A DNA stretch of 64,000 nt from contig NZ_HG322949.1 of assembly GCF_000723165.1 (NCBI RefSeq), forward strand, positions 226,771 through 290,770. The letters run 5' to 3'. Positions 1 to 64,000 of this stretch are shown in pieces. Below the pieces are notes generated by a model. It was not told where the DNA came from, made no database searches, and saw only the letters and a program-made list of their open reading frames with translations. Every line of letters starts with the position of its first letter. Position 1 is the first letter of the stretch. A program made the position numbers and the translations under genes. Source of the stretch: Janthinobacterium agaricidamnosum NBRC 102515 = DSM 9628. Lineage in GTDB: Bacteria; Pseudomonadota; Gammaproteobacteria; Burkholderiales; Burkholderiaceae_D.

Positions 1-57
1 GCATTGCTGGAACAGATGAGAAGCGCACTGGAATGGCCAGGCAAGATCGCGGCCTAA
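1..57 (+). CDS. 3' end of an unidentified gene
   Basis: The first 57 bases are an open frame on the plus strand that ends in TAA and would encode the last 18 residues of a protein (ending GKIAA). The window starts inside it, so the family cannot be named. It converges on the DctA gene, 17 bases away, and there is no clear terminator between them. The frame is supported only by the absence of stops and plausible codon use. Confidence 0.4.
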   Translation, partial: ALLEQMRSALEWPGKIAA

Positions 58-74
58 TCATTCGGACCGGACGA

Positions 75-1367
75 TCAAGCCGTGCCTGCGGGGCCAGGTT
101 CGCGGGCCTGCGGCGGACCGCCCAGCGCCAGGCGCATCGCATCGCGGTCCAGCTTGCCTTCCCAGGCCGACACCACCACCGTGGCCACGCCGTTGCCGGT
201 CACATTGGTCAGCGCGACGCATTCGCTGAGGAAGCGATTGACGCCGAGGATCAGCACCAGTCCCGCCACCGGCACCGCCGGCACCACGGCCAGCGTCGCC
301 GCCAGCGTGATGAAGGCGGCGCCGGTGACGCCGCTGGCGCCCTTGGACATCAGCATGGCGATGGCGATGATGCTCAATTGCTGGCTCCAGCTCAGTTCGA
401 TATTCAGCGCCTGGGCGATGAACAGCACGCCCATCGTCATGTAGATATTGGTGCCGTCCAGGTTGAACGAATAGCCGGTTGGTATCACCAGTCCGACCAC
501 CGATTTGGCGCAGCCCATTTTTTCCAGCTTGGACATCATTTGCGGCAATACCGATTCGCCGGAACTGGTGCCCAGCACCACCAGCAATTCTTCCTTGATG
601 TAGGCGAGGAAGCGGAAGATGCTGAAGCCGCACCATTTGGCGATGCCGCCCAGCACGATGACGACAAACAGGAAACACGTCAGGTACAGCGTGAAGATCA
701 GTTTCAGCATCGGTATCAGCGACACCACGCCGTATTTGCCGATGGTGAAGGCGATCGCGCCGAACGCGCCGATCGGCGCAAGGCGGGTGATCAGCTTGAC
801 GATGCCAAACAATACTTGCGACAAACCGTCGATCCAGTCATTGATACGCTTGCCTGTTTCACCCAGCGCGCTCAAGGCGACGCCGAACAGGATCGCCACC
901 ACCAGGATTTGCAGGATGTCGCCCTGCACGAAGGCCGATGCCAGCGTGTCGGGAATCAGGTGCAGGAAAAATTCGGTGGCGCCCGGGCCGTGCGCCTTCG
1001 ATACGTACGAGGCGACCGCCTTGGCGTCGAGCGTGGCCGGATCGATATTGAAGCCGGCGCCGGGCCGCAGCAGATGCGTCGCGGCCAGGCCGATCAGCAG
1101 CGCGAAGGTGGACACGATTTCAAAATAAATGAACGCCTTGCCGGCCACGCGGCCCAGTTGGCCGACGCCTTTCATGCCGGCGATGCCGCTGACCACGGAA
1201 CAAAAGATGATCGGTCCGATGATCATCCGTATCAGCTTGACGAAGCCGTCGCCGAGCGGCTTCATGTCGGCGCCGACGGATGGCGCGACATGGCCCAGCA
1301 CGATGCCGATCGCGATGGCGACCAGCACCTGGAGGTAGAGTTTATCCAGATGAAGTTTGCGTAGCAT
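75..1367 (-). CDS. dctA: C4-dicarboxylate/proton (sodium) symporter DctA
   Basis: Inner-membrane carrier of the DAACS family that imports succinate, fumarate or malate with cations. The 430-residue product has the DctA-type N-terminus ([17 protein letters not shown], then [19 protein letters not shown]), the serine-rich re-entrant motif GTSSGES, and the substrate/ion segment [15 protein letters not shown] followed by LGVNRFLSE and NVTGNG. I chose ATG 1367 because GGAG lies just upstream; an in-frame TTG at 1385 gives six more residues and overlaps that ribosome site. It lies 67 bases downstream of an amidase gene on the same strand, so the two may be co-transcribed. A second, more distant DAACS carrier is at 24922-26232. 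Confidence 0.93.
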
Positions 1368-1434
1368 GGTGGTCTCCGTGTGCAATCGATGCAGTCTTTA
1401 TTGTTATGGGAAGGACGATCAGGGTTGCTGGCGT

Positions 1435-2727
1435 TCAGCCGGCAAGCGTCGCATGGACCGCTTGCGCCGCCGCGATCAGGCCGGCATCGTTGCCGCGGCA
1501 GCCGATCAGCGACAGGCCGACGGGCGCACCGTCGATTTGTATCCACGGCATGCTTACTTGCGGCAAGCCGGCCAGGCCGGCGATGCACAGCAGGTGTTGC
1601 GCATTGATCCGGTGATGGTCGAGCGTGGCGTCGCTCGCATCGCATAGCGGGGCGATGTCGGGCGCGGTCGGCAGCAGCAGGAAGTCGTGCAATCCCGGCA
1701 GCAAGGCTGTCAGCGTGGTCATCGCTTGTATGCGCACAATTTGTTGACTGGAAACGTCTTGCCGCGTCACCGCTGCCGCGTTGTCAAAACGGCGCCGCAC
1801 GTCGGATCCCAGGCTGTCGCCGTGCGCGGTGACCCAGGCGCCGTGCTGTTGCCAGATTTCAGCCGATTGCAGCACCCGATGCGCTTGCGCCCATGGCGGC
1901 AGTGGCAATCGTCCCGATGGCACATGCCGCTTGTCGAAGCGCGCGGCCAGGTCGGCCAGCGCCGCTTCAAACGCGCGGTTGACGGCGGGCGAGCACCCGG
2001 CCAGCGCATCGTCCGAGATATGCAGCACGGCAGCGTGTTTTGACGGTATCTCCTGCTGTGCCAGTACCTTGAATACCGCGCCCAGGCTGGCGCCGTCGGC
2101 GGCGAACCAGCCCACGGTATCGAAGCTGTGCGCCAGCGCAAAACAGCCGTTCTTGGCGATCACGCCCTGCGTCGGGCGTATGCCCCAGATGCCGCAATAG
2201 CTGGCCGGCAGGCGGCAGGAACCACCGCAATCGGTGCCGAGCGCGATATCGGCGTGGCCGGCCGCTACCGCGACGGCCGAACCGGACGACGAGCCGCCGG
2301 GGAGCCGCAGCGGGCTGGCCGGATTGACCGGCGTGCCGTAGTGCCGGTTGATGCCCATCAGGCTGAATGCCAGTTCGTCGGTGACGGTCTTGCCGACCCA
2401 GGCCGCGCCGGCGCCCAGCAGCAGCTCGATGGCCAGCGCCGAGCCGGACGCCGGCTGCTGGCCGGCCAGCCATGCCGGATTGCCGGCGCCGATGCGCTGG
2501 CCGGCCAGCGCGAACACGTCCTTGGCGGCCAGCCGCAAGCCGCCCAGTTCGTCGGAATAAATCGCTACCGGGGGAGCGATGCCGAAGCCCTCGCTGACGA
2601 AGGCGCCCGAATAGGCGGGCTCGGTCAGGGTGGCGGAGGCCATCCCGGTTGCGGAGTGAGCGTGGAGTATCATGATGCTGGAGTCTTTCGATGGATGCGC
2701 GCCGGGAATTCGGCCTTGCGCTGGCAT
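1435..2727 (-). CDS. Amidase signature family hydrolase
   Basis: Hydrolase of the amidase-signature family, which cleaves carboxylic amides with a Ser-cisSer-Lys triad. Numbered from the first ATG, the catalytic lysine is in LAAKD (K69), the cis-serine in PGGSSSGSA (about S147) and the nucleophile in GTDCGGSCR (S170). The block after it (LPASYCGIWGIRPT) is also typical. The product is about 400-430 residues, shorter than GatA; with no gatB/gatC nearby it is a metabolic amidase of unknown substrate. The start is uncertain: ATGs at 2727, 2673 and 2643 all lack a strong ribosome site. It precedes dctA on the same strand and is divergent from a LysR gene, so the regulator probably controls amidase plus carrier. 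Confidence 0.85.
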   Translation of the reverse strand: MPAQGRIPGAHPSKDSSIMILHAHSATGMASATLTEPAYSGAFVSEGFGIAPPVAIYSDELGGLRLAAKDVFALAGQRIGAGNPAWLAGQQPASGSALAIELLLGAGAAWVGKTVTDELAFSLMGINRHYGTPVNPASPLRLPGGSSSGSAVAVAAGHADIALGTDCGGSCRLPASYCGIWGIRPTQGVIAKNGCFALAHSFDTVGWFAADGASLGAVFKVLAQQEIPSKHAAVLHISDDALAGCSPAVNRAFEAALADLAARFDKRHVPSGRLPLPPWAQAHRVLQSAEIWQQHGAWVTAHGDSLGSDVRRRFDNAAAVTRQDVSSQQIVRIQAMTTLTALLPGLHDFLLLPTAPDIAPLCDASDATLDHHRINAQHLLCIAGLAGLPQVSMPWIQIDGAPVGLSLIGCRGNDAGLIAAAQAVHATLAG

Positions 2728-2836
2728 GTCGTCCGGCTATTATTGAAGGCGTAAAAAAACTGGACAAGCGAGCATTCGCAAAGGCTGTGTTTGTATTTTC
2801 CGAACGCCGGGCTGGCGCTGATGATGGAGGGAATAC

Positions 2837-3763
2837 TTGTCGACCCGTTATGAACTGACCGATCTGAAAATCTTTCTTGCCGTGGCCGACGAGGGCAGCC
2901 TGACGCGCGGCGCGTTGCGCTGCCACTTGGCGTCGTCGACGGTCAGCCTGCGCCTGAAGGGATTGGAAGACGCCGTCGGCACGCCGCTGTTCGTGCGCGA
3001 GCCGCGCGGCGTGACGCTGACGCAAGCCGGCTTGATCATGCTCGACCATGTGCGGCGCTGCAATGCGCAGCTGGAGCAGATGCACGCCGACCTGTCGCCG
3101 TTTGTCGCCGGATTGGCGCAACGGGTGACGCTGTTCGCCAACAACAATGTGATCAGCTCTTTTTTGCCGCACGACCTGGCGCGTTTTTTTGAAGCCAACC
3201 GGCAAGTCCGGGTCACGCTGGAAGAGCGCATGGGGACCGAGACCGTGGCCGCCGTTGCCAGCGGCCGCGCCGATCTCGGCATCGTCACGGTGACGTCCGA
3301 CGAACCGTCGCTGCAATTCATCCGATACCGCGAAGACCGCTTCGTGCTGGTGGCGCCGCGCTCATACGGTTTCGATGGCATGGCCGCGATGCGTTTCCGG
3401 CGCTGCCTCGACTATCCGTTTATCTCGCTGCAAAACGGCACCAGCCTGCATGCTTTTTTGACGAACCAGGCGTCGGCGCTCGGGCAGACGCTGGATATCC
3501 GGGTGCAGGTGTCCAGCCACCGTTCGATCCTGAACCTGGTGGCAGCCGGCGCCGGGCTGACCATCGTGCCGCTGTCGACCCTGGCCGCTGACGATCACCG
3601 GCAACTGGCGGTGATCGCGCTGGAAGACGAATGGGCCTTGCGCCACCATCGCATCTGCGTGCGCCGCGACACCTTGCAGCAGAATGCGATGGTGCGCACG
3701 CTGATCGATACATTGACGGTGTCGGCGCCGCTGTTTATGGTGTCAGCCGCAAGAAGTGATTGA
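2837..3763 (+). CDS. LysR-family transcriptional regulator
   Basis: A 308-residue LysR-type regulator with an N-terminal winged helix (about residues 5-64, with the helix-turn-helix around GSLTRGALRCHLASSTVS and PLFVREPRG) and a periplasmic-binding-protein-like effector domain (about 90-300). Translation starts at TTG 2837, which is decided by GGAGGG ending six bases upstream. It is divergently transcribed from the amidase-dctA pair across 109 bases, the usual arrangement for a LysR regulator and its target. Its last 29 bases overlap the 3' end of the convergent NadM/Nudix gene. Effector unknown; a dicarboxylate or an amide product would fit the neighbours. Confidence 0.92.
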   Translation: MSTRYELTDLKIFLAVADEGSLTRGALRCHLASSTVSLRLKGLEDAVGTPLFVREPRGVTLTQAGLIMLDHVRRCNAQLEQMHADLSPFVAGLAQRVTLFANNNVISSFLPHDLARFFEANRQVRVTLEERMGTETVAAVASGRADLGIVTVTSDEPSLQFIRYREDRFVLVAPRSYGFDGMAAMRFRRCLDYPFISLQNGTSLHAFLTNQASALGQTLDIRVQVSSHRSILNLVAAGAGLTIVPLSTLAADDHRQLAVIALEDEWALRHHRICVRRDTLQQNAMVRTLIDTLTVSAPLFMVSAARSD

Positions 3764-4775
3764 GTATATGAAAGTGGTCTTCAAAAAACTGTTCTTCCAT
3801 CGATAGCAGCTGGGCGATCGGCGTCCACTGGGCCAGCGCCGCGTCGTCGGACGCTGCGACTGCAGGTAACTGTTGCGTATTCAAATCGAAGAAGTGGGCG
3901 TGGGTCACCGTGCGGCCGCGCTGGCTGCGCTCGGGATGGTCGAATACCGCGACCTCGGCCAGCGCCTCGGTCAGCGATGGCGGCAAGACACCCAGTTGCG
4001 TCTCTTCGATCAGTTCCCGTATCGCGCCTTGCAGCAGCCGTTCGCGCTGTTCCAGGAAACCGCCCGGCAGCGCCCACAAGCCCTTGCCGGGAAAACCGTT
4101 GCGGCGTATCAGCAGCACATGGCCGGCGGTCTTGACGACCGCGTCGACGGTCGAAAAAATCGGTGGATACGGCGCGCTGCGCCATGCGGTCTGGTACGCT
4201 TCGACCGCCGCATGTTCCTGCACCAGCGCCGCATAACCGGGCAGCAAGCTCCATGCTTGCAGGTAGTGGCGTATCGCGGCCGGCACCAGTTCCTCGATCA
4301 CGCTCAGCGACACGGCCACATTTTCCGCCTCGAACAGGACGCGGCGGATGCGGGTGGCGTCGATAGCGGGACCGTCGGCGATGGCCACCTGGCGCCACTG
4401 CGGAAAGTGGTTCAGGTAATAGCTGGACGCATCCTTGAAATACGCGATCAGCGCGATGTTTTCCGCCTGCGGCGCGGCGCGTTCGACGGCCGCGCGCACT
4501 TCGCTGGCCCAGCGGGTATCTTCGTAATAATCGCGCACCGGCACGTAAGATACGCGCGGCCGGTCTTGTTCCGGCAGTGTGTTGGCGATCATCGCGGCCC
4601 GCTCCTGCCACGTGAACGGGTTCTTGGCGCTGCGTGCATGGAACGACGAGCCGAGCACCACCACCACGTGGGGCGCATTATCCAGCGCGGCCCTGAGCAA
4701 GGCCGCATGGCCATTGTGAAACGGCTGGAAGCGGCCGATCAGCACGGCGGCATCGGTATGTTGAACGGTAGTCAT
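3735..4775 (-). CDS. Bifunctional NMN adenylyltransferase / Nudix hydrolase (NadM-Nudix type)
   Basis: A 346-residue two-domain protein. The N-terminal nucleotidyltransferase (about residues 8-175) has the GRFQPFHNGH signature (14-23) and a C-terminal DATRIRR motif (139-145), as in archaeal-type NMN adenylyltransferases that make NAD. The C-terminal Nudix domain has the box G239-L261 (GFLEQ..E..REL.EE), with T where the consensus has G; in relatives this half hydrolyses ADP-ribose. The joint architecture is that of Synechocystis and Francisella NadM-Nudix proteins, implying NAD salvage plus ADP-ribose clean-up. I chose ATG 4775 because it directly precedes the conserved domain; an upstream extension has no homology-like sequence. 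Its 3' end overlaps the LysR gene tail to tail. Confidence 0.9.
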   Translation of the reverse strand: MTTVQHTDAAVLIGRFQPFHNGHAALLRAALDNAPHVVVVLGSSFHARSAKNPFTWQERAAMIANTLPEQDRPRVSYVPVRDYYEDTRWASEVRAAVERAAPQAENIALIAYFKDASSYYLNHFPQWRQVAIADGPAIDATRIRRVLFEAENVAVSLSVIEELVPAAIRHYLQAWSLLPGYAALVQEHAAVEAYQTAWRSAPYPPIFSTVDAVVKTAGHVLLIRRNGFPGKGLWALPGGFLEQRERLLQGAIRELIEETQLGVLPPSLTEALAEVAVFDHPERSQRGRTVTHAHFFDLNTQQLPAVAASDDAALAQWTPIAQLLSMEEQFFEDHFHILNHFLRLTP

Positions 4776-5123
4776 ATGTCGGTCTTTCAATATGTTGCGG
4801 TGATCGGCAATTGGCGGCCGCTGCCGAAGGCGCGCGAGCGGATCCGCACGATGGGTGCGGCCGTGTTGCCGGCAACGTCGCCGACGGTGACATTTGTTTG
4901 TGCGATGGCAATTGTGAGCCTGGGCTTCATGAATGGCAAAAAGAGCATTGCACATTTTCTTGAGTGGCGTCGTCCAATTGCAGCTTATTTTTCCGCGCCG
5001 GCAATTCACCGGCGTGCAACGCTCCCTGTGTGCCGGAGAAGGTCTTCATGTGGCAATGTTGTTTGCTCTGCAGCAATTGATCGCTTTCCATGGCGACGAT
5101 TTCCTTGACCTGCGCCGGCAGGA
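4776..5123. other. Intergenic region between NadM-Nudix and GGDEF genes
   Basis: A 348-base stretch between two divergent genes, so it must hold promoters for both. I see no convincing protein-coding frame. One small hairpin (CGCCGG, seven-base loop, CCGGCG; 4996-5014) lies in it. Nothing else recognised. Confidence 0.5.
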
Positions 5124-7478
5124 ATGAAACACTGCTGTCTATCTAACCATAAAAATCGCGCCATGGAGCAGGCACAACCCGACTTGAATTGGCAGGCGCC
5201 GGCGGAACCGGCGGATGAGCTGAAGCGTCTTGCCGCTTTGCACGCACTCCATTTCCTCGACGCGGCGTCGCAGCCGGAACTGGACCGTATCACGCGGCTG
5301 GCGGCGCGCCTGTTCGATGTGCCGATTGCGCTGGTGTCGCTGATCGACAAGGAACGCCAATGGTTTTTATCGCGGGTCGGACTGGGCACCAGCGAAACCG
5401 CGCGTAATATTTCTTTTTGTGGCCATGCAATTCTCGACGATGGGCCGATGGTGGTCGAAGACGCCTTGCTCGATGCGCGTTTCGCCGGCAATCCGCTGGT
5501 GACCGGCGAGCCGTATCTGCGGTTTTACGCGGGGCAGCCGATACGCAGCCGCCAGGGCCATGCACTGGGTACGCTGTGCCTGATCGACCGCCAGCCGCGC
5601 GGCATGTCGGCGCAGGATTTGCTGGCGCTGCGGGATTTTGCGGTGATGGTGGAACAGTATTTCCAGGCCAGCGAAGTCGACGCGCAAGTCAAGTCGGCGC
5701 AACTGCGCTACACGCGCTCGGAAGCGCTGCTCAATAATACCTTTGCGCAAGCCGCGGTCGGCATGGCGCTGCTATCGTTCGATGGCAAGTGGCTGCAAGT
5801 AAATCAGCGGCTGTGCGATATGCTCGGCTATCAGCGGGCGGCGCTGCTGAGTACCAGTTTCCAGGAAATCACCCATGCCGAGGACTTGGCGGGCGACCTG
5901 GCGCAAGTGGCGCAATTGCTGGCGGGACAGATCAGCACCTACACCATGGAAAAGCGCTACCTGCATGCGAACGGCAGCCATGTGTGGGCCGAATTGACGG
6001 TATCGCTGCTGCGCGACCATGCCGGCCATCCGCTGTATTTTTTATCGGTGATCAATGACATTGATGCCCGCAAGCATGCACAAATGGCGCTGGCCAGCTT
6101 GCACGGGGAATTGGAAAGCCGTGTCAAGATCCGCACCCATGAACTGGAAATGGCGCTGGCCCAGTTGCAACTGGCCAAGCAGGAAGCGGAAGCCAATGCC
6201 GAACGTTTTATCAGCGCCGCCGAATCGCACCTGGACGCCTACAGCCTGCTGCACAGTGTGCGCGATGACGACGGCAAGATCGTCGATTTCCGCTTCGAGT
6301 ATGTCAACCAGGTGGCGCAAGCCGTGCTGGGGCTGCCGCGCGAACAGATCATCGGCCGCCGGCTGTGCGAATTGCTGCCGCCACATGTCAGCGCCGGCAT
6401 GCTGGATAAATTCATCCGCACGGTCGACAGCGGCGAACCGCTGGCCGAACAATTCTGTCTCGACCTTGGCCATGGACCAGGGCAACTGCGCTGGATTTAT
6501 CACGAAGTGGTCAAGACCGGCGATGGCTTGAGCATCAGTTCCAGCGATATCAGCGAACGCATCCGCGCCGAAGAAAGTTTAAGGTTGAAGGAAGCGATGC
6601 TGCGTCAGGTCACCGATGCGATACCGGCGCTGGTGGCGTTTGTCGATGCCGGGCAATGCTACCGTTATTGCAACCGGGCTTATTACCTGTCGTTCGCCGC
6701 CGACGCCGCGCAGATCGTCGGCAGCACCATGCACGACTTCCTCGGTGAGGAGCAATACCAGTTTGTCCAGGAACACATCGAACGCGCCGTGCAGGGGATC
6801 TGCGCCGAATTCGATCAAAGCCGCTTGAAGGATGGCAAGTTGCGCCAGTTTGAAACCCATTATTTGCCGCAGCGTGAAGCGGAAGGGCAAGTCACCGGCT
6901 TTTATATCGTCGGCTGGGACGTCACCGAACAGCGCCTGCGCGAGGAAACCCTGCGCGACCGCGCCACGCTGGACCAGATGACGGGCTTGCTGAACCGTTC
7001 CGCCTTCATGGCGCTGCTGGAAGACCGGCTGCTGCGTTCGCCTTCCAGCAGCGACGGCGTGGCATTGCTCTTCCTCGATATCGACCACTTCAAGCAAGTC
7101 AACGACCGTTACGGCCATGCGGCCGGCGATGCGCTGATCAGGGAATTCGCCAGGCGCACCCGTGGCGCGGTGCGCGGCGCCGATATCGTGGCGCGCCTCG
7201 GCGGCGATGAATTTGTCGTGTTGCTGCCGCAAGTCGCGTCGCTGGAAGCGGCGGCGCTGGTGACGGAGAAAATCCGCGCCGCGATGCGCCAGCCGGTCAC
7301 GCTGCACGATAGCGACGGCATCGATTACCGGATTGCCAGCAGCATCGGCGTGGCCTACGCCGACGCCGCCGCGGCGCCGCGCTTCAGCGCCGCCGAGATG
7401 CTGGCGCGGGCCGACCAAGCGTTGTACCAGGCCAAGGCGGCGGGCCGCGATTGCTGGCGCAGCCAGGTGCTGAACTGA
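5124..7478 (+). CDS. GAF-PAS-PAS-PAS-GGDEF diguanylate cyclase
   Basis: A 784-residue soluble sensor that should make cyclic di-GMP. Order of domains: GAF (about 50-190, with ALVSLIDKERQWF and the typical FCGHAI), three PAS domains (about 200-325, 360-480 and 490-610, the first followed by a short coiled coil) and a C-terminal GGDEF domain (about 615-780). The active-site motif is GGDEF near residue 692, and RGAD five residues upstream matches the product-inhibition I-site (RxxD), so feedback control is expected. No transmembrane segment or EAL domain is seen. The start is unsure: the first ATG has AGGA very close, and an ATG 13 codons later (5163) has no clear ribosome site. Confidence 0.92.
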   Translation: MKHCCLSNHKNRAMEQAQPDLNWQAPAEPADELKRLAALHALHFLDAASQPELDRITRLAARLFDVPIALVSLIDKERQWFLSRVGLGTSETARNISFCGHAILDDGPMVVEDALLDARFAGNPLVTGEPYLRFYAGQPIRSRQGHALGTLCLIDRQPRGMSAQDLLALRDFAVMVEQYFQASEVDAQVKSAQLRYTRSEALLNNTFAQAAVGMALLSFDGKWLQVNQRLCDMLGYQRAALLSTSFQEITHAEDLAGDLAQVAQLLAGQISTYTMEKRYLHANGSHVWAELTVSLLRDHAGHPLYFLSVINDIDARKHAQMALASLHGELESRVKIRTHELEMALAQLQLAKQEAEANAERFISAAESHLDAYSLLHSVRDDDGKIVDFRFEYVNQVAQAVLGLPREQIIGRRLCELLPPHVSAGMLDKFIRTVDSGEPLAEQFCLDLGHGPGQLRWIYHEVVKTGDGLSISSSDISERIRAEESLRLKEAMLRQVTDAIPALVAFVDAGQCYRYCNRAYYLSFAADAAQIVGSTMHDFLGEEQYQFVQEHIERAVQGICAEFDQSRLKDGKLRQFETHYLPQREAEGQVTGFYIVGWDVTEQRLREETLRDRATLDQMTGLLNRSAFMALLEDRLLRSPSSSDGVALLFLDIDHFKQVNDRYGHAAGDALIREFARRTRGAVRGADIVARLGGDEFVVLLPQVASLEAAALVTEKIRAAMRQPVTLHDSDGIDYRIASSIGVAYADAAAAPRFSAAEMLARADQALYQAKAAGRDCWRSQVLN

Positions 7479-7496
7479 CGCGTATGCCAGGGGCGT

Positions 7497-8087
7497 TTAT
7501 TGCCGGATGACCTGGGCCAGCACGGCGTCGATAAATGCCTGCATCCGGCCTTCCGTGGTCAGGCTGGTTTGGTCATAGGAAAGTTCCTGCCGCCCAGAGC
7601 GTTGCGAATCGTAATACCAGCGGCTGACGTCGGCGCCGGTATAGATCAGGTACAAGGTGTCGGCATCGTCGGCGGGGACGATGGTGCCGGCCCGGGATTG
7701 ACGATCCAGTAACTGTACCGAACTGAAAATATTCTTTTTTGCCAGTGCGTCGGCCAAGCCCTTGTTTTCACGGTGACTGGCCAGCGCCTGCGTGGCGAAT
7801 TCCGCATCACTGATAAAACTCGGGTCATTGCCAAATTGCAAGTTGAAAGTTCTTGTTTTTTCCCGATAGCTGGTGTCTGCGCTCGGTATCGCGACGATCA
7901 GTTTTTTAGCGCTGAGCGCCCGTTGCAGCGGCACGACCTGGGCCAACGACTTGCCGTGTGCGGTTTCCACCGCTTGCATCAAGTCGTTCCTGGAATTGTA
8001 TTCGACGCCATTGTAGGTATAACTGGCGCAGCCGCCCAGGGCGAGTGCCGCCGCGACCATCGCCATTTTCAATAAGAGCGCTTTCAT
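7497..8087 (-). CDS. Putative lipoprotein
   Basis: A 196-residue protein with a signal peptide ending in the lipobox LGGC (cysteine about residue 22), so probably a lipoprotein. The mature part begins SYTYNGVEYNSR and has no domain I recognise; it is mostly alpha/beta-like with a YLIYTGADVSRWYYDSQRSGR segment. I chose ATG 8087 because GGGAGGG lies upstream and the signal peptide starts there. The ATG overlaps the TGA of the upstream secreted-protein gene (ATGA), implying translational coupling and joint function. Gene family unknown. Confidence 0.8.
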   Translation of the reverse strand: MKALLLKMAMVAAALALGGCASYTYNGVEYNSRNDLMQAVETAHGKSLAQVVPLQRALSAKKLIVAIPSADTSYREKTRTFNLQFGNDPSFISDAEFATQALASHRENKGLADALAKKNIFSSVQLLDRQSRAGTIVPADDADTLYLIYTGADVSRWYYDSQRSGRQELSYDQTSLTTEGRMQAFIDAVLAQVIRQ

Positions 8088-8788
8088 TGCACTACCCTCC
8101 CTTGGGCCGCCTGACATTTTTCGGCGCTGCTGCTGGCCGCGACGATGGTACCCAATTGGCACATCACCTGGCCCTTGTCCGCTGCGGCGCGGGCGGAAAC
8201 CGACGGCTGCGGCTGCAATCGCGGGAAGTAAGCGGTTCTCAAGGCTGCGGCGGTTTGATTGCACAAGGGTTCATCGGAGACGGTGTATTCCGGTACCAGG
8301 ATACAAGTACCCAGCGCGTGGCCGAAGCGGTCGCGCCGCACTTGCTGGTAACTCTTGATACTGCCATCGGCAAATTGCAGTGTGTAGTTGAAGCGGAACT
8401 GCGTCTTGGCCGGCGTGTCGAGCGCCGCGCCGGCCGCCCTGCCGGCCAGCTCCGCGGCCCGGTGCTTGGCGCGCGAATAATTGCCTTCCTTTTCAGCTTT
8501 GTCCAGATAGTCCGCCGAGGCTTGCGCGGCGCCCTTATCGGCGTGAATGGTGGTGGCGGGCGTCGATTCGTCGACGCCGGGATTGTCGACCACGGTGGCG
8601 AAGGTGTCCGGCGCTGCCAGTTCGACGATATAGCGCTGTTGTATCAACTTCTTGTCGGATGGCGCCAGGCCGTTCCATGCCAGTTGCGATACCCGGATCG
8701 CGTCCTGCGCCATGGCGCCGCCGCACAGCGCCAGCGCCCATATCGCCAGCAGGCTGGCTCTGGCAGGTTTATTCCATATTGTATGCAT
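8084..8788 (-). CDS. Secreted protein of unknown function
   Basis: A 234-residue protein with a signal peptide (basic start, ALALCGGAMAQ, cleavage likely after AMA or AQ) and no recognised domain. The mature part has an alanine-rich stretch with KHRAAELAGRAAG and paired cysteines (GTCILV, EPLCNQ, VMCQL, EKCQ) that may form disulfides. It is the first gene of a two-gene unit with the lipoprotein that follows; the stop and next start overlap by four bases. The pair looks like a periplasmic/outer-membrane unit, but I do not recognise it. Confidence 0.78.
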   Translation of the reverse strand: MHTIWNKPARASLLAIWALALCGGAMAQDAIRVSQLAWNGLAPSDKKLIQQRYIVELAAPDTFATVVDNPGVDESTPATTIHADKGAAQASADYLDKAEKEGNYSRAKHRAAELAGRAAGAALDTPAKTQFRFNYTLQFADGSIKSYQQVRRDRFGHALGTCILVPEYTVSDEPLCNQTAAALRTAYFPRLQPQPSVSARAAADKGQVMCQLGTIVAASSSAEKCQAAQGRVVQ

Positions 8789-9069
8789 GATGGTCTCTTC
8801 ACATTAGTCCGGGAGTTTACCGGAATAAGCCGCCTTGATAAAAGTATCCTTACTGTAATATTTTCATCATAGTTGTGAACGGCGCATGCAGATGTTTGGC
8901 AAATGAAACAAGATGTTTTTCAATTGAGAAAGATGTATTCAATTGCAACCGGGCTTGCCTCGATTCTTCCTTGATCACTAAAAATAATCTTGAATGCCGA
9001 TAATCTTGCTACCATCGGCGGCCGCGCTGACGCGGCACACCTATGCGTACCATCCAATAATGACCATTC

Positions 9070-9828
9070 ATGACTGAACACCTGCTGCTGCAAACCGTGC
9101 TGAACCTGGGACTGGGCGTGCTGCTGGGCGCCATCGGCGGCTTGCTGGGCATCGGCGGCGGCTTGATCGCGATTCCGGTCCTGGGATTTTTGTATGGCAT
9201 GGAGCAGCACCTGGCGCAAGGCACGGCGCTGGTGATGATCGCGCCGAACGTGCTGATCGGCTTCGTCCGCTATCGGCAGCGCAATGTCATCGACTTGCGC
9301 GCGACCGCCGGCATGTGTGTGCTGGCGGTGTTATCGGCCGGACTGGCTGCGCATTTCGCGTCGCGCGTATCGTCCGGACAATTGCGGTTCGGTTTCGCCT
9401 GTTTCCTGATCGTGCTGGCGCTGTATTTCATCCGGCAAATACGAAGCCGGCCGCTGGCCAAGGCGGCGACGCCGTTGCCGGAGCGCTATCTGCCGCTGGT
9501 CGGCTTGCTCAGCGGCGCCATGTCCGGCCTGTTCAGCATCGGCGGCGGCATGGTCGCCGTGCCGGTGCTGGCCAGCCTGTTCGGTTGGCAGCAGACCAGG
9601 GCGCAGGGCGTGGCGCTGGGGCTGGTGATCCCCGGCTCGGTGGTGGCGCTGTTCAGCTATGCGCAGGCGGGTTATGTCAACTGGCAAGTCGGCATTGCGC
9701 TGGCGCTGGGCGGCTTGCTCAGCGTGTCGTGGGGCGTGGCGCTGGCGCACCGGCTGCCCGCCGCGTGGCTGCGGCTGGCATTTTGCTCGGTGCTGATCGT
9801 CACCGCCACGCTGCTGTTAGTGCATTAA
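9070..9828 (+). CDS. TauE/SafE-family membrane exporter
   Basis: A 252-residue integral membrane protein of the TauE/SafE (DUF81) family, associated with export of sulfite, sulfoacetate or other small anions. It shows the internal repeat of this family: GLLGIGGGLIAIPVL (about 27-41) and LFSIGGGMVAVPVL in the second half, each in a long hydrophobic hairpin. About seven to eight membrane segments are expected. The start has no strong ribosome site. The stop overlaps by four bases with the stop of the convergent outer-membrane protein gene. No sulfur genes lie nearby, so the substrate cannot be inferred. Confidence 0.9.
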   Translation: MTEHLLLQTVLNLGLGVLLGAIGGLLGIGGGLIAIPVLGFLYGMEQHLAQGTALVMIAPNVLIGFVRYRQRNVIDLRATAGMCVLAVLSAGLAAHFASRVSSGQLRFGFACFLIVLALYFIRQIRSRPLAKAATPLPERYLPLVGLLSGAMSGLFSIGGGMVAVPVLASLFGWQQTRAQGVALGLVIPGSVVALFSYAQAGYVNWQVGIALALGGLLSVSWGVALAHRLPAAWLRLAFCSVLIVTATLLLVH

Positions 9829-10634
9829 AACCGCACTTTCACATAGGCCGACGGTCCGGTCAGGCGGATATTCAAGTCGGCGCCGCGGTCGCTGTCGCGG
9901 TTCAGCTTGATTTTCGAAATGCCGTAATCGGCGACCAGGCCGATATTTTTCCACGGGAACCATTCGACGCCGATATTGCCGCCGTAAATGTGGCCATTGA
10001 TGCGGCCGCCGTTCTTCTTGATGCCGGACGCTTCCGCATACATCCGCAAGTCCTGCGTGAACGCGTGGCGCCAGCCGATTTCCAGCAGCGGCGCGAAGGC
10101 GTTTTCGCTGATCGATTCGGTGCCGCTGCCGGCCACGCCGTTGACCACGCCGCTGGCGGTGCCGTCGATGCTGGCGTGGTAATACGCGGCGCCGGCGCCG
10201 ATGCCGATCACGTCGTTGCCGCTGCCGATCCACCATTTATAGGCCAGTTGCGCCAGGTCCAGCCGCAAGTCGGCGCTCAGCTGGGCGTTGCCGGACGCCG
10301 GCTGGCCGTTGACGACGCCATTGCCGGAGACGGCAGGATGGTAGGATTTGTCGTAGCGGTAATAGTCGAAGGCCAGGCCGTGTTTGTCGCCCAGCAGCAA
10401 GTCTGCCTTGATGCGCGGAATCGTGGTGTGGCCCTGCTTGTCTTCCGGCGTATCGATGCGGCCGAAATTGGTGTCGGCACCGATCTTGATGCGCGGTTCG
10501 GCATAAAACGCGCCGCCCGAAATGCTGACCCGGTCCAGCGCCGGAGAGGGATCGGCCAGGGCCGCGCCGGCCGCCGTGCCGAGCAAACTGAACAGGATGG
10601 CGTGGCGCAACGGCGCCGTCGAGAATGCGGGCAT
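9825..10634 (-). CDS. Outer-membrane beta-barrel protein
   Basis: A 269-residue exported protein with a signal peptide (cleavage near AAGAALA-DP) and alternating hydrophobic/polar strands consistent with an outer-membrane barrel: SGGAFYAEPRIKIGAD, LAQLAYKWWIGSGND, GVEWFPWKNIGLVADYG. It ends in a phenylalanine (AYVKVRF), the usual C-terminal signal for barrel insertion. Size is consistent with 8-12 strands. The start is supported by GGAG upstream of ATG 10634. Ligand or role unknown; the GLVADYGISKIK segment resembles OmpA/OmpW-like barrels only loosely. Confidence 0.8.
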   Translation of the reverse strand: MPAFSTAPLRHAILFSLLGTAAGAALADPSPALDRVSISGGAFYAEPRIKIGADTNFGRIDTPEDKQGHTTIPRIKADLLLGDKHGLAFDYYRYDKSYHPAVSGNGVVNGQPASGNAQLSADLRLDLAQLAYKWWIGSGNDVIGIGAGAAYYHASIDGTASGVVNGVAGSGTESISENAFAPLLEIGWRHAFTQDLRMYAEASGIKKNGGRINGHIYGGNIGVEWFPWKNIGLVADYGISKIKLNRDSDRGADLNIRLTGPSAYVKVRF

Positions 10635-10726
10635 CGGTTTCTCCTGCGTCTAAAGTTGAGTGATAGAAATCATAACAAGCTGGATGGCGAGTGCTAGTGG
10701 GTGCACACCGCCCAATGATGTGGGAC

Positions 10727-10981
10727 TTATCCTACGGAATGGGTTTGCTGAGGCAAACCGATCGACATCAGCACGGCGCCGATCCGCCCGGCCGGCGGAT
10801 ACGCATGCGGCAGCAAGGCCATCGAACTGTGCAGTAACACCTTGCGCGCATGGTCGCGACAGGCGCCGGCCGTCGGTAACAGGCTGGCGAAAACCAGCGT
10901 GTAAGCGTTGACTACCCATTGCAGGCTGGTGGTGTCCAGCGCCGGCGCGGCGTCGCCGGCCGCGCAAGCGTTTGTCGACAT
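10727..10981 (-). pseudogene. Collapsed remnant of a DHA2-type MFS drug exporter
   Basis: A short minus-strand frame from ATG 10981 contains two recognisable, non-adjacent pieces of an EmrB/QacA-type major facilitator. LDTTSLQWVVNAYTLVFASLL is the first-loop/helix-2 region, and MALLPHAYPPAGR is the region normally found about 60 residues further on (SSLALLxHAYP). They are joined directly, so the intervening helices have been deleted, and the rest of the carrier is missing. It cannot encode a working transporter. The rest of the 10635-11016 gap holds nothing else that I can identify. Confidence 0.65.
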
Positions 10982-11016
10982 GTTGCGGCAGCGCGGCTGA
11001 ACACTGCGGTAAGCGC

Positions 11017-12429
11017 TTACGGCGCCAGTGCGGCCAGGCGTGCGACTTCCAGTCGGTTGGCGGCGCAGATGGCGCGGAAATCGTCGCTGATGCGTGGATC
11101 GGCGGCGGCGCTTTGCCAGAATGCCAGCGCGGCATTGGCGGCCAGCAGCCATGACTGGCGTTCGGCCGGCAACGCGAATGGCGGCGCAAAAGTGCGCTGC
11201 GGCAGTTCGACGCCGCGCACCGGCGCGTACAGCATCGGCAGCATGTCGTAGGCCGGCGCCAGCGACAACGGCGCGGCGGTCTCGCCCGGCAAGAAGGCGA
11301 GATTTCCTTCATGCATATCGCTATTGCCGATCAGGCGTCCGAAATGCCATAACAGGACGATCTGGTCGCGGGTTTCCGGGCCGATGTATTTTTCCGCCAA
11401 TAAACGATGGGCAGCCTTGTTCCATGGTTCGCCGGCCATGCCGCCGATCAGCGCCGCCTCCAGTGCGGCCCAGCTACAGACCGCGGAGCGGCCGAATGCT
11501 CCATGGCGGTCGAAACGCTCGACTTCCAGGAAGGTGCGCCCGGCATGCCGGTGCACGCTGCTGCGTGCCGCCGGCAGCGCCAACTGCGTGGCCACCGCAT
11601 CGAGCGCCAGGTGTTCGCAGACCAGCAAGTCGGACCAGCGTTGTACGCCGGGCGTCTGATCGTTGCCGGAAAACTTGACGATGACGTGATTGGCTTTGCC
11701 ATCGAGCAAGCGGCAAGCGGTAAATTTCGGAAATTCCCCACCCGCCGACGAGCCCGCCGCACCGTCTTGCATCGCTTCCGCCGCGAGTCTTGTATACGCT
11801 TCTGGCAATGCGGCATCGTCGATCAACGGATAGCCCTGCCGTACGGTAGCGAGATGGTGCTGATAGGCGGGATCGCCGAGTATGTAATTGCCAGGGCTGT
11901 CCGAAGCCAGGCTGGATAAAACGAATAACACCTCGTCTTCTTGCCATTTGGCCGGATCGGGGCCGACTTGCAGCAATTGGGCGTAATGATGGGCAAAATT
12001 GCGACCAAGAAAACCTTGCGGACGCATATCGTCAAGCGGATAAGGTAAACCGGGAAACCAGCCATCGCGCATGTCCGGCGCCCGCGGCCATTCCAGCGCT
12101 TGTTCATACAGTAGGGCGCAACCGGCCGGATAGAGCGGGTCCAGCAGGGCGATGCGGCTGGCTCGTCCCGCGTGATCGATGCGGTACAGCGGTAGCGCTT
12201 CGGCATTGCCGCGGATAGGCCGCCGCGCGGCGTAGGTGGTGCGCCGCGCGGCGCCGCGCACCACCACCTGATCGCCCAGTTCGCGCACCATGCGCATCAT
12301 GGTGGCGCGGCTGGTGCTTGGCCGGGTTTGTTGCAAACGAGCCAAAAGATCCGCAGCGCTGACGGTGCGTTCCTGGCGCAATATGCTCAGCAGATCCGCA
12401 GATGTTTGCTCAGTATTGAAACGTTTCAT
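11017..12429 (-). CDS. yjjJ: HipA-family kinase-like protein YjjJ (HipH)
   Basis: A 470-residue HipA-fold protein with an N-terminal winged-helix segment (about residues 8-65) instead of a separate HipB antitoxin. The kinase-like part has the Gly/Ser loop SSAGGEFPKF (227-236), a likely ATP lysine K252 (VIVKFSG), the catalytic loop GNSDMHEGN (368-376) and a metal-binding aspartate in APAYDMLP (D395). All key residues appear intact. The length and fused HTH match the E. coli YjjJ type, described as a toxin in the HipA family; the antitoxin relation is unclear. A perfect palindrome overlaps its start codon, suggesting autoregulation. No hipB-like gene lies next to it. Confidence 0.88.
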   Translation of the reverse strand: MKRFNTEQTSADLLSILRQERTVSAADLLARLQQTRPSTSRATMMRMVRELGDQVVVRGAARRTTYAARRPIRGNAEALPLYRIDHAGRASRIALLDPLYPAGCALLYEQALEWPRAPDMRDGWFPGLPYPLDDMRPQGFLGRNFAHHYAQLLQVGPDPAKWQEDEVLFVLSSLASDSPGNYILGDPAYQHHLATVRQGYPLIDDAALPEAYTRLAAEAMQDGAAGSSAGGEFPKFTACRLLDGKANHVIVKFSGNDQTPGVQRWSDLLVCEHLALDAVATQLALPAARSSVHRHAGRTFLEVERFDRHGAFGRSAVCSWAALEAALIGGMAGEPWNKAAHRLLAEKYIGPETRDQIVLLWHFGRLIGNSDMHEGNLAFLPGETAAPLSLAPAYDMLPMLYAPVRGVELPQRTFAPPFALPAERQSWLLAANAALAFWQSAAADPRISDDFRAICAANRLEVARLAALAP

Positions 12430-12435
12430 GAAACG
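12422..12435. promoter_or_regulatory. Palindrome over the yjjJ start codon, candidate operator
   Basis: CGTTTCATGAAACG is a perfect 14-base palindrome that contains the ATG of yjjJ. The decamer ATGAAACGAT within and beside it (12428-12437) recurs at 12493-12502, about six helical turns upstream. The gene product carries its own HTH domain, so an autoregulatory operator is a reasonable inference. Confidence 0.45.
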
Positions 12436-12540
12436 ATACTATCATGAAAAAACGTTTAAATTCAATTGATTAGTCAGAAATTTATCATTTTGATGAAACG
12501 ATTGTACGAAGATTTTTCTACTGATTTGTAGTGAGTCTAT

Positions 12541-13233
12541 TTATTTTTGCACCGGCACGATGCGGTACACGCACCGTCCTGCGCCCGCCAGCAAATGCTG
12601 TTCGCGTATCACGCTCGCGTCGTTGCCGATGATTTCCTGGAACAGGTTCAATTCCGAGCGGCAAAAGCCCTGGCAAGTGCGCGCCGCCGCGCAAATCGGG
12701 CAATGGTCTTCGATCAGCAAGCCATCGTCGCCATCGGTCTCGGCGCGCGCCATATACCCTTCGCTGCTGCGCACCAGCGCCAGTTGCTGCAAGCGCTGTT
12801 GCCAGCTGCTGCCGGTACACGCTTGCTGGTAGACGGCGCGGGTTTCCTGTTCGCGCTGGGTAATCAGCTTATCCATCCCCTCTTCGCCGAACAAGAGCCG
12901 GACCGAAGCGATCAGTTGCACCGTCAGTTGCGCGTGGGTATCCGGAAAACGGTCGTTGCCAGCCTCGGTCAAGACCCAGTTCTGGCTTGGCCTGCCGACG
13001 CCATTGGCCGCTTCCATGCGGCCTTCGACCAATGCCGATGCGGCCAGTTTCTGGATTTGCTGGCGCGCCGCTTCCGGCGTGATGTCGAGTTGTTGCGCCA
13101 GCGTCGCGGTCGACGCCGGTCCCTTGGTTTTCAAGAAAAACAGGATCCGCTCCGCCGTCGGCAAGTTGCCGCCGCTGTCGTCGGCCGCGATTAATGTCCC
13201 GCTATTTAACAAGTGTTTACTTGCGTAATTCAT
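12541..13233 (-). CDS. ArsR/SufR-like HTH transcriptional regulator with cysteine cluster
   Basis: A 230-residue regulator of the COG2345 type. An N-terminal winged helix (about residues 25-95: ILFFLKTKGPASTATLAQQL, then TPEAARQQIQKL) is followed by an effector domain ending in a cysteine cluster, DHCPICAAARTCQGFC. The four cysteines suggest binding of a metal or iron-sulfur cluster, as in SufR-like proteins. ATG 13233 has AGG upstream. It is divergent from an RND efflux operon and a perfect inverted repeat lies between them, so it most likely represses the pump and itself. The inducer is unknown. Confidence 0.85.
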   Translation of the reverse strand: MNYASKHLLNSGTLIAADDSGGNLPTAERILFFLKTKGPASTATLAQQLDITPEAARQQIQKLAASALVEGRMEAANGVGRPSQNWVLTEAGNDRFPDTHAQLTVQLIASVRLLFGEEGMDKLITQREQETRAVYQQACTGSSWQQRLQQLALVRSSEGYMARAETDGDDGLLIEDHCPICAAARTCQGFCRSELNLFQEIIGNDASVIREQHLLAGAGRCVYRIVPVQK

Positions 13234-13243
13234 TTTACTGGCC

Positions 13244-13271
13244 TAATATCCAAGTCAATGTTTGGATATTA
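13244..13271. promoter_or_regulatory. Perfect inverted repeat, probable operator for the efflux operon
   Basis: TAATATCCAA (13244-13253), an eight-base spacer and TTGGATATTA (13262-13271) form a perfect 10-base inverted repeat. It lies 11 bases upstream of the regulator start and about 125 bases upstream of the efflux operon, the expected place for a shared operator bound by a dimer of the winged-helix regulator. Confidence 0.65.
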
Positions 13272-13395
13272 AAACGCTTCACCATGACTGTCGAGTGAAA
13301 AAATGATTCTTCACCGCTTCATTCATTCTTTTCTGTTCAACGTTCCTTTGGCATAAAAACCAAGCCAGGGCGTTTTTGACTACAAGAGGTTTATC

Positions 13396-14484
13396 ATGCG
13401 CAAAAAATTATGGAGCGCCGTGGCGATTGCTTTGTCCGCAGCTATTGCGGGCGGTATCGTGTATAGCCGCAGCGCATCGAGCAAAGAGGCGGTTCCGCAC
13501 GCCTATCCACCGCTCAAGGTGGCGCTGGCGACCGTGCAGCGCGGCAGCATGGCCAGTGCCTATTCCGGCGTCGGCGAACTGGAAGCCGCGCGCCAGGTGC
13601 AACTGGCGGCCGAAGTGGCGGGCCGCGTCACGCGCATCCATTTCGAGTCTGGCCAGCAAGTCAAGGCGGGCCAGATCCTGCTGCAATTGAACGATGCGCC
13701 GGAACAAGCCGACTTGCTGCGCCGCCAGGCGCAATTGCGCCATGCCGAAGCGGTGCTGGGCCGCTCGCGCAAGCTGTTGCAGGAAAATGCCGCGACCAGG
13801 GAGCAACTCGACAGCGCGCTGGCGGCGCGCGACATGGCGCTCGGCGAATTGCGCCAGACCGAGGCGGCGATCGCCCAAAAGACCATTCGCGCGCCATTCG
13901 CCGGCCAGCTCGGCATCCGCAAGGTGCATGAAGGGCAATACCTGAATCCTGCCGATGCGGTGGCCAGCCTGATCGATACCCGCACGCTGTATGTCAATTT
14001 TTCTCTGGAGGAACAAAGCAGTCCGCAACTGGCGCTCGGCCAGCCGGTGCGCGTGACGCTGGACGCGTATCCGGGACGCACCTTCACGGCCAGGATCAGC
14101 GCGCTGGAACCGCTGATCGCCCGCTCGCGCACGCTGCAATTGCAAGCCACGCTGGCCAATCCGGACGGCGGCCTGAAGGCCGGCATGTACGCCAGCATCA
14201 AGGTGCCGCGCACCGACAGCGCCGAGGTGCTGACGGTGCCGGAAACCGCGATCACCTACACCGCCTATGGCGACACGGTGTTCGTCGCCGCCCGCAACGA
14301 TAAGCAATTGCTGGTGGTCAAGAAGGTGGCGGTCAAGACCGGCGAACGGGCCGAGGGCCGGGTGGTGATCGCCAGCGGCTTGCGCGAGCGCCAGCAAGTG
14401 GTGACCTCGGGACAGGTCAAGCTGAGCGATGGCGCGCAGGTCGAGGCCGTCAAGCATGACACCCTGGCGCAGACGGCATCATGA
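13396..14484 (+). CDS. RND efflux periplasmic adaptor subunit
   Basis: A 362-residue membrane-fusion protein that links the inner-membrane pump to the outer-membrane channel. It has an N-terminal membrane anchor or signal (WSAVAIALSAAIAGGIVY), a biotinyl-lipoyl half-motif (GRVTRIHFESGQQVKAGQ, about 76-93), a short coiled-coil hairpin and a beta-barrel domain beginning near FAGQLGIRKVHEGQY. AAGAGG lies upstream of ATG 13396. Its TGA overlaps the ATG of the pump gene. Expression is probably controlled by the divergent regulator through the inverted repeat in the promoter region. Confidence 0.93.
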   Translation: MRKKLWSAVAIALSAAIAGGIVYSRSASSKEAVPHAYPPLKVALATVQRGSMASAYSGVGELEAARQVQLAAEVAGRVTRIHFESGQQVKAGQILLQLNDAPEQADLLRRQAQLRHAEAVLGRSRKLLQENAATREQLDSALAARDMALGELRQTEAAIAQKTIRAPFAGQLGIRKVHEGQYLNPADAVASLIDTRTLYVNFSLEEQSSPQLALGQPVRVTLDAYPGRTFTARISALEPLIARSRTLQLQATLANPDGGLKAGMYASIKVPRTDSAEVLTVPETAITYTAYGDTVFVAARNDKQLLVVKKVAVKTGERAEGRVVIASGLRERQQVVTSGQVKLSDGAQVEAVKHDTLAQTAS

Positions 14485-17400
14485 AATTCACCGACCTGTT
14501 CGTACGCCGGCCGGTGCTGGCGCTGGTGGTCAGCACGCTGATCCTGTTGCTCGGCATATTGGCGCTGAAGCGCCTGCCGATCCGCGAATATCCGATGCTG
14601 GAAAGTTCCACCATCACCGTCACCACCGCATATCCGGGCGCCTCGGCCGACTTGATGCAGGGTTTCGTGACGCAAACCATTGCGCAGGCGATTTCCTCGG
14701 TCGAAGGCATCGATTACCTGTCGTCGACGACGGTGCAGGGCCACAGCGTGGTCACCGCGCGCATGGCGCTGAACCGCGATTCGACCCAGGCCTTGACCGA
14801 AGTGATGGCCAAGGTCAACCAGGTGCGCTACAAGCTGCCGGAAAAAGCGTTCGATCCGGTCATCGAACGGTCGTCCGGCGAGTCGTCGGCGGTCGCCTAT
14901 ATCGGTTTTTCCAGCCAGACCCTGGCCATGCCGGCGCTCAGCGATTATCTGACGCGGGTGGTCGAACCGATGCTGTCGACGATCGACGGCGTGGCCAAGG
15001 TGCAAGTGTTCGGTGGCCAGACACTGGCGATGCGGTTGTGGGTCGATCCCGACCGGCTGGCCGGACGCGGCTTGACGGCCAGCGACGTGGCCGACGCGGT
15101 GCGGCGCAATAATTTCCAGGCCGCGCCGGGCAAGGTCAAGGGCCAGTTCGTGGTATCGAACATCAGCGTCAATACCGACCTGACCAGCCTGGAAGATTTC
15201 CGTGAACTGGTGCTGCGCAACGATGGCAACGGCCTGGTGCGCATGAAGGACGTCGCCACCGTCGAGCTGGGCGCGGCGGCGACCGACAGCAGCGGCCAGA
15301 TGGATGGCAAGCCGGCCGTCTTTATCGGCCTGTCGGCCACGCCGTCCGGCAATCCGCTGGTGATCGTCGACGCTATCCGCAAGCTGTTGCCGGAAATCCG
15401 CAAGACCTTGCCGCCCGGCGTGCACGCCGAAATGCCGTTCGAGACCGCGCGTTTCATCCAGGCCTCGATCAATGAAGTCGTCCATACGCTGGTCGAAGCA
15501 TTGCTGATCGTGGTGCTGGTGATTTATGTGTGCCTCGGTTCGATGCGCACCGTGCTGATTCCGGTACTGACGATTCCGCTGTCGATGCTGGGCGCGGCCG
15601 GCCTGATGCTGATGTTCGGTTTCAGCATCAATCTGCTGACCTTGCTGGCCATGGTGCTGGCGATCGGCCTGGTGGTCGACGACGCCATCGTGGTGGTCGA
15701 AAACGTGCACCGCCACATCGAGCAAGGCAAGACGCCGGTGGCCGCGGCGCTGATCGGCGCGCGCGAAGTGGCCGGGCCGGTGATCGCGATGACGATCACG
15801 CTGGCGGCGGTGTATGCGCCGATCGGCCTGATGGGCGGCTTGACCGGCGCCTTGTTCAAGGAGTTCGCGCTGACGCTGGCCGGCGCGGTGATCGTCTCCG
15901 GCGTGGTGGCGCTGACGCTGTCGCCGGTGATGAGCTCGTTCCTGTTGCCGGCCAAGCAGAACGAGGGCCGCATGGCGCATGCCGCCGAGTGGTTTTTCGA
16001 TGGCTTGACGCGGCGCTACGCGGCGCTGCTGGGCTGGTCGTTGCGCCATCGCCCGGCCATGCTGGGCTTTGCCGTGGTGGTATTGCTGAGCTTGCCGTGG
16101 CTGTACCAGATGCCGCAGCGCGAACTGGCGCCGGGCGAAGACCAGGCCAGCATCCTGACCGCGATCAAGGCGCCGCAGCACGCCAATCTCGATTACGTCG
16201 AACGTTTCGCCTACAAACTCGATGAAGTCTATACGCGCTTCCCGGAAACCGTCAGCCGCTGGATCATCCACGGCGGTGAAACGCCGGCCAACAGCATCGG
16301 CGGCATCAACCTGTCCGACTGGGACCAGCGCAAGCGCAGCGCGGCGCAAATCCAGGCGCAATTGCAGGCAGCCGTCAACGATGTCGAAGGCGTCAGTATT
16401 TTCGCCTTCGAATTGCCGGCCTTGCCGGGATCGAGCGGCGGCTTGCCGGTGCAAATGGTGTTGCGCAGTGCACAGGATTACCGCGTGCTGTTCCAGGCGA
16501 TGGAAGAGATCAAGCACAAGGCGCGGAGCAGCGGCTTGTTCGCGGTGGTCGACAGCGATCTCGATTACAACAATCCGGTGGTGCAGGTGCGCATCGACCG
16601 CGCTAAAGCGAACAGCCTCGGCATCCGCATGCAGGATATCGGCGAATCGCTGGCGGTGCTGGTCGGTGAGAATTACCTGAACCGCTTCGGCATGGATGGC
16701 CGTTCCTACGACGTGATTCCGCAAAGCCCGCGCGAACAACGGCTGACGCCGCAAGCGCTGGCGCGGCAATATGTGCGCACCCAGGACGGCACCTTGGCGC
16801 CGCTGTCGACCGTGGTGCAACTGAGCATGCAGGTCGAGCCGAACAAGCTGACCCAGTTCGACCAGCAAAACGCCGCCACCTTCCAGGGCATCCCGGCGCC
16901 GGGCGTGACGCTGGGCGACGCGGTCGCCTTCCTCGATGGCGTAGTGAAAGACTTGCCGGCTGGTTTCAGTCACGCATGGTTATCCGATGCGCGTCAATAT
17001 ATGCAGGAAGGTAATGCACTGATCATGGCGTTCCTGTTTGCGCTGATCATCATTTACCTGGTGCTGGCGGCGCAATATGAAAGCCTGGTCGATCCCTTGA
17101 TCATCCTGATCACGGTGCCGCTGTCGATTTGCGGCGCGCTGCTGCCGCTGGCGATGGGCTTTGCGACGATCAATATCTATACCCAAATCGGCCTGGTGAC
17201 CTTGATCGGCCTGATCAGCAAGCACGGTATTTTGATGGTGGAATTCGCCAACGATTTACAGGCGCAACAGGGACTGGACCGTGGCACGGCGATCCAGCGC
17301 GCCGCGCAGATCCGCTTGCGGCCGATCCTGATGACGACGGCGGCGATGGTGGTCGGCCTGGTGCCGCTGCTGTTCGCGTCCGGCGCCGGCGCGGCCAGCC

Positions 17401-17567
17401 GTTTCGGATTGGGACTGGTGATTGTTGCCGGCATGCTGATCGGTACCTTGTTCACGCTGTTCGTCTTGCCGACCGTCTACACAGTACTGGCGCGCAATCA
17501 CGCGGCCGGCCAGGATGCGGTACGCGTCTTGCAACTGGCCGAGGCCGACTTGCCCTTGAGGACATGA
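14481..17567 (+). CDS. RND multidrug efflux pump, inner-membrane permease
   Basis: A 1028-residue HAE1-type pump, the normal length, that exports drugs or other amphiphiles using the proton gradient. Seen: the N-terminal FVRRPVLALVVS, a first periplasmic loop, the helix-4 proton-relay segment LVVDDAIVVVENVHRHIE (aspartates near residue 400), and the C-terminal repeat with LVLAAQYESLVDPLIIL and KHGILMVEFAND. It starts inside the stop of the adaptor gene (ATGA) and its own TGA overlaps the start of the outer-membrane factor, so the three genes are one translationally coupled operon. Substrate range cannot be read from sequence. Confidence 0.95.
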   Translation: MKFTDLFVRRPVLALVVSTLILLLGILALKRLPIREYPMLESSTITVTTAYPGASADLMQGFVTQTIAQAISSVEGIDYLSSTTVQGHSVVTARMALNRDSTQALTEVMAKVNQVRYKLPEKAFDPVIERSSGESSAVAYIGFSSQTLAMPALSDYLTRVVEPMLSTIDGVAKVQVFGGQTLAMRLWVDPDRLAGRGLTASDVADAVRRNNFQAAPGKVKGQFVVSNISVNTDLTSLEDFRELVLRNDGNGLVRMKDVATVELGAAATDSSGQMDGKPAVFIGLSATPSGNPLVIVDAIRKLLPEIRKTLPPGVHAEMPFETARFIQASINEVVHTLVEALLIVVLVIYVCLGSMRTVLIPVLTIPLSMLGAAGLMLMFGFSINLLTLLAMVLAIGLVVDDAIVVVENVHRHIEQGKTPVAAALIGAREVAGPVIAMTITLAAVYAPIGLMGGLTGALFKEFALTLAGAVIVSGVVALTLSPVMSSFLLPAKQNEGRMAHAAEWFFDGLTRRYAALLGWSLRHRPAMLGFAVVVLLSLPWLYQMPQRELAPGEDQASILTAIKAPQHANLDYVERFAYKLDEVYTRFPETVSRWIIHGGETPANSIGGINLSDWDQRKRSAAQIQAQLQAAVNDVEGVSIFAFELPALPGSSGGLPVQMVLRSAQDYRVLFQAMEEIKHKARSSGLFAVVDSDLDYNNPVVQVRIDRAKANSLGIRMQDIGESLAVLVGENYLNRFGMDGRSYDVIPQSPREQRLTPQALARQYVRTQDGTLAPLSTVVQLSMQVEPNKLTQFDQQNAATFQGIPAPGVTLGDAVAFLDGVVKDLPAGFSHAWLSDARQYMQEGNALIMAFLFALIIIYLVLAAQYESLVDPLIILITVPLSICGALLPLAMGFATINIYTQIGLVTLIGLISKHGILMVEFANDLQAQQGLDRGTAIQRAAQIRLRPILMTTAAMVVGLVPLLFASGAGAASRFGLGLVIVAGMLIGTLFTLFVLPTVYTVLARNHAAGQDAVRVLQLAEADLPLRT

Positions 17568-18967
17568 TGAAACAATTGACGATAGTGGCGGCCAGTGTGC
17601 TGCTGAGCGCCTGCGCGGTCGGGCCGCAGTATGAGCAGCCGCAAGCGGCGCCGATCGCGCTGGCCAGCCCGCAACAGACGGCGTTTTCCCGCACGGCTGC
17701 GTTGCCGGCGCCGGCCGCGTGGTGGCGTTTCTTCGACGATGCCCGGCTGGTGGCGCTGGTCGATGCCGCCTTGCTGCATAACCACGATATCCGCCAGGCG
17801 CAAGCGAACTTGCTGGCCTCGCGCGCACGGTTCGATGAACGCGATCTCGACCGCTATCCGACGGTGAGCGGCTCGGCCGGCTACCAGCGCGGCAGCCAGC
17901 AACAACCGGGCCCCGATGGCGCGGCGCGGCGCACGCTGGCGCAATCGTACCGGCTCGGTTTCGATGCGCAGTGGGAACTCGATGTCTTCGGCCGGCTGCA
18001 ACGGCTGGCCGCGTCGGAGCAGGCCCGCTCCGACGCGGCGCAGGCCGAGCTGCAACAATTGCGGCTGACCATCGCCGCCGACGTGGCGCGCCATTATTAC
18101 GAGCGCCTGGGACTGCTGCGCAAGCTGGACATCGCCGCGGCGCAGGTGCACAGCTGGCGCGACACGGTGGCCGTGATCCGCGCCCAGGTGCAGCTGGGCA
18201 CCGGCTTGCAGGAAGACCTGGCCAGCGCACAAGCGACCTTGCTGCGCAGCGAGGCGGCGCTGCCGCCGTTGACCGCCGCGCTGCAACAGGCCAGCTACCG
18301 GCTCGATGTGTTGAGCGGCCAGCGTCCCGGCCAGCCGCATCCGGAAATGGAGGCGGCGGCGCCGGCGCCGCTGGCGAAACAATTGCCGCTGGGCGATGTG
18401 AACCAGCTGATCCTGGCGCGGCCCGACGTGCGGCGCGCCGAACGCTTGCTGGCGGCCAGCACCGAGGATGTCGGCGCGGCGACGGCCGACCTGTATCCGC
18501 GCTTCAGCCTGGGCGGCTTCGTCGGTTTCTTTGCGTTGCGCGGCGGCGATATCGGCAGCGCGTCGCGCGCATTTGACTTGGCGCCCAACGCCAGCTGGCC
18601 GGCGTTCCCGCTAGCCAGCAGCCGGGCCCGGCTGCGCGGCGCCGAGGCGCACACGCAAGGCGCGCTGGCCCGTTATGAACAAGCATTGCTGCTGGCGCAG
18701 GAAGACGTCGAAAACGCTGTCACGCGGCTGGTGCAAGACCAGTCGCGCACCGCGTCATTGATACAGTCGGCCAGCCATGCGGCCAGCGCGATCGACATCG
18801 CCGGCAAGCGCTACCAGGCGGGCGCCGGCAGTTATCTGGCGCTGCTGGAAAACCAGCGCACGCTGTTCCAGATCCGCCAGGAAGTGGCCGACGCGGAGAC
18901 CGCCTCATATGTCAATGTGATTGCGTTGTACAAGGCATTGGCTTGGGGCGCCACGACGTCGCAATAA
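17564..18967 (+). CDS. RND efflux outer-membrane factor, NodT/OprM family lipoprotein
   Basis: A 467-residue outer-membrane channel of the TolC/OprM class. The signal peptide ends in the lipobox LSAC, so it is probably lipid-anchored. It has the two-fold OEP repeats: WWRFFDDARLVALVDAAL near the N-terminus, QWELDVFGRL and long helical segments rich in Ala and Gln, with a repeat in the second half (VRRAERLLAAS, DLYPRFSLGG). ATG 17564 overlaps the stop of the pump gene and follows TTGAGGAC. It completes the tripartite pump. Six bases after its stop lies the stop of a convergent gene. Confidence 0.93.
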   Translation: MMKQLTIVAASVLLSACAVGPQYEQPQAAPIALASPQQTAFSRTAALPAPAAWWRFFDDARLVALVDAALLHNHDIRQAQANLLASRARFDERDLDRYPTVSGSAGYQRGSQQQPGPDGAARRTLAQSYRLGFDAQWELDVFGRLQRLAASEQARSDAAQAELQQLRLTIAADVARHYYERLGLLRKLDIAAAQVHSWRDTVAVIRAQVQLGTGLQEDLASAQATLLRSEAALPPLTAALQQASYRLDVLSGQRPGQPHPEMEAAAPAPLAKQLPLGDVNQLILARPDVRRAERLLAASTEDVGAATADLYPRFSLGGFVGFFALRGGDIGSASRAFDLAPNASWPAFPLASSRARLRGAEAHTQGALARYEQALLLAQEDVENAVTRLVQDQSRTASLIQSASHAASAIDIAGKRYQAGAGSYLALLENQRTLFQIRQEVADAETASYVNVIALYKALAWGATTSQ

Positions 18968-18973
18968 AGTTGC

Positions 18974-19573
18974 TTAGCAAGACGGCGCCAGTGCCACCGG
19001 CACCGGTACCAGCTCGGTCTGGCCTTCCTTGACGATCACCTGCTTGATCGTCACGCTGCATTGTTTACCTTCCCATTCGAAGGCCGCCTCGTAATCTTCG
19101 CCGGCATGCGGCGTGAAGGTGATCTGGCCGCCGCAGCTTGGCGCGCGGCTTTCGTAGCGGATGCCGTTGGCGACATAAAACGACGACACGTCCTGGAAAT
19201 GCAGGCGCAGGCTGCTCGGCTTGCCGGCCGGTAGCGCATATTCCTTGAAATAGGCCTTGGAAAAGATGCCGTCTTTTTTCGCCAGATTCAGCGTGGTCGG
19301 GGTGTCCGGCATGCCCAGGCTGGTATTTTCGACCGAGCCGATCAGCGAACCGAAAGCGCTGGCCATGCCGCCGGATACTTTTTCCTCGCCGCCGCTGAAC
19401 ATGCCCTTGATGCAGCTGCTGTCCTGGTAGAGTGACACCATCGCGCCATTCTGTCCGAACAGGCGCAAGCGGCTGAGTGGCGCGGCGTCAGCGGAGGCGG
19501 TGGGAGCGGCTTCTTGCGCCGAGACCGAGGCACAGGCCAGCAGCATGGCGGCGATGGAAATAGTCTTATGCAT
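18974..19573 (-). CDS. Exported protein of unknown function
   Basis: A 199-residue protein with a signal peptide (MHKTISIAAMLLACASVSAQ) and an all-beta-looking mature part without a domain I recognise. It has five cysteines in the mature region (DSSCIKG, SCGG, KQCSV, and a C-terminal PSC). I chose ATG 19573 because it begins the signal peptide and has GGAT upstream; the frame stays open further up, but without signal-like sequence. It converges on the efflux operon and is divergent from the metallophosphoesterase gene. Confidence 0.8.
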   Translation of the reverse strand: MHKTISIAAMLLACASVSAQEAAPTASADAAPLSRLRLFGQNGAMVSLYQDSSCIKGMFSGGEEKVSGGMASAFGSLIGSVENTSLGMPDTPTTLNLAKKDGIFSKAYFKEYALPAGKPSSLRLHFQDVSSFYVANGIRYESRAPSCGGQITFTPHAGEDYEAAFEWEGKQCSVTIKQVIVKEGQTELVPVPVALAPSC

Positions 19574-19706
19574 AGTGATCCTTATTAAAAATAGAAATAT
19601 ATCCTGAGAGAAACATCCTGCGTTAATTATTATGCTAATTATTTTTGTAATGCGCGGTACGGGCTTACAATGACGGCGGGACCGACCGATATTTTGTGAG
19701 GCAAGC

Positions 19707-20459
19707 ATGAGAATCGCGGCAATTTCCGATATCCACGGCAATCTTGGCGCGCTCGACGCGGTGCTGGCCGACATCGCCCGCCGCGGTGTCGACCTCACCG
19801 TCAACCTGGGCGATATCCTGTCCGGCGGCTTGCAGCCGCGCGCCACCGCCGACCGGCTGATGATGCTCGATTTTCCTACCATCAAGGGCAACCATGAACG
19901 CCAGGTGCTGGCCGGCGATCCATCGCGGATGGACTTGTCCGACCGCTATGCCTATGACACCTTGCGGCCCGACCAGTTGCGCTGGATAGCCAGCTTGCCG
20001 GCCACCTTGCGCCTGCCCGGCGAGGTGTTGCTGGTGCATGGCACGCCATCCAGCGACCTGGTGTATTTCCTCGATACGGTGACGCCGGACGGCAGCCGCG
20101 CGGCGACGCTGGACGAAGTGGCGAGCCGCGCCGGCGACACGCCAGCCGCGCTGATCTTGTGCGGCCACACGCATCTGCCGCGCCGGGTGCGGCTGGCCGA
20201 TGGGCGTCTGATCGCCAATCCCGGCAGCGTCGGCTTGCCGGCTTACGACGACGACCATCCGTTCCCCCACAAGATGGAAAACGGCACGCCGCATGCGCGT
20301 TATGCGATCGCTGAACGGACGGCGGACGGGGCCTGGTCGGTCGAGCCGGTCGCCGTCGCATACGACTGGGATGGCGCCGCCGCGCTGGCCCTGGCCAACG
20401 GCCGGCCGGACTGGGCGCATGCCTTGAAAACCGGCCATGCCGGCGCGTCGCCTGGCTGA
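19707..20459 (+). CDS. Calcineurin-like metallophosphoesterase (YfcE-like)
   Basis: A 250-residue cytosolic phosphoesterase with all five metal motifs in order: SDIHGN (7-12), NLGDIL, KGNHER, VLLVHGTP and CGHTH followed by NPGSVG. This is the YfcE/MJ0936 pattern, which hydrolyses phosphodiesters such as cyclic nucleotides or phospho-compounds with two divalent metals. The first residues (MRIAAISDIHGN) place the start directly before the first motif. It converges on dctD, with 18 bases between the stops. The physiological substrate is unknown. Confidence 0.9.
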   Translation: MRIAAISDIHGNLGALDAVLADIARRGVDLTVNLGDILSGGLQPRATADRLMMLDFPTIKGNHERQVLAGDPSRMDLSDRYAYDTLRPDQLRWIASLPATLRLPGEVLLVHGTPSSDLVYFLDTVTPDGSRAATLDEVASRAGDTPAALILCGHTHLPRRVRLADGRLIANPGSVGLPAYDDDHPFPHKMENGTPHARYAIAERTADGAWSVEPVAVAYDWDGAAALALANGRPDWAHALKTGHAGASPG

Positions 20460-20477
20460 CCAGCTTAACTGAGTCAG

Positions 20478-21821
20478 TTACCTGAAGTCTTCGGCCACCA
20501 GATTGTATTTCTGCATCTTGTGATACAGGGTTTGTTTCGGCAATCCCAGCACCGCGCACGCTTCGGTGACGTTGCCGGCGTAGTTGCGCAATGCCTGTTC
20601 GATCAGCGCCCGTTCGAAGCTGTTGACCTGTTCCGCCAGCGATGCCGCGACCGTGTTGCGGGCCGACAAAATGCCGCTGTCGCCGCCGGCGATGCCGAGC
20701 ACGAAGCGGTCGGCGATATTGCGCAATTCGCGCACATTGCCGGGCCAGGAATGGGCCATCAGGTTGCGCATCTGCGCGCTCGATACCATTGGCGCGGGAC
20801 GGTTGTAGCGCGTCGCCGCCGCCAGTACAAAATGTTCGAACAGCATCGGTATGTCTTCACGACGCTCGCGCAGCGGCGGCAAGTGCAGCACGATCAAGTT
20901 CAGGCGGTAATATAAATCGCTGCGAAATTTCTGCTGGCGCGACAGATCCTCCAGGTCCAGCTTGGACGCCGCGACGATGCGCACGTCGACCGGCGTCGGG
21001 ATGTTCGAGCCCAGCCGTTCGATATAACGTTCCTGCAGCACGCGCAGCAATTTGACTTGCAGCGACAGCGGCAAGCTTTCGATTTCATCGAGGAAAAAGG
21101 TGCCGTGGTCGGCATGCTCGATCTTGCCGACCTGGCGTTTCGCCGCGCCGGTGAACGAGCCTTGTTCGTGGCCGAACACTTCGCTTTCAAAAATGTTTTC
21201 GGGAATCGCGCCGCAATTGACGGCGACGAAATGGTGCTTGCGGCGGTGGCTGTAATCGTGCAGGCAGCGCGCCACCATTTCCTTGCCGGTGCCGGTATCG
21301 CCATAGATCAGCACGTCGGCCGGTTCGTCGGCGACGTCGAGGATCAGGCGCCGTATGTCGCGGATCGCCGCCGAATTGCCCAATAAACGCGCTTCGATGC
21401 CGTCGCCATCTTCGATCCGGCGGCGCAGGCTGTGCACTTCCAGCATCAGGCGGCGGGTTTCCAGCGCGCGCAGGATCACGTCCACCAGTTGCTCGGAAGA
21501 ATACGGTTTTTCAATAAAATCGTAGGCGCCGGTGCGCATCGCGTGCACCGCCATCGTGATGTCGCCGTGGCCGGTGACCAGGATTACCGGCAGGTTGCTG
21601 TCCAGCGTCTTGACCGCCTGCAATAGATCGAGTCCGCTCATGCCGGGCAGGCGCACGTCGGTAACGATGATGCCGGGAAAATCCGGCGTCAGCAGCCTGT
21701 AGGCCTGCTCGGCCGATTCGAAGGCCAGCACGTCCAGTCCGGCCAGTTGCAGCGCCTGTTCGCTGCCTTCGCGCACGGTCGGATCGTCCTCGACCAATAA
21801 TACTTTCAAGCCGTCAAACAT
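20478..21821 (-). CDS. dctD: Sigma-54-dependent response regulator DctD
   Basis: A 447-residue NtrC-family activator. Receiver domain with phospho-acceptor D55 (IVTDVRLPG), AAA+ domain with Walker A GDTGTGKE (174-181), the sigma-54 contact loop as GSFTGA (221-226; the consensus is GAFTGA) and Walker B FFLDEIE (242-248), then a Fis-type HTH (NVTEACAVLGLPKQTLYHKM). GGAG precedes ATG 21821, which overlaps the last codons of dctB by eight bases, so kinase and regulator are coupled. A sigma-54 promoter upstream of the carrier gene at 24922-26232 is the likely target. Confidence 0.92.
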   Translation of the reverse strand: MFDGLKVLLVEDDPTVREGSEQALQLAGLDVLAFESAEQAYRLLTPDFPGIIVTDVRLPGMSGLDLLQAVKTLDSNLPVILVTGHGDITMAVHAMRTGAYDFIEKPYSSEQLVDVILRALETRRLMLEVHSLRRRIEDGDGIEARLLGNSAAIRDIRRLILDVADEPADVLIYGDTGTGKEMVARCLHDYSHRRKHHFVAVNCGAIPENIFESEVFGHEQGSFTGAAKRQVGKIEHADHGTFFLDEIESLPLSLQVKLLRVLQERYIERLGSNIPTPVDVRIVAASKLDLEDLSRQQKFRSDLYYRLNLIVLHLPPLRERREDIPMLFEHFVLAAATRYNRPAPMVSSAQMRNLMAHSWPGNVRELRNIADRFVLGIAGGDSGILSARNTVAASLAEQVNSFERALIEQALRNYAGNVTEACAVLGLPKQTLYHKMQKYNLVAEDFR

Positions 21822-23730
21822 GTTTTCTCTCCTGCTGCGCCATTTGCAGTTCGATGGTAAATACCGCGCCGCCAGCTTCGCTATTTTCTGCGCGCAATAC
21901 ACCGCCGAACTGGCGCGTGATCTGTTCTGAAATCGCCAGTCCCAGGCCGAGGCCCAGTCCCTGCGGTTTGGTGGTGAAGAAGGGTTCGAACAAGTGCTCG
22001 CGCACATCATCCGACAGGCCGGAACCGGTGTCGGCCACCTGGATGCAGACCCTGTCATCTTGATGCAAGACCGTCACGGTCAGCGAGCGTACCGCGCTGC
22101 CGGCCATCGAGTCGAGCGCGTTGGCGAATAAATTGACCAGCACCTGTTCCAGCCGGTTACTTTCGCACAGGGCGAAGATATCGTCGGGCGGCAAGTTCAA
22201 ATTGAAGCGTACGTTTTCCACCTGCAAGCGGCGCTCGACCAGGAACAAGGCGTTGCTGATCGCGGTCGGAATCGATACCGATGTCAGGCTGGTGGTCGAT
22301 TTGCGGGCAAACACTTTTAACTGGCCGGTGATCGCGCCCATGCGCCCGGCGATTTGCGAAATCTTGGCCAGGTTTTTCCTGGCGTCGTCCAGGCGGCCCC
22401 GCTCCAGCAAGATCACGGCATTGTCGGACATGGTGCGCAGCGCCGTCAAAGGCTGGTTCAGCTCGTGCGTGATGCTGGCCGACATTTGTCCCAGCACCGC
22501 CATCTTGCCCGCCTGGAATAGTTCGTTTTGCGTCAAGTGCAGTTTCTGTTCGGCCTGGCTGCGCACCGCGATTTCCTGGCTCAGGCTTTGCGTCATCGCA
22601 TTCAATTCCGACGTGCGTTCGGCCACCATGGTTTCCAGGTTGGAATATGCGTATTCCAGGTCTTCCTTGGCCAGCAGTTTTTGCGCCAGCGCCTGGCGCC
22701 GCTGGCGCATATAAAAGAACAGCAGCAAGAAAAAGCCCAGCACCACGGCGGAAAACGCGGCGGCGGCCTGGGCGCTGGCATGGGCCTGGCTCAGGTCGGA
22801 CAAATAAATGAATTGCCAGCCGGCCGGCGATTTCAGTGTTAGCCGTGTCATCACGCTGGCACTGGTTTTCGACGGCGTGCCGTACACGCTCTGGTCGCGC
22901 ATCGATACTACCCGCGCGCCATTGCCCAGCAATTTGTCGGACAGGAAGGGGATCGGATCGAGCCGTTGCGAATAATACTGGCGCGTCTGGCGCAGTAACT
23001 CGAAGACCTCGGGCGCCAGCGGCGCCAGCGTCTTGTATTTCCAGGACGGTACGGAGGTCAGGAAAACCACGCCATGCTCATCGGCCAGCATCACCTTGTC
23101 GGCGCCCTGGGTCCAGCGTTTTTCGAGACTTTCGATATTTACCTTGACGGTGGCCAGGCCCAGCATCTTGCCGTTTTGATAGATGCCGTGGGCAAAGAAG
23201 TAACCCGGCTGCAGCGTGGTCGTGCCGACCCCGTAAAAGCGGCCCGGCGTGCCGCGCAACGCATCTTGCGCATAGGGGCGAAAGGAAATATTGTCGCCGA
23301 TAAAGCTGCCGGAATCTTCGCGCCAATTGCTGGTCGCGTTGGTAATGCCGCTCAAGTTGCTGATATAAATCGCCGCCGACCTGGCCTGGGAATTCATTTG
23401 TTCCAGGTACAGATTGACCGACTGGACCAGGGCCGGATCGTCCGGATTTTGCAGCAGCCGTATCACTTCCTTGTTCAGTTCCAGCGTCTTCGGCAGGTAA
23501 TCGTATTTTTGCAGCGCGTTTTCCAGGCTGCTGACATACACTTCCAGCCTTTGCGTGCCGCTCTCCTGCAGCTTGCCGATGGCGATGCGCTCGGTCCAGA
23601 AATACACCAGGTAGACGATCGCCAGGAAACCGGCCAGCACCAGGCAGGCGGCCATCGACTTGCGGCCCGACCATAAGCCGGCCCGTTGCCGCCCGCGGAT
23701 TGCGCTTTTGCTGCCCTTATTCGTCTTCAT
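21814..23730 (-). CDS. dctB: C4-dicarboxylate sensor histidine kinase DctB
   Basis: A 638-residue membrane kinase. Transmembrane helix near residue 30 (ACLVLAGFLAIVYLVYF), a periplasmic double-Cache sensor (about 55-300), a second helix (AFSAVVLGFFLLLFFYM), a coiled coil, the H-box ITHELNQPL (histidine near residue 420) and an ATPase domain with LVNLFANALDSM, VADTGSGL and the G2 box GLGLGLGLAI. This is the DctB pattern that senses dicarboxylates and phosphorylates DctD. I prefer ATG 23730 (AAGG upstream); an in-frame GTG at 23781 is possible but sits next to the terminator of the porin gene. It is co-transcribed with dctD. Confidence 0.9.
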   Translation of the reverse strand: MKTNKGSKSAIRGRQRAGLWSGRKSMAACLVLAGFLAIVYLVYFWTERIAIGKLQESGTQRLEVYVSSLENALQKYDYLPKTLELNKEVIRLLQNPDDPALVQSVNLYLEQMNSQARSAAIYISNLSGITNATSNWREDSGSFIGDNISFRPYAQDALRGTPGRFYGVGTTTLQPGYFFAHGIYQNGKMLGLATVKVNIESLEKRWTQGADKVMLADEHGVVFLTSVPSWKYKTLAPLAPEVFELLRQTRQYYSQRLDPIPFLSDKLLGNGARVVSMRDQSVYGTPSKTSASVMTRLTLKSPAGWQFIYLSDLSQAHASAQAAAAFSAVVLGFFLLLFFYMRQRRQALAQKLLAKEDLEYAYSNLETMVAERTSELNAMTQSLSQEIAVRSQAEQKLHLTQNELFQAGKMAVLGQMSASITHELNQPLTALRTMSDNAVILLERGRLDDARKNLAKISQIAGRMGAITGQLKVFARKSTTSLTSVSIPTAISNALFLVERRLQVENVRFNLNLPPDDIFALCESNRLEQVLVNLFANALDSMAGSAVRSLTVTVLHQDDRVCIQVADTGSGLSDDVREHLFEPFFTTKPQGLGLGLGLAISEQITRQFGGVLRAENSEAGGAVFTIELQMAQQERKHV

Positions 23731-23783
23731 GGCGTATTTTACCTTTGCCTTGATGCAAGGTGCTGCATAAGGCGCTGACACAT

Positions 23784-23815
23784 AAAAAAAGCCGCGAAAC
23801 TAATGTTCCGCGGCT
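23784..23815 (-). terminator. Intrinsic terminator after the porin gene
   Basis: Read on the minus strand, AGCCGCG, a 12-base loop and CGCGGCT are followed by seven Ts. It lies between the porin stop and the dctB start, so it should separate porin from dctBD transcription. Confidence 0.8.
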
Positions 23816-23866
23816 AAAGCTTGCCGGAGACAAGCGGGGATCTGTCAGGCGCTTTCTAAATGGTAC

Positions 23867-24868
23867 TTAAAAAGTGTGACGCATGCCCAGGTTAATGCCG
23901 CTATTGCCGGTGCCATCGTCGGTCGCATTGCCGACCTTGAAGGCTGCGCCGTTCTGGTTGTTGATGCGGGCATAAGCCAGATACAGGTCGGTGCGTTTCG
24001 ACAGCCTGTGCAAGCCGCCCAGCGCCCATTGGCTGGCGTCGAGGTTGGCGGCGCTCTTGTCGTTGTGGCGGATGTAGGAAACCAGCAGGCTGTTCGCGCC
24101 GAACGGCACCGTCAGGCCAAGCAAGACATCGTTGCTTTTCACGGCGGCGAGCGCCTTGTTGTCGGCATAGCCCAGGTGCACTTGCAGCACGCGGAAATTG
24201 TATTTGGCCGCCAGCAAGGTGTTCTTGCTTTGGTCGGTGGCGCCGACATTGTCATGCCGGTGATGGTTCAGCGACGCCGTCAACGGGCCGTTGTCATAGC
24301 TGAGCGTGGCGCCGATGCTGCGGTTGCTGGTATTGCTGTCCGGCTTTTCGCCAAAGCCATACGCCACGTCGGCGCCGAAACCGTTCACTTTCGGGGTCGA
24401 ATACTGGACCATATTATTGATCCGGATATTGGTCTCCATCAAGTTCGACGCAGTGCCGGCCAGGCCGATGACGAACGGATCGGCGATGTCGCGCAGCGCC
24501 AGGTAATACGGCGAATACTGGCGCCCCAGCGTGACCGCGCCGGCCGTACCGGACAAGCCGACATAAGCTTGCCGGCCAAACAGCAAACCGCCCTGGCCGG
24601 AAGCGCCGGTATCCAGGCTGAAACCACTTTCGAGAACGAAATTGGCGGCCAGGCCGCCACCCAAGTCTTCCTTGCCCTTGAAGCCGATGCGCGAACCGGA
24701 CGCCACACCGCTGCTGATATTGGTGTGGCGGCCATTGCCATTTTCTACCACCAGGCCGGCGTCGGCGACGCCGTAGAGGGAGATGCCGGACTGGGCCAAT
24801 ACGGCGCCCGATGCCATGGTCATGACAACAGCGGACAGCGGCAGCAAGGAAAACAAGTTCTTTTTCAT
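23867..24868 (-). CDS. General porin, Burkholderia/Neisseria (OmpC) type
   Basis: A 333-residue outer-membrane porin. It has a signal peptide (cleavage after AVLA-Q), the starting strand QSGISLYGVADAGLV, the signature GSRIGFKGKEDLGGGLAA with FVLESGF and LFGRQAYVGL, and a C-terminal phenylalanine (GINLGMRHTF). It should form a 16-stranded trimeric pore for small solutes. It lies between the dicarboxylate/amino-acid carrier and dctBD on the same strand, suggesting that it supports uptake of the same substrate. A terminator follows it. Confidence 0.93.
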   Translation of the reverse strand: MKKNLFSLLPLSAVVMTMASGAVLAQSGISLYGVADAGLVVENGNGRHTNISSGVASGSRIGFKGKEDLGGGLAANFVLESGFSLDTGASGQGGLLFGRQAYVGLSGTAGAVTLGRQYSPYYLALRDIADPFVIGLAGTASNLMETNIRINNMVQYSTPKVNGFGADVAYGFGEKPDSNTSNRSIGATLSYDNGPLTASLNHHRHDNVGATDQSKNTLLAAKYNFRVLQVHLGYADNKALAAVKSNDVLLGLTVPFGANSLLVSYIRHNDKSAANLDASQWALGGLHRLSKRTDLYLAYARINNQNGAAFKVGNATDDGTGNSGINLGMRHTF

Positions 24869-24921
24869 GGTTTCTCGTCTCTTTTATAGTGTTACGGTTT
24901 GGAAAATCCGTCGGCTTGAAA

Positions 24922-26232
24922 CTATGCGGCTTTGCGCTCCGCCAGGCCCCCGCTCAATTCCGCCTGGGCAGCCAGCGCCGCATTGCGCGCCATGTCTTCT
25001 TCGCTGGCGAGTCCGCCTTCCCACTTGGCGACGACCGCGGTCGCCACCGCATTGCCGACCGCATTGGTGGCCGAACGGCCCATGTCGAGGAAGTGGTCGA
25101 TACCCATCAGCAGCAGCAAGCCTGCTTCAGGAATGTGGAATTGATTCAGCGTCGCGGCGATCACCACCAGCGAGGCGCGCGGCACGCCGGCGATGCCTTT
25201 CGAGGTCAGCATCAGCAGCAGCAGCATGGTAATTTGGGTACCAATCGGCAAATCGATGCCATATGCCTGGGCAATGAACAGCACCGCGAAGGTGCAATAC
25301 ATCATCGAACCGTCCAGGTTGAACGAATAGCCCATCGGCAGCACGAAGCTGGAAATCTTGCGGTCGACGCCGAACTGGTCCAGCGCCACCAGCAGTTTGG
25401 GATACGCCGCTTCGGAACTGGCGGTCGAGAACGCCAGCAGGAACGGTTCGCGGATCAGGCCGACCAGCTTGAATACGCGTGGGCCGATCACGGCAAAACC
25501 GGCGGCGATCAGCAGCAGCCACAGGCATGCCATGCCCAGGTAGAAGCCGCCCATGAATTTGGCGAACGTGGCCAGCACGCCCAGGCCGTGGCTGGTGACC
25601 ACCGACGCAATCGCGGCAAACACGGCCAGCGGCGCCATCGACATGATGGTGCCGGTGATGCGCAACATGACTTGCGCCAGTTGGTCGATCATCGCCGTCA
25701 GTATCTTGGCCGATTCGCCGAGGCCGGCCAGCGCGCTGCCGAAGAAGATCGAAAACACCAGCACTTGCAGGATTTCATTATTGGCCATCGCCTCGATCGG
25801 CGATTTCGGCACCAGATGGGTGAAGAAGTCCTTCAAGGTGAAGGCGGCGACTTTCAGGTCGGTACTGGCGCCGATATCGGGCAAGGGCAAGTCCAGATGG
25901 GTGCCCAGTTGCATGATGTTGGACAAGATCAGGCCCAGCGTCAGCGATACCAGCGACGCAACCATGAACCAGCACACGGCCTTGACGCCGATGCGGCCGG
26001 CGGTCTTGCCGTCGCCCATGTGAGCGATGCCGACCGTCAAGGTCGAGAACACCAGCAGCGCGATGATCATCTTGATCAGGCGCAGGAAGACGTCGGTGAC
26101 GATCGAAATATTGGCAGCGATGTCGGCGCTGGTTTTTATATCCGGAAATGTTTCATGGCAGGTATAACCCACCAAAATGCCCAATACCATTGCTACCAGG
26201 ATGTATACGGTTAATGGCCGTTTCTTTTTCAT
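24922..26232 (-). CDS. Dicarboxylate/amino acid:cation symporter (DAACS family)
   Basis: A 436-residue inner-membrane carrier of the GltP/DctA family. It carries FSTASSEAAYPKLL (hairpin 1), [14 protein letters not shown] (helix 7) and LLMGIDHFLDMGRS with NAVGNAVATAV (helix 8). It is clearly different from the DctA-like protein at 75-1367, for instance SSEAAYPK instead of SSGESVLPQ. The 430-base region upstream carries a good sigma-54 promoter and the gene lies next to a porin and dctB/dctD, so it is probably the transporter controlled by that two-component system. Substrate could be dicarboxylates, aspartate or glutamate. Confidence 0.92.
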   Translation of the reverse strand: MKKKRPLTVYILVAMVLGILVGYTCHETFPDIKTSADIAANISIVTDVFLRLIKMIIALLVFSTLTVGIAHMGDGKTAGRIGVKAVCWFMVASLVSLTLGLILSNIMQLGTHLDLPLPDIGASTDLKVAAFTLKDFFTHLVPKSPIEAMANNEILQVLVFSIFFGSALAGLGESAKILTAMIDQLAQVMLRITGTIMSMAPLAVFAAIASVVTSHGLGVLATFAKFMGGFYLGMACLWLLLIAAGFAVIGPRVFKLVGLIREPFLLAFSTASSEAAYPKLLVALDQFGVDRKISSFVLPMGYSFNLDGSMMYCTFAVLFIAQAYGIDLPIGTQITMLLLLMLTSKGIAGVPRASLVVIAATLNQFHIPEAGLLLLMGIDHFLDMGRSATNAVGNAVATAVVAKWEGGLASEEDMARNAALAAQAELSGGLAERKAA

Positions 26233-26360
26233 CTTGATTTCTCCAATTGTTTCCCCGCTTTAGCGGATTGTTTATTCCCCGGCATCTCCAACCTTGATCA
26301 AGTTGCTTCTTTGATAAAAGTTTTCGTATGCAGACTCTTTGCTCCAGAAGCCATTACTAA

Positions 26361-26374
26361 GCAAATCGCGTGCC
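26361..26374 (-). promoter_or_regulatory. Sigma-54 (-24/-12) promoter of the carrier gene
   Basis: On the minus strand GGCACGCGATTTGC matches the sigma-54 consensus, with GG and GC exactly ten bases apart and TTGC intact. It lies about 130 bases upstream of the carrier start in the right orientation. Upstream activator sites for DctD were not identified with confidence. The remaining part of 26233-26664 has no gene that I can support. Confidence 0.75.
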
Positions 26375-26664
26375 TGCTTGTCATAAAACGGTAATAATTG
26401 CCAAGCGTTTGATTTTCAACAAGTTTTTTCGACACCTTATCGACCGGGCCAAGCCGCCGCACCAGATGTTGGACGCACGGCCGCGTGGCTGTATGAGTTT
26501 TCATAACGCTAACGCTGCTGGAGAGGGAGGTGACTGGTGGATAATTCGATAGTTATTCACGATGGAATTCATGGATTTAATCAATTATTCAAATATTGAT
26601 GACTTTGCTAAAGTGACTCTTCATCAGCGCCTTGGCGCGCCATGCCTGACGATCAGGAGTAACT

Positions 26665-27840
26665 GTGCAAGAATCTCTACCCATACCGATGCCGGATGCA
26701 AAGTTGGTTCCGGCTGCAATGAATGGTTCCAAGCTGCATCAAGCAACGCTGGAATTGCTGGATCACGCCGGCATCCGCATCAATGGCGACCGGCCCTGGG
26801 ATATGCGCTTGCTGCGCCCGGGCGTGCCGGAGCGGGCCTTTGCGCAAGGCAACCTGGGCCTGGGCGACGCCTATGTCGACGGTGATTGGGAAGCCGAGCG
26901 GCTGGATGAATTTTTCGACCGTTTGCTGCGCACCCGGATGACCGGCCAGATCCAGCCGCTACGCCTGCTGGGCCAGGTGTTCGCCGCCAAATTCCTGAAC
27001 CTGCAAAACGTCGCGCGTGCGCGCCGGGTCGGCGAAGTTCATTACGACCTGGGCAATGATTTTTACGGCGCCATGCTCGATCCGCGCATGACCTATACCT
27101 GCGGTTATTGGGAAACGGCAAGCACGCTGGAACAGGCGCAGGAAGCGAAGCTCGACCTGATTTGCCGCAAGCTGCGCCTGCAACCCGGCATGCGCGTGCT
27201 CGACATCGGCTGCGGCTGGGGCAGTTTCATGGCGTTCGCGGCCGAGCGCTATGGCGTGCAGGCGGTCGGTGTCAGCATCTCGAAGGAGCAGGTGGCCTGG
27301 GCCCGGCAGCGTTACGCCGGTCTGCCGCTGGAATTCCGCTTGCAGGATTACCGCGCCATCGACGGGCAATTCGATGCGATCGTCAGCATCGGCATGTTTG
27401 AACATGTGGGCCGCAAGAATCACCGCACCTATATGGAGCTGGTCCACCGCTGCCTGAAGCCGGGCGGCCTGTTCTTGCTGCATACGATAGGCAAGAACCA
27501 GCGCCGCTCGACGCCCGATCCCTGGATCGGCAAATACATTTTCCCGAATGGCGACTTGCCGTCGGCCGGGCAGATCGGCGATGCGGTCGATGACTTGTTC
27601 GTGGTTGAGGACGTGCACAATTTCGGCGCCGATTACGACAAGACGCTGATGGCCTGGCACGACAATTTTATCCAGGCCTGGCCGCGCTTCGCGGCGCAAT
27701 TGGGGCCGCGTTTTTACCGCATGTGGCGTTATTACCTGCTGTCATGCGCCGGCGCCTTCCGCGCCCGCGACATCCAGTTGTGGCAATGGGTGTTGTCCAG
27801 GGATAGCCTCGGCGATGGCTATCGCCGGGAAACGATTTGA
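26665..27840 (+). CDS. cfa: Cyclopropane-fatty-acyl-phospholipid synthase
   Basis: A 391-residue SAM-dependent enzyme that methylenates double bonds of membrane phospholipid acyl chains. An N-terminal segment (about 20-110, with AYVDGDWEAERLDEFF) precedes the methyltransferase fold, with HYDLGNDFYGAMLDPRMTYT, the SAM loop VLDIGCGWGSF, GVSISKEQ, and the C-terminal IGKYIFPNGDLPS typical of Cfa. Translation starts at GTG 26665, supported by AGGAGT upstream. It is usually induced in stationary phase; no promoter was assigned here. A 21-codon ORF follows it. Confidence 0.93.
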   Translation: MQESLPIPMPDAKLVPAAMNGSKLHQATLELLDHAGIRINGDRPWDMRLLRPGVPERAFAQGNLGLGDAYVDGDWEAERLDEFFDRLLRTRMTGQIQPLRLLGQVFAAKFLNLQNVARARRVGEVHYDLGNDFYGAMLDPRMTYTCGYWETASTLEQAQEAKLDLICRKLRLQPGMRVLDIGCGWGSFMAFAAERYGVQAVGVSISKEQVAWARQRYAGLPLEFRLQDYRAIDGQFDAIVSIGMFEHVGRKNHRTYMELVHRCLKPGGLFLLHTIGKNQRRSTPDPWIGKYIFPNGDLPSAGQIGDAVDDLFVVEDVHNFGADYDKTLMAWHDNFIQAWPRFAAQLGPRFYRMWRYYLLSCAGAFRARDIQLWQWVLSRDSLGDGYRRETI

Positions 27841-27864
27841 TTGTTACAGGAGAAGGAGCTGAAG

Positions 27865-27930
27865 ATGAGCCAAGACTTGAAAATGCTGGTCGACCTGCTG
27901 CGCGGTATCGATCAGCCCGGATCGCCATAA
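27865..27930 (+). CDS. Candidate 21-residue ORF after cfa
   Basis: ATG 27865 to TAA 27930 would encode a 21-residue peptide (starting MSQDLKMLVDLL) and is preceded by AGGAGAAGGAG, an unusually strong ribosome site 24 bases after the cfa stop. The peptide looks amphipathic. The TAA adjoins the terminator of the convergent receptor gene. No family recognised; it could be the residue of a longer lost gene. Confidence 0.35.
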   Translation: MSQDLKMLVDLLRGIDQPGSP

Positions 27931-27964
27931 AAAAGCCCTCCCAGGCCGTGTTGCCTGGAAGGGC
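27929..27964 (-). terminator. Intrinsic terminator of the Fiu-type receptor gene
   Basis: On the minus strand GCCCTTCCAGGC, a six-base loop and GCCTGGGAGGGC form a 12-base stem with one mismatch, followed by six Ts. It ends transcription from the receptor gene and abuts the small ORF after cfa. Confidence 0.85.
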
Positions 27965-27981
27965 CATGCCGATGGCGCCGC

Positions 27982-30330
27982 TTAGAACTTGACGTTGGCG
28001 GTCAGGCTGAACGAGCGTGGCGTGCCCGGCGTGTAGCGGAAGCCGCTCTTGTTGATCGCCGCGACATAGCTCTTGTCGCCGAGGTTGTAGACGTTCAATT
28101 GCAGGTCGACATTCTTGCTGATGCTGTAAGCCGCCATCGCATCGACCACCCAGTAGGCGTCGACCTTGGCCGGGGTGCCGACGGCGCCGTCTGTGCCGCG
28201 CAGCAAGTCGCCGACATAACGCGCGCCGCCGCCGATTTTCAGGCCGAATGGCAAGGTGTACGAGGTCCAGCTGGTGAATGCCTGTTTCGGTGTGTAGCTG
28301 AGGTTGTTGATGCCGCTGGCGGTCACCACCTTGCCCGATTCGACGCTGGTATTCATGCGGGTGTAGCCGGCGCTGACCAGCCAGTTGCGCATGATTTCGC
28401 CGGTCACGCCGAGTTCGACGCCTTGCACGCGTTTTTTACCCGTTTGATAGAACAGCAAATCGACCGGATCTTGCTCGACTTCATTTTTGACATCGGTCTG
28501 GTACAGCGCCGCGGTGAACGACAATTTCTGTTTCAGGAAATCCCACTTGGTGCCGATTTCCTTGCTGGTGGTTTGTTGTGGATCATAGTTAGGATTTTGC
28601 GCACTGTTGGCAGCCGTGCTCAGCGCAAAGTTGGTGCCCGGCGGCGCTTTCGACGTGGCCCACAGCGCATACACGCTGCTGTCCTGGGTCGGTTTGTAGA
28701 CCACCGACAATTTGCCGTTGACCAAGGTATCACTGAGCGAGATATTGGTCGGGATCGGCGTGCCAACCGGCAATGGCTGGACCGCAGGCGGCGTGACGGC
28801 CGCCTGCAGCGCCACGGCATTGTATTTGGTGCTGAAATGGTCGAAACGCACACCGCCGTTGAATTGCCATTTCTCGCTGACCTTCAGCGTATCGAACAGG
28901 TACACGCTCTGGGTATCGACGGTGCCTTCGGTAAACGCGCCGCTGCGCTGCGGATTGAAGCCGGTGACCGGGTCGTTCGGATTCGGGTGGTACAGATTGG
29001 CCGGCGGCAGGGTGCCCATGCTGGCCGGGACATAGCTGTAATTGGTTTGTTTTTCATTGGTCAATTCCAGGCCGCCCACCACCGTATGCTTGACGGCGCC
29101 GGTATTAAATTCGGCCGTCACCGTGGTCTGGTTGGTCAGGATGGCGTTTTCCTGGTCCTTGACGGTGCGCAGCGAACGCGCCAGCGTCCACGTCGCCGGG
29201 TTGGCCGGGTTCGGCGTCTGCAGGTTGGCGGTGTTGGCCATGAAGGCGGTCAGCAGATAATCCTGCTTGGTCTTGCCGTAGCGCGTGGTGTTTTGCAACT
29301 TCAGGTTCGGCGAAAAATCGTGTTCGATGCGCACCGTCGCCATGTCGGCCTTGACCTTGTCGTAATCCGAGGCCGAACCATAAAAATTGTGCGGATCGAC
29401 CGGCGCCGCCGAGTTCAGGAAGGTGCGGATCACCTTGTTGGTGGCGGTGATGGTGTCCGGCGTGCTGTAGCCAGGCAGGCCGATGGTCGGCACGCCTCCA
29501 TCCGGCACATTGTTCTGGTCCACATGCAGGTAGCTGGCGATCACGCGGGTCGGCGAACCGAGGCCGAAGGTGACGGTGGGCGCGACGGCCCAGCGCTTGT
29601 TCTTGACCTGGTTGCGTCCGGCGACGCCGCTATCCTGGTCCAGCAAGTTCAGGCGGAAGGCCGTGCCGCTGTCGGCGTCGATGACATGGTTCCAGTCGGC
29701 GGTAACGCGTTTCTGGTCGGCGCTGCCGACCGTGACCAGCGAATTGAAGGCGTTTTCCATGGTCGCCGTTTTCGAGGTCAGGTTGATCGAGCCGGTCGGC
29801 GAGCTGCGTCCGCTGTCGGTGCCGGACGGGCCTTTCAAGACATCGATCTGTTCGATGTTGAACACGTCGCGCGAAATCGAGCCGACATCGCGCACATTGT
29901 CGACATAGATGCTGCCGGAGGTGTCGAAACCGCGCATATAGATCGCGTCGCCGGTGTTGGTGCTGCCGTTTTCACCGAGGAAGAAAGTCCCCACGCCCGG
30001 CGTGTTGCGCAGCGCGTCGGTCAGCGTCAGCGCGCCTTGCTGCTCGATCAATTCCTTCTTGATGACCACCACGGTTTGCGGCGTGTCGATCAGTTTCTCG
30101 GTGTATTTCGGCGATGCCGCCTTGTCGGCCTTGAAGTCGTTTTCCTTGGCGCCGAGAATTTTTACTTCCGGCAAGGACTGGTTGCCGCTGGCAGCTTGCG
30201 ACTGTGCACTGGCGGCAGGATCGGCGGCGTGGGCGGCGACCGGCAGCAGCATGACTGCCAGCGCGGTGCTCATGTGTTGGTTAAAACGGGACTGTGCGTG
30301 TTTACGGCTTTTGATCTGCGCCATGTGCAT
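27982..30330 (-). CDS. fiu: TonB-dependent catecholate siderophore receptor, Fiu type
   Basis: A 782-residue outer-membrane receptor with a signal peptide (cleavage after AAHA), a plug domain (about 60-195, with DTPQTVVVIKKELIEQQGA, GDAIYMRGFD and IDVLKGPSGTDSGRSSPTGS) and a 22-strand barrel ending in NVKF. The segments DGGVPTIGLPGYS, HNFYGS and GSDGAVGTPA closely match what I remember of E. coli Fiu, which imports monomeric catechol-iron and related linear catecholates. A Fur box lies 137 bases upstream. Starts at 30330 or at ATG 30324, two codons in, are both possible. A terminator follows the gene. Confidence 0.9.
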   Translation of the reverse strand: MHMAQIKSRKHAQSRFNQHMSTALAVMLLPVAAHAADPAASAQSQAASGNQSLPEVKILGAKENDFKADKAASPKYTEKLIDTPQTVVVIKKELIEQQGALTLTDALRNTPGVGTFFLGENGSTNTGDAIYMRGFDTSGSIYVDNVRDVGSISRDVFNIEQIDVLKGPSGTDSGRSSPTGSINLTSKTATMENAFNSLVTVGSADQKRVTADWNHVIDADSGTAFRLNLLDQDSGVAGRNQVKNKRWAVAPTVTFGLGSPTRVIASYLHVDQNNVPDGGVPTIGLPGYSTPDTITATNKVIRTFLNSAAPVDPHNFYGSASDYDKVKADMATVRIEHDFSPNLKLQNTTRYGKTKQDYLLTAFMANTANLQTPNPANPATWTLARSLRTVKDQENAILTNQTTVTAEFNTGAVKHTVVGGLELTNEKQTNYSYVPASMGTLPPANLYHPNPNDPVTGFNPQRSGAFTEGTVDTQSVYLFDTLKVSEKWQFNGGVRFDHFSTKYNAVALQAAVTPPAVQPLPVGTPIPTNISLSDTLVNGKLSVVYKPTQDSSVYALWATSKAPPGTNFALSTAANSAQNPNYDPQQTTSKEIGTKWDFLKQKLSFTAALYQTDVKNEVEQDPVDLLFYQTGKKRVQGVELGVTGEIMRNWLVSAGYTRMNTSVESGKVVTASGINNLSYTPKQAFTSWTSYTLPFGLKIGGGARYVGDLLRGTDGAVGTPAKVDAYWVVDAMAAYSISKNVDLQLNVYNLGDKSYVAAINKSGFRYTPGTPRSFSLTANVKF

Positions 30331-30466
30331 CTCTCGGTTGTCATTGTTAAAAGCAGGAATGAGAAATGACTGGCTGGCTATGCTGGAATGCGGCCCGTGG
30401 CGGGTCTGGCTGGCGGTCGGATTCTCTCCAATATACTCGCCAATTGTAATAACTTGTAATCAGTCT

Positions 30467-30485
30467 GTAAATGAGAATTATTATC
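30467..30485. promoter_or_regulatory. Fur box upstream of the Fiu-type receptor
   Basis: GTAAATGAGAATTATTATC matches the 19-base Fur consensus (GATAATGATAATCATTATC) in most positions. It sits upstream of the receptor gene, as expected for iron repression. The rest of the 326-base gap (30331-30656) must also hold the nudC promoter; nothing else recognised. Confidence 0.7.
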
Positions 30486-30656
30486 AGTCGCATTTGTGCA
30501 ACGGCGGCGGAGTTTTGTAACAAGCCCGTAACATACCTTGCGCAACAGCGTCTGCTGCTGTTACAGGCGTTACCTTGTATGATGCTTGTCTGACGTAATT
30601 TATATACCGTTGGTAATCATTCCATTTCCGATGTCCCCTTTGACGCCTGGCCGACC

Positions 30657-31475
30657 ATGTTAGCAACCCCCGACACTTTCATCCCGCTGCTCACCGCGCA
30701 AACCCATGCCGATCCGCTGACTTTTGTGTTTCACCGTGGCCGTTTGCTGTTGCGTGAAGCCGGCCTGGATTTGCCGGATGCGGCCTTCCTGGCGCGCGCC
30801 GCCATCGATGTCGCGCAGGCGCAGCCGGTGGGCTTGTGGCATGGCCGCTATTGCCAGACAGTGGCGGTGGATGACGACAGTTTGCCCGGAGATGAGTGCG
30901 CTTATCATGGCTTGCGCGCACTGTTCAACGAAGTCGACGATGGCTTCCTGGGCCTGGCCGGCCGCGCCGGCCAAATCGCCGAATGGGCGCGCACTCACCG
31001 CTATTGCGGCGTGTGCGCCACGCCGATGGGGCTGGCTCCCGGCGAGCGCTGCTTCAAGTGCCCGGCTTGCGGCATGATGGCGTATCCGCGCATATCGCCG
31101 GCGATGATGGTCTTGATACGCAAGGGCGATGCCGTGTTGCTGGCGATGCACACCAACTCGCCATCGAAGCGCTACAGCCCGCTGGCCGGTTTTCTGGAAG
31201 CGGGCGAATCGATCGAAGAAGCGGTGCACCGCGAAGTGATGGAAGAAGTCGGCTTGCGCGTGCATAACTTGAAATATTTCATGAGCCAATCCTGGCCATT
31301 CCCCCATTCGCTGATGATCGCCTTCACCGCCGACTACCTCGACGGCGAGATCCGGCTCGATCAGAACGAGATCGCCGAGGCGCGCTGGTTCGGTCCGGAC
31401 GAGGCGTGGGAAGCCACTTCCAGCGTGTCGATTTCGGCCATGTTGGTGCAGGCGCACCGGCAACAGGCGCGCTAA
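30657..31475 (+). CDS. nudC: NAD(+) diphosphatase / RNA decapping hydrolase NudC
   Basis: A 272-residue Nudix enzyme that cleaves NADH to NMNH and AMP and removes NAD caps from RNA. It has a zinc ribbon (C117, C120, C135, C138), the Nudix box from G178 to L200 (GFLEAGES.EEAV.REVMEEVGL) and the family-specific SQSWPFPHS (210-218). Length and order match the family. The ribosome site before ATG 30657 is weak. folE follows 77 bases downstream on the same strand. With the NadM-Nudix protein at 3735-4775, it makes two NAD-metabolism genes in the window. Confidence 0.95.
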   Translation: MLATPDTFIPLLTAQTHADPLTFVFHRGRLLLREAGLDLPDAAFLARAAIDVAQAQPVGLWHGRYCQTVAVDDDSLPGDECAYHGLRALFNEVDDGFLGLAGRAGQIAEWARTHRYCGVCATPMGLAPGERCFKCPACGMMAYPRISPAMMVLIRKGDAVLLAMHTNSPSKRYSPLAGFLEAGESIEEAVHREVMEEVGLRVHNLKYFMSQSWPFPHSLMIAFTADYLDGEIRLDQNEIAEARWFGPDEAWEATSSVSISAMLVQAHRQQAR

Positions 31476-31552
31476 ATCGCATACTGCGGGCTGATCGGGA
31501 TGCCACATTTTCTATATACTGGCGGCAATTGCAATTTTTGAGGTATTTCAGC

Positions 31553-32116
31553 ATGTCCAAAGAAGAATTCACAGAAAACGACTGGCGCCGCCTGCTGGTC
31601 AGTCTGGGCGAAGACCCGCAACGCACCGGCTTGCTGGAAACGCCGGCGCGCGTCGCCAAGGCCTGGAAGCACTGGACTTCCGGTTATGGTCAGGATCCGG
31701 TCGAACTGTTGAAGGCTTTTGAAGATGGTGCAGAGCAATACAATGAATTGATCGTGGTGCGCGGCATTCCCGTGTACAGCCATTGCGAACATCATCTGGC
31801 GCCGTTTTTCGGCCGCGCCACCATCGGTTACGTTCCAAACGGCAAAATCGTCGGCTTGTCGAAACTGACCCGCCTGGTCGATTGCTACGCCAAGCGCCTG
31901 CAAGTGCAGGAACGCATGACGATCCAGATCGCCAATTCCCTGATGGAAGTGCTGGAACCGAAAGCCGTCGGCGTGGTCGTGCGCTGCCGCCATATGTGCA
32001 TGGAAAGCCGCGGCATCCGCACCCAGGGCGAAGAAACCGTCACCTCGGCGATGCTGGGCGAGTTGCAGCCCAACCTGGCGCTGCGCACCGAATTCCTGGC
32101 GCTGGCCCGCGAGTAA
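31553..32116 (+). CDS. folE: GTP cyclohydrolase I, FolE
   Basis: A 187-residue enzyme that makes dihydroneopterin triphosphate from GTP, the first step of folate and pterin synthesis. Motifs: zinc ligands in YSHCEHHL and RCRHMCME, GYVPNGKIVGLSKLTR, and the catalytic QERMT. I chose ATG 31553, with GAGG upstream; the upstream frame does not resemble FolE. Three bases after its stop, a thioredoxin-fold gene starts, so the two form an operon. Confidence 0.96.
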   Translation: MSKEEFTENDWRRLLVSLGEDPQRTGLLETPARVAKAWKHWTSGYGQDPVELLKAFEDGAEQYNELIVVRGIPVYSHCEHHLAPFFGRATIGYVPNGKIVGLSKLTRLVDCYAKRLQVQERMTIQIANSLMEVLEPKAVGVVVRCRHMCMESRGIRTQGEETVTSAMLGELQPNLALRTEFLALARE

Positions 32117-32119
32117 ACC

Positions 32120-33457
32120 ATGGCGACGGCAATCGACTGGAGCGCAGGCGGCTTCGATGCCGCCGCCGCATTTTCCGCCGCTGAAAACCGGCCGCTGTTC
32201 CTGTATTGGGGCGCGGCCTGGTGTCCTCCCTGCAACCGCAGCAAATCCGACCTGTTCGCGCGGGCCGACTTCGCCGCGTTGGTGAACGCCGCCGTGCCGG
32301 TGTTTCTCGACGGTGACAGCGGCGGCGCCCAGCAACTGGCGGCGCGCCTCAAATTGCGCAGCTACCCGACGCTGGTGCTGTACCGGCCCGATGGCCAAGA
32401 AGTCATGCGCTTGCCGTGCGAACCGGATGGCGAGGTCGGTATCGATATCGTCAAGCTGGCGCTGGCTGCGCAGTACACTGCCGCCGAATCGCTGCACGCG
32501 GCGCTGTCGGGGACACGCGCCTTGCAGGCCGATGAATGGCGCGTGCTCAGTTATTACTCCTGGGATACCGACGAAGGACAATTGCTGGGCCAGCGCGCGC
32601 TGTCGGACACGCTGGCTGAGCTGGTATCGCTTTGTCCGCCGGGCAACGCGGCGCAGCGCTTGCTGTTGCAAACGATGAGCGTGGGCGCCGGCGCGCCGGA
32701 TGCCGACGCGTTGCTGCGCATCCTCGGCGATGTCGGCCTGGCGCGCGCCAATATGGATTTGCTGTGCAACAACGGCTTAAAACTGATCAAGTTCGCCGCC
32801 GTGCCGGGCAGCGCCATGCACGGCGCGCTGGTGGCGGCGCTGTATGCGGCGGCGGGAATCTTTGCCGACGACATCTGGCTGACCACGCCGGACCGCATGG
32901 CCGCCTTGCGCCTGCAAGTACGCCTGCTGCGCTCGGGCGTTGCCGATGCCGGTTTGCCCGATCGCTTGCCTCGCCTGGTTGCCGAGCTCGGCCAGCAAAC
33001 CGACGATCCCCAGCAGCGCCACGCGCTGGTGAATGCGGCCGCCGGCGCCTTCAGCGACGCCGGTTTGCTCGATGCATCCGATGCCTTGCTAAACGCCGAA
33101 CTGGGGCGCAGCCATGCGCCGTTTTATTTCATGCACAATCTGGCGGCCAACGCCCGGCGGCGCGGCGATGCGGCCGCTGTGCTGGATTGGCAGCAGCAAG
33201 CCTGGCAAGAAGCAACTGGCCCGGCGACCCGTTTGCAATGGGGCGCGACCTATTTCCTGAGCTTGGTCGAATTGGCGCCATCGGCACATGCTCGGATTGA
33301 GCAAGCGGCGGCCGGCATGTTGCGCGATGTCCAGGCCACGCCGGATGCTGTTTACCAGCGTAATCGGAGCCAGATGCTGCGTATTGCGGCGAAATTGAGC
33401 GGCGATGGTCTCGCCGTATCGGCCTTGCGGGAAGCCCTGCGGCAAGTTGCCGCCTGA
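32120..33457 (+). CDS. Thioredoxin-fold protein with long helical C-terminal region
   Basis: A 445-residue protein. The N-terminal thioredoxin-like domain (about 1-115) has the redox motif WCPPCN (34-39) and the cis-proline in RSYPTLVLY. The remaining 330 residues are mainly alpha-helical, Ala/Leu-rich and repeat-like, reminiscent of tetratricopeptide arrays but without clear repeats. No signal peptide, so cytoplasmic. It starts three bases after folE. The last 63 codons plus 23 bases are repeated at 34621-34832, on the other side of an inserted orphan gene. Function unknown; a disulfide reductase or chaperone role would be a guess. Confidence 0.85.
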   Translation: MATAIDWSAGGFDAAAAFSAAENRPLFLYWGAAWCPPCNRSKSDLFARADFAALVNAAVPVFLDGDSGGAQQLAARLKLRSYPTLVLYRPDGQEVMRLPCEPDGEVGIDIVKLALAAQYTAAESLHAALSGTRALQADEWRVLSYYSWDTDEGQLLGQRALSDTLAELVSLCPPGNAAQRLLLQTMSVGAGAPDADALLRILGDVGLARANMDLLCNNGLKLIKFAAVPGSAMHGALVAALYAAAGIFADDIWLTTPDRMAALRLQVRLLRSGVADAGLPDRLPRLVAELGQQTDDPQQRHALVNAAAGAFSDAGLLDASDALLNAELGRSHAPFYFMHNLAANARRRGDAAAVLDWQQQAWQEATGPATRLQWGATYFLSLVELAPSAHARIEQAAAGMLRDVQATPDAVYQRNRSQMLRIAAKLSGDGLAVSALREALRQVAA

Positions 33458-33480
33458 TTCCCGCGGACCGCCAGCGGTCT
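33269..33480 (+). repeat. Direct repeat, left copy (3' end of thioredoxin-fold gene)
   Basis: This 212-base segment is repeated at 34621-34832 with an offset of 1352 bases. By eye there are three mismatches, all near its left end; the last ~160 bases are identical. It includes the stop codon and 23 bases after it. The repeats flank the orphan gene on the minus strand. Confidence 0.9.
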
Positions 33481-33530
33481 AAATCTACCGCCTTCGCCTC
33501 GCGATCCGGTTGGCCTGCATAGATGATCTT

Positions 33531-34469
33531 TTATTTCAATCGAGAATGTCCATCCGTTTTCGGAGGAGGAAAGCTGCTTTGAGGAGTATATTGCTCCCAC
33601 AGCGCTTTGACATCGTACTTTGTTTCTATCTCTTCCATTGTATTATCCTGCTTGAATTTAATGACTTTTGTGCTGTATTCCACCCATGGTGGAGGACATG
33701 GTTTTCCTTCTTTTACAAAATGCACATGGCTTTGTACATCGGGATTATTTCGATTTCTGTAAATCCAGCGTAATTCCGCTCCTGTATAAGCGCGCGTCTT
33801 GGCCGTGTTTGACTGTTCATTATTTGAACCTGTTGGATTGTCATAGGAAGCCGATTTCCGCACTACTGCTTCCATGTCAAGTCCATCCAGCACAAAATGC
33901 ACATGTTTTTTTGCAACGCTGGTGGCCCAATATAAACCGCCTTTTACCTTCCTGCGTAAAATGCTATTTTCAGTATTATTGGGTGATTTCGCCATTAATG
34001 CAGACCTGTATTTATAATGTTGCTTTAACGTGTCTTTGAACGATGTCTCTTCAGCAGGAGGCATTTTTTGATCGTTATTACGTTCATGTTGGGCTATTCT
34101 GTAATTATCTATCCTGCATGGAGTGAGCCTGGCTTTCAGCCGATAATCTATATGATATTTCCTTGCCCTTTCTCCGTTAGGACCTTTTTCAAGTCCATAA
34201 ACCAGGTCGCCTTTCTGGAAAGTTCGCGGGGCAAATGGTGGCTGTTCTCCCGCGTTAAATGAAGTTCTTTCCTGTTTTAACAATGTTCTCTCAAAGTTGC
34301 CTCGAGTCTTGGCTTGATCGGGGTATTTTGGTAACGATGGAGAGCCTGTTCCGCCAGCAGGGTTGGTGTTTTGACGTGGCCGGCCCTCAGTAACTGGCCC
34401 GGCAGGAGCGAAACTGGTTGAAGGAATTTCGGCAGGCATTCTGGGAGGAATGGTTCTAAAAGGTAACAT
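33531..34469 (-). CDS. Orphan protein in an inserted A+T-richer segment
   Basis: A 312-residue protein of unknown family. The N-terminal ~60 residues are proline/threonine/glycine-rich and likely disordered. The middle is basic. The C-terminal half contains KKHVHFVLDGLDMEAVV, YTGAELRWIYRNRNN and HVHFVKEGKPCPPPW, which look like a folded domain. AGGA lies six bases upstream of ATG 34469. Base use is clearly more A+T-rich than the flanks, and the segment is framed by direct repeats of the neighbouring gene, so it is recently acquired. The disordered start and compact C-terminus would suit a secreted effector, but that is speculation. Confidence 0.7.
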   Translation of the reverse strand: MLPFRTIPPRMPAEIPSTSFAPAGPVTEGRPRQNTNPAGGTGSPSLPKYPDQAKTRGNFERTLLKQERTSFNAGEQPPFAPRTFQKGDLVYGLEKGPNGERARKYHIDYRLKARLTPCRIDNYRIAQHERNNDQKMPPAEETSFKDTLKQHYKYRSALMAKSPNNTENSILRRKVKGGLYWATSVAKKHVHFVLDGLDMEAVVRKSASYDNPTGSNNEQSNTAKTRAYTGAELRWIYRNRNNPDVQSHVHFVKEGKPCPPPWVEYSTKVIKFKQDNTMEEIETKYDVKALWEQYTPQSSFPPPKTDGHSRLK

Positions 34470-34600
34470 TCTGTTCCTAAGGGATTGGTTCGTTCGATTG
34501 AGTGCTGAGTGTGGTGAAAATCACTGGCATCACATCCAGCAGGATTAGTGTCCGGAAGAGCTTTTTTTTTGAGTGGTACTGGAAACGGAAAAGTTCCAGG

Positions 34601-34832
34601 TTGATTTGCTCAGCCTGCTCGAATCGGCGCCATCGGCACATGATCGGATTGAGCAAGCGGCGGCCGGCAAGTTGCGCGATGTCCAGGCCACGCCGGATGC
34701 TGTTTACCAGCGTAATCGGAGCCAGATGCTGCGTATTGCGGCGAAATTGAGCGGCGATGGTCTCGCCGTATCGGCCTTGCGGGAAGCCCTGCGGCAAGTT
34801 GCCGCCTGATTCCCGCGGACCGCCAGCGGTCT
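34601..34832 (+). pseudogene. Displaced 3' fragment of the thioredoxin-fold gene (right repeat copy)
   Basis: Plus-strand sequence coding for the last ~65 residues of a thioredoxin-fold homologue (from LLSLLESAPSAHDRIE to the terminal QVAA, stop at 34809), in frame and almost identical to the C-terminus of the gene at 32120-33457. It lacks the redox domain. An in-frame GTG at 34573 has no clear ribosome site, so it is probably not expressed. The repeat ends exactly at the stop codon of the next, convergent gene, the probable original junction. The rest of 34470-34600 has no recognisable feature. Confidence 0.8.
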
Positions 34833-35752
34833 TAGCCCGCCTGTGATTCGATCACCTTGATGATGTTGAACAAGGTCTGGTTCACCGGCGTCGGCACGCC
34901 AACTTGTGCGCCCAGCTCGATCACCGCCCTGGCGAAGATATCCACTTCGGTCTGGCGGCCGGCCTCGACATCTTGCAGCATCGACGTCTTACCGGCCGGA
35001 TTGAGCGTGCCGATGATGTGCATGAAGCCATCCAGGTCGGTTTGCGTCAGGTTGATCTCCATTTTCTGCGAAATGGCCATTACTTCATGCATCGCCAGCA
35101 GCATCAGCTGGCGCGCCTGTGCATTTTGCTGGAATACGCCATACGGCGCGCGCAGCACCGCCGACGCCTGGTTGATGCCGACATTCATCATGAACTTTCC
35201 CCACAGGGATTGATACATGTTTTCCGGGATCTGATGGGGGATGGCGGCTTGTTCAAACAGTTCCTTGACGGCCGCGACAGGGCCGGACAGCACCTTGTTA
35301 TTGTGGGCGCCGAACACGACTTTTCCCTTGTTCTTGAAGACAATCTGCTTGCCATCGCGCACCGCATCCATGCCCACGCCATATGCATACAGCAAATGGT
35401 CCATGCCATGGGCCGCGCCTATCATTTGCTCGCTGGACACGCCGTTCAGCAGCGAAATGATGATGGTGCCGCTGCCGATGAAGGCGGCGATGTCATTGAT
35501 GGCATCCGGCAACTGGTGGTGTTTGACGCTGACGATGATCAGGTCGGCCGGCGCTTGCGTGGCGTCGCCCGGTTCGATGAACGTGAAGTCATAGTGCTTG
35601 TCATTGATGACGATGCCCTGCTGCTGGAACGCCGCGCTTCTTTTTTTGCTGGCGATAATCTTGACCGACTTGGGGTCCATATCGTACAGGCTGGCGGCAT
35701 AAATGGCGCCCAGCGCGCCCAGGCCGATAATATAGGTGTTGGCAATCTTCAT
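34832..35752 (-). CDS. 2-dehydropantoate 2-reductase (PanE/ApbA family)
   Basis: A 306-residue NADPH-dependent ketopantoate reductase-like enzyme (pantothenate pathway). The N-terminal Rossmann fold starts with IIGLGALGAIYA; SVKHHQL is the family's conserved lysine segment. The C-terminal helical domain has NMYQSLWGKFMMNVGINQ and a catalytic-type lysine there, plus KTSMLQDVEAGRQTEVD. All family motifs are present. ApbA-like paralogues of unknown substrate are common, so the PanE role is likely but not certain. A small hypothetical gene lies just upstream on the same strand. Confidence 0.88.
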   Translation of the reverse strand: MKIANTYIIGLGALGAIYAASLYDMDPKSVKIIASKKRSAAFQQQGIVINDKHYDFTFIEPGDATQAPADLIIVSVKHHQLPDAINDIAAFIGSGTIIISLLNGVSSEQMIGAAHGMDHLLYAYGVGMDAVRDGKQIVFKNKGKVVFGAHNNKVLSGPVAAVKELFEQAAIPHQIPENMYQSLWGKFMMNVGINQASAVLRAPYGVFQQNAQARQLMLLAMHEVMAISQKMEINLTQTDLDGFMHIIGTLNPAGKTSMLQDVEAGRQTEVDIFARAVIELGAQVGVPTPVNQTLFNIIKVIESQAG

Positions 35753-35767
35753 GACTGGAACGGACGG

Positions 35768-36133
35768 TTAATAGCGGTACTCGCTGACCACATGCTTGGT
35801 GAAGTTGTACTTGCTGCCGCCTTGCAGCAAATCGATCAGCCGCTTCGGCGCGGCCGCCGTCATGAAGGCGTCGGCGGCGCCGTCCGTGCTGCGGAATTTC
35901 ATCGCCGGACTGAGGATCTGGCCGCCCTTGATGGTCAGGTGCTGGAAGCTTTTGGTCTTTTCATTGTTGAGCACGAAATGCAAATCCTGCTTGAAGGTCA
36001 GGAACGGGATTTTCAGCCACCAGCCTTCATCCGTGCCATATGCCACCACGCTGGAAAAATGGGTGTTCTTGTCGGTCAGCGCAGGTTTGCCGAGGCGGTC
36101 GTTGATGCGTTTGATGGCTTCGATCTTGGTCAT
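35768..36133 (-). CDS. Hypothetical 121-residue protein
   Basis: A 121-residue soluble protein without recognised family. The sequence has the look of a small alpha/beta fold: EAIKRINDRLGKPAL, EGWWLKIPFLTFKQDLHFVL and a C-terminal KHVVSEYRY. GAGAAG lies upstream of ATG 36133. It is 15 bases upstream of the PanE-like gene on the same strand, and about 37 bases downstream of the M28 peptidase gene, so the three may be one transcript. Confidence 0.75.
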   Translation of the reverse strand: MTKIEAIKRINDRLGKPALTDKNTHFSSVVAYGTDEGWWLKIPFLTFKQDLHFVLNNEKTKSFQHLTIKGGQILSPAMKFRSTDGAADAFMTAAAPKRLIDLLQGGSKYNFTKHVVSEYRY

Positions 36134-36170
36134 GCTGTTTCTTCTCGTTTCTTAATGGAGTGGCTCGCGC

Positions 36171-37874
36171 TTAGCGCGCGGCCTTGAATTCTGCGCCTCG
36201 GTTCCAGACCGGACGTTGTTTGCTGTCTTGCGCCGCGTCGTAGCCGATATGGAACAGCAGCGCCACGTCGTCGACCGCGCCGCGCATGTCCCAGCCGGGC
36301 ATGACGACGTCGCTGACCTTGTGGTAATCGTGGGCAATGTATTGCTCGACTTTATCCTTGCCGTAGCCTGGCGGCTTGCCGATGAAGTCGTTGCCGTCCT
36401 TCAGGTAGACTCCCGGCACGCCGACCTTGGCGAATTCAAACTGGTCGGCGCGGTAGAACGAGCCCCGTTCGGTCTTGGTATCGGGCAGCGCCACGCGGCC
36501 TTGCCATCGTGCGGCCTTGGCCACCAGTTCGTCGCTGGTCGATTTGCCGTAGCCGACGATTTCGATATCCCTGGTACGGCCCCACAGGTTCAAGCCGTCG
36601 ACGTTGATGTTGAGCACGGTCTTGTTCAGCGGTACCAAAGGATGGCGCGCGTAATATTGCGCGCCGAGCAGGCCGCGTTCCTCGCCGGTGGTCATCAGGA
36701 ACAATATGCTGCGTTTCGGTGCCACGCGCAGCGCCTTGTAGGCCTTGGCCACTTCCAGCAGCGCCGCCACGCCGGACGCATTGTCCCTGGCGCCATGGAA
36801 GATTTGCTGCGTGCGCGGCCCCGGCAAGCTGGTGTCGATGCCGAAATGGTCCCAGTGCGCGCTATAGATGATGTATTCGTTTTTCAGCAGCGGGTCGGAA
36901 CCCTCGATCTTGCCGATCACATTGTTGGAGCCGACGTCGCGCCAGGTGCTGTCGGCGCCGATGGTGGCCGTCACGTCCAGCGGCACCGGCTTGAAGTCGC
37001 GCGACAGGGCGGTTTTTTTCAGCGTGTCGAAATCGTAGCCGACCGAGCGGAAAATATCCTTGGCGCGGTCCAGTTGTATCCAGCCCGGCAGCAGCGGGAA
37101 ATCCGGATTGGCGCCATCGCTTTTAATCGCGAAATTTTCGCGGCCCCAGCTGTTTTGCACTACTTCGTATGGATAGGCCGCGGGCTTGGTTTCATGCACG
37201 ATCAGCGCGGCGGCGGCGCCGGCCTTGGCTGCCATTTCGAATTTATAGGTCCAGCGGCCGTAATAGGTCATCGCCTTGCCGCCGAACATGGCCGGATCGA
37301 GGCGCGATGGATCGCGCGGATCGGGAATCGCCGGATCGTTGATCAGCATCAGCAAGGTCTTGCCGCGCAAATCGACCCCCTTGTAATCGTCCCACTGGTA
37401 TTCCGGCGCCTGCACGCCATAACCGACAAAGACGATTTCCGACGCTGGAATCTCCAGTTTGGCGGTCGGATTCGGCGACCAGGCGACGAAGTCTTGCGGG
37501 AAGCTCAAGGTCGTGCTCTTGGCGCCGGTCGAAAAACGGAAGGTGGGCTGGGACGTGACGGCCAGCAGCGGCACTTTCTGGAAATACGATCCATCCGGAT
37601 TACCCGGCGCCAATCCCAATTTGACGAATTGACGGCGCAGGTACTCGGTTGTCGCGAGTTCGCCGGGCGTGCCGGGCGAGCGGCCTTCAAAATCGTCCGA
37701 CGCCAGCATCTTGATGTGGCCCAGCAAGCTGGCGCCGTCGATTTTCCTGGCGGCCGCCACGGCGGCGGCGGGCGCGCGCGTGGCCGGCGCGGCGATGGCG
37801 GTGCTGGCCATGCCGGCCGTCAAGATCAGCGTCAGCGTGGTGTATGCCTGTGCCGCGGCGAATGTCTTTTTCAT
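36171..37874 (-). CDS. Secreted M28-family zinc aminopeptidase
   Basis: A 567-residue exported peptidase. It has a signal peptide (cleavage near AIAA), a protease-associated insert (about 110-270) and the M28 catalytic domain. Zinc ligands in order: SAHWDHFG, GARDNASG, TTGEERG (catalytic and metal glutamates), NINVDGLN and AHDYHKVSD. All are intact, so it should be an active di-zinc aminopeptidase or dipeptidase in the periplasm. I chose ATG 37874, which starts the signal peptide; the ribosome site is weak. Confidence 0.9.
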   Translation of the reverse strand: MKKTFAAAQAYTTLTLILTAGMASTAIAAPATRAPAAAVAAARKIDGASLLGHIKMLASDDFEGRSPGTPGELATTEYLRRQFVKLGLAPGNPDGSYFQKVPLLAVTSQPTFRFSTGAKSTTLSFPQDFVAWSPNPTAKLEIPASEIVFVGYGVQAPEYQWDDYKGVDLRGKTLLMLINDPAIPDPRDPSRLDPAMFGGKAMTYYGRWTYKFEMAAKAGAAAALIVHETKPAAYPYEVVQNSWGRENFAIKSDGANPDFPLLPGWIQLDRAKDIFRSVGYDFDTLKKTALSRDFKPVPLDVTATIGADSTWRDVGSNNVIGKIEGSDPLLKNEYIIYSAHWDHFGIDTSLPGPRTQQIFHGARDNASGVAALLEVAKAYKALRVAPKRSILFLMTTGEERGLLGAQYYARHPLVPLNKTVLNINVDGLNLWGRTRDIEIVGYGKSTSDELVAKAARWQGRVALPDTKTERGSFYRADQFEFAKVGVPGVYLKDGNDFIGKPPGYGKDKVEQYIAHDYHKVSDVVMPGWDMRGAVDDVALLFHIGYDAAQDSKQRPVWNRGAEFKAAR

Positions 37875-38101
37875 GGGATATCGATGGATCGGTGGATGGA
37901 CGGGAAAGATGCGTGCAAGTCTGTCATTCTGACACATTTTTTTGCGCGGCAACTGCAAGGCTGGCCATTTGCTGGCCGCCGGGCGGCTGTTGTAAGTTGC
38001 AACAGATTAACAGTAATGTTGGTTAAACATTGTTTATTCGCATGAAATTTAGCAGGCTTACGTCGTATTGTGGGGCTGTCTGATATCGCCGGAGACCCCA
38101 C

Positions 38102-39727
38102 ATGAAAAAGCTTTCGTTTCAACAAAAATTATGGATACCGCTGCTGTGCAGCCTGCTGTGTATTACCGGTATCTTCGTGTATGACGCCTTTGAAGTGCGC
38201 AAGATACGCATCGAAGAGCGCAGCGCCGACCTGAGCAATATCGCCGACCTGGGCCTGAGCACCATCAAGCTGTTTGGCGAACAGGCCGCGGCCGGCAAGA
38301 TCAGCAAGGAACAGGCGCAAGAGCAGGCTACCGCGATCATCAAGAATATGCGCTTCGGCAAAGACGGTTATCTGACCATCACCAACTTCGACGGTTATGC
38401 CTTGATGAACCCGTTCAAGCCCGAAAACAATGGCAAGAACATGATCGACTTCCAGGACGCCAACGGCACGTATATGTACCGCGATATCGTGGCGGCCGGC
38501 ATGAGCGAGACCGGCGCCGGTTTTGTGCGCTACGTGTGGCCGCGGCCGGGGCAGAGCGGGGCGGTGCCGAAACTGAGCCGGGTGGCCGGTTACAAGCCGT
38601 GGCGCTGGAATGTGATGGTCGGCGTCTACATGGACGATATCGACCAGGCGTTCCAGGCCGCGCTGTGGAAATCGCTGGGCTTGCTGGTGATCTTGTGCGG
38701 GGCGTTGTCGGCGATCGTCATCGCGATCAACCGCAGCCTGCGCCATGCGCTCGGCGGCGAACCGGAATATGCGGCGCAAGTGGCTGAAAAAATTTCGCAC
38801 AACGACTTGAGCGGCACGGTCACCACTCATGCCGATGACAAGGGCAGCGTACTGTTTGCGATGAAAACCATGCAAAGCAACCTGGCCAGCACCATTGCCG
38901 AAATTCGCCACAGCGCCGACACCATCGCCACCGCCTCGCGTGAAATTGCCAGCGGCAATATGGACTTGTCGGCGCGCACCGAAATGCAAGCCAGCTCGCT
39001 GGAAGAAACCGCCGCCTCGATGGAACAATTGACGTCGACCGTCGCCCACAATGTGCAAAACGCGGTGCAGGCGAACCAGTTGGCCAAGGCGGCGTCCGAA
39101 GTGGCGCAGCAGGGCGGCGCGGTGGTGGCCAAAGTCATCGACACGATGCAGACCATCAACGATTCGGCAACCCGTATCGTCGATATCATCAGCGTCATCG
39201 ACGGCATCGCGTTCCAGACCAATATCCTGGCGCTGAACGCGGCCGTCGAAGCGGCGCGGGCCGGCGAGCAGGGACGCGGTTTCGCAGTGGTGGCGACCGA
39301 GGTGCGCAACCTGGCGCACCGCAGCGCGGCGGCGGCCAAGGAAATCAAGGTGCTGATCGGCGATTCGGTCGACAGTATCGCCGCCGGCAGCGCGCTGGTG
39401 GCGCAGGCCGGCACCACCATGGACCAGGTGGTGGCCAGCGTGTCGCGGGTGACCGACATCATGTCCGAAATCACCGCCGCCTCGCACGAGCAAAGCACCG
39501 GCATCGGCCACGTCAACCAGGCGATCACGGAAATGGATGGCGTCACCCAGCAAAACGCGGCGCTGGTGGAACAGGCGGCCGCGGCGGCGGGCAGCTTGCA
39601 GGATCAGGCCGGCAACCTGGCGCAGCTGGTGTCGCGCTTCGAGCTGGAGGAAGCGGCTCCGGTACGCCCTGCGGCGACGCCGCGCGGCGCCCCGGCCAGG
39701 CCGGGGCGCGGACTGGTCCTGCAGTAA
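38102..39727 (+). CDS. Methyl-accepting chemotaxis protein with single-Cache sensor
   Basis: A 541-residue chemoreceptor. Two membrane helices (about 8-28 and 187-207) flank a periplasmic sCache domain (about 30-185, with [20 protein letters not shown] and the conserved GKNMIDFQD). A HAMP-like segment follows, then methylation helices ([20 protein letters not shown]) and the signalling tip [32 protein letters not shown]. No C-terminal NWETF-like CheR tether. The Cache subtype often binds small carboxylates, but the ligand is not readable here. GGAG precedes ATG 38102. Confidence 0.94.
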
Positions 39728-39728
39728 T

Positions 39729-40178
39729 TTATTGGGCTGGAGCAGTTGTTCCGGCGGCGCCGGCCGGCGCCCCGGACTCCGGCACGAACACCAGCTTGTT
39801 GTCGTCCTGTACCTCGAAGGCGCCGACCGGCTGGCCCAGGTCGGCCTTCGGATCGTTCTGCAATTCCACCAGCTTATTGCAGGTATTCGTTTCCGCCTGC
39901 CATAACTGATTGCCGAGACGGATATTCCACAAGCCGTCGCCGGCGGCAAACACTTCCACCTTGACATCTTCCGCTACCGCCGTGGCCAGCGTATGGCGGC
40001 GCTGGCAATCCGGCAGGTGCGACACCATCAGCGTCACATTGGCCTGGTCTTGCCAGAAGTAATCTTGCTGGCGCCGCACGCTCAGTGCATAGTCGCGTCC
40101 ATCGATGTAGTACGAGGCGCTGTCGTTGACACAAGCTGTCAGCAGCATGGGCATCAAAAGGATCAGGAGCTTGCGCAT
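39729..40178 (-). CDS. Putative lipoprotein
   Basis: A 149-residue small lipoprotein with signal peptide MRKLLILLMPMLLTAC; LTAC is the lipobox. The mature part includes YYIDGRDYALSVRRQQDYFW, two cysteines (LPDCQRRH, TNTCNKLV) and an Ala/Pro-rich tail. An in-frame ATG at 40205 adds nine residues (with an imperfect 12-base repeat of GGAAAACAACG) and cannot be excluded. It converges on the chemoreceptor gene, one base apart. No recognised family. Confidence 0.75.
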   Translation of the reverse strand: MRKLLILLMPMLLTACVNDSASYYIDGRDYALSVRRQQDYFWQDQANVTLMVSHLPDCQRRHTLATAVAEDVKVEVFAAGDGLWNIRLGNQLWQAETNTCNKLVELQNDPKADLGQPVGAFEVQDDNKLVFVPESGAPAGAAGTTAPAQ

Positions 40179-40393
40179 GGCGTTGTTTTCCACGTTGTTT
40201 TCCATATTCTACAGCGACACCAATCGAAGCAACAAAACGCAGGGCGCACCGCCGAAATAAGCCGGCGCCATGCCGTTTCCGCTTACGTGGCATTATATCG
40301 GTGCAAGCCTGTCGCGGCGCGACGATTGTCAACGGTCGTATTGAAATCGCGAAGATCCGCGGTAGGCATCCTTTTACATCAGAGAGAGAACCG

Positions 40394-41095
40394 ATGATCG
40401 ATCTGTATTACTGGACCACGCCGAACGGCCACAAAATCACGATGCTGCTGGAAGAAGCAGGCATCCCCTACAACATCATCCCTGTGCATATCGGCAAGGG
40501 CGAGCAATTCAAGCCGGCATTCCTGGCGATCGCGCCGAACAACCGCATCCCGGCGATTGTCGACCAGGCGCCGCTGGATGGCGGTCCGCCGATTGCGCTG
40601 TTCGAATCGGGCGCCATCCTGCAATACCTGGCTGAAAAAAGCGGCAAGTTCTTGCCCGGCGACGTGCGCGGCCGCGCCGAAGTCAGCCAGTGGCTGTTTT
40701 GGCAGATGGGCGGACTGGGGCCGATGGCCGGCCAGAACCACCATTTTGTGCAATATGCGCCGGAAGCGATCGAGTACGCGATCGCCCGCTACGTGAATGA
40801 AACCAACCGCCTGTACGGCGTGCTGGACCGGCGCCTGGCCGACCGCGCCTTCGTCGCCGGCGACGACTATTCGATCGCCGACATGGCGATCTATCCGTGG
40901 ATCGTGCCGCATCAGCGGCAGCGCCAGGATCTGGCCGACTTCCCGCACCTGGCGCGCTGGTTCGCGGCCGTCGCGGCGCGCCCGGCAACCCAGCGCGCCT
41001 ACGCCCGCGCGGCGGAAGTCAATCTGCAGCCGACCGTCAGCGAAGACTCGAAGAAAGTGCTGTTTGGCCAGACCGCGCAGCATAGGCCGGTGTGA
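40394..41095 (+). CDS. Glutathione S-transferase, YfcG/Ure2-like
   Basis: A 233-residue GST of the Nu/YfcG class, related to GSH-dependent disulfide reductases. N-terminal thioredoxin fold with the TTPNGHKITMLLEE start (the TPNG motif that binds glutathione), NNRIPAIVD and LFESGAILQYLAEKSGKFLP, then the all-helical C-terminal domain (SQWLFWQMGGLGPMAGQNHHF, DYSIADMAIYPW). ATG 40394 has AGAGAG upstream. Part of its 3' end is present again in decayed form between the two bufferin precursor genes downstream. Confidence 0.92.
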   Translation: MIDLYYWTTPNGHKITMLLEEAGIPYNIIPVHIGKGEQFKPAFLAIAPNNRIPAIVDQAPLDGGPPIALFESGAILQYLAEKSGKFLPGDVRGRAEVSQWLFWQMGGLGPMAGQNHHFVQYAPEAIEYAIARYVNETNRLYGVLDRRLADRAFVAGDDYSIADMAIYPWIVPHQRQRQDLADFPHLARWFAAVAARPATQRAYARAAEVNLQPTVSEDSKKVLFGQTAQHRPV

Positions 41096-41180
41096 TGCTG
41101 TCGGCCGCTACTGTCGTATCGGGCCAGGAGCGGCCTGTATGGCAGATGTGGTGAGCGATAAAAATATTTTCTCCAGGTGT

Positions 41181-41206
41181 GTAAGTAATTTGTATGTGAC
41201 AACGAC
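41181..41206 (+). promoter_or_regulatory. ECF-sigma-like promoter of the first bufferin precursor gene
   Basis: GTAAGT, 16 bases and CGAC, upstream of bufA copy 1. The same blocks with identical spacing stand before copy 2. It resembles the GTAACC-N16-CGAA type I recall for the ECF factor SigF, which controls a related operon in Caulobacter. The sigma-factor gene is not in this window. Confidence 0.5.
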
Positions 41207-41297
41207 AGAGTTATAAGCCGAAACATTGCGCCTGATTATGCAGCTGGTTTCGTCCCCAAGATGTCCGACCCCACCACTTAAATATTTGGAGTAAATC

Positions 41298-41576
41298 ATG
41301 AATAACGCTATCACCACCATCAAATCCGGCGCCCTGATCGCAGCTGCTGTCGCCGCCATGGCTTTGTCGGGTTCGGTATTGGCCGCCACCAGCAGCGTTT
41401 CCGCCGGCGACAGCGTCAGCTGCGCAGGCATCAACAGCTGCAAGGGCCAAAGCGACTGTGCCACTGCGGAAAACGCCTGCAAGGGCCAAAACACTTGCAA
41501 GGGTCACGGTTTCGTCAAGGCCAAGGCCGGCGAATGCCTGGCAAAACAAGGCAAGATCATCGATCTGGATAAATAA
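41298..41576 (+). CDS. bufA: Bufferin precursor peptide (DUF2282), copy 1
   Basis: A 92-residue precursor of the BufA family (DUF2282). Signal peptide to about residue 30 (VAAMALSGSVLAA), then a cysteine-rich mature part with six Cys (42, 48, 54, 61, 67, 80) in [28 protein letters not shown]. Such precursors are exported and have Cys residues changed to thiooxazoles by BufB/BufC; the product binds copper. GGAG lies upstream of ATG 41298. It differs from copy 2 at four positions (L23M, D53E, Q84K, D89N). Confidence is high for family; the modification is known from relatives only. Confidence 0.9.
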   Translation: MNNAITTIKSGALIAAAVAAMALSGSVLAATSSVSAGDSVSCAGINSCKGQSDCATAENACKGQNTCKGHGFVKAKAGECLAKQGKIIDLDK

Positions 41577-41619
41577 TCCGCCTCTGTTACAGAGCGTGTG
41601 CAGCAGGCCGGCTATCCGA

Positions 41620-41720
41620 TGACTCGCTACGTGAATGCAAGCAAGCCCCTGTAATCGGGGGGCTGGTTCGCGGCTAGCGCGGCGCAGCCGGCAGCCCGGT
41701 GCGGCCGGCGTGATGTGGCC
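41620..41720 (+). pseudogene. Decayed copy of the GST gene tail between the precursor genes
   Basis: This stretch resembles, in order, separate pieces of the GST gene: CGCTACGTGAATG (41624-41636; GST 40787-40799), CTGGTTCGCGGC with following bases (41663 on; GST 40957 on), and GCCGGCGTGATG (41704 on; GST 41086 on, across its stop codon). The parts between are deleted. It is therefore a collapsed second GST tail, left by tandem duplication of GST tail-promoter-bufA. The rest of 41577-41918 holds the duplicated promoter. Confidence 0.7.
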
Positions 41721-41801
41721 GCGATTTGCGGCCTGTCCAAGCTTGCTTATACCTGTATTGCAGGTCTGGCAGACGAATAAAAAATATTTTTTTAAAGTTG
41801 T

Positions 41802-41827
41802 GTAAGTAATTTACTTGCCGAAACGAC
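41802..41827 (+). promoter_or_regulatory. ECF-sigma-like promoter of the second bufferin precursor gene
   Basis: GTAAGT, 16 bases and CGAC, the same spacing and flanking bases (GTGTAAGTAATTT, then AACGACAGAG) as in front of copy 1. The conserved blocks stand out from the diverged surrounding bases, so both promoters appear to be under selection. Confidence 0.5.
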
Positions 41828-41918
41828 AGAGCTATAGTCGAAACACTGTGCCATCTGATACCGGCCAGTTTTGACTCCTGGATGTTTGACCCCACCACTA
41901 ATGCACTTGGAGAACATA

Positions 41919-42197
41919 ATGAATAACGCTATCACCACCATCAAATCCGGCGCCCTGATCGCAGCTGCTGTCGCCGCCATGGCCATGTCGGGCTCGGTAC
42001 TGGCCGCTACCAGCAGCGTTTCCGCCGGCGACAGCGTCAGCTGCGCAGGCATCAATAGCTGCAAAGGCCAAAGCGAATGCGCCACCGCGGAAAACGCCTG
42101 CAAAGGCCAAAACACCTGCAAAGGCCACGGTTTCGTCAAAGCCAAAGCCGGCGAATGCCTGGCCAAAAAAGGCAAAATCATCAATCTGGATAAATAA
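41919..42197 (+). CDS. bufA: Bufferin precursor peptide (DUF2282), copy 2
   Basis: A 92-residue precursor, near-identical to copy 1, with the same signal peptide and all six cysteines at the same positions. The differences are conservative (23M, 53E, 84K, 89N), so both appear functional. GGAG is eight bases upstream of ATG 41919; a longer upstream frame is not signal-like. It is directly followed by a GC-rich hairpin and then bufB, so it is the copy joined to the modification genes. Copy 1 relies on its own promoter or on read-through. Confidence 0.9.
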
Positions 42198-42205
42198 TCC
42201 TGTCG

Positions 42206-42231
42206 GGCGGCGCCGGTTTCCCGGCGCCGCC
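42206..42231 (+). promoter_or_regulatory. Strong hairpin between precursor and modification genes
   Basis: GGCGGCGCCGG, loop TTTC, CCGGCGCCGCC: a perfect 11-base stem without a T-run. Placed between the precursor and bufB, it could stabilise precursor mRNA or lower expression of downstream genes, giving excess precursor over enzyme. Confidence 0.55.
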
Positions 42232-42279
42232 TGCCGCTGTATTGATATGTTGACGATGATACCGACCAGACAGAGCGCC

Positions 42280-43137
42280 ATGCCAGCCAACCTCACCCAG
42301 CCATCGCCAGGCTTTGGCCTCGGCTTGCGTCCCAGCCATTACAACGACTTGCTCCATACCAGCCCGGCCACGTCCGGCATCGACTGGTTTGAAATCCTGT
42401 CCGAAAATTACATGGTTCCCGGCGGCAAACCGCTGGCCATGCTGGATGCGATACGGCAGGATTATCCGATGGTGATGCATGGTGTTTCGATGTCGATCGG
42501 CACGCCGGAAGGTCCGTCTGACGACTACCTGCGCCAGTTGAAGGCGCTGATGCAGCGGGTGCAGCCGCTGTGGCTGTCCGACCATTTATGCTGGACCGGC
42601 ATGCATGGCAAGAATATGCACGACCTGTTCCCGCTGCCTTACACCGATGAAGCGATCAAAACCGTGGTGCGCAATGTGCGCCGCGTACAAGATTACCTGG
42701 AGCGTCCGATCTTGCTGGAAAACGTCTCCAGCTACCTGACCTACAATGCCGACACGTTCCAGGAATGGGATTTCGTGGCCGCCGTGGCGGAAGAATCCGA
42801 CAGCCTGATTTTGCTGGACGTGAACAATATCTATGTCAGCAGCGTCAACCACGGCTTCGACCCGGCCATGTATTTGCGCGCGATGCCGGCCAAGCGGGTG
42901 CAGCAAATCCACCTCGCCGGGCACAGCGTGCAAGAGGGCTGCATCATCGATACGCATGACCGCGCGGTATCCGATCCGGTGTGGGCGCTGTATGCCGACG
43001 CGTTGCGCCGCTTCGGCCCGGTCGCCACGATGATCGAGCGCGACGACAATATCCCGCCCTTGCCCGAACTGGCCGCCGAATTGCAGCGCGCGCGTACGCT
43101 GGCCGGCAGCGTATTGCATGCCGAGGAGGCCGCATGA
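42280..43137 (+). CDS. bufB: Bufferin-modifying multinuclear iron oxidase BufB (DUF692)
   Basis: A 285-residue MNIO (DUF692) enzyme, TIM-barrel fold with two or three irons, which oxidises cysteines of RiPP precursors. Metal-ligand segments visible in order: [54 protein letters not shown] and [16 protein letters not shown] near the N-terminus is typical. I chose ATG 42280; in-frame ATGs at 42247 and 42256 precede it without better ribosome sites. Its stop overlaps the start of bufC by four bases. Works with BufC, which binds the precursor. Confidence 0.9.
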
Positions 43138-43913
43138 GCGGCTTGCAACAGATCCAGAGCGATTTCCAGCATTACGTGTTGGGCGGCGCCGGCGATCCCG
43201 ATGGGAAACCTCCGGCCATCGCCGCCGCCATTTCCGAACAGTTCGGCTTGAATGCCGAACAAAGGCTGGCGATTTATTACAATTCCTACCGCAGCCGCAT
43301 GCGCGAAGCGCTGTCGGAATCGTTCGATAAAACCTGGTCGTATGTCGGCGACGACATGTTTGCCGACCTGGCGAGTTCCTACCTGGACGCCCATCCGTCC
43401 GAGTTCCGCAGCCTGCGCTGGTATGGCGGCCAGTTTGCCGCGCATGTCGCGGCCGAGTTGCCGGATTATCCCTTTGTTGCCGAACTGGCGGCGTTCGAAT
43501 GGTCGCTGGGCCTGGCGTTCGACGCGTCCGATGTGGCGCCGCTGAATGCTGGCGACCTGAGCATGGTGGCGCCGGACGAATGGGCCGGCCTGAGATTCGG
43601 CTTGCATCCATCGGTGCAATTGCTGGCGCTGCACTGGAATGCCGTGGCCTTGTGGCAAACATTAGGTGAGGACATGACACCGCCCGATGCGCTGGAGTCG
43701 GCCGAGGCGACCTGCTGGCTGGTATGGCGCACCGCCGGCCAGCCGCATTTCCGTTCGCTGAGCCCGCTGGAATTTGCGGCGCTGGATGGCATCCGCCAAG
43801 GCCAGTCGTTCGGCGAAATTTGCGACCTGGCGAATGGCGACGGCGAATTGGTGTTGCGCCTGGCCGGTTTTCTGCAAACCTGGCTGGCGCAGGAAATGCT
43901 GATCAAACCTTAA
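43134..43913 (+). CDS. bufC: Bufferin precursor-recognition partner BufC (DUF2063)
   Basis: A 259-residue protein with an N-terminal DUF2063 domain (about 5-100: [36 protein letters not shown]) and a C-terminal wHTH-like precursor-binding part ([19 protein letters not shown]). In MNIO systems this partner presents the peptide to the oxidase. ATG 43134 overlaps the bufB stop (ATGA) and follows GAGGAGG, so the two are coupled. No DoxX-type bufD follows; the next gene is convergent. Confidence 0.88.
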
Positions 43914-43968
43914 ACCAATGTGCGCAGGCCGCGGCTAAAGCGGCCGGCGGCGTCAAGGTTTGTTTTTT

Positions 43969-45093
43969 CTATTCGCGGAAAATCAGCGCGCTTGAAATGT
44001 CGGCCACCGTCTTGCAGCCGCACAAGGCCATCGCGACTTCCAGTTCATCGCGCAGCAGGCGCAGCACGTGGGCCACGCCCATCGCGCCGGCATTGTGCAG
44101 TCCGTAAATATACGGCCGGCCGATCAGTACCGCGTTGGCGCCCAGCGCGATGGCTTTCAGCACGTCGGTGCCGCGCCGGATGCCGCCATCGGCCAGAATC
44201 GGAAAATCGGCCGACACGGCGCCGCGTATGCGCGGCAATACGGCGGCGGCGGCGGGCGCCGTGTCGAGCGTGCGTCCGCCGTGATTCGACACGATGATGC
44301 CGGCCGCATTCACTTGTTCGGCCTGGCGCGCGTCGTCCGGATGCAATATGCCTTTGAGCAGGATCGGCAGCGAGGTGATGCTTTGCAGCCAGGCGATGTC
44401 GTCCCAGGTCGGCGCGGCGTGCAGCAAGCCGTCGAACAAGGCGCTCTGGCCTGCGTGCAGATTCAGTGCCGGCGCTGGTGGCATGCCGGCCAGGTTGACC
44501 GCCGATATGCCTTCCGGCAAGCGGAAACCGGCGCGCCGCTCGCGGTCGCGCACGCCGCCGGTGGGCGCATCGACGGTCAGCACCAGCGCTTCATAGCCGG
44601 CTTGTTCGGCGCGTTGTACCAGTTCGCGGCTGAAGCCCCGGTCGTGCTGCAAATACAGCTGGAACCACAGCGGACCGCGCTGCTGCAGACCCAGCACGGC
44701 GCGGGCGACGATGTCGAGCGCCACGCTCGCTTGGGTGCTGTGGATGATGCCGGCGCCCTGCATCGCCGCTGCGAAGCTGGACGCCAGTTCGCCGTCCGGG
44801 TGCGCTAGGCGCTGCAAGGCCACCGGCGCCAGCAGGATCGGATGTTCGAGCGTGCGGCCCAGCAAGTCGGTGCGCGTGTGGCCGCCAGCCAGCGCACGCA
44901 GCACGCGCGGCTGCAACGACAATTTGTTCCAGCCGTCGCGATTGTTTTGCACGGTAATTTCATCGGCCGCGCCGCCGCTGAAATAGGCCAGCGCATGGGC
45001 GTCGAGTTGGCTACGCGCATGGGCTTCATGGTCGGCCAGGCTGAGGATGCCGGCCGGAACCGCTTGCAATACGGGGAGATCGCTCATGGTCAT
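43969..45093 (-). CDS. FMN-dependent alpha-hydroxy-acid oxidase/dehydrogenase
   Basis: A 374-residue TIM-barrel flavoenzyme of the lactate/glycolate oxidase family. Motifs: SGGAADEITVQNN (N-terminal), WFQLYLQHDRG, LTVDAPTGGVRDRE, PILLKGI (FMN lysine), SNHGGRTLDTAP (active-site histidine) and DGGIRRGTDVLKAIALGA. No membrane-binding segment, so a soluble oxidase-type member. I chose ATG 45093, two bases after the piuC stop; other starts nearby (45111 GTG, 45087 ATG) are possible. It is the last gene of the piuA operon, which makes iron-linked expression likely. Substrate unknown. Confidence 0.9.
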   Translation of the reverse strand: MTMSDLPVLQAVPAGILSLADHEAHARSQLDAHALAYFSGGAADEITVQNNRDGWNKLSLQPRVLRALAGGHTRTDLLGRTLEHPILLAPVALQRLAHPDGELASSFAAAMQGAGIIHSTQASVALDIVARAVLGLQQRGPLWFQLYLQHDRGFSRELVQRAEQAGYEALVLTVDAPTGGVRDRERRAGFRLPEGISAVNLAGMPPAPALNLHAGQSALFDGLLHAAPTWDDIAWLQSITSLPILLKGILHPDDARQAEQVNAAGIIVSNHGGRTLDTAPAAAAVLPRIRGAVSADFPILADGGIRRGTDVLKAIALGANAVLIGRPYIYGLHNAGAMGVAHVLRLLRDELEVAMALCGCKTVADISSALIFRE

Positions 45094-45095
45094 GT

Positions 45096-45779
45096 TTACG
45101 CGCCGGCCCACATCCTGAGCAGGTTGTGATAGGTGCTGCTCAAGCCGACCACGGCGCCATCGGTTTCGCCCAGCGTGGCCCGCAATTGCCGCAGATGGTG
45201 GTCCATATTGAATAGCAGGCGGCGCTGGTCTGCGCCGCGCACCATGCTTTCGATCCAGAAAAAACTGGCCAGGCGCTGGCCGGAACGCACCGGCGCTACC
45301 CTGTGCACGCGGTCGCTTTCATACAGGATCATGTCGCCGGCCGGCAACTTGATCGATTCTTCACGGTACGCATCGGCCAGCACCAGTTCGCCGCCGTCAT
45401 AAGCGTCCGGATCGCTGAGGAACAAGGTGCACGACAGGTCGGCGCGCAAGCTGTTGCCATTGGATAGATAGCGCACCGACGCATCGACATGGTCGCCATA
45501 ACTGTTGGCCGCGCCGCTGTAGCAATTGAACCATGGTGGAGAAATATGTTTCGGCAAGGCCGCCGTGAAAAACAGCGGATGGCGTTTTAATCCAGCCATG
45601 ACCAGTTGCTGCAGCGCCGTCGACACGGCAGATTGCTCGGCCAGTTGCCGATTGTTTTTGACGTGCGCCGCCTGCTGGCCGGACGTGGCCCGGCCATCAG
45701 TCCAGGGGGCTTGCTGCAGCAGTGCACGGGCCTGCGCGACGTCGTTCTCAGTGAGTACTTGCTTGAGGTGCAGTAACAT
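45096..45779 (-). CDS. piuC: Fe(II)/2-oxoglutarate-dependent dioxygenase, PiuC/YbiX (PKHD) type
   Basis: A 227-residue PKHD-type hydroxylase. Iron ligands H97, D99 and H159 (GDHVDA, DRVHRVAP) and the 2-oxoglutarate arginine R169 are present; YSGAANSYGDHVD and YDGGELVLAD are family signatures. In Pseudomonas, PiuC stands beside the PiuA receptor in an iron-regulated operon and is linked to siderophore-drug uptake; the same order is seen here. Six bases separate it from the Sel1 gene upstream. Confidence 0.92.
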   Translation of the reverse strand: MLLHLKQVLTENDVAQARALLQQAPWTDGRATSGQQAAHVKNNRQLAEQSAVSTALQQLVMAGLKRHPLFFTAALPKHISPPWFNCYSGAANSYGDHVDASVRYLSNGNSLRADLSCTLFLSDPDAYDGGELVLADAYREESIKLPAGDMILYESDRVHRVAPVRSGQRLASFFWIESMVRGADQRRLLFNMDHHLRQLRATLGETDGAVVGLSSTYHNLLRMWAGA

Positions 45780-45785
45780 GGTTGT

Positions 45786-46508
45786 TCAAATAGAGTCGGC
45801 TTCGTCGCGCAAACGCTGCTCGCCGGACGACCGCAGCCAGCCTTTCAGATTATGCAGGAACGCCGGCGTTGCACTGCGCGGAATGCGCCTGATCATGTCC
45901 AGCGCCGCATCGACCTGACCGCGTTCTAGCAATACCCGCGCGCAATTGAATTGCCCGCGGAAATCGCCGCCCTCGGCCGCCATCCGGTAACAGTCAAACG
46001 CCCGTTCGGCATCTGGCGCCACTTCCCATCCTTCTTCAAAAAAGCGGCCGACGATATTGACCGCCTTCGCATGTCCCGTCGCCGCCGCTTTTTGATACCA
46101 GGCCAACGCGGCCGGCCGGTCGGCCTCGATGCCGAGGCCGCTCATGAGCAGATTGGCAAAATTATACATGCCCCATGGATCGCCGCGCTTGGCGGCCAGC
46201 CGGTACCAATATACCGCCATCGCCATGTCGGGCGACGTGCCCCAGCCATGTTGATGGCAGCGTCCCAGCATATTGATCGCTTCCACCTCATCGCGCTCGG
46301 CGGCGACGCGGAACCAATGCAGCGCCTCATGCGGATCGCGTTGCAAGCCATGGCCGTCGAGCAGGCGCTGCGCCAGGATCGCTTGCGCGCGCGGCACGCC
46401 TTGCTGCGCCGCCACGCGCAGCCATGGCGTGGCGGCGGCGGGCGGGCCGGCCATCAGCGCGGCGAAATCGTCGGCGCCGATGGCGTTCAATTGCGCCACG
46501 CTGACCAT
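45786..46508 (-). CDS. Sel1-like repeat protein
   Basis: A 240-residue protein of at least four Sel1-like repeats (about 36 residues each), visible as HEALHWFRVAAERDE, MAVYWYRLAAKRGDPWG, AALAWYQKAAATGHAKA and RAFDCYRMAAEGGDFRG. No signal peptide. These repeats form helical scaffolds for protein-protein contacts. Its ATG stands one base after the stop of the receptor gene and piuC follows after six bases; the same triplet occurs in Pseudomonas (PA4514-PA4516 region, from memory), suggesting a shared role in iron-siderophore use. Confidence 0.88.
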   Translation of the reverse strand: MVSVAQLNAIGADDFAALMAGPPAAATPWLRVAAQQGVPRAQAILAQRLLDGHGLQRDPHEALHWFRVAAERDEVEAINMLGRCHQHGWGTSPDMAMAVYWYRLAAKRGDPWGMYNFANLLMSGLGIEADRPAALAWYQKAAATGHAKAVNIVGRFFEEGWEVAPDAERAFDCYRMAAEGGDFRGQFNCARVLLERGQVDAALDMIRRIPRSATPAFLHNLKGWLRSSGEQRLRDEADSI

Positions 46509-46509
46509 C

Positions 46510-48903
46510 TTAGAAGCTCAGGTCGGCGCTGACGGTGATGGTGCGTCCGGCGCCCGGCACGCCATATAGCTGGAAGCCGTCCAGCGACGAGCCGATGCGC
46601 GACCAGTAGAACTTGTTGAACAGGTTGTTGACGTTGGCGTTCAAGGCCAGGTTCTTGCTGACCTTGTAGCGCGCGGCAATGCTGTGCACCCAGTACGACG
46701 GCGCTTTTTCGGTATCGAGCACATACACCGGTGCGATGCCGGCCGGGCCGCTGACGCTGCTGCTGTTATTGCGCAAGCCGCCGACGTAGGTATTGTCCGA
46801 ATAACGCCGTTCACCGACATATTGCGCGCCATAGCTGAACTTCAAGCCGGCCGTCGCTTCATACGAGGTCCACAGGTTCAGCGACCAGTCCGGCACGTTC
46901 TTCGCTTCGCTGCCCTGGTTGACGCCCTTGGTCTGTTCGCTTTTTAAATGCGACAAGCCGCCAAACACCGACCATTCCTTGCTCAGGTCGCCTTGCAAGC
47001 CCAGTTCGATGCCATCGACCCGTTTGGCCGGCAATGCGCGCACCGGCGATGTGTCGTCGTCGCCATACTCCCAGGAATCGCTCAATTCCGAGCGGAATAT
47101 CGCACCGGTCAGCGACAACTTATCGTGCAGCAAATCCCACTTGGTGCCCAGCTCGGTGGTCTTGGCGGTGGCCGGTTTATACACCGACGCGGCGGCCGTG
47201 CCGAAGATATTGTTGTTGGTCGATGCGCCGACCGCCGACGGTTCAGCCGCCTGGCTGTAGGAAACATAAATACTGCCATCCTTGGCCGGTTTGTAGACCA
47301 GCCCGACCCGGCCGCTGACGGCGCCGGCGCTGCTGTCGGAGAGCGTCACGCCTTTTTGGGAAGTGACGGCCTTCCAGTCGTCATAGCGCAGCGAGGCCAG
47401 CGCTTGCCATTGCGGCGTGAAGCTGATGGTGTCGCTGACATACACCCCCGCATTGCTCAAACGCGACACCAGGCCGGCGCTGCCCTTGACGGTAGGCGCG
47501 CTGGCGAAGGCGGTGTTCGGATTGCTCAAGTCGAACCACAGGTTGCCGAGCGGTGCATCGATGGTGCGCTGCAAGTCGCCATAGGTTTCGCGGTACAGGT
47601 CGAGCCCGGTGACCAGGTCGTGATGCAAGCCGGCGGTATCGAATTTCAAGGTGAGATCGGTTTGCGCGCCCAGTGTGCTGTAGCGTTTCGAGGTGCCGAA
47701 ATCGCTGCCGCGCAGCACGCCATAATGTTGCATGCTGGAGTCACTGCCGGTATTGCTGAAATTGGTGTACGACGGAATGCCGGCGATATTGCTCAAGCCG
47801 CCGACACCCACATAACCGAGCGACGTGCCCAGCGAGCCGCCCTTGGCGTTGCCAGCCTGGAAGCGGGCCGGCGACAGGACGCCGATATTGTCGGTGCGCG
47901 CCCAGCGCAACTGGGTATGGATCTTGGCGTTCGGACTGAAATCATGGTCCAGCTTGCCGGTCACGGAATCGGACTTGGTCTTTTGCACATAGGAATCGGC
48001 GCCGAACCAGGCGCTGTCGGCGATGCCCGGCATCACTTGTCCGCCAGTGCCGCGCGGGATCGGCAAGCCGCCGTCCGGCACATTGTTATCTTCCTGGTGG
48101 AATACGTCGATGAAGCCGCGGGTATCGGTGTCGAGACCGAAACCGAGCGAGGCGGCGACGCCCTGGCGGTCGTACTTGACCTTGTCGCGGTCGACCACCT
48201 GGTTCTTTTGCTTCATCAAATTGATGCGCAAGGCGCTGGTGTCGCTCAATTGACGGTTGAAGTCGCCGGTGACGCGGCCATACGAAGCGCTGCCGGCGCC
48301 GATCGATGCATTGTAGTCATTGCCTAATTCGGCTTCCTTGCTGACCAGGTTGACGCTGCCGCCGACCGCCGACACGCCCGATTCGATCGAGCCGGTGCCC
48401 TTGAATACTTCGGCCTGTTCCAGGTCGAAGGTGTCGTTGCGGCTCGACAAGCCGGCGTCGCGCATGCCATCGACCGTCAGGCTTTGTTCGGACGAGAAGC
48501 CGCGGATGGTGAACATATCGCCCCAGCCCAGGTTGCCTTCGCCGGAAGTGAAGGTAATGCCGGGCACGTTCTTCAGCACATCTTGCAGGTTTTGCGCATT
48601 TTGTTCGGTCAGCACTTCCTTGGGCACGATGGAAATACTTTGCGGCGTGTCGCGCAGCGGCTGGGTGAATTTTTGCGAACTCAGGTGTTCCGGTTTGTAG
48701 GCTGGCGCTTCGCGCTCGCCCTTGACGATCACCGCCTTCAATTGCACCGGCTTGTCGGCCGATGGGCTTGCCGGCCCCGCATCGGCATCGGCCGCCAGCG
48801 CCGGCAGGGCCAGCGACGCCAGCGCCATGCCGACCGCCGCCGACAGGGCTTGGCGGCGTGGTAAACCATTCAATTCAGAAACCGTTTTGCTGCGATTGTT
48901 CAT
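46510..48903 (-). CDS. piuA: TonB-dependent siderophore receptor, PiuA/Fiu-like
   Basis: A 797-residue outer-membrane receptor. Signal peptide to ALAAD, plug domain (about 65-205: QKFTQPLRDTPQSISIVPKEVL, DMFTIRGFSSEQSLTVDGM, VEVFKG-like AEVFKGTGSIESG) and a barrel ending with a phenylalanine (TVSADLSF). Plug motif SVNLVSKEA resembles Fiu/PiuA receptors. I chose ATG 48903, with GGGA upstream; an in-frame GTG at 48915 is less likely. A Fur box lies 20 bases upstream of that start. First gene of an operon with Sel1, PiuC and hydroxy-acid oxidase genes. Confidence 0.9.
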   Translation of the reverse strand: MNNRSKTVSELNGLPRRQALSAAVGMALASLALPALAADADAGPASPSADKPVQLKAVIVKGEREAPAYKPEHLSSQKFTQPLRDTPQSISIVPKEVLTEQNAQNLQDVLKNVPGITFTSGEGNLGWGDMFTIRGFSSEQSLTVDGMRDAGLSSRNDTFDLEQAEVFKGTGSIESGVSAVGGSVNLVSKEAELGNDYNASIGAGSASYGRVTGDFNRQLSDTSALRINLMKQKNQVVDRDKVKYDRQGVAASLGFGLDTDTRGFIDVFHQEDNNVPDGGLPIPRGTGGQVMPGIADSAWFGADSYVQKTKSDSVTGKLDHDFSPNAKIHTQLRWARTDNIGVLSPARFQAGNAKGGSLGTSLGYVGVGGLSNIAGIPSYTNFSNTGSDSSMQHYGVLRGSDFGTSKRYSTLGAQTDLTLKFDTAGLHHDLVTGLDLYRETYGDLQRTIDAPLGNLWFDLSNPNTAFASAPTVKGSAGLVSRLSNAGVYVSDTISFTPQWQALASLRYDDWKAVTSQKGVTLSDSSAGAVSGRVGLVYKPAKDGSIYVSYSQAAEPSAVGASTNNNIFGTAAASVYKPATAKTTELGTKWDLLHDKLSLTGAIFRSELSDSWEYGDDDTSPVRALPAKRVDGIELGLQGDLSKEWSVFGGLSHLKSEQTKGVNQGSEAKNVPDWSLNLWTSYEATAGLKFSYGAQYVGERRYSDNTYVGGLRNNSSSVSGPAGIAPVYVLDTEKAPSYWVHSIAARYKVSKNLALNANVNNLFNKFYWSRIGSSLDGFQLYGVPGAGRTITVSADLSF

Positions 48904-48922
48904 ATAATTTCCCACTATTAAA

Positions 48923-48941
48923 TATAATGATTCTCATTAGC
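48923..48941. promoter_or_regulatory. Fur box upstream of the PiuA-like receptor operon
   Basis: TATAATGATTCTCATTAGC fits the Fur consensus, with a good dyad around ATGATTCTCAT. It lies directly upstream of the receptor start and should cause iron repression of the four-gene operon. It is about 170 bases from the divergent two-component genes and might affect them too. Confidence 0.72.
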
Positions 48942-49109
48942 GTTAAACTATAGGGCGTGACTGTCCTGGCGATATGTTGATAGCCGGGTCGAATGTAATG
49001 AAATGTGTTGAAGTTATGATTCGCAACATTTCATTGCAATTCATGGGCGCAAAACAACAGCGCGGCGGTCGACAATCCGCAGCGGCCACTCCACCGATGT
49101 TGCAGGAAT

Positions 49110-49832
49110 ATGAAAAAAGCAGACCACGTATTGATCGTCGACGACGATCCCGAAATTCGCCAGTTGCTGACCGACTATTTACAAGGCAATGGCTACCGCA
49201 CTTCGGCCGCCGCCGATGGCGAAGAGATGCGCCGTTTGCTGCTGGCCGTGCCGGTCGACATCGTCGTGCTCGACCTGATGCTGCCGGGCGACGACGGCTT
49301 GACGCTGTGCCGCGAATTGCGCAAACGCAGCAACACGCCCGTCATCATGCTGACCGCGCGCGGCACGCTGATCGACCGCATCGTCGGCCTGGAAGTGGGC
49401 GCCGACGATTACCTGCCGAAACCGTTCGATCCCCGTGAATTGCTGGCGCGCATCAAGGTGATCTTGCGCCGCGCGCGCAGCTTTCCCGAACAAAGTGAAA
49501 TCGAGCAAATTCCCTACATCCATTTCGCGGGCTGGCGGCTCGATACGCAAGCCCGCCAGATGCTGTCGCCGAAGGGTGTGACGATCACGCTGGGCGGTTC
49601 CGATTATTTGCTGTTGCGCGAATTGCTGAACCACCCGAACCGCACGTTGAGCCGCGATTATTTGCTGGGCCGCGTGTATGACAAGGAAAGCGCGCCCTTC
49701 GACCGCGCCATCGACGTCTGCATCAGCCGCTTGCGCCAGCAGCTCGACGACGATCCGCGCGCGCCATCGCTGATACGCACCGTGCGCAACGCCGGCTACA
49801 TGCTGACCGCCGTGGTCGATCCGCAGGCATGA
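49110..49832 (+). CDS. OmpR-family response regulator
   Basis: A 240-residue regulator. Receiver domain with acidic pocket DDD (11-13), phospho-acceptor D55 (VVLDLMLPG) and the conserved lysine in LPKPFD; C-terminal winged helix (about 135-235, with TLSRDYLLGRVY and RAIDVCISRLRQQL). It has AGGA close to ATG 49110. Its stop overlaps the start of the kinase gene (ATGA). Placed divergently from the receptor operon, it might control it, but the 206 bases between show a Fur box and no obvious regulator site. Confidence 0.92.
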   Translation: MKKADHVLIVDDDPEIRQLLTDYLQGNGYRTSAAADGEEMRRLLLAVPVDIVVLDLMLPGDDGLTLCRELRKRSNTPVIMLTARGTLIDRIVGLEVGADDYLPKPFDPRELLARIKVILRRARSFPEQSEIEQIPYIHFAGWRLDTQARQMLSPKGVTITLGGSDYLLLRELLNHPNRTLSRDYLLGRVYDKESAPFDRAIDVCISRLRQQLDDDPRAPSLIRTVRNAGYMLTAVVDPQA

Positions 49833-51211
49833 AGTACTTGTGGCCGCAATCGCTGTCGGGCCAGCTCGCCATCATCCTGGTGATCGGCATGTTGCTGGCG
49901 CAAATGTTGACCGGCACCATCTGGTACGACATGCGTTACGGCAAGGCGCTGGAAATGCCGACCCGGCTGGTGGCCGCCAAACTGGGTCATAGCTTGCGCA
50001 TCCTCGATGCGGCCGATGCGGGCGAACGCGATCAATTGATCGCTGCGCTGAGCAGCACCGATTTCCATTTGCAATTGCTGGCGATGCCGAGCACCGCCAT
50101 GCAATCGTCCGACCGCAGCGTGACGGCGCTGGCCCAGTTGCTGCAAGAAGTGCTGCAGCATGAAACCGGCAAACGATTGAATATCCGCATGCTCGACATC
50201 CACCTCGATGGCGACCATGAAGGCGAGGATGAATTGCTGACCTTGCTGCATACCGAATACCCATCCGGCCATTTCCGGCTGCAAGTGCAATTGCCCGATG
50301 GCGCCTGGCTGCAGGCGGACGCGCGCGAAGGGCAGGCCGGCATGAGCATGGCGCCGCTGAGCGCGCTGTTCGATTATTTGGGGCGCATCTATCTGCTGCG
50401 CATCGCCGCCATCATCGTCATCGCGCTGCTGGCGGTGCGGCTGGTGATGCGTCCGCTGAACCGGCTGGCGCGCGCGGCCGAGCGGCTGGGCGCCAATCTG
50501 CACAGCGAACCGCTGACCGAAAGCGGCCCGCTGGAAGTGCGCAAGGCGGCGCAGGCTTTCAACGCCATGCAGCGCAGGCTGATCGCCAACATCGCCGAAC
50601 GCACGCGTTTCCTGGCGGCGGTCTCGCACGATCTGCGCTCGCCGATCACGCGCATGAAATTGCGCACCGAAATGCTGCGCCAGCCCGAACAGCAAGAAAA
50701 ATTCCGCAAGGATCTCGATGAAATGGACGCCCTGATTTCCGCCACCTTGAACGTGGTGCAAGACATCGAGGTGCATGAAGAAAAGCAGTTGATCGACATC
50801 GACAGTTTGCTGCTGAGCCTGCAAACCGACTTCAGCGAAATCGGCGCCGAAATCACCGTGCACGGCAAGGCCGCGCCGCTGCCGGCCTATGGCCGCAGCC
50901 TGAAACGCTGCCTGCAAAACTTGCTCGACAACGCGGTGCGTTATGGCGAGCGGGCTGACGTCAGCGTGCAAGACGATGAGCGGCAATTGCGCATCACCAT
51001 CAGCGACCACGGCCCCGGCATACCGGAGGCCATGCTGGAGCAAGTGCTGGAACCGTTTTACCGCCTGGAACAATCGCGCAACAGCAGCACCGGCGGTTTC
51101 GGCCTGGGGCTGAGCATCGCGCAAACCATCGTGCTGGCGCATCACGGCAGTTTGAGCTTGCATAACCGCGAACAGGGCGGATTGGAAGCACGGATTATTT
51201 TGCTAAGATAA
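49829..51211 (+). CDS. EnvZ-like sensor histidine kinase
   Basis: A 460-residue membrane kinase. Two membrane helices (about 12-32 and 180-205) enclose a periplasmic sensor of about 150 residues without a recognised fold. It is followed by HAMP (RPLNRLARAAERLG), the H-box AAVSHDLRSPITRMKL (histidine near residue 267) and an ATPase domain (LQNLLDNAVRYGE, ISDHGPGIP, FYRLEQSRN, GGFGLGLSIAQ). EnvZ/CpxA-type architecture. Translationally coupled to the response regulator. An A+T-rich unrelated gene follows. Confidence 0.92.
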   Translation: MKYLWPQSLSGQLAIILVIGMLLAQMLTGTIWYDMRYGKALEMPTRLVAAKLGHSLRILDAADAGERDQLIAALSSTDFHLQLLAMPSTAMQSSDRSVTALAQLLQEVLQHETGKRLNIRMLDIHLDGDHEGEDELLTLLHTEYPSGHFRLQVQLPDGAWLQADAREGQAGMSMAPLSALFDYLGRIYLLRIAAIIVIALLAVRLVMRPLNRLARAAERLGANLHSEPLTESGPLEVRKAAQAFNAMQRRLIANIAERTRFLAAVSHDLRSPITRMKLRTEMLRQPEQQEKFRKDLDEMDALISATLNVVQDIEVHEEKQLIDIDSLLLSLQTDFSEIGAEITVHGKAAPLPAYGRSLKRCLQNLLDNAVRYGERADVSVQDDERQLRITISDHGPGIPEAMLEQVLEPFYRLEQSRNSSTGGFGLGLSIAQTIVLAHHGSLSLHNREQGGLEARIILLR

Positions 51212-51284
51212 GCAGATTCCGACTGACAGAAAAATTCCTTCTCTGTTATTTTGTGGAATTAAAATTGAATACGGGAGTTAATTT

Positions 51285-52298
51285 GTGGCCTCTGATTTGA
51301 GCGGAGAAGTAAGTAAGGAAAATAAATATTCCCACTCTTATAAGGAATTTTTTCCCGTATTAGGATTCATGATTTCTCATCCTTTCGAGATTTTTGCGTT
51401 ACTAGTCTCTGTCATAGGAATTTTAGGATATGCTGCGGGTGATTCATTTTATCAAGGTTGGAATTCGGTAGCGGGAATTTCATCATATACTTTTTCTATT
51501 GGTACATATGAGAAAATAGTAAAAGGTTTGACCCTTGTTTCTCCTTGGATTTATTGTATTGCCCTTTTAATTTTTGCTATTGTTTACGCATCAATGTTGG
51601 GGATATGGGATGAATGGCACACGCAAAGAAGTTCTTTAGTAAGAATTCGTAGACGCAGTTTTGAAAAGAAGAACGAAAGGCTGCTACGTTATAAAATTGC
51701 GAAGGCGGCTAAGGCTGAGAGGTGCACTTTTGGAATTCTTGCGAGAGATACAGGGCCTTTAAATTTAAAATGGAAAGAGCTTGGCCCAAGAGGTCGTTGG
51801 CGGATAAGATCTGAAATAAGATATGAAGAGAGGAAAAGAAAATTAATTCGATATGAGAAATATGGAGTTAAAGTTATTGGATTGATTTTTTATCTTGTTA
51901 TTGTTGGTGTGTTTTCACTATCTTATTTTGTTTTAAAAAATATGATTATCAAGCCGGCAAATAGAGATGGCACACTGGAATATATTGGAATTTATTTGGC
52001 GGTGACAGGAAAATTGCCAACGCAGTTAGTGAACAATAATATTGAGAAGAAGCGGATGGTGGAGCTTGCCTGCGACGGTTATCATGAATTGTGGAAATAT
52101 CGATTTTCCTCGATCAATGACGCTGAAGTTGATGGGGGATCTGGCAGTGGGAAATATATTTTACAAGGCGGAGATAAAATATTTTTCCTTTTAGGGAGTG
52201 AAGGTTCAAGTATCTATTCTTTTGGCAGTAAGAATTTTGTATTGAACGAGGCGTATCCAAGAAAGTATTCCGACTTGGTCAAGGATTGCAAAGATTGA
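51285..52298 (+). CDS. A+T-rich orphan membrane protein
   Basis: A 337-residue protein of unknown family. Three membrane helices: about 30-50 (IFALLVSVIGILGYAAG), 85-105 (PWIYCIALLIFAIVYASMLGI) and 195-215 (VIGLIFYLVIVGVFSLSYFVL). A highly basic segment lies between helices 2 and 3, and about 115 residues follow helix 3. Translation from GTG 51285 is supported by GGGAG seven bases upstream. Base use is far more A+T-rich than the neighbours, so it was probably acquired. It abuts a truncated gene on the other strand. Confidence 0.75.
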   Translation: MASDLSGEVSKENKYSHSYKEFFPVLGFMISHPFEIFALLVSVIGILGYAAGDSFYQGWNSVAGISSYTFSIGTYEKIVKGLTLVSPWIYCIALLIFAIVYASMLGIWDEWHTQRSSLVRIRRRSFEKKNERLLRYKIAKAAKAERCTFGILARDTGPLNLKWKELGPRGRWRIRSEIRYEERKRKLIRYEKYGVKVIGLIFYLVIVGVFSLSYFVLKNMIIKPANRDGTLEYIGIYLAVTGKLPTQLVNNNIEKKRMVELACDGYHELWKYRFSSINDAEVDGGSGSGKYILQGGDKIFFLLGSEGSSIYSFGSKNFVLNEAYPRKYSDLVKDCKD

Positions 52299-52319
52299 AC
52301 TTGCTATTGGCTCTTCATG

Positions 52320-52655
52320 TCATGCAGATCGATCTATTATGCGGCGCGGCCGTGCGGCGCCGCCACATCGCGGCTGGGCGGATTCCTGCAGCTCTTCGAG
52401 CGTGGTTTCGGTATCCTGGAAATTGGGGCCGGCAATCGCGGCGAGACGGGCCGCGCCGCCCTTGGCATTGTCGCTGGCGCGTTGAACCTGGCCAGCCAGA
52501 GGAAGCATGTCCGGCGCCAGGCGCGATTGCAGCAGCACGGATTGCGGAATATTTTTTTCGGCCGCGTAGGCCGCTACTTTGTCGAGGTAGTGCGACATGA
52601 TGCCCAGGCCGCGTATCAATACGGGAATGGAGGCATCGTACATGGAAAGGGACAT
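52320..52655 (-). pseudogene. DUF1993-family gene, 3' truncated
   Basis: Starts normally (AGGA, ATG 52655, MSLSMYDASIPVLIRGL) and follows the DUF1993 pattern (DKVAAYAAEKNI, LLQSRLAPDMLPLAGQVQRASDNAKGGAARLA, DTETTLEELQE). After about residue 93 the sequence turns into an unrelated Arg-rich tail and stops at 111, while the family is usually about 170 residues. The break is next to the A+T-rich orphan gene, so an insertion or deletion removed the 3' end. Function of the family is unknown. Confidence 0.75.
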
Positions 52656-52756
52656 GATCGTTCCTGTTAGCTTGCGTGTTTAAAGAGAGCCCGCACATGT
52701 GCGCAGGCGCTGCGGATAAGCGCCTGCGCCTTGCCGGCGCAGGCGCCCGGCCACAG

Positions 52757-53506
52757 TTAGACTTGGGCCATGCCGCCGTCGACTGGCAGGTCGATACCGG
52801 CGATGTAGGCGCTTTCATCCGATGCCAGGAACAGCGCGGCGGCAGCGATTTCGTGCGCTTCGCCCATGCGGCCCAGTGGAACCTGGGTAGCGAAGAACGC
52901 ACGCACCTGGTCGGCTCCTTCTTTGGTTTCAGCCTGGCTGTCGATCATCGGCGTATCGATTGGCCCCGGGCTCAAGGTGTTGACGCGGATGCCGCGTTCT
53001 TTCAGTTCCGCGGTCCAGGTGCGGACGAACGAACGTACTGCCGCCTTGGTGGCGCTGTAGGTGGCGTAGCCAGGGAAACCCTTGGTCGATGCGATCGACG
53101 ATACCAGGATGATAGCGCCGCCCTTGCCCATCAGCGGCAGCGCTTTTTGCACCGTGTAAAACAAGCCTTTGGCGTTGATGCCGAAGGTCTTGTCGTAGTG
53201 CGCTTCGTTGGCGTCATCGATGGGCGTCGGCTCCACGATGCCGGAGTTCGCCACGACGATGTCCAGCTTGCCTTTTTGGGATTTGACGGCGGCGTACAGG
53301 CGCTCCAGGTCTGCCATGCTGCTGACGTCGCCTTGCACGGCGCTGACGTTGCTGCCAATTAGCGCGACGGCCTTGTCCAGCTCGGACTGGCGGCGGCCGG
53401 TGATGAAGACGTATGCGCCTTCGTTGACGAAGCGTTGCGCCGTTGCCAGGCCAATGCCGCTGCTGCTGCCGGTGACGACTGCTACTTTACCTTTAAGATT
53501 GCTCAT
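52757..53506 (-). CDS. Short-chain dehydrogenase/reductase
   Basis: A 249-residue NAD(P)-dependent oxidoreductase of the classical SDR type: cofactor loop TGSSSGIG (12-19), NSG (87-89), catalytic serine near 136, Y150 and K154 (YSATK), and the C-terminal substrate loop. FPGYATYSATKAAVRSFVRTW and SPGPIDTPM are typical. It is divergent from a LysR gene that carries a frameshift, so the usual regulation may be lost. Substrate unknown. Confidence 0.93.
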   Translation of the reverse strand: MSNLKGKVAVVTGSSSGIGLATAQRFVNEGAYVFITGRRQSELDKAVALIGSNVSAVQGDVSSMADLERLYAAVKSQKGKLDIVVANSGIVEPTPIDDANEAHYDKTFGINAKGLFYTVQKALPLMGKGGAIILVSSIASTKGFPGYATYSATKAAVRSFVRTWTAELKERGIRVNTLSPGPIDTPMIDSQAETKEGADQVRAFFATQVPLGRMGEAHEIAAAALFLASDESAYIAGIDLPVDGGMAQV

Positions 53507-53682
53507 ATCGATACTCCAGTGATGGTCAGGTTAAAAAAGGCGTTTGTCGCGAGGGCTTCGTTTTCCCTTGCATCCAAGCTCCCCATGACCAAAGTATCGG
53601 GGCGAGGCCATCAACCGATAAGACCACGCAACCGTATAATGCCTATGCCTCGATAGCATGAATGTGATTTTAGGAGTGTCAA

Positions 53683-54625
53683 TTGGATCGTTTTCTACTA
53701 ATGCAGTGCTTCGTGCGCGCGGTTGAAACCGGCAGCTTTTCGGCCGTGGCGCGAGAGCTGGGGACTGGGCAGCCCAACGTGAGCCGGAACATCGCGGCGC
53801 TGGAACAGCATCTCGGTACGCGGCTGCTGCACCGTTCGACGCGCAAACTGACGATGACCCCTGAAGGCGAGCGCTACTATGCGGAGGTCAGGCGGGTCTT
53901 CGACGCGATCGCCGAGGCCGAATCCAATGCCAGGGGAGAGGATAAACCCAGCGGCTTGCTGAAGGTGAGTTGTCCGACTTCACTCGGCCGCACCCAGCTG
54001 CTGCCTTGGGTGGTGAAATTTCTCGAACAGTATCCGGACAATGGAAGTCGATGTCCAGATCAGCGACCGCTTCATCGATATGGTGGAAGAGGGCGTGGAC
54101 CTGGCAATCCGCATCGGCACCTTGGAGGACAGTACCCTGCGCGCCCGGCGCATCGGCGCATCGGAGCGCGTGTGTGTCGCCAGTGCCGGCTACCTGCAAA
54201 AAAAGCCGGCGCCCAAGGCGCCGGCAGACCTGGCGAACCATAACTGCATCGCCTATACCCTTTTTTTCGCAGGTACCTCCTGGCTCTTCAGCGATGGAGA
54301 GGCGGTCATCAGGGGAAGCATGAAGTCCAACACGCTCGATGGCGTCCATCAGGCCGTGATCGATGGACTGGGGATAGGGTATGGTCCTCTGTGGATGTTC
54401 GAGGATGCGGTGCGCAGCGGTGACGTGAAGCTGCTGCTCACCGACTTCAGCCCGAAGCCGGTGCCGATCCTGATCGTCTATTCTGCCAGCAGGCTGATGC
54501 CACGCAGGGCCAGCGCGTTCATGGATTTTTTTTCCGAGGCGTTCAAAAGCCAGCCATCCCTGAATGAGGGATCGCTGCGGAAACTGCTTGAAAGCCAGGG
54601 CGCATCCCTCAAGTTCACAGCGTGA
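53683..54625 (+). pseudogene. LysR-family regulator with a +1 frameshift
   Basis: A LysR regulator in two frames. The first part (TTG 53683, AGGAG upstream; MDRFLLMQCFVRAVETGSFS, HTH and linker) reads to FLEQYPD at 54039. The second part (MEVDVQISDRFIDMVEEG to the stop at 54625) continues the effector domain in the +1 frame. Removing one A at 54040/54041 restores an intact protein of about 313 residues. It is a recent mutation or a sequence error. It is divergent from the SDR gene, its likely target. Confidence 0.85.
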
Positions 54626-54647
54626 AAACGTGAGTCCGTTTACATCC

Positions 54648-55745
54648 TTACCACATGATCACGCGTTGCTCGGGCGGCAGATACATCGGATCGCCCGGCT
54701 TGATGTCGAACGCCTCATAGAAGCTAGGCTGGTTCATCACGGTGCCCTTGGCGCGGAATTCGCCCGGCGCATGCGGATCGCTCTTGATCTGTGCAATCGC
54801 CGCCTCAGGGCGCAATTTGGCGCGGCATTTCGTGGCAAAGCCGATGTACAGGCGCTGTTCGCCGGTCAGGCCGTCGAGCACGGGCGACGGCTTGCCTTGC
54901 AGCGAACGTTCATAGGCCTTGTAGGTGACCGACAAGCCCGAATTGTCGGCGATGTTTTCACCCAGCGTCAGCTCGCCATTGATGAAGTAGCCTGGCACGG
55001 GGCTGTAGGCGCCATATTGCCTGACCAAGCCTGCGGCACGCGCCTTGAAGGCGCTACTGTCTTGCGCGGTCCACCAGTTGCGCAGGCGGCCATGGGCATC
55101 GTACTGGCTGCCGGAGTCGTCGAAGGCGTGGCTGATCTCATGGCCGAAGGTAATGCCAAGCAGGCCGTAATTGACCGCATCTTCGGCTTTCACATTGAAG
55201 AATGGCGGCTGCAGGATCGCGGCCGGAATCGTGATTGAATTCAGTTCTGGGCTGTAGCTGGCGTTGACGGTTTGCGGCGTCATCCACCATTCGTCGCGGT
55301 CGACCGGTTTGCCGAGCTTGCCGAGATTTTGCTGGTGGCTCCAGGCGCGCGCCGCCCGCACGTTGGCGATCAGGTCATGCTTTTGCGTGTGCATGGCGCG
55401 GTAGTCGCGCCACTTGTCCGGATAGGCGATTTTGGGCTTTAATGCCGCCAGCTTGGCTTGGGCTTCCTTCTTGGTCTCCGGTCCCATCCAGTCGAGCTGG
55501 TCGATGCCGTCCTTGAACGAGGCCACGAAATTGTTAAACATGGCCATCACGCGCGGCTTGGTTTCGGGCGGCAGATACATCTCGACATACCGCTTGCCGA
55601 CTGCATCGCTCAGGGCGCCATTGGTAAAACGCAGCGCCAGTTGCCACAGCGGTTCACTTTGCGGGACGCCGCGCAGCACCGTGCCGTCGAAGGCGAAGCG
55701 TTCCTTGACGGCGGCGCTGTTCAGATAGGAAGCGTAGCTTTCTGT
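54648..55745 (-). pseudogene. M13 (neprilysin-like) metallopeptidase, N-terminal half missing
   Basis: The C-terminal half of a secreted M13 endopeptidase (PepO-like): zinc motif GHEISHAF, the third ligand region GENIADNSGL, NAYYSP-like NASYSPELNSITIPAAILQPP, and the C-terminal YLPPEQRVIMW. Homologous coding continues upstream of the first ATG (ESYASYLNSAAVKERF) to an in-frame stop at 55746-55748, where the family sequence ends. About 320 N-terminal residues with the signal peptide are missing, so it should be inactive. The break marks the left edge of the inserted cassette. Confidence 0.85.
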
Positions 55746-55748
55746 TTA

Positions 55749-56203
55749 GTAATTTAAAAAAAGACAGACCCCGACTTTCCTACCCCTGCTCCGCGCAGCT
55801 TGGAAATTTTGGGTTTCATCACTTGCAGTTTCCTCATCCCTCTCATCGTTGAGGGTGCAGGTCTCCGCAACGGCTGTGAGCCATTTTTGGGTGTCGATGG
55901 CACGCATTTTACGCTTGTTCAGAGGCTTGACAAAACTTTGAACCGCCGGATACTATGAGTTATAGGCGCGCCCCCCGAGAAATGGAGGGTATTGGGACTC
56001 GACAGAAATGAACGAGAAGATGCCTGATGGTATATCCTACCCAGGAAGAACCATCGCGCGAACGGAAGGCACGCGTTTGTCGCTATCGATAAGTGCTTTA
56101 GTCTTGGGTACCTACCTCATGTAGGATACGCAGCAGAATTCGGTACGGCTCGGAGATATCCGAGCCGTTACTCCATCTGGACCACGAAACTCTAAGGATG
56201 CGA
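55749..56203 (+). other. Leader region of the LOTUS/PRTase cassette
   Basis: A 455-base non-coding stretch. On its left, reading outward from the broken peptidase gene, is GTCGGGGTCTGTC followed by a T-run, a motif I associate loosely with mobile-element ends. A good sigma-70 promoter follows: TTGACA (55927-55932), 18 bases, TACTAT (55951-55956). The roughly 240-base leader contains a perfect nine-base hairpin (CGGCTCGGA, loop GATA, TCCGAGCCG; 56146-56167) just before the first gene. Confidence 0.55.
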
Positions 56204-57148
56204 ATGTCAGAGCAATCAATAGTCACTGTTCCAGCTGCAAAATTCGAATTTCTGTCCATTGTGGATCTACCAGCGTTAAAAGCTCATCTCAAACAAACAC
56301 TCACTGGCCCGACAATTTTAGGTAGTCAGCTTGGGGAATTGCTGCTGAGAGCATCACCAGTAATCGAGCGTCAAATAGTTGTGCGTCAATTCGGTGGCCT
56401 TAGAAAATTCGCTAGAGACCATTTGAGCGATATGGTCGTGCTCAAAGCCCAGCATGCTGTTGGTCAGGCAGAGATATATGAAGTGTTGGTAGGTTCTTCC
56501 GAACTAGGCGAGCCTGCTAGCGCTCGTGAGCCGTTGAGCTTTACACCTCGAAATGCTAGATTTTTTTGGTATGCTATCAGTAATCCCCTTTCTAGGTATG
56601 CTACTGCAATAGTTGCAAACAAGCTTGTATGCCACGTTAAAAACGAACCAGTCGATGGCGCTGTAAGCTTCCTCCCTTTTTCTCTTGAAAATTACCGCGA
56701 GGTCGCTCGAGAATTCGTGGCTTCGCTTCCTTCGCCTGTGAACAACATGGCTGAAACTCTCCTGACTGAGACTAAGCCTGAGGAATTACACCGAAAATTG
56801 ATCCCATTCCTCCGCACTGAGTGTGGAGGGGCAGAAGTACAACGGTGGGATGGCATACGTCGCTCGGAAATCTTGAAGAAGTTCGTTGAGCAGGCCCTAG
56901 CGCACGGCCTAGACGCAATAGAGGTCGAGGATTATAGACTGATGCTTTCCAAAGTGAATTCTAAGCCGGAGGCGCTCACTGTCATCAAAAACGAGACCAA
57001 GCTAGTGGATCAAAAGAAATCAGAGGGGTTAACGAATATACAATTTATAGCCATAGATGTAATACGGCGTATGAGTGATGAGCAGATAAGGGCGCTGGAT
57101 CTTCCATTTGGTCTTGTTTTAGATGCTGCGACAACTAAGCTTACCTGA
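56204..57148 (+). CDS. Protein with LOTUS/OST-HTH-like N-terminal domain
   Basis: A 314-residue A+T-rich gene product without a family I can name firmly. Residues about 35-98 (LGSQLGELLLRASPVIERQ, FGGLRKFARDHLSDMVVL, IYEVLVG) fit the LOTUS/OST-HTH pattern, an RNA-binding winged helix. The middle has FFWYAISNPLSRYATAIVA; the C-terminal half is helical (LRTECGG, RSEILKKFVEQALAHGLDAI). I chose ATG 56204 because AAGGA is five bases upstream; ATG 56198 is too close to it. It is followed after 26 bases by a PRTase-like gene, with which it forms a two-gene unit. Confidence 0.7.
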   Translation: MSEQSIVTVPAAKFEFLSIVDLPALKAHLKQTLTGPTILGSQLGELLLRASPVIERQIVVRQFGGLRKFARDHLSDMVVLKAQHAVGQAEIYEVLVGSSELGEPASAREPLSFTPRNARFFWYAISNPLSRYATAIVANKLVCHVKNEPVDGAVSFLPFSLENYREVAREFVASLPSPVNNMAETLLTETKPEELHRKLIPFLRTECGGAEVQRWDGIRRSEILKKFVEQALAHGLDAIEVEDYRLMLSKVNSKPEALTVIKNETKLVDQKKSEGLTNIQFIAIDVIRRMSDEQIRALDLPFGLVLDAATTKLT

Positions 57149-57174
57149 GCGTTGCTTTTAGAGCACAATGATTT

Positions 57175-58494
57175 ATGGCCAAATTACTTGTTGTATGTTC
57201 TGATATGGAAATGGCGCGGGTTGTCGATGCGCTCCGATATTCAGTGAGATCAGATCAGCGGCAGGACGTTATCGTCTGGGAACTACGTGACGGCTGCAAA
57301 TTAGTGGACGGGAATCAGCAAACAGTCTTTTGGACAGATATTCCCGCCGACATACATGTTTTGGTGACGAAGTCTGTAAAAGGCTTTCCGCGAGACATAC
57401 TTATTGATGCTGGGTACTCTATCAAAGTTGTATCGCGAGAGGGCTTTTTTCAGGAGGGAAATTCTAAACTTGAGCGCTTCTTGGAGACTCTTGGGATGTG
57501 CTGGACGGATCAAGCGCGGGATGCCTATGAGTCTTACGATCACCGTTCTCCAGATTTTGATGTGGCTAGTTGGTTAAAGCAATTTGACGCCATTGGAGCA
57601 CCAAGCTTAGGTAAGGCACTGCTTCGACACTTAGAGGTTCTACCAACAGATCAATGCGTGTCGATCCTCGCTAAGAGTTATTTAGCTCATAGTGGTGTAC
57701 CGGCAGATTTTGTTGCTACGTTGTCCAAAATGGGAAAAAGTGGAGCTGCCTTATCTGGCGGGTTGAGACGTCATTTAGAACGGGATCCTATAATTCTAAC
57801 TGACGCAATTGAAAAAAATGCCACTTCTCAAGAAAGAAAATGTATTCATGTTTTTGAGGATGGGCTTTGGACCGGTATAGAACTATCACGTGTACTTGAG
57901 TCTTTAATTGGAAAATCGACAAAGCCAAAATTGCCCGCTTTATCAGATCCTACGCTGTTGCATAAATATAATGTGGTTCTTCATTTTGCATTGGCTACTG
58001 ATATCGGTATCTACGCTGCTAAGTCACTTTTATTAGAATGGGATTTGAAAAATTTCTCACTTGCTACTTCAAATTCAAAGATGATTGAAGTACTAACTGC
58101 TGAGGCGAAATCAAACTTTGAGAATGGAAATTTCTCTTTTAAACACGTAAGGGATTTCGCCTCAGAGGTTTCAATCACTCCAAGAATTATTACCTTACTG
58201 AGTGTAGAAATGAGCGATGCCGCAATAACCCATGTAATGGGGGTGATTAGGACAGTTGGATCTCAACTCTGGGCGATTAACAATAAAGCATTGTCAGATT
58301 CAGCAATTCCTCTAAACGTAGAGTTCGGTGCGAATGGAATCGGGTCAACAACCCTCTTCCGACATAGTTCTCCGAGAGCAGTCCTCCCCATGTTTTGGGC
58401 AAGTGGCCCTATAAAGTGGGGCTCCAAGCGCATTCACTGGAAAGCGCTGTTTCCTGAAAATGGTCCCAAGGATCATATACTTGCTACTTCTTAA
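57175..58494 (+). CDS. Phosphoribosyltransferase-like protein (PRTase-CE-like)
   Basis: A 439-residue A+T-rich gene product. The N-terminal ~110 residues form an alpha/beta segment starting MAKLLVVCSDME. From about residue 130 it resembles PRTase-like proteins of conflict systems: WLKQFD (133-138), MGKSGAAL (186-193) and HVFEDGLWTGIEL (225-237), which looks like the PRPP-binding loop (hydrophobic strand, acidic pair, TG). The C-terminal ~190 residues are unassigned. Ribosome site weak; likely coupled to the gene before. A bidirectional terminator follows. Similarity judged by eye from memory of the families. Confidence 0.65.
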   Translation: MAKLLVVCSDMEMARVVDALRYSVRSDQRQDVIVWELRDGCKLVDGNQQTVFWTDIPADIHVLVTKSVKGFPRDILIDAGYSIKVVSREGFFQEGNSKLERFLETLGMCWTDQARDAYESYDHRSPDFDVASWLKQFDAIGAPSLGKALLRHLEVLPTDQCVSILAKSYLAHSGVPADFVATLSKMGKSGAALSGGLRRHLERDPIILTDAIEKNATSQERKCIHVFEDGLWTGIELSRVLESLIGKSTKPKLPALSDPTLLHKYNVVLHFALATDIGIYAAKSLLLEWDLKNFSLATSNSKMIEVLTAEAKSNFENGNFSFKHVRDFASEVSITPRIITLLSVEMSDAAITHVMGVIRTVGSQLWAINNKALSDSAIPLNVEFGANGIGSTTLFRHSSPRAVLPMFWASGPIKWGSKRIHWKALFPENGPKDHILATS

Positions 58495-58617
58495 ATTCTT
58501 GGCAGTCAGAAATTATCAATGCGATAGTTATTTTTTAAGCTTGCGCATTTCACTCAACCGCAGATATACGTTTTATCTATTCTTGTCAGAGTGGCCCAGT
58601 TTGGTTACGTATGAAGT

Positions 58618-58648
58618 AAAAACGCCCGCAGCAATGCGGGCGTTTATT
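58618..58648. terminator. Bidirectional intrinsic terminator
   Basis: AACGCCCGCA (58621-58630), loop GCAA, TGCGGGCGTT (58635-58644): a perfect 10-base stem with As before and TTTATTT after, effective in both directions. It closes the cassette transcript and can also stop transcription from gyrB. The rest of 58495-58923 holds the palindrome below and no supported gene. Confidence 0.85.
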
Positions 58649-58750
58649 TGGAGTATTTTCCAACTCTGAAAAACTAATTTCCTATCCAATCTAGCAACTA
58701 TAGGAAAGCTAAGTAAGCCGTAATAAATTCTTGTGATTTCTGACTTCCAT

Positions 58751-58829
58751 AACCGGCGCTCTGCGGTGTTGCTCGCCGCTAGCAGTGCTCGCACTGCGTC
58801 GCAACGAGCGCCTTGCAGCGCATCCGGTT
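58751..58829. repeat. Long imperfect palindrome downstream of gyrB
   Basis: A 79-base imperfect palindrome centred near 58790: outer arms AACCGG (58751-58756) and CCGGTT (58824-58829), inner perfect arms GCAGTGC (58782-58788) and GCACTGC (58791-58797). G+C-rich in an otherwise A+T-richer gap. Could be a REP/BIME-like element or the hairpin end of a mobile element. Confidence 0.6.
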
Positions 58830-58923
58830 CTGTTCGCCATAACTTCACAATCATTTTCCACGACCTACTTAGTAAATGTTTTTAGTCGTAGAACAGTGGG
58901 ACTCCACGGTAAAGTAATTGAAA

Positions 58924-61597
<2,674 letters not shown>

Positions 61598-62704
61598 TTA
61601 AATCCGCATCGGCATGACAACGTACTTGAAGTCGGCGTTGTCAGGGATGGAAATCAAGGCCGACGAATTCGAGTCGCCCAGTGCGATGTTGACTTGCTCG
61701 CATTTCAGGTTGTTCAGCACGTCCAGCAGGTAGGTGACGTTGAAGCCGATGTCGACGGAATCGCCGCCGTAGTCGATTTCCAGCTCTTCGACCGCTTCTT
61801 CCTGGTCGGCGTTGGTCGAGCTGATTTTCATGCTGCCCGGGGTGATGATGCAGCGCACGCCCTTGAACTTGTCGCTGGTCATGATGGCGGCGCGTTGCAG
61901 CGAACGCAGCAATTCATCGCGACCGATGGTGAAGTCGTTTTTGTAGCCCTTCGGAATCACCCGGGTGTAGTCGGGGAATTTGCCTTCGACCAGTTTCGAG
62001 ATCAGTTCGATGTCGGCGAAGGTCAGCTTGACCTGGTTGGCGGCGATGTCCAGTTGCACCGGCTCGTCGTTTTCTTCCAGCAGGCGCTGCAATTCGATGA
62101 TGGTCTTGCGCGGGATGATGACTTCCTGGCGCTCGAAGGTTTGTTCGGTCGCGACCTGGCAAAACGCCAGGCGGTGGCCGTCGGTTGCCACGGCGATCAC
62201 GTTGTTGCCGTCCAGGACCAGCAGCAAACCGTTCAGGTAATAACGGATGTCTTGCTGCGCCATCGAGAAATGCACCATGTTGAACAGGTGCTTCAGGGTT
62301 TTTTGGGGCAGCGTGACGGACGCGTTGTAGCTTTCGGCTTGCTGCACGGTCGGGAATTCTTCGGCCGCCAGGGTTTGCAGGGCGAAGCGCGACTTGCCGG
62401 TTTGTACCGTCAGGCGCTTGTTCAGCAAGGTCATCGTGACGTCGCCCGATTCAGGCAGCGCGCGCAGGATGTCGAGCAGCTTGCGCGCGGCCACGGTGGT
62501 GCCGGTGACGTCGGCGCCCGAGCCGATTTCGGCGTGGGTGGTGATTTGCACTTCGGTGTCGGTCGACAGGAAGGACACATGTTCGCCGTCTTTGCGGATG
62601 AGGATATTGGCCAGAATCGGCATAGTGTGCCGACGCTCGACAATACCGCTCACGATCTGCAGTGGCCGGAGAAGGGTATCTCGGGTGGTTTTGACCAATT
62701 GCAT
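61598..62704 (-). CDS. dnaN: DNA polymerase III beta sliding clamp
   Basis: A 368-residue processivity clamp. It begins MQLVKTTRDTLLRPLQIVSGIVERRHTMPILANIL and ends in DNADFKYVVMPMRI, as in beta clamps. Three clamp domains of about 120 residues are expected from the length. It lies between dnaA and gyrB on the same strand, the classical gene order. The 199-base gap to dnaA shows no convincing DnaA-box cluster by eye. Confidence 0.98.
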   Translation of the reverse strand: MQLVKTTRDTLLRPLQIVSGIVERRHTMPILANILIRKDGEHVSFLSTDTEVQITTHAEIGSGADVTGTTVAARKLLDILRALPESGDVTMTLLNKRLTVQTGKSRFALQTLAAEEFPTVQQAESYNASVTLPQKTLKHLFNMVHFSMAQQDIRYYLNGLLLVLDGNNVIAVATDGHRLAFCQVATEQTFERQEVIIPRKTIIELQRLLEENDEPVQLDIAANQVKLTFADIELISKLVEGKFPDYTRVIPKGYKNDFTIGRDELLRSLQRAAIMTSDKFKGVRCIITPGSMKISSTNADQEEAVEELEIDYGGDSVDIGFNVTYLLDVLNNLKCEQVNIALGDSNSSALISIPDNADFKYVVMPMRI

Positions 62705-62903
62705 AGTAATCCTCGATGTAGATAGTTTAACGGTGTTCAGTTGAACGTATTAGTTTAACAAGTATTTTTGACAATGATTGCACTGGATAGCCTGCCGGAT
62801 AGGCCGCAGTGCCTTGCCAGATAATACGGGCAAAGCACGTTTTGAGCCAGTCCCGCCGGACGGTATGTCGCGCCAGACTATTTTGCCTGAATGATAACGC
62901 CGC

Positions 62904-64000
62904 TTATCCCTTCAACGTCTGTTCCAGCACATGTAATTCATGGTTGCATTCCGGGTTCTTGGTGCGGTCCAGCGCGATCTTGCGTACCGCGTGCAACACC
63001 GTCGTATGATCGCGGCCGCCAAACAGTTCACCGATTTCCGGCAAGCTCTTTTGCGTCAATTCCTTGGCCAGATACATCGCGATCTGGCGCGGCCGGGCGA
63101 TATTCGCCGGACGGCGCTTGGAATACATGTCGGCGACCTTGATGTTGAAGAAGTCGGCCACCGTTTTCTGGATGTTTTCCACGCTGATCTGGCGGTTTTG
63201 TACCGACAGCAAGTCTTTCAGCGCTTCTTTGACGATATCGATGGTGATGTCCTTGCCATGGAAACGCGAGTACGCCAGGATCTTGCGCAACGCGCCTTCC
63301 AGCTCGCGCACGTTGGAGCGCAAGTGCTTGGCGACGAAAAACGCCACGTCGTCGGAAAAGGTCACGCCTTCCTGCTTGGCTTTCTTCAGCAGGATCGCCA
63401 CGCGCATTTCCAGTTCCGGCGGTTCGATCGCCACCGTCAGGCCGGAATCGAAGCGCGAGATCAGGCGGTCATCCATGCCGGTGATCTCTTTCGGATAGGT
63501 GTCCGAGGTGATGATGATCTGTTTCTTGGCCGCGATCAGCGCCTCGAACGCATAGAAGAACTCTTCCTGCGTCCGGCTCTTGCCGCCAAAGAATTGAATA
63601 TCATCGATCAGCAGCATGTCCAGCGAGTGGTAATAGTGCTTGAAGTCGTCGAAACCCTTGCGTTGGTAAGCGGTCACTACGTCGCGCACATACTGTTCCG
63701 CGTGGATGTAGCGGATCTTGGCGCCCGGCTGGTCGGCCATCACCTGGTTGCCGATGGCGTGGATCAAGTGGGTTTTACCAAGGCCGACGCCGCCGTAGAA
63801 GAACAGCGGGTTGTACGACACGCCCGGATTATTCGCCACCTGGATCGCGGCGGCGCGCGCCAGCTGGTTGGCCTTGCCGGTCACGAAGCTGTCGAAGGTC
63901 AGGTCGGTATTGATGCGGCTTTGCTCGCGGCGCGGCGAATTGCCGATGCTGAACTCGGGCACGCTCTGGGCCGGCTCGGCCGCCGTGCGGTTGCTGGGCG
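62904..64000 (-). CDS. dnaA: Chromosomal replication initiator DnaA (5' end outside the window)
   Basis: At least 365 residues of DnaA, open to the window edge, so the N-terminal DnaB-contact domain is missing here. AAA+ domain with Walker [10 protein letters not shown], Walker [10 protein letters not shown], sensor segments ([20 protein letters not shown]) and the C-terminal DNA-binding domain with [14 protein letters not shown]. It begins the dnaA-dnaN-gyrB cluster; the replication origin probably lies just beyond the right end of the window. Confidence 0.98.

What the first reader, a model, noticed from the sequence alone, without database searches (positions are those of the whole stretch)
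55927..58648. A+T-rich two-gene cassette: LOTUS/OST-HTH-like protein plus phosphoribosyltransferase-like protein beside gyrB
Two genes with base use unlike the flanks, their own sigma-70 promoter and a strong terminator, inserted between a broken peptidase gene and gyrB. The first has an N-terminal segment that fits the LOTUS/OST-HTH RNA-binding fold. The second has WLKQFD, MGKSGAAL and HVFEDGLWTGIEL, which fit PRTase-CE-like domains that I recall from nucleotide-centred conflict systems. An RNA-binding module paired with a PRPP-type enzyme could sense foreign RNA and alter nucleotides or NAD-like pools. I know no described system with exactly this pair.
Basis: partly seen in the sequence, partly recalled or inferred. 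Interest (0 to 1): 0.82.

Follow-up and report, generated by a model that had tools for sequence, protein, structure and literature searches.

The report
RT-less retron-like LOTUS–phosphoribosyltransferase defence module
Beside a housekeeping gene this bacterium carries a small foreign-looking cassette, a leader that may make a small RNA plus two genes, that looks like an antiviral switch: a LOTUS-like nucleic-acid-binding protein, perhaps with the RNA, holding back an enzyme related to one that retrons use, but without the reverse transcriptase that defines retrons.

Summary
In detail: two A+T-rich genes with a promoter-like site and a terminator-like hairpin sit at the 3' end of gyrB. Gene 2 is a PRTase-CE enzyme (Pfam cut-off passed) related to type III retron effectors. 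Gene 1 matches no family; its predicted N-terminal fold ranks LOTUS domains first, at modest Z. Relatives are rare; in seven loci with readable DNA six keep the pair (6 of 9 if two weak matches are counted).

Without the hairpin the leader is not clearly more structured than shuffles and shares no motif, so an ncRNA is plausible, not proven. No reverse transcriptase was found in the complete genome. The gyrB flank holds known defence genes in 4 of 5 relatives examined; the Burkholderia glumae copy lies among Lamassu, PDC-S11 and Avs2 genes.

Best reading: a toxin-antitoxin-like antiphage module in which the LOTUS protein, probably with leader RNA, restrains a PRTase effector; a new variant of PRTase-effector systems, not a retron or classic type III toxin-antitoxin. 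Function is inferred.

The parts
55927..55956 (+). sigma-70-like promoter (TTGACA, TACTAT)
   Evidence: 10 of 12 matches; consensus only
55957..56168 (+). non-coding leader, proposed ncRNA gene (predicted +1 near 55962)
   Evidence: same architecture in 6 of 6 paired loci; expression not shown; z -3.4 with the hairpin, -1.1 without
56145..56168 (+). G+C-rich hairpin ending the leader, 35 nt before the gene 1 start; no U-run in this copy
   Evidence: (-21.6 kcal/mol; 1 of 60 shuffles as strong); not listed by the terminator scan
56204..57148 (+). gene 1: LOTUS/OST-HTH-like protein, 314 aa
56255..56494 (+). predicted LOTUS-like winged helix (residues 18-97)
57020..57139 (+). conserved C-terminal tail (residues 273-312, ...MS-EQ-R-L-LP-G--LDA), proposed effector-binding element
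   Evidence: the 140-aa partner in L098 consists of the LOTUS-like part and this tail
57175..58494 (+). gene 2: PRTase-CE effector, 439 aa
57175..57504 (+). N-terminal alpha/beta domain of gene 2 (residues 1-110), not seen in the retron PRTases
57844..57885 (+). PRPP-binding-like loop HVFEDGLWTGIEL (residues 224-237)
   Evidence: E228, D229, G230, L231, E236 invariant in 12 of 12 of A6; D229 and E236 in 12 of 12 of the wider A8; motif assignment recalled
58620..58645 (+). intrinsic terminator-like hairpin of the operon
   Evidence: -26.9 kcal/mol for 58600-58670; not listed by the scan

Best explanation
The cassette is a horizontally acquired antiphage (abortive-infection or toxin-antitoxin-like) module of three parts. 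From one promoter a short leader RNA is made in excess because most transcription should stop at the hairpin before gene 1; read-through gives a little LOTUS protein and PRTase. The LOTUS-like domain binds nucleic acid, most likely the leader RNA, and the conserved C-terminal tail holds the PRTase inactive. When a phage disturbs transcription, RNA or the complex, the PRTase is released and acts on a PRPP-linked nucleotide or RNA substrate to stop growth or replication. Shown here: gene identity, relatedness to retron effectors, pairing, leader-hairpin architecture, no detectable reverse transcriptase, location beside known defence genes. Inferred: the leader is a free RNA, RNA binding, inhibition, trigger, and PRTase chemistry.
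Confidence: 0.45

Rival explanations
1. Protein-only pair: the LOTUS-like protein is a winged-helix DNA-binding antitoxin and autorepressor of the PRTase (type II-like). The leader is just a long 5' UTR with an attenuator or operator hairpin.
Against: A leader of about 190-350 nt with a terminal hairpin in 6 of 6 loci is more than an operator needs; LOTUS rows rank first, slightly.
Confidence: 0.3
2. Direct sensor: the LOTUS protein recognises phage RNA (or RNA-DNA structures) and switches the PRTase on.
For: Animal LOTUS/OST-HTH domains are tied to RNA control (RNA binding recalled; a Vasa-helicase-regulator abstract start seen). Known defence genes nearby.
Against: Does not explain the hairpin-ended leader in six of six paired loci.
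Confidence: 0.15
3. Decayed retron that lost its reverse transcriptase or uses one in trans.
For: PRTase related to type III retron effectors. Three of the five member genomes searched hold RVT_1 genes, though far from the cassette or on another contig (G047, G1322, G1473).
Against: No RVT_1 match at E<=0.001 in the complete own genome or in G1401, while the same model finds 4 of 4 type III retron RTs tested. Both genes are open in the six paired loci. Gene 1 does not align with the retron PRTase proteins (probability 0.1).
Confidence: 0.04

Closest known systems
Type III retrons (III-A, PRTase/WH effector)
   Same: Related PRTase effector (PADLOC PRTase_III-A 12 of 12 members; profile E 1.6e-11); winged-helix-type accessory; a putative RNA region in the locus
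   Different: No reverse transcriptase found in cassette or genome; the RNA region lies upstream of both genes; PRTase carries an extra N-terminal domain and lacks the C-terminal extension of the retron PRTases compared
DprA-PRTase two-gene system, likened there to shosTA (PMC9122126, passages)
   Same: Nucleic-acid-binding protein paired with a PRTase effector; reported as antiphage; PRTase mode of action called unknown
   Different: DprA replaced by a LOTUS-like protein; leader architecture (not compared for that system)
Type III toxin-antitoxin and AbiF/RCd22 (RNA antitoxin; PMC5086642 and PMC12373285, passages)
   Same: Promoter, short RNA, hairpin terminator, protein gene, in that order
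   Different: No direct repeats in 5 of 6 leaders and one 11-nt pair in the sixth; PRTase instead of endoribonuclease or Abi_2; an extra LOTUS-like protein
LOTUS/OST-HTH proteins (Oskar, TDRD5/7, MARF1)
   Same: Predicted winged helix ranks TDRD7 and TDRD5 LOTUS domains first
   Different: No sequence-level match; bacterial, one copy, with a family-specific tail

Membership tests
PRTase-CE (PF24390) | Score above the Pfam gathering cut-off | tested here: met
   40.7 bits against 27
PRTase-CE (PF24390) | Catalytic activity with PRPP | not testable with these tools
   E228/D229 and a T/S-G loop conserved in most members; G047 has S-A, G1322 has GD in place of ED
Retron type III | Retron reverse transcriptase | tested here: not met
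   No RVT_1 match at E<=0.001 in the complete own genome; the model detects 4 of 4 retron III RTs tested
Retron type III | PRTase effector | tested here: met
Retron type III | msr-msd RNA | tested here: inconclusive
   No retron family among the three Rfam matches at E<=1 in 50000-62000; leader present but no shared motif and no clear structure
LOTUS/OST-HTH | Sequence profile match | tested here: not met
   0 of 17 members have an OST-HTH hit at E<=1
LOTUS/OST-HTH | Winged-helix fold of LOTUS type | tested here: inconclusive
Type III toxin-antitoxin | Terminator between RNA and protein genes | tested here: inconclusive
   Hairpin in 6 of 6 loci, U-run in 4 of 6 by eye; termination not shown, and this copy has no U-run
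Type III toxin-antitoxin | Tandem-repeat antitoxin RNA | tested here: not met
   No direct repeat of 11 nt or more in the window's leader
Type III toxin-antitoxin | ToxN-like endoribonuclease | tested here: not met
   Gene 2 is a PRTase and neither gene has another significant match
DprA-PRTase | DprA-family partner | tested here: not met
   No DprA match among Pfam hits of gene 1

The most novel reading that the evidence does not exclude
An RT-less, RNA-based immune module: a terminated leader RNA and a bacterial LOTUS-domain protein together gate a retron-type PRTase effector. It would be a missing link between RNA-antitoxin systems and retrons, and a bacterial immune use of the LOTUS fold known from animal germ-line RNA control.
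Probability: 0.4. Interest if true: 0.88.

Novelty: new variant of a known kind. Interest (0 to 1): 0.72.

Why it matters
The action of PRTase effectors in retrons was called unknown (PMC9122126, passage seen). A three-part cassette without reverse transcription would separate what the effector and its gate do from what the RT and its DNA product do, and so make the effector's chemistry and gating directly testable. It would also place a LOTUS-like module, studied in animal germ-line RNA control, in bacterial antiphage immunity, and would suggest that PRTase effectors are interchangeable parts plugged into different nucleic-acid sensors (RT with its DNA product, DprA, LOTUS plus RNA).

Tried and rejected
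No relative in viral contigs or phage records. Plasmid records gave only B. glumae (32 or 33 records); nothing for the L101 PRTase or the window's leader. The first genome-contig scan found nothing; the second one Acidobacteriaceae locus. Genome searches: own and G047 in 198 relatives; own only in 369 of the class and in 200 of the order; 7 of 392 in the family. The leader has one copy in the own genome, the other matches being 15-22 nt at E above 4. The three Rfam matches in 50000-62000 are below their gathering scores; none overlaps the leader or the two genes, one (58618-58732, minus) overlaps the operon's terminator hairpin. Small ORF in the leader: 38 aa here, 12.5% of shuffles as long; no locus stands out. 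Solved-structure sequence search: best for gene 1 a ribosomal protein, E 1.7; none at E<=1 for gene 2. PHROGs: best E 0.054 for gene 1, none for gene 2. Covariation could not be tested: the closest relatives are metagenome proteins whose DNA was outside the caps.

Rows dropped before the 6-of-7 count: L100 and L102. In one search they matched only the end of the PRTase and their ORFs score 38 and 21 bits with A6; neither has the family's N-terminal domain or a LOTUS partner. L101 also matched only the end of the PRTase (its ORF: 46 bits); I kept it because it has an N-terminal domain and its neighbour matches the partner profile (65 bits), so the choice is not blind to pairing; counting all, 6 of 9. 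B. glumae records count once.

Full report
What is there. GC3 is 0.43 and 0.38 against 0.77-0.85 in five flanking genes. A promoter-like site (55927-55956) and a terminator-like hairpin (58620-58645; not listed by the scan) bracket them.

Pairing. DNA was read for seven loci with this type of PRTase: the window, B. glumae plasmid bglu_2p (L005), an Acidobacteriaceae MAG (L087), and G047, G1473, G1322 and G1401 (L076, L098, L101, L099). Six have the LOTUS-like gene directly upstream; L099 does not. Two weak matches, L100 and L102, lack the N-terminal domain and a partner and were not counted; L101 was a similarly weak match and was kept partly because of its partner, so 6 of 9 is the count without that choice. 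In protein searches 7 of 10 PRTase hits, the window's own included, have a partner hit with the same longest-contig length; this is indirect. The family is rare: 7 of 392 genomes matched in the family search, the window's own and the two weak ones included.

The leader. In the six paired loci a non-coding stretch precedes gene 1. From a -10-like site chosen by eye it runs 174-324 nt to a hairpin (194-350 nt with it) that ends 14-35 nt before the gene 1 start. Of the four leaders scanned, only the window's has a plus-strand promoter-like hit, and the terminator scan lists the hairpin in L005 and L087 but not in the window or L076; L098 and L101 were not scanned. In five of six the hairpin is reached by at most 2 of 60 shuffles (L101: 22 of 60). 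Of 45 control ORFs (of 47 eligible, starts set mechanically), 8 reach 1 of 40 or fewer; by hand this gives odds of about 1 in 1000, with slightly different thresholds and hand-checked starts in the six. A U-run follows in four of six (L005, L076, L087, L101), not in the window or L098. With the hairpin z is -3.4, -0.9, -2.1, -3.7, -1.7, -1.8 (window, L005, L076, L087, L098, L101); without it -1.1, +0.8, -0.25, -1.8, -1.1, -1.0, so the body is not clearly structured. The leaders share no motif, have no direct repeats apart from one 11-nt pair in L098, and reach no Rfam gathering score (window, L005, L076, L087). A small RNA gene is the natural reading of the anatomy, as in AbiF/RCd22 (start 168 nt before the effector ATG, promoter, terminator; PMC12373285, passages) and type III TA (PMC5086642, passages), but expression is unshown.

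No reverse transcriptase. The complete own genome (5.95 Mb, one contig) has no RVT_1 match at E<=0.001, nor has G1401; G047, G1322 and G1473 have one, two and one, none near the cassette. For L005 and L087 I looked only at the annotation and ORF lists and saw none. The model finds all four type III retron RTs tested. The system is therefore not a retron in this host.

Setting. Similarity to five genus relatives ends at the end of gyrB. These five were taken from 20 relatives with a gyrB match. Next to gyrB four of them carry PADLOC-recognised genes: MzaABC, type I restriction-modification with SoFic, PDC-S06, and a type IV-like restriction gene (nine proteins scanned, picked because they looked defence-like); the fifth, L114, was not scanned and looked metabolic. 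The B. glumae copy lies between an LmuB gene, with two transposase genes in between, and PDC-S11 and Avs2. The Acidobacteriaceae copy lies between two tRNA matches; its one neighbour tested had no PADLOC hit, nor had three ORFs near L099 and L101. The setting supports a defence role but is shown for two of seven loci.

Mechanism. Committed reading: leader RNA plus LOTUS protein restrain the PRTase; phage attack releases it. Probability about 0.45 for the whole, about 0.75 for 'antiphage or TA-like module with a PRTase effector'. The main rival (0.30) is a protein-only antitoxin pair with an attenuated leader.

Literature. Searches in the held PMC library found no paper with PRTase-CE, with OST-HTH and phage defense, or with LOTUS domain and anti-phage. 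PMC12548924 (passages) and PMC9122126 (passages) describe PRTases with type III retrons and with DprA. In PMC13092281 (passages) PRTase appears in a figure legend; I did not see its systems and cannot exclude that a related pair is among them. PMC7159879 (passages) has no PRTase. Two further papers that I tried by DOI are not held, so a description there cannot be excluded.

Noticed in passing
G000:C1:30072-30962 (L062 4986-5981, minus): A second PRTase-CE gene (161 bits) in the same genome, beside ORFs that look like transposase genes; no RT-like or LOTUS-like ORF seen beside it.
   Followed up: partly
gyrB 3' flank, window 58924, and L113-L117: The site next to gyrB holds different defence genes in different species of the genus (MzaABC; type I RM with SoFic; PDC-S06; type IV-like restriction) in 4 of 5 relatives examined: an apparent defence hotspot.
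   Followed up: partly
window 51285-52298 (+): A 337-aa ORF at 37% GC (GC3 0.32) with apparent membrane segments and no family (best DUF3169, E 0.005, below cut-off): another likely foreign gene.
   Followed up: no
L087 1387-1459 and 5245-5317: The Acidobacteriaceae copy lies between two tRNA matches (60.8 and 44.7 bits); it may be an integrated element.
   Followed up: no
L099 4977-6389 (minus): A PRTase of the same type without a LOTUS partner; upstream lie about 350 nt without a long ORF and a small receiver-like ORF.
   Followed up: partly
L100 5992-7956 (minus): A 654-aa protein with a long unknown N-terminal region and a PRTase-CE-like end, in another member of the family.
   Followed up: no
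L057, L058, L060, L063, L071: Other PRTase-CE genes sit before a gene for a 622-682-aa protein (three start alike, ...NPF...); no RT recognised by eye: perhaps another PRTase system type.
   Followed up: no
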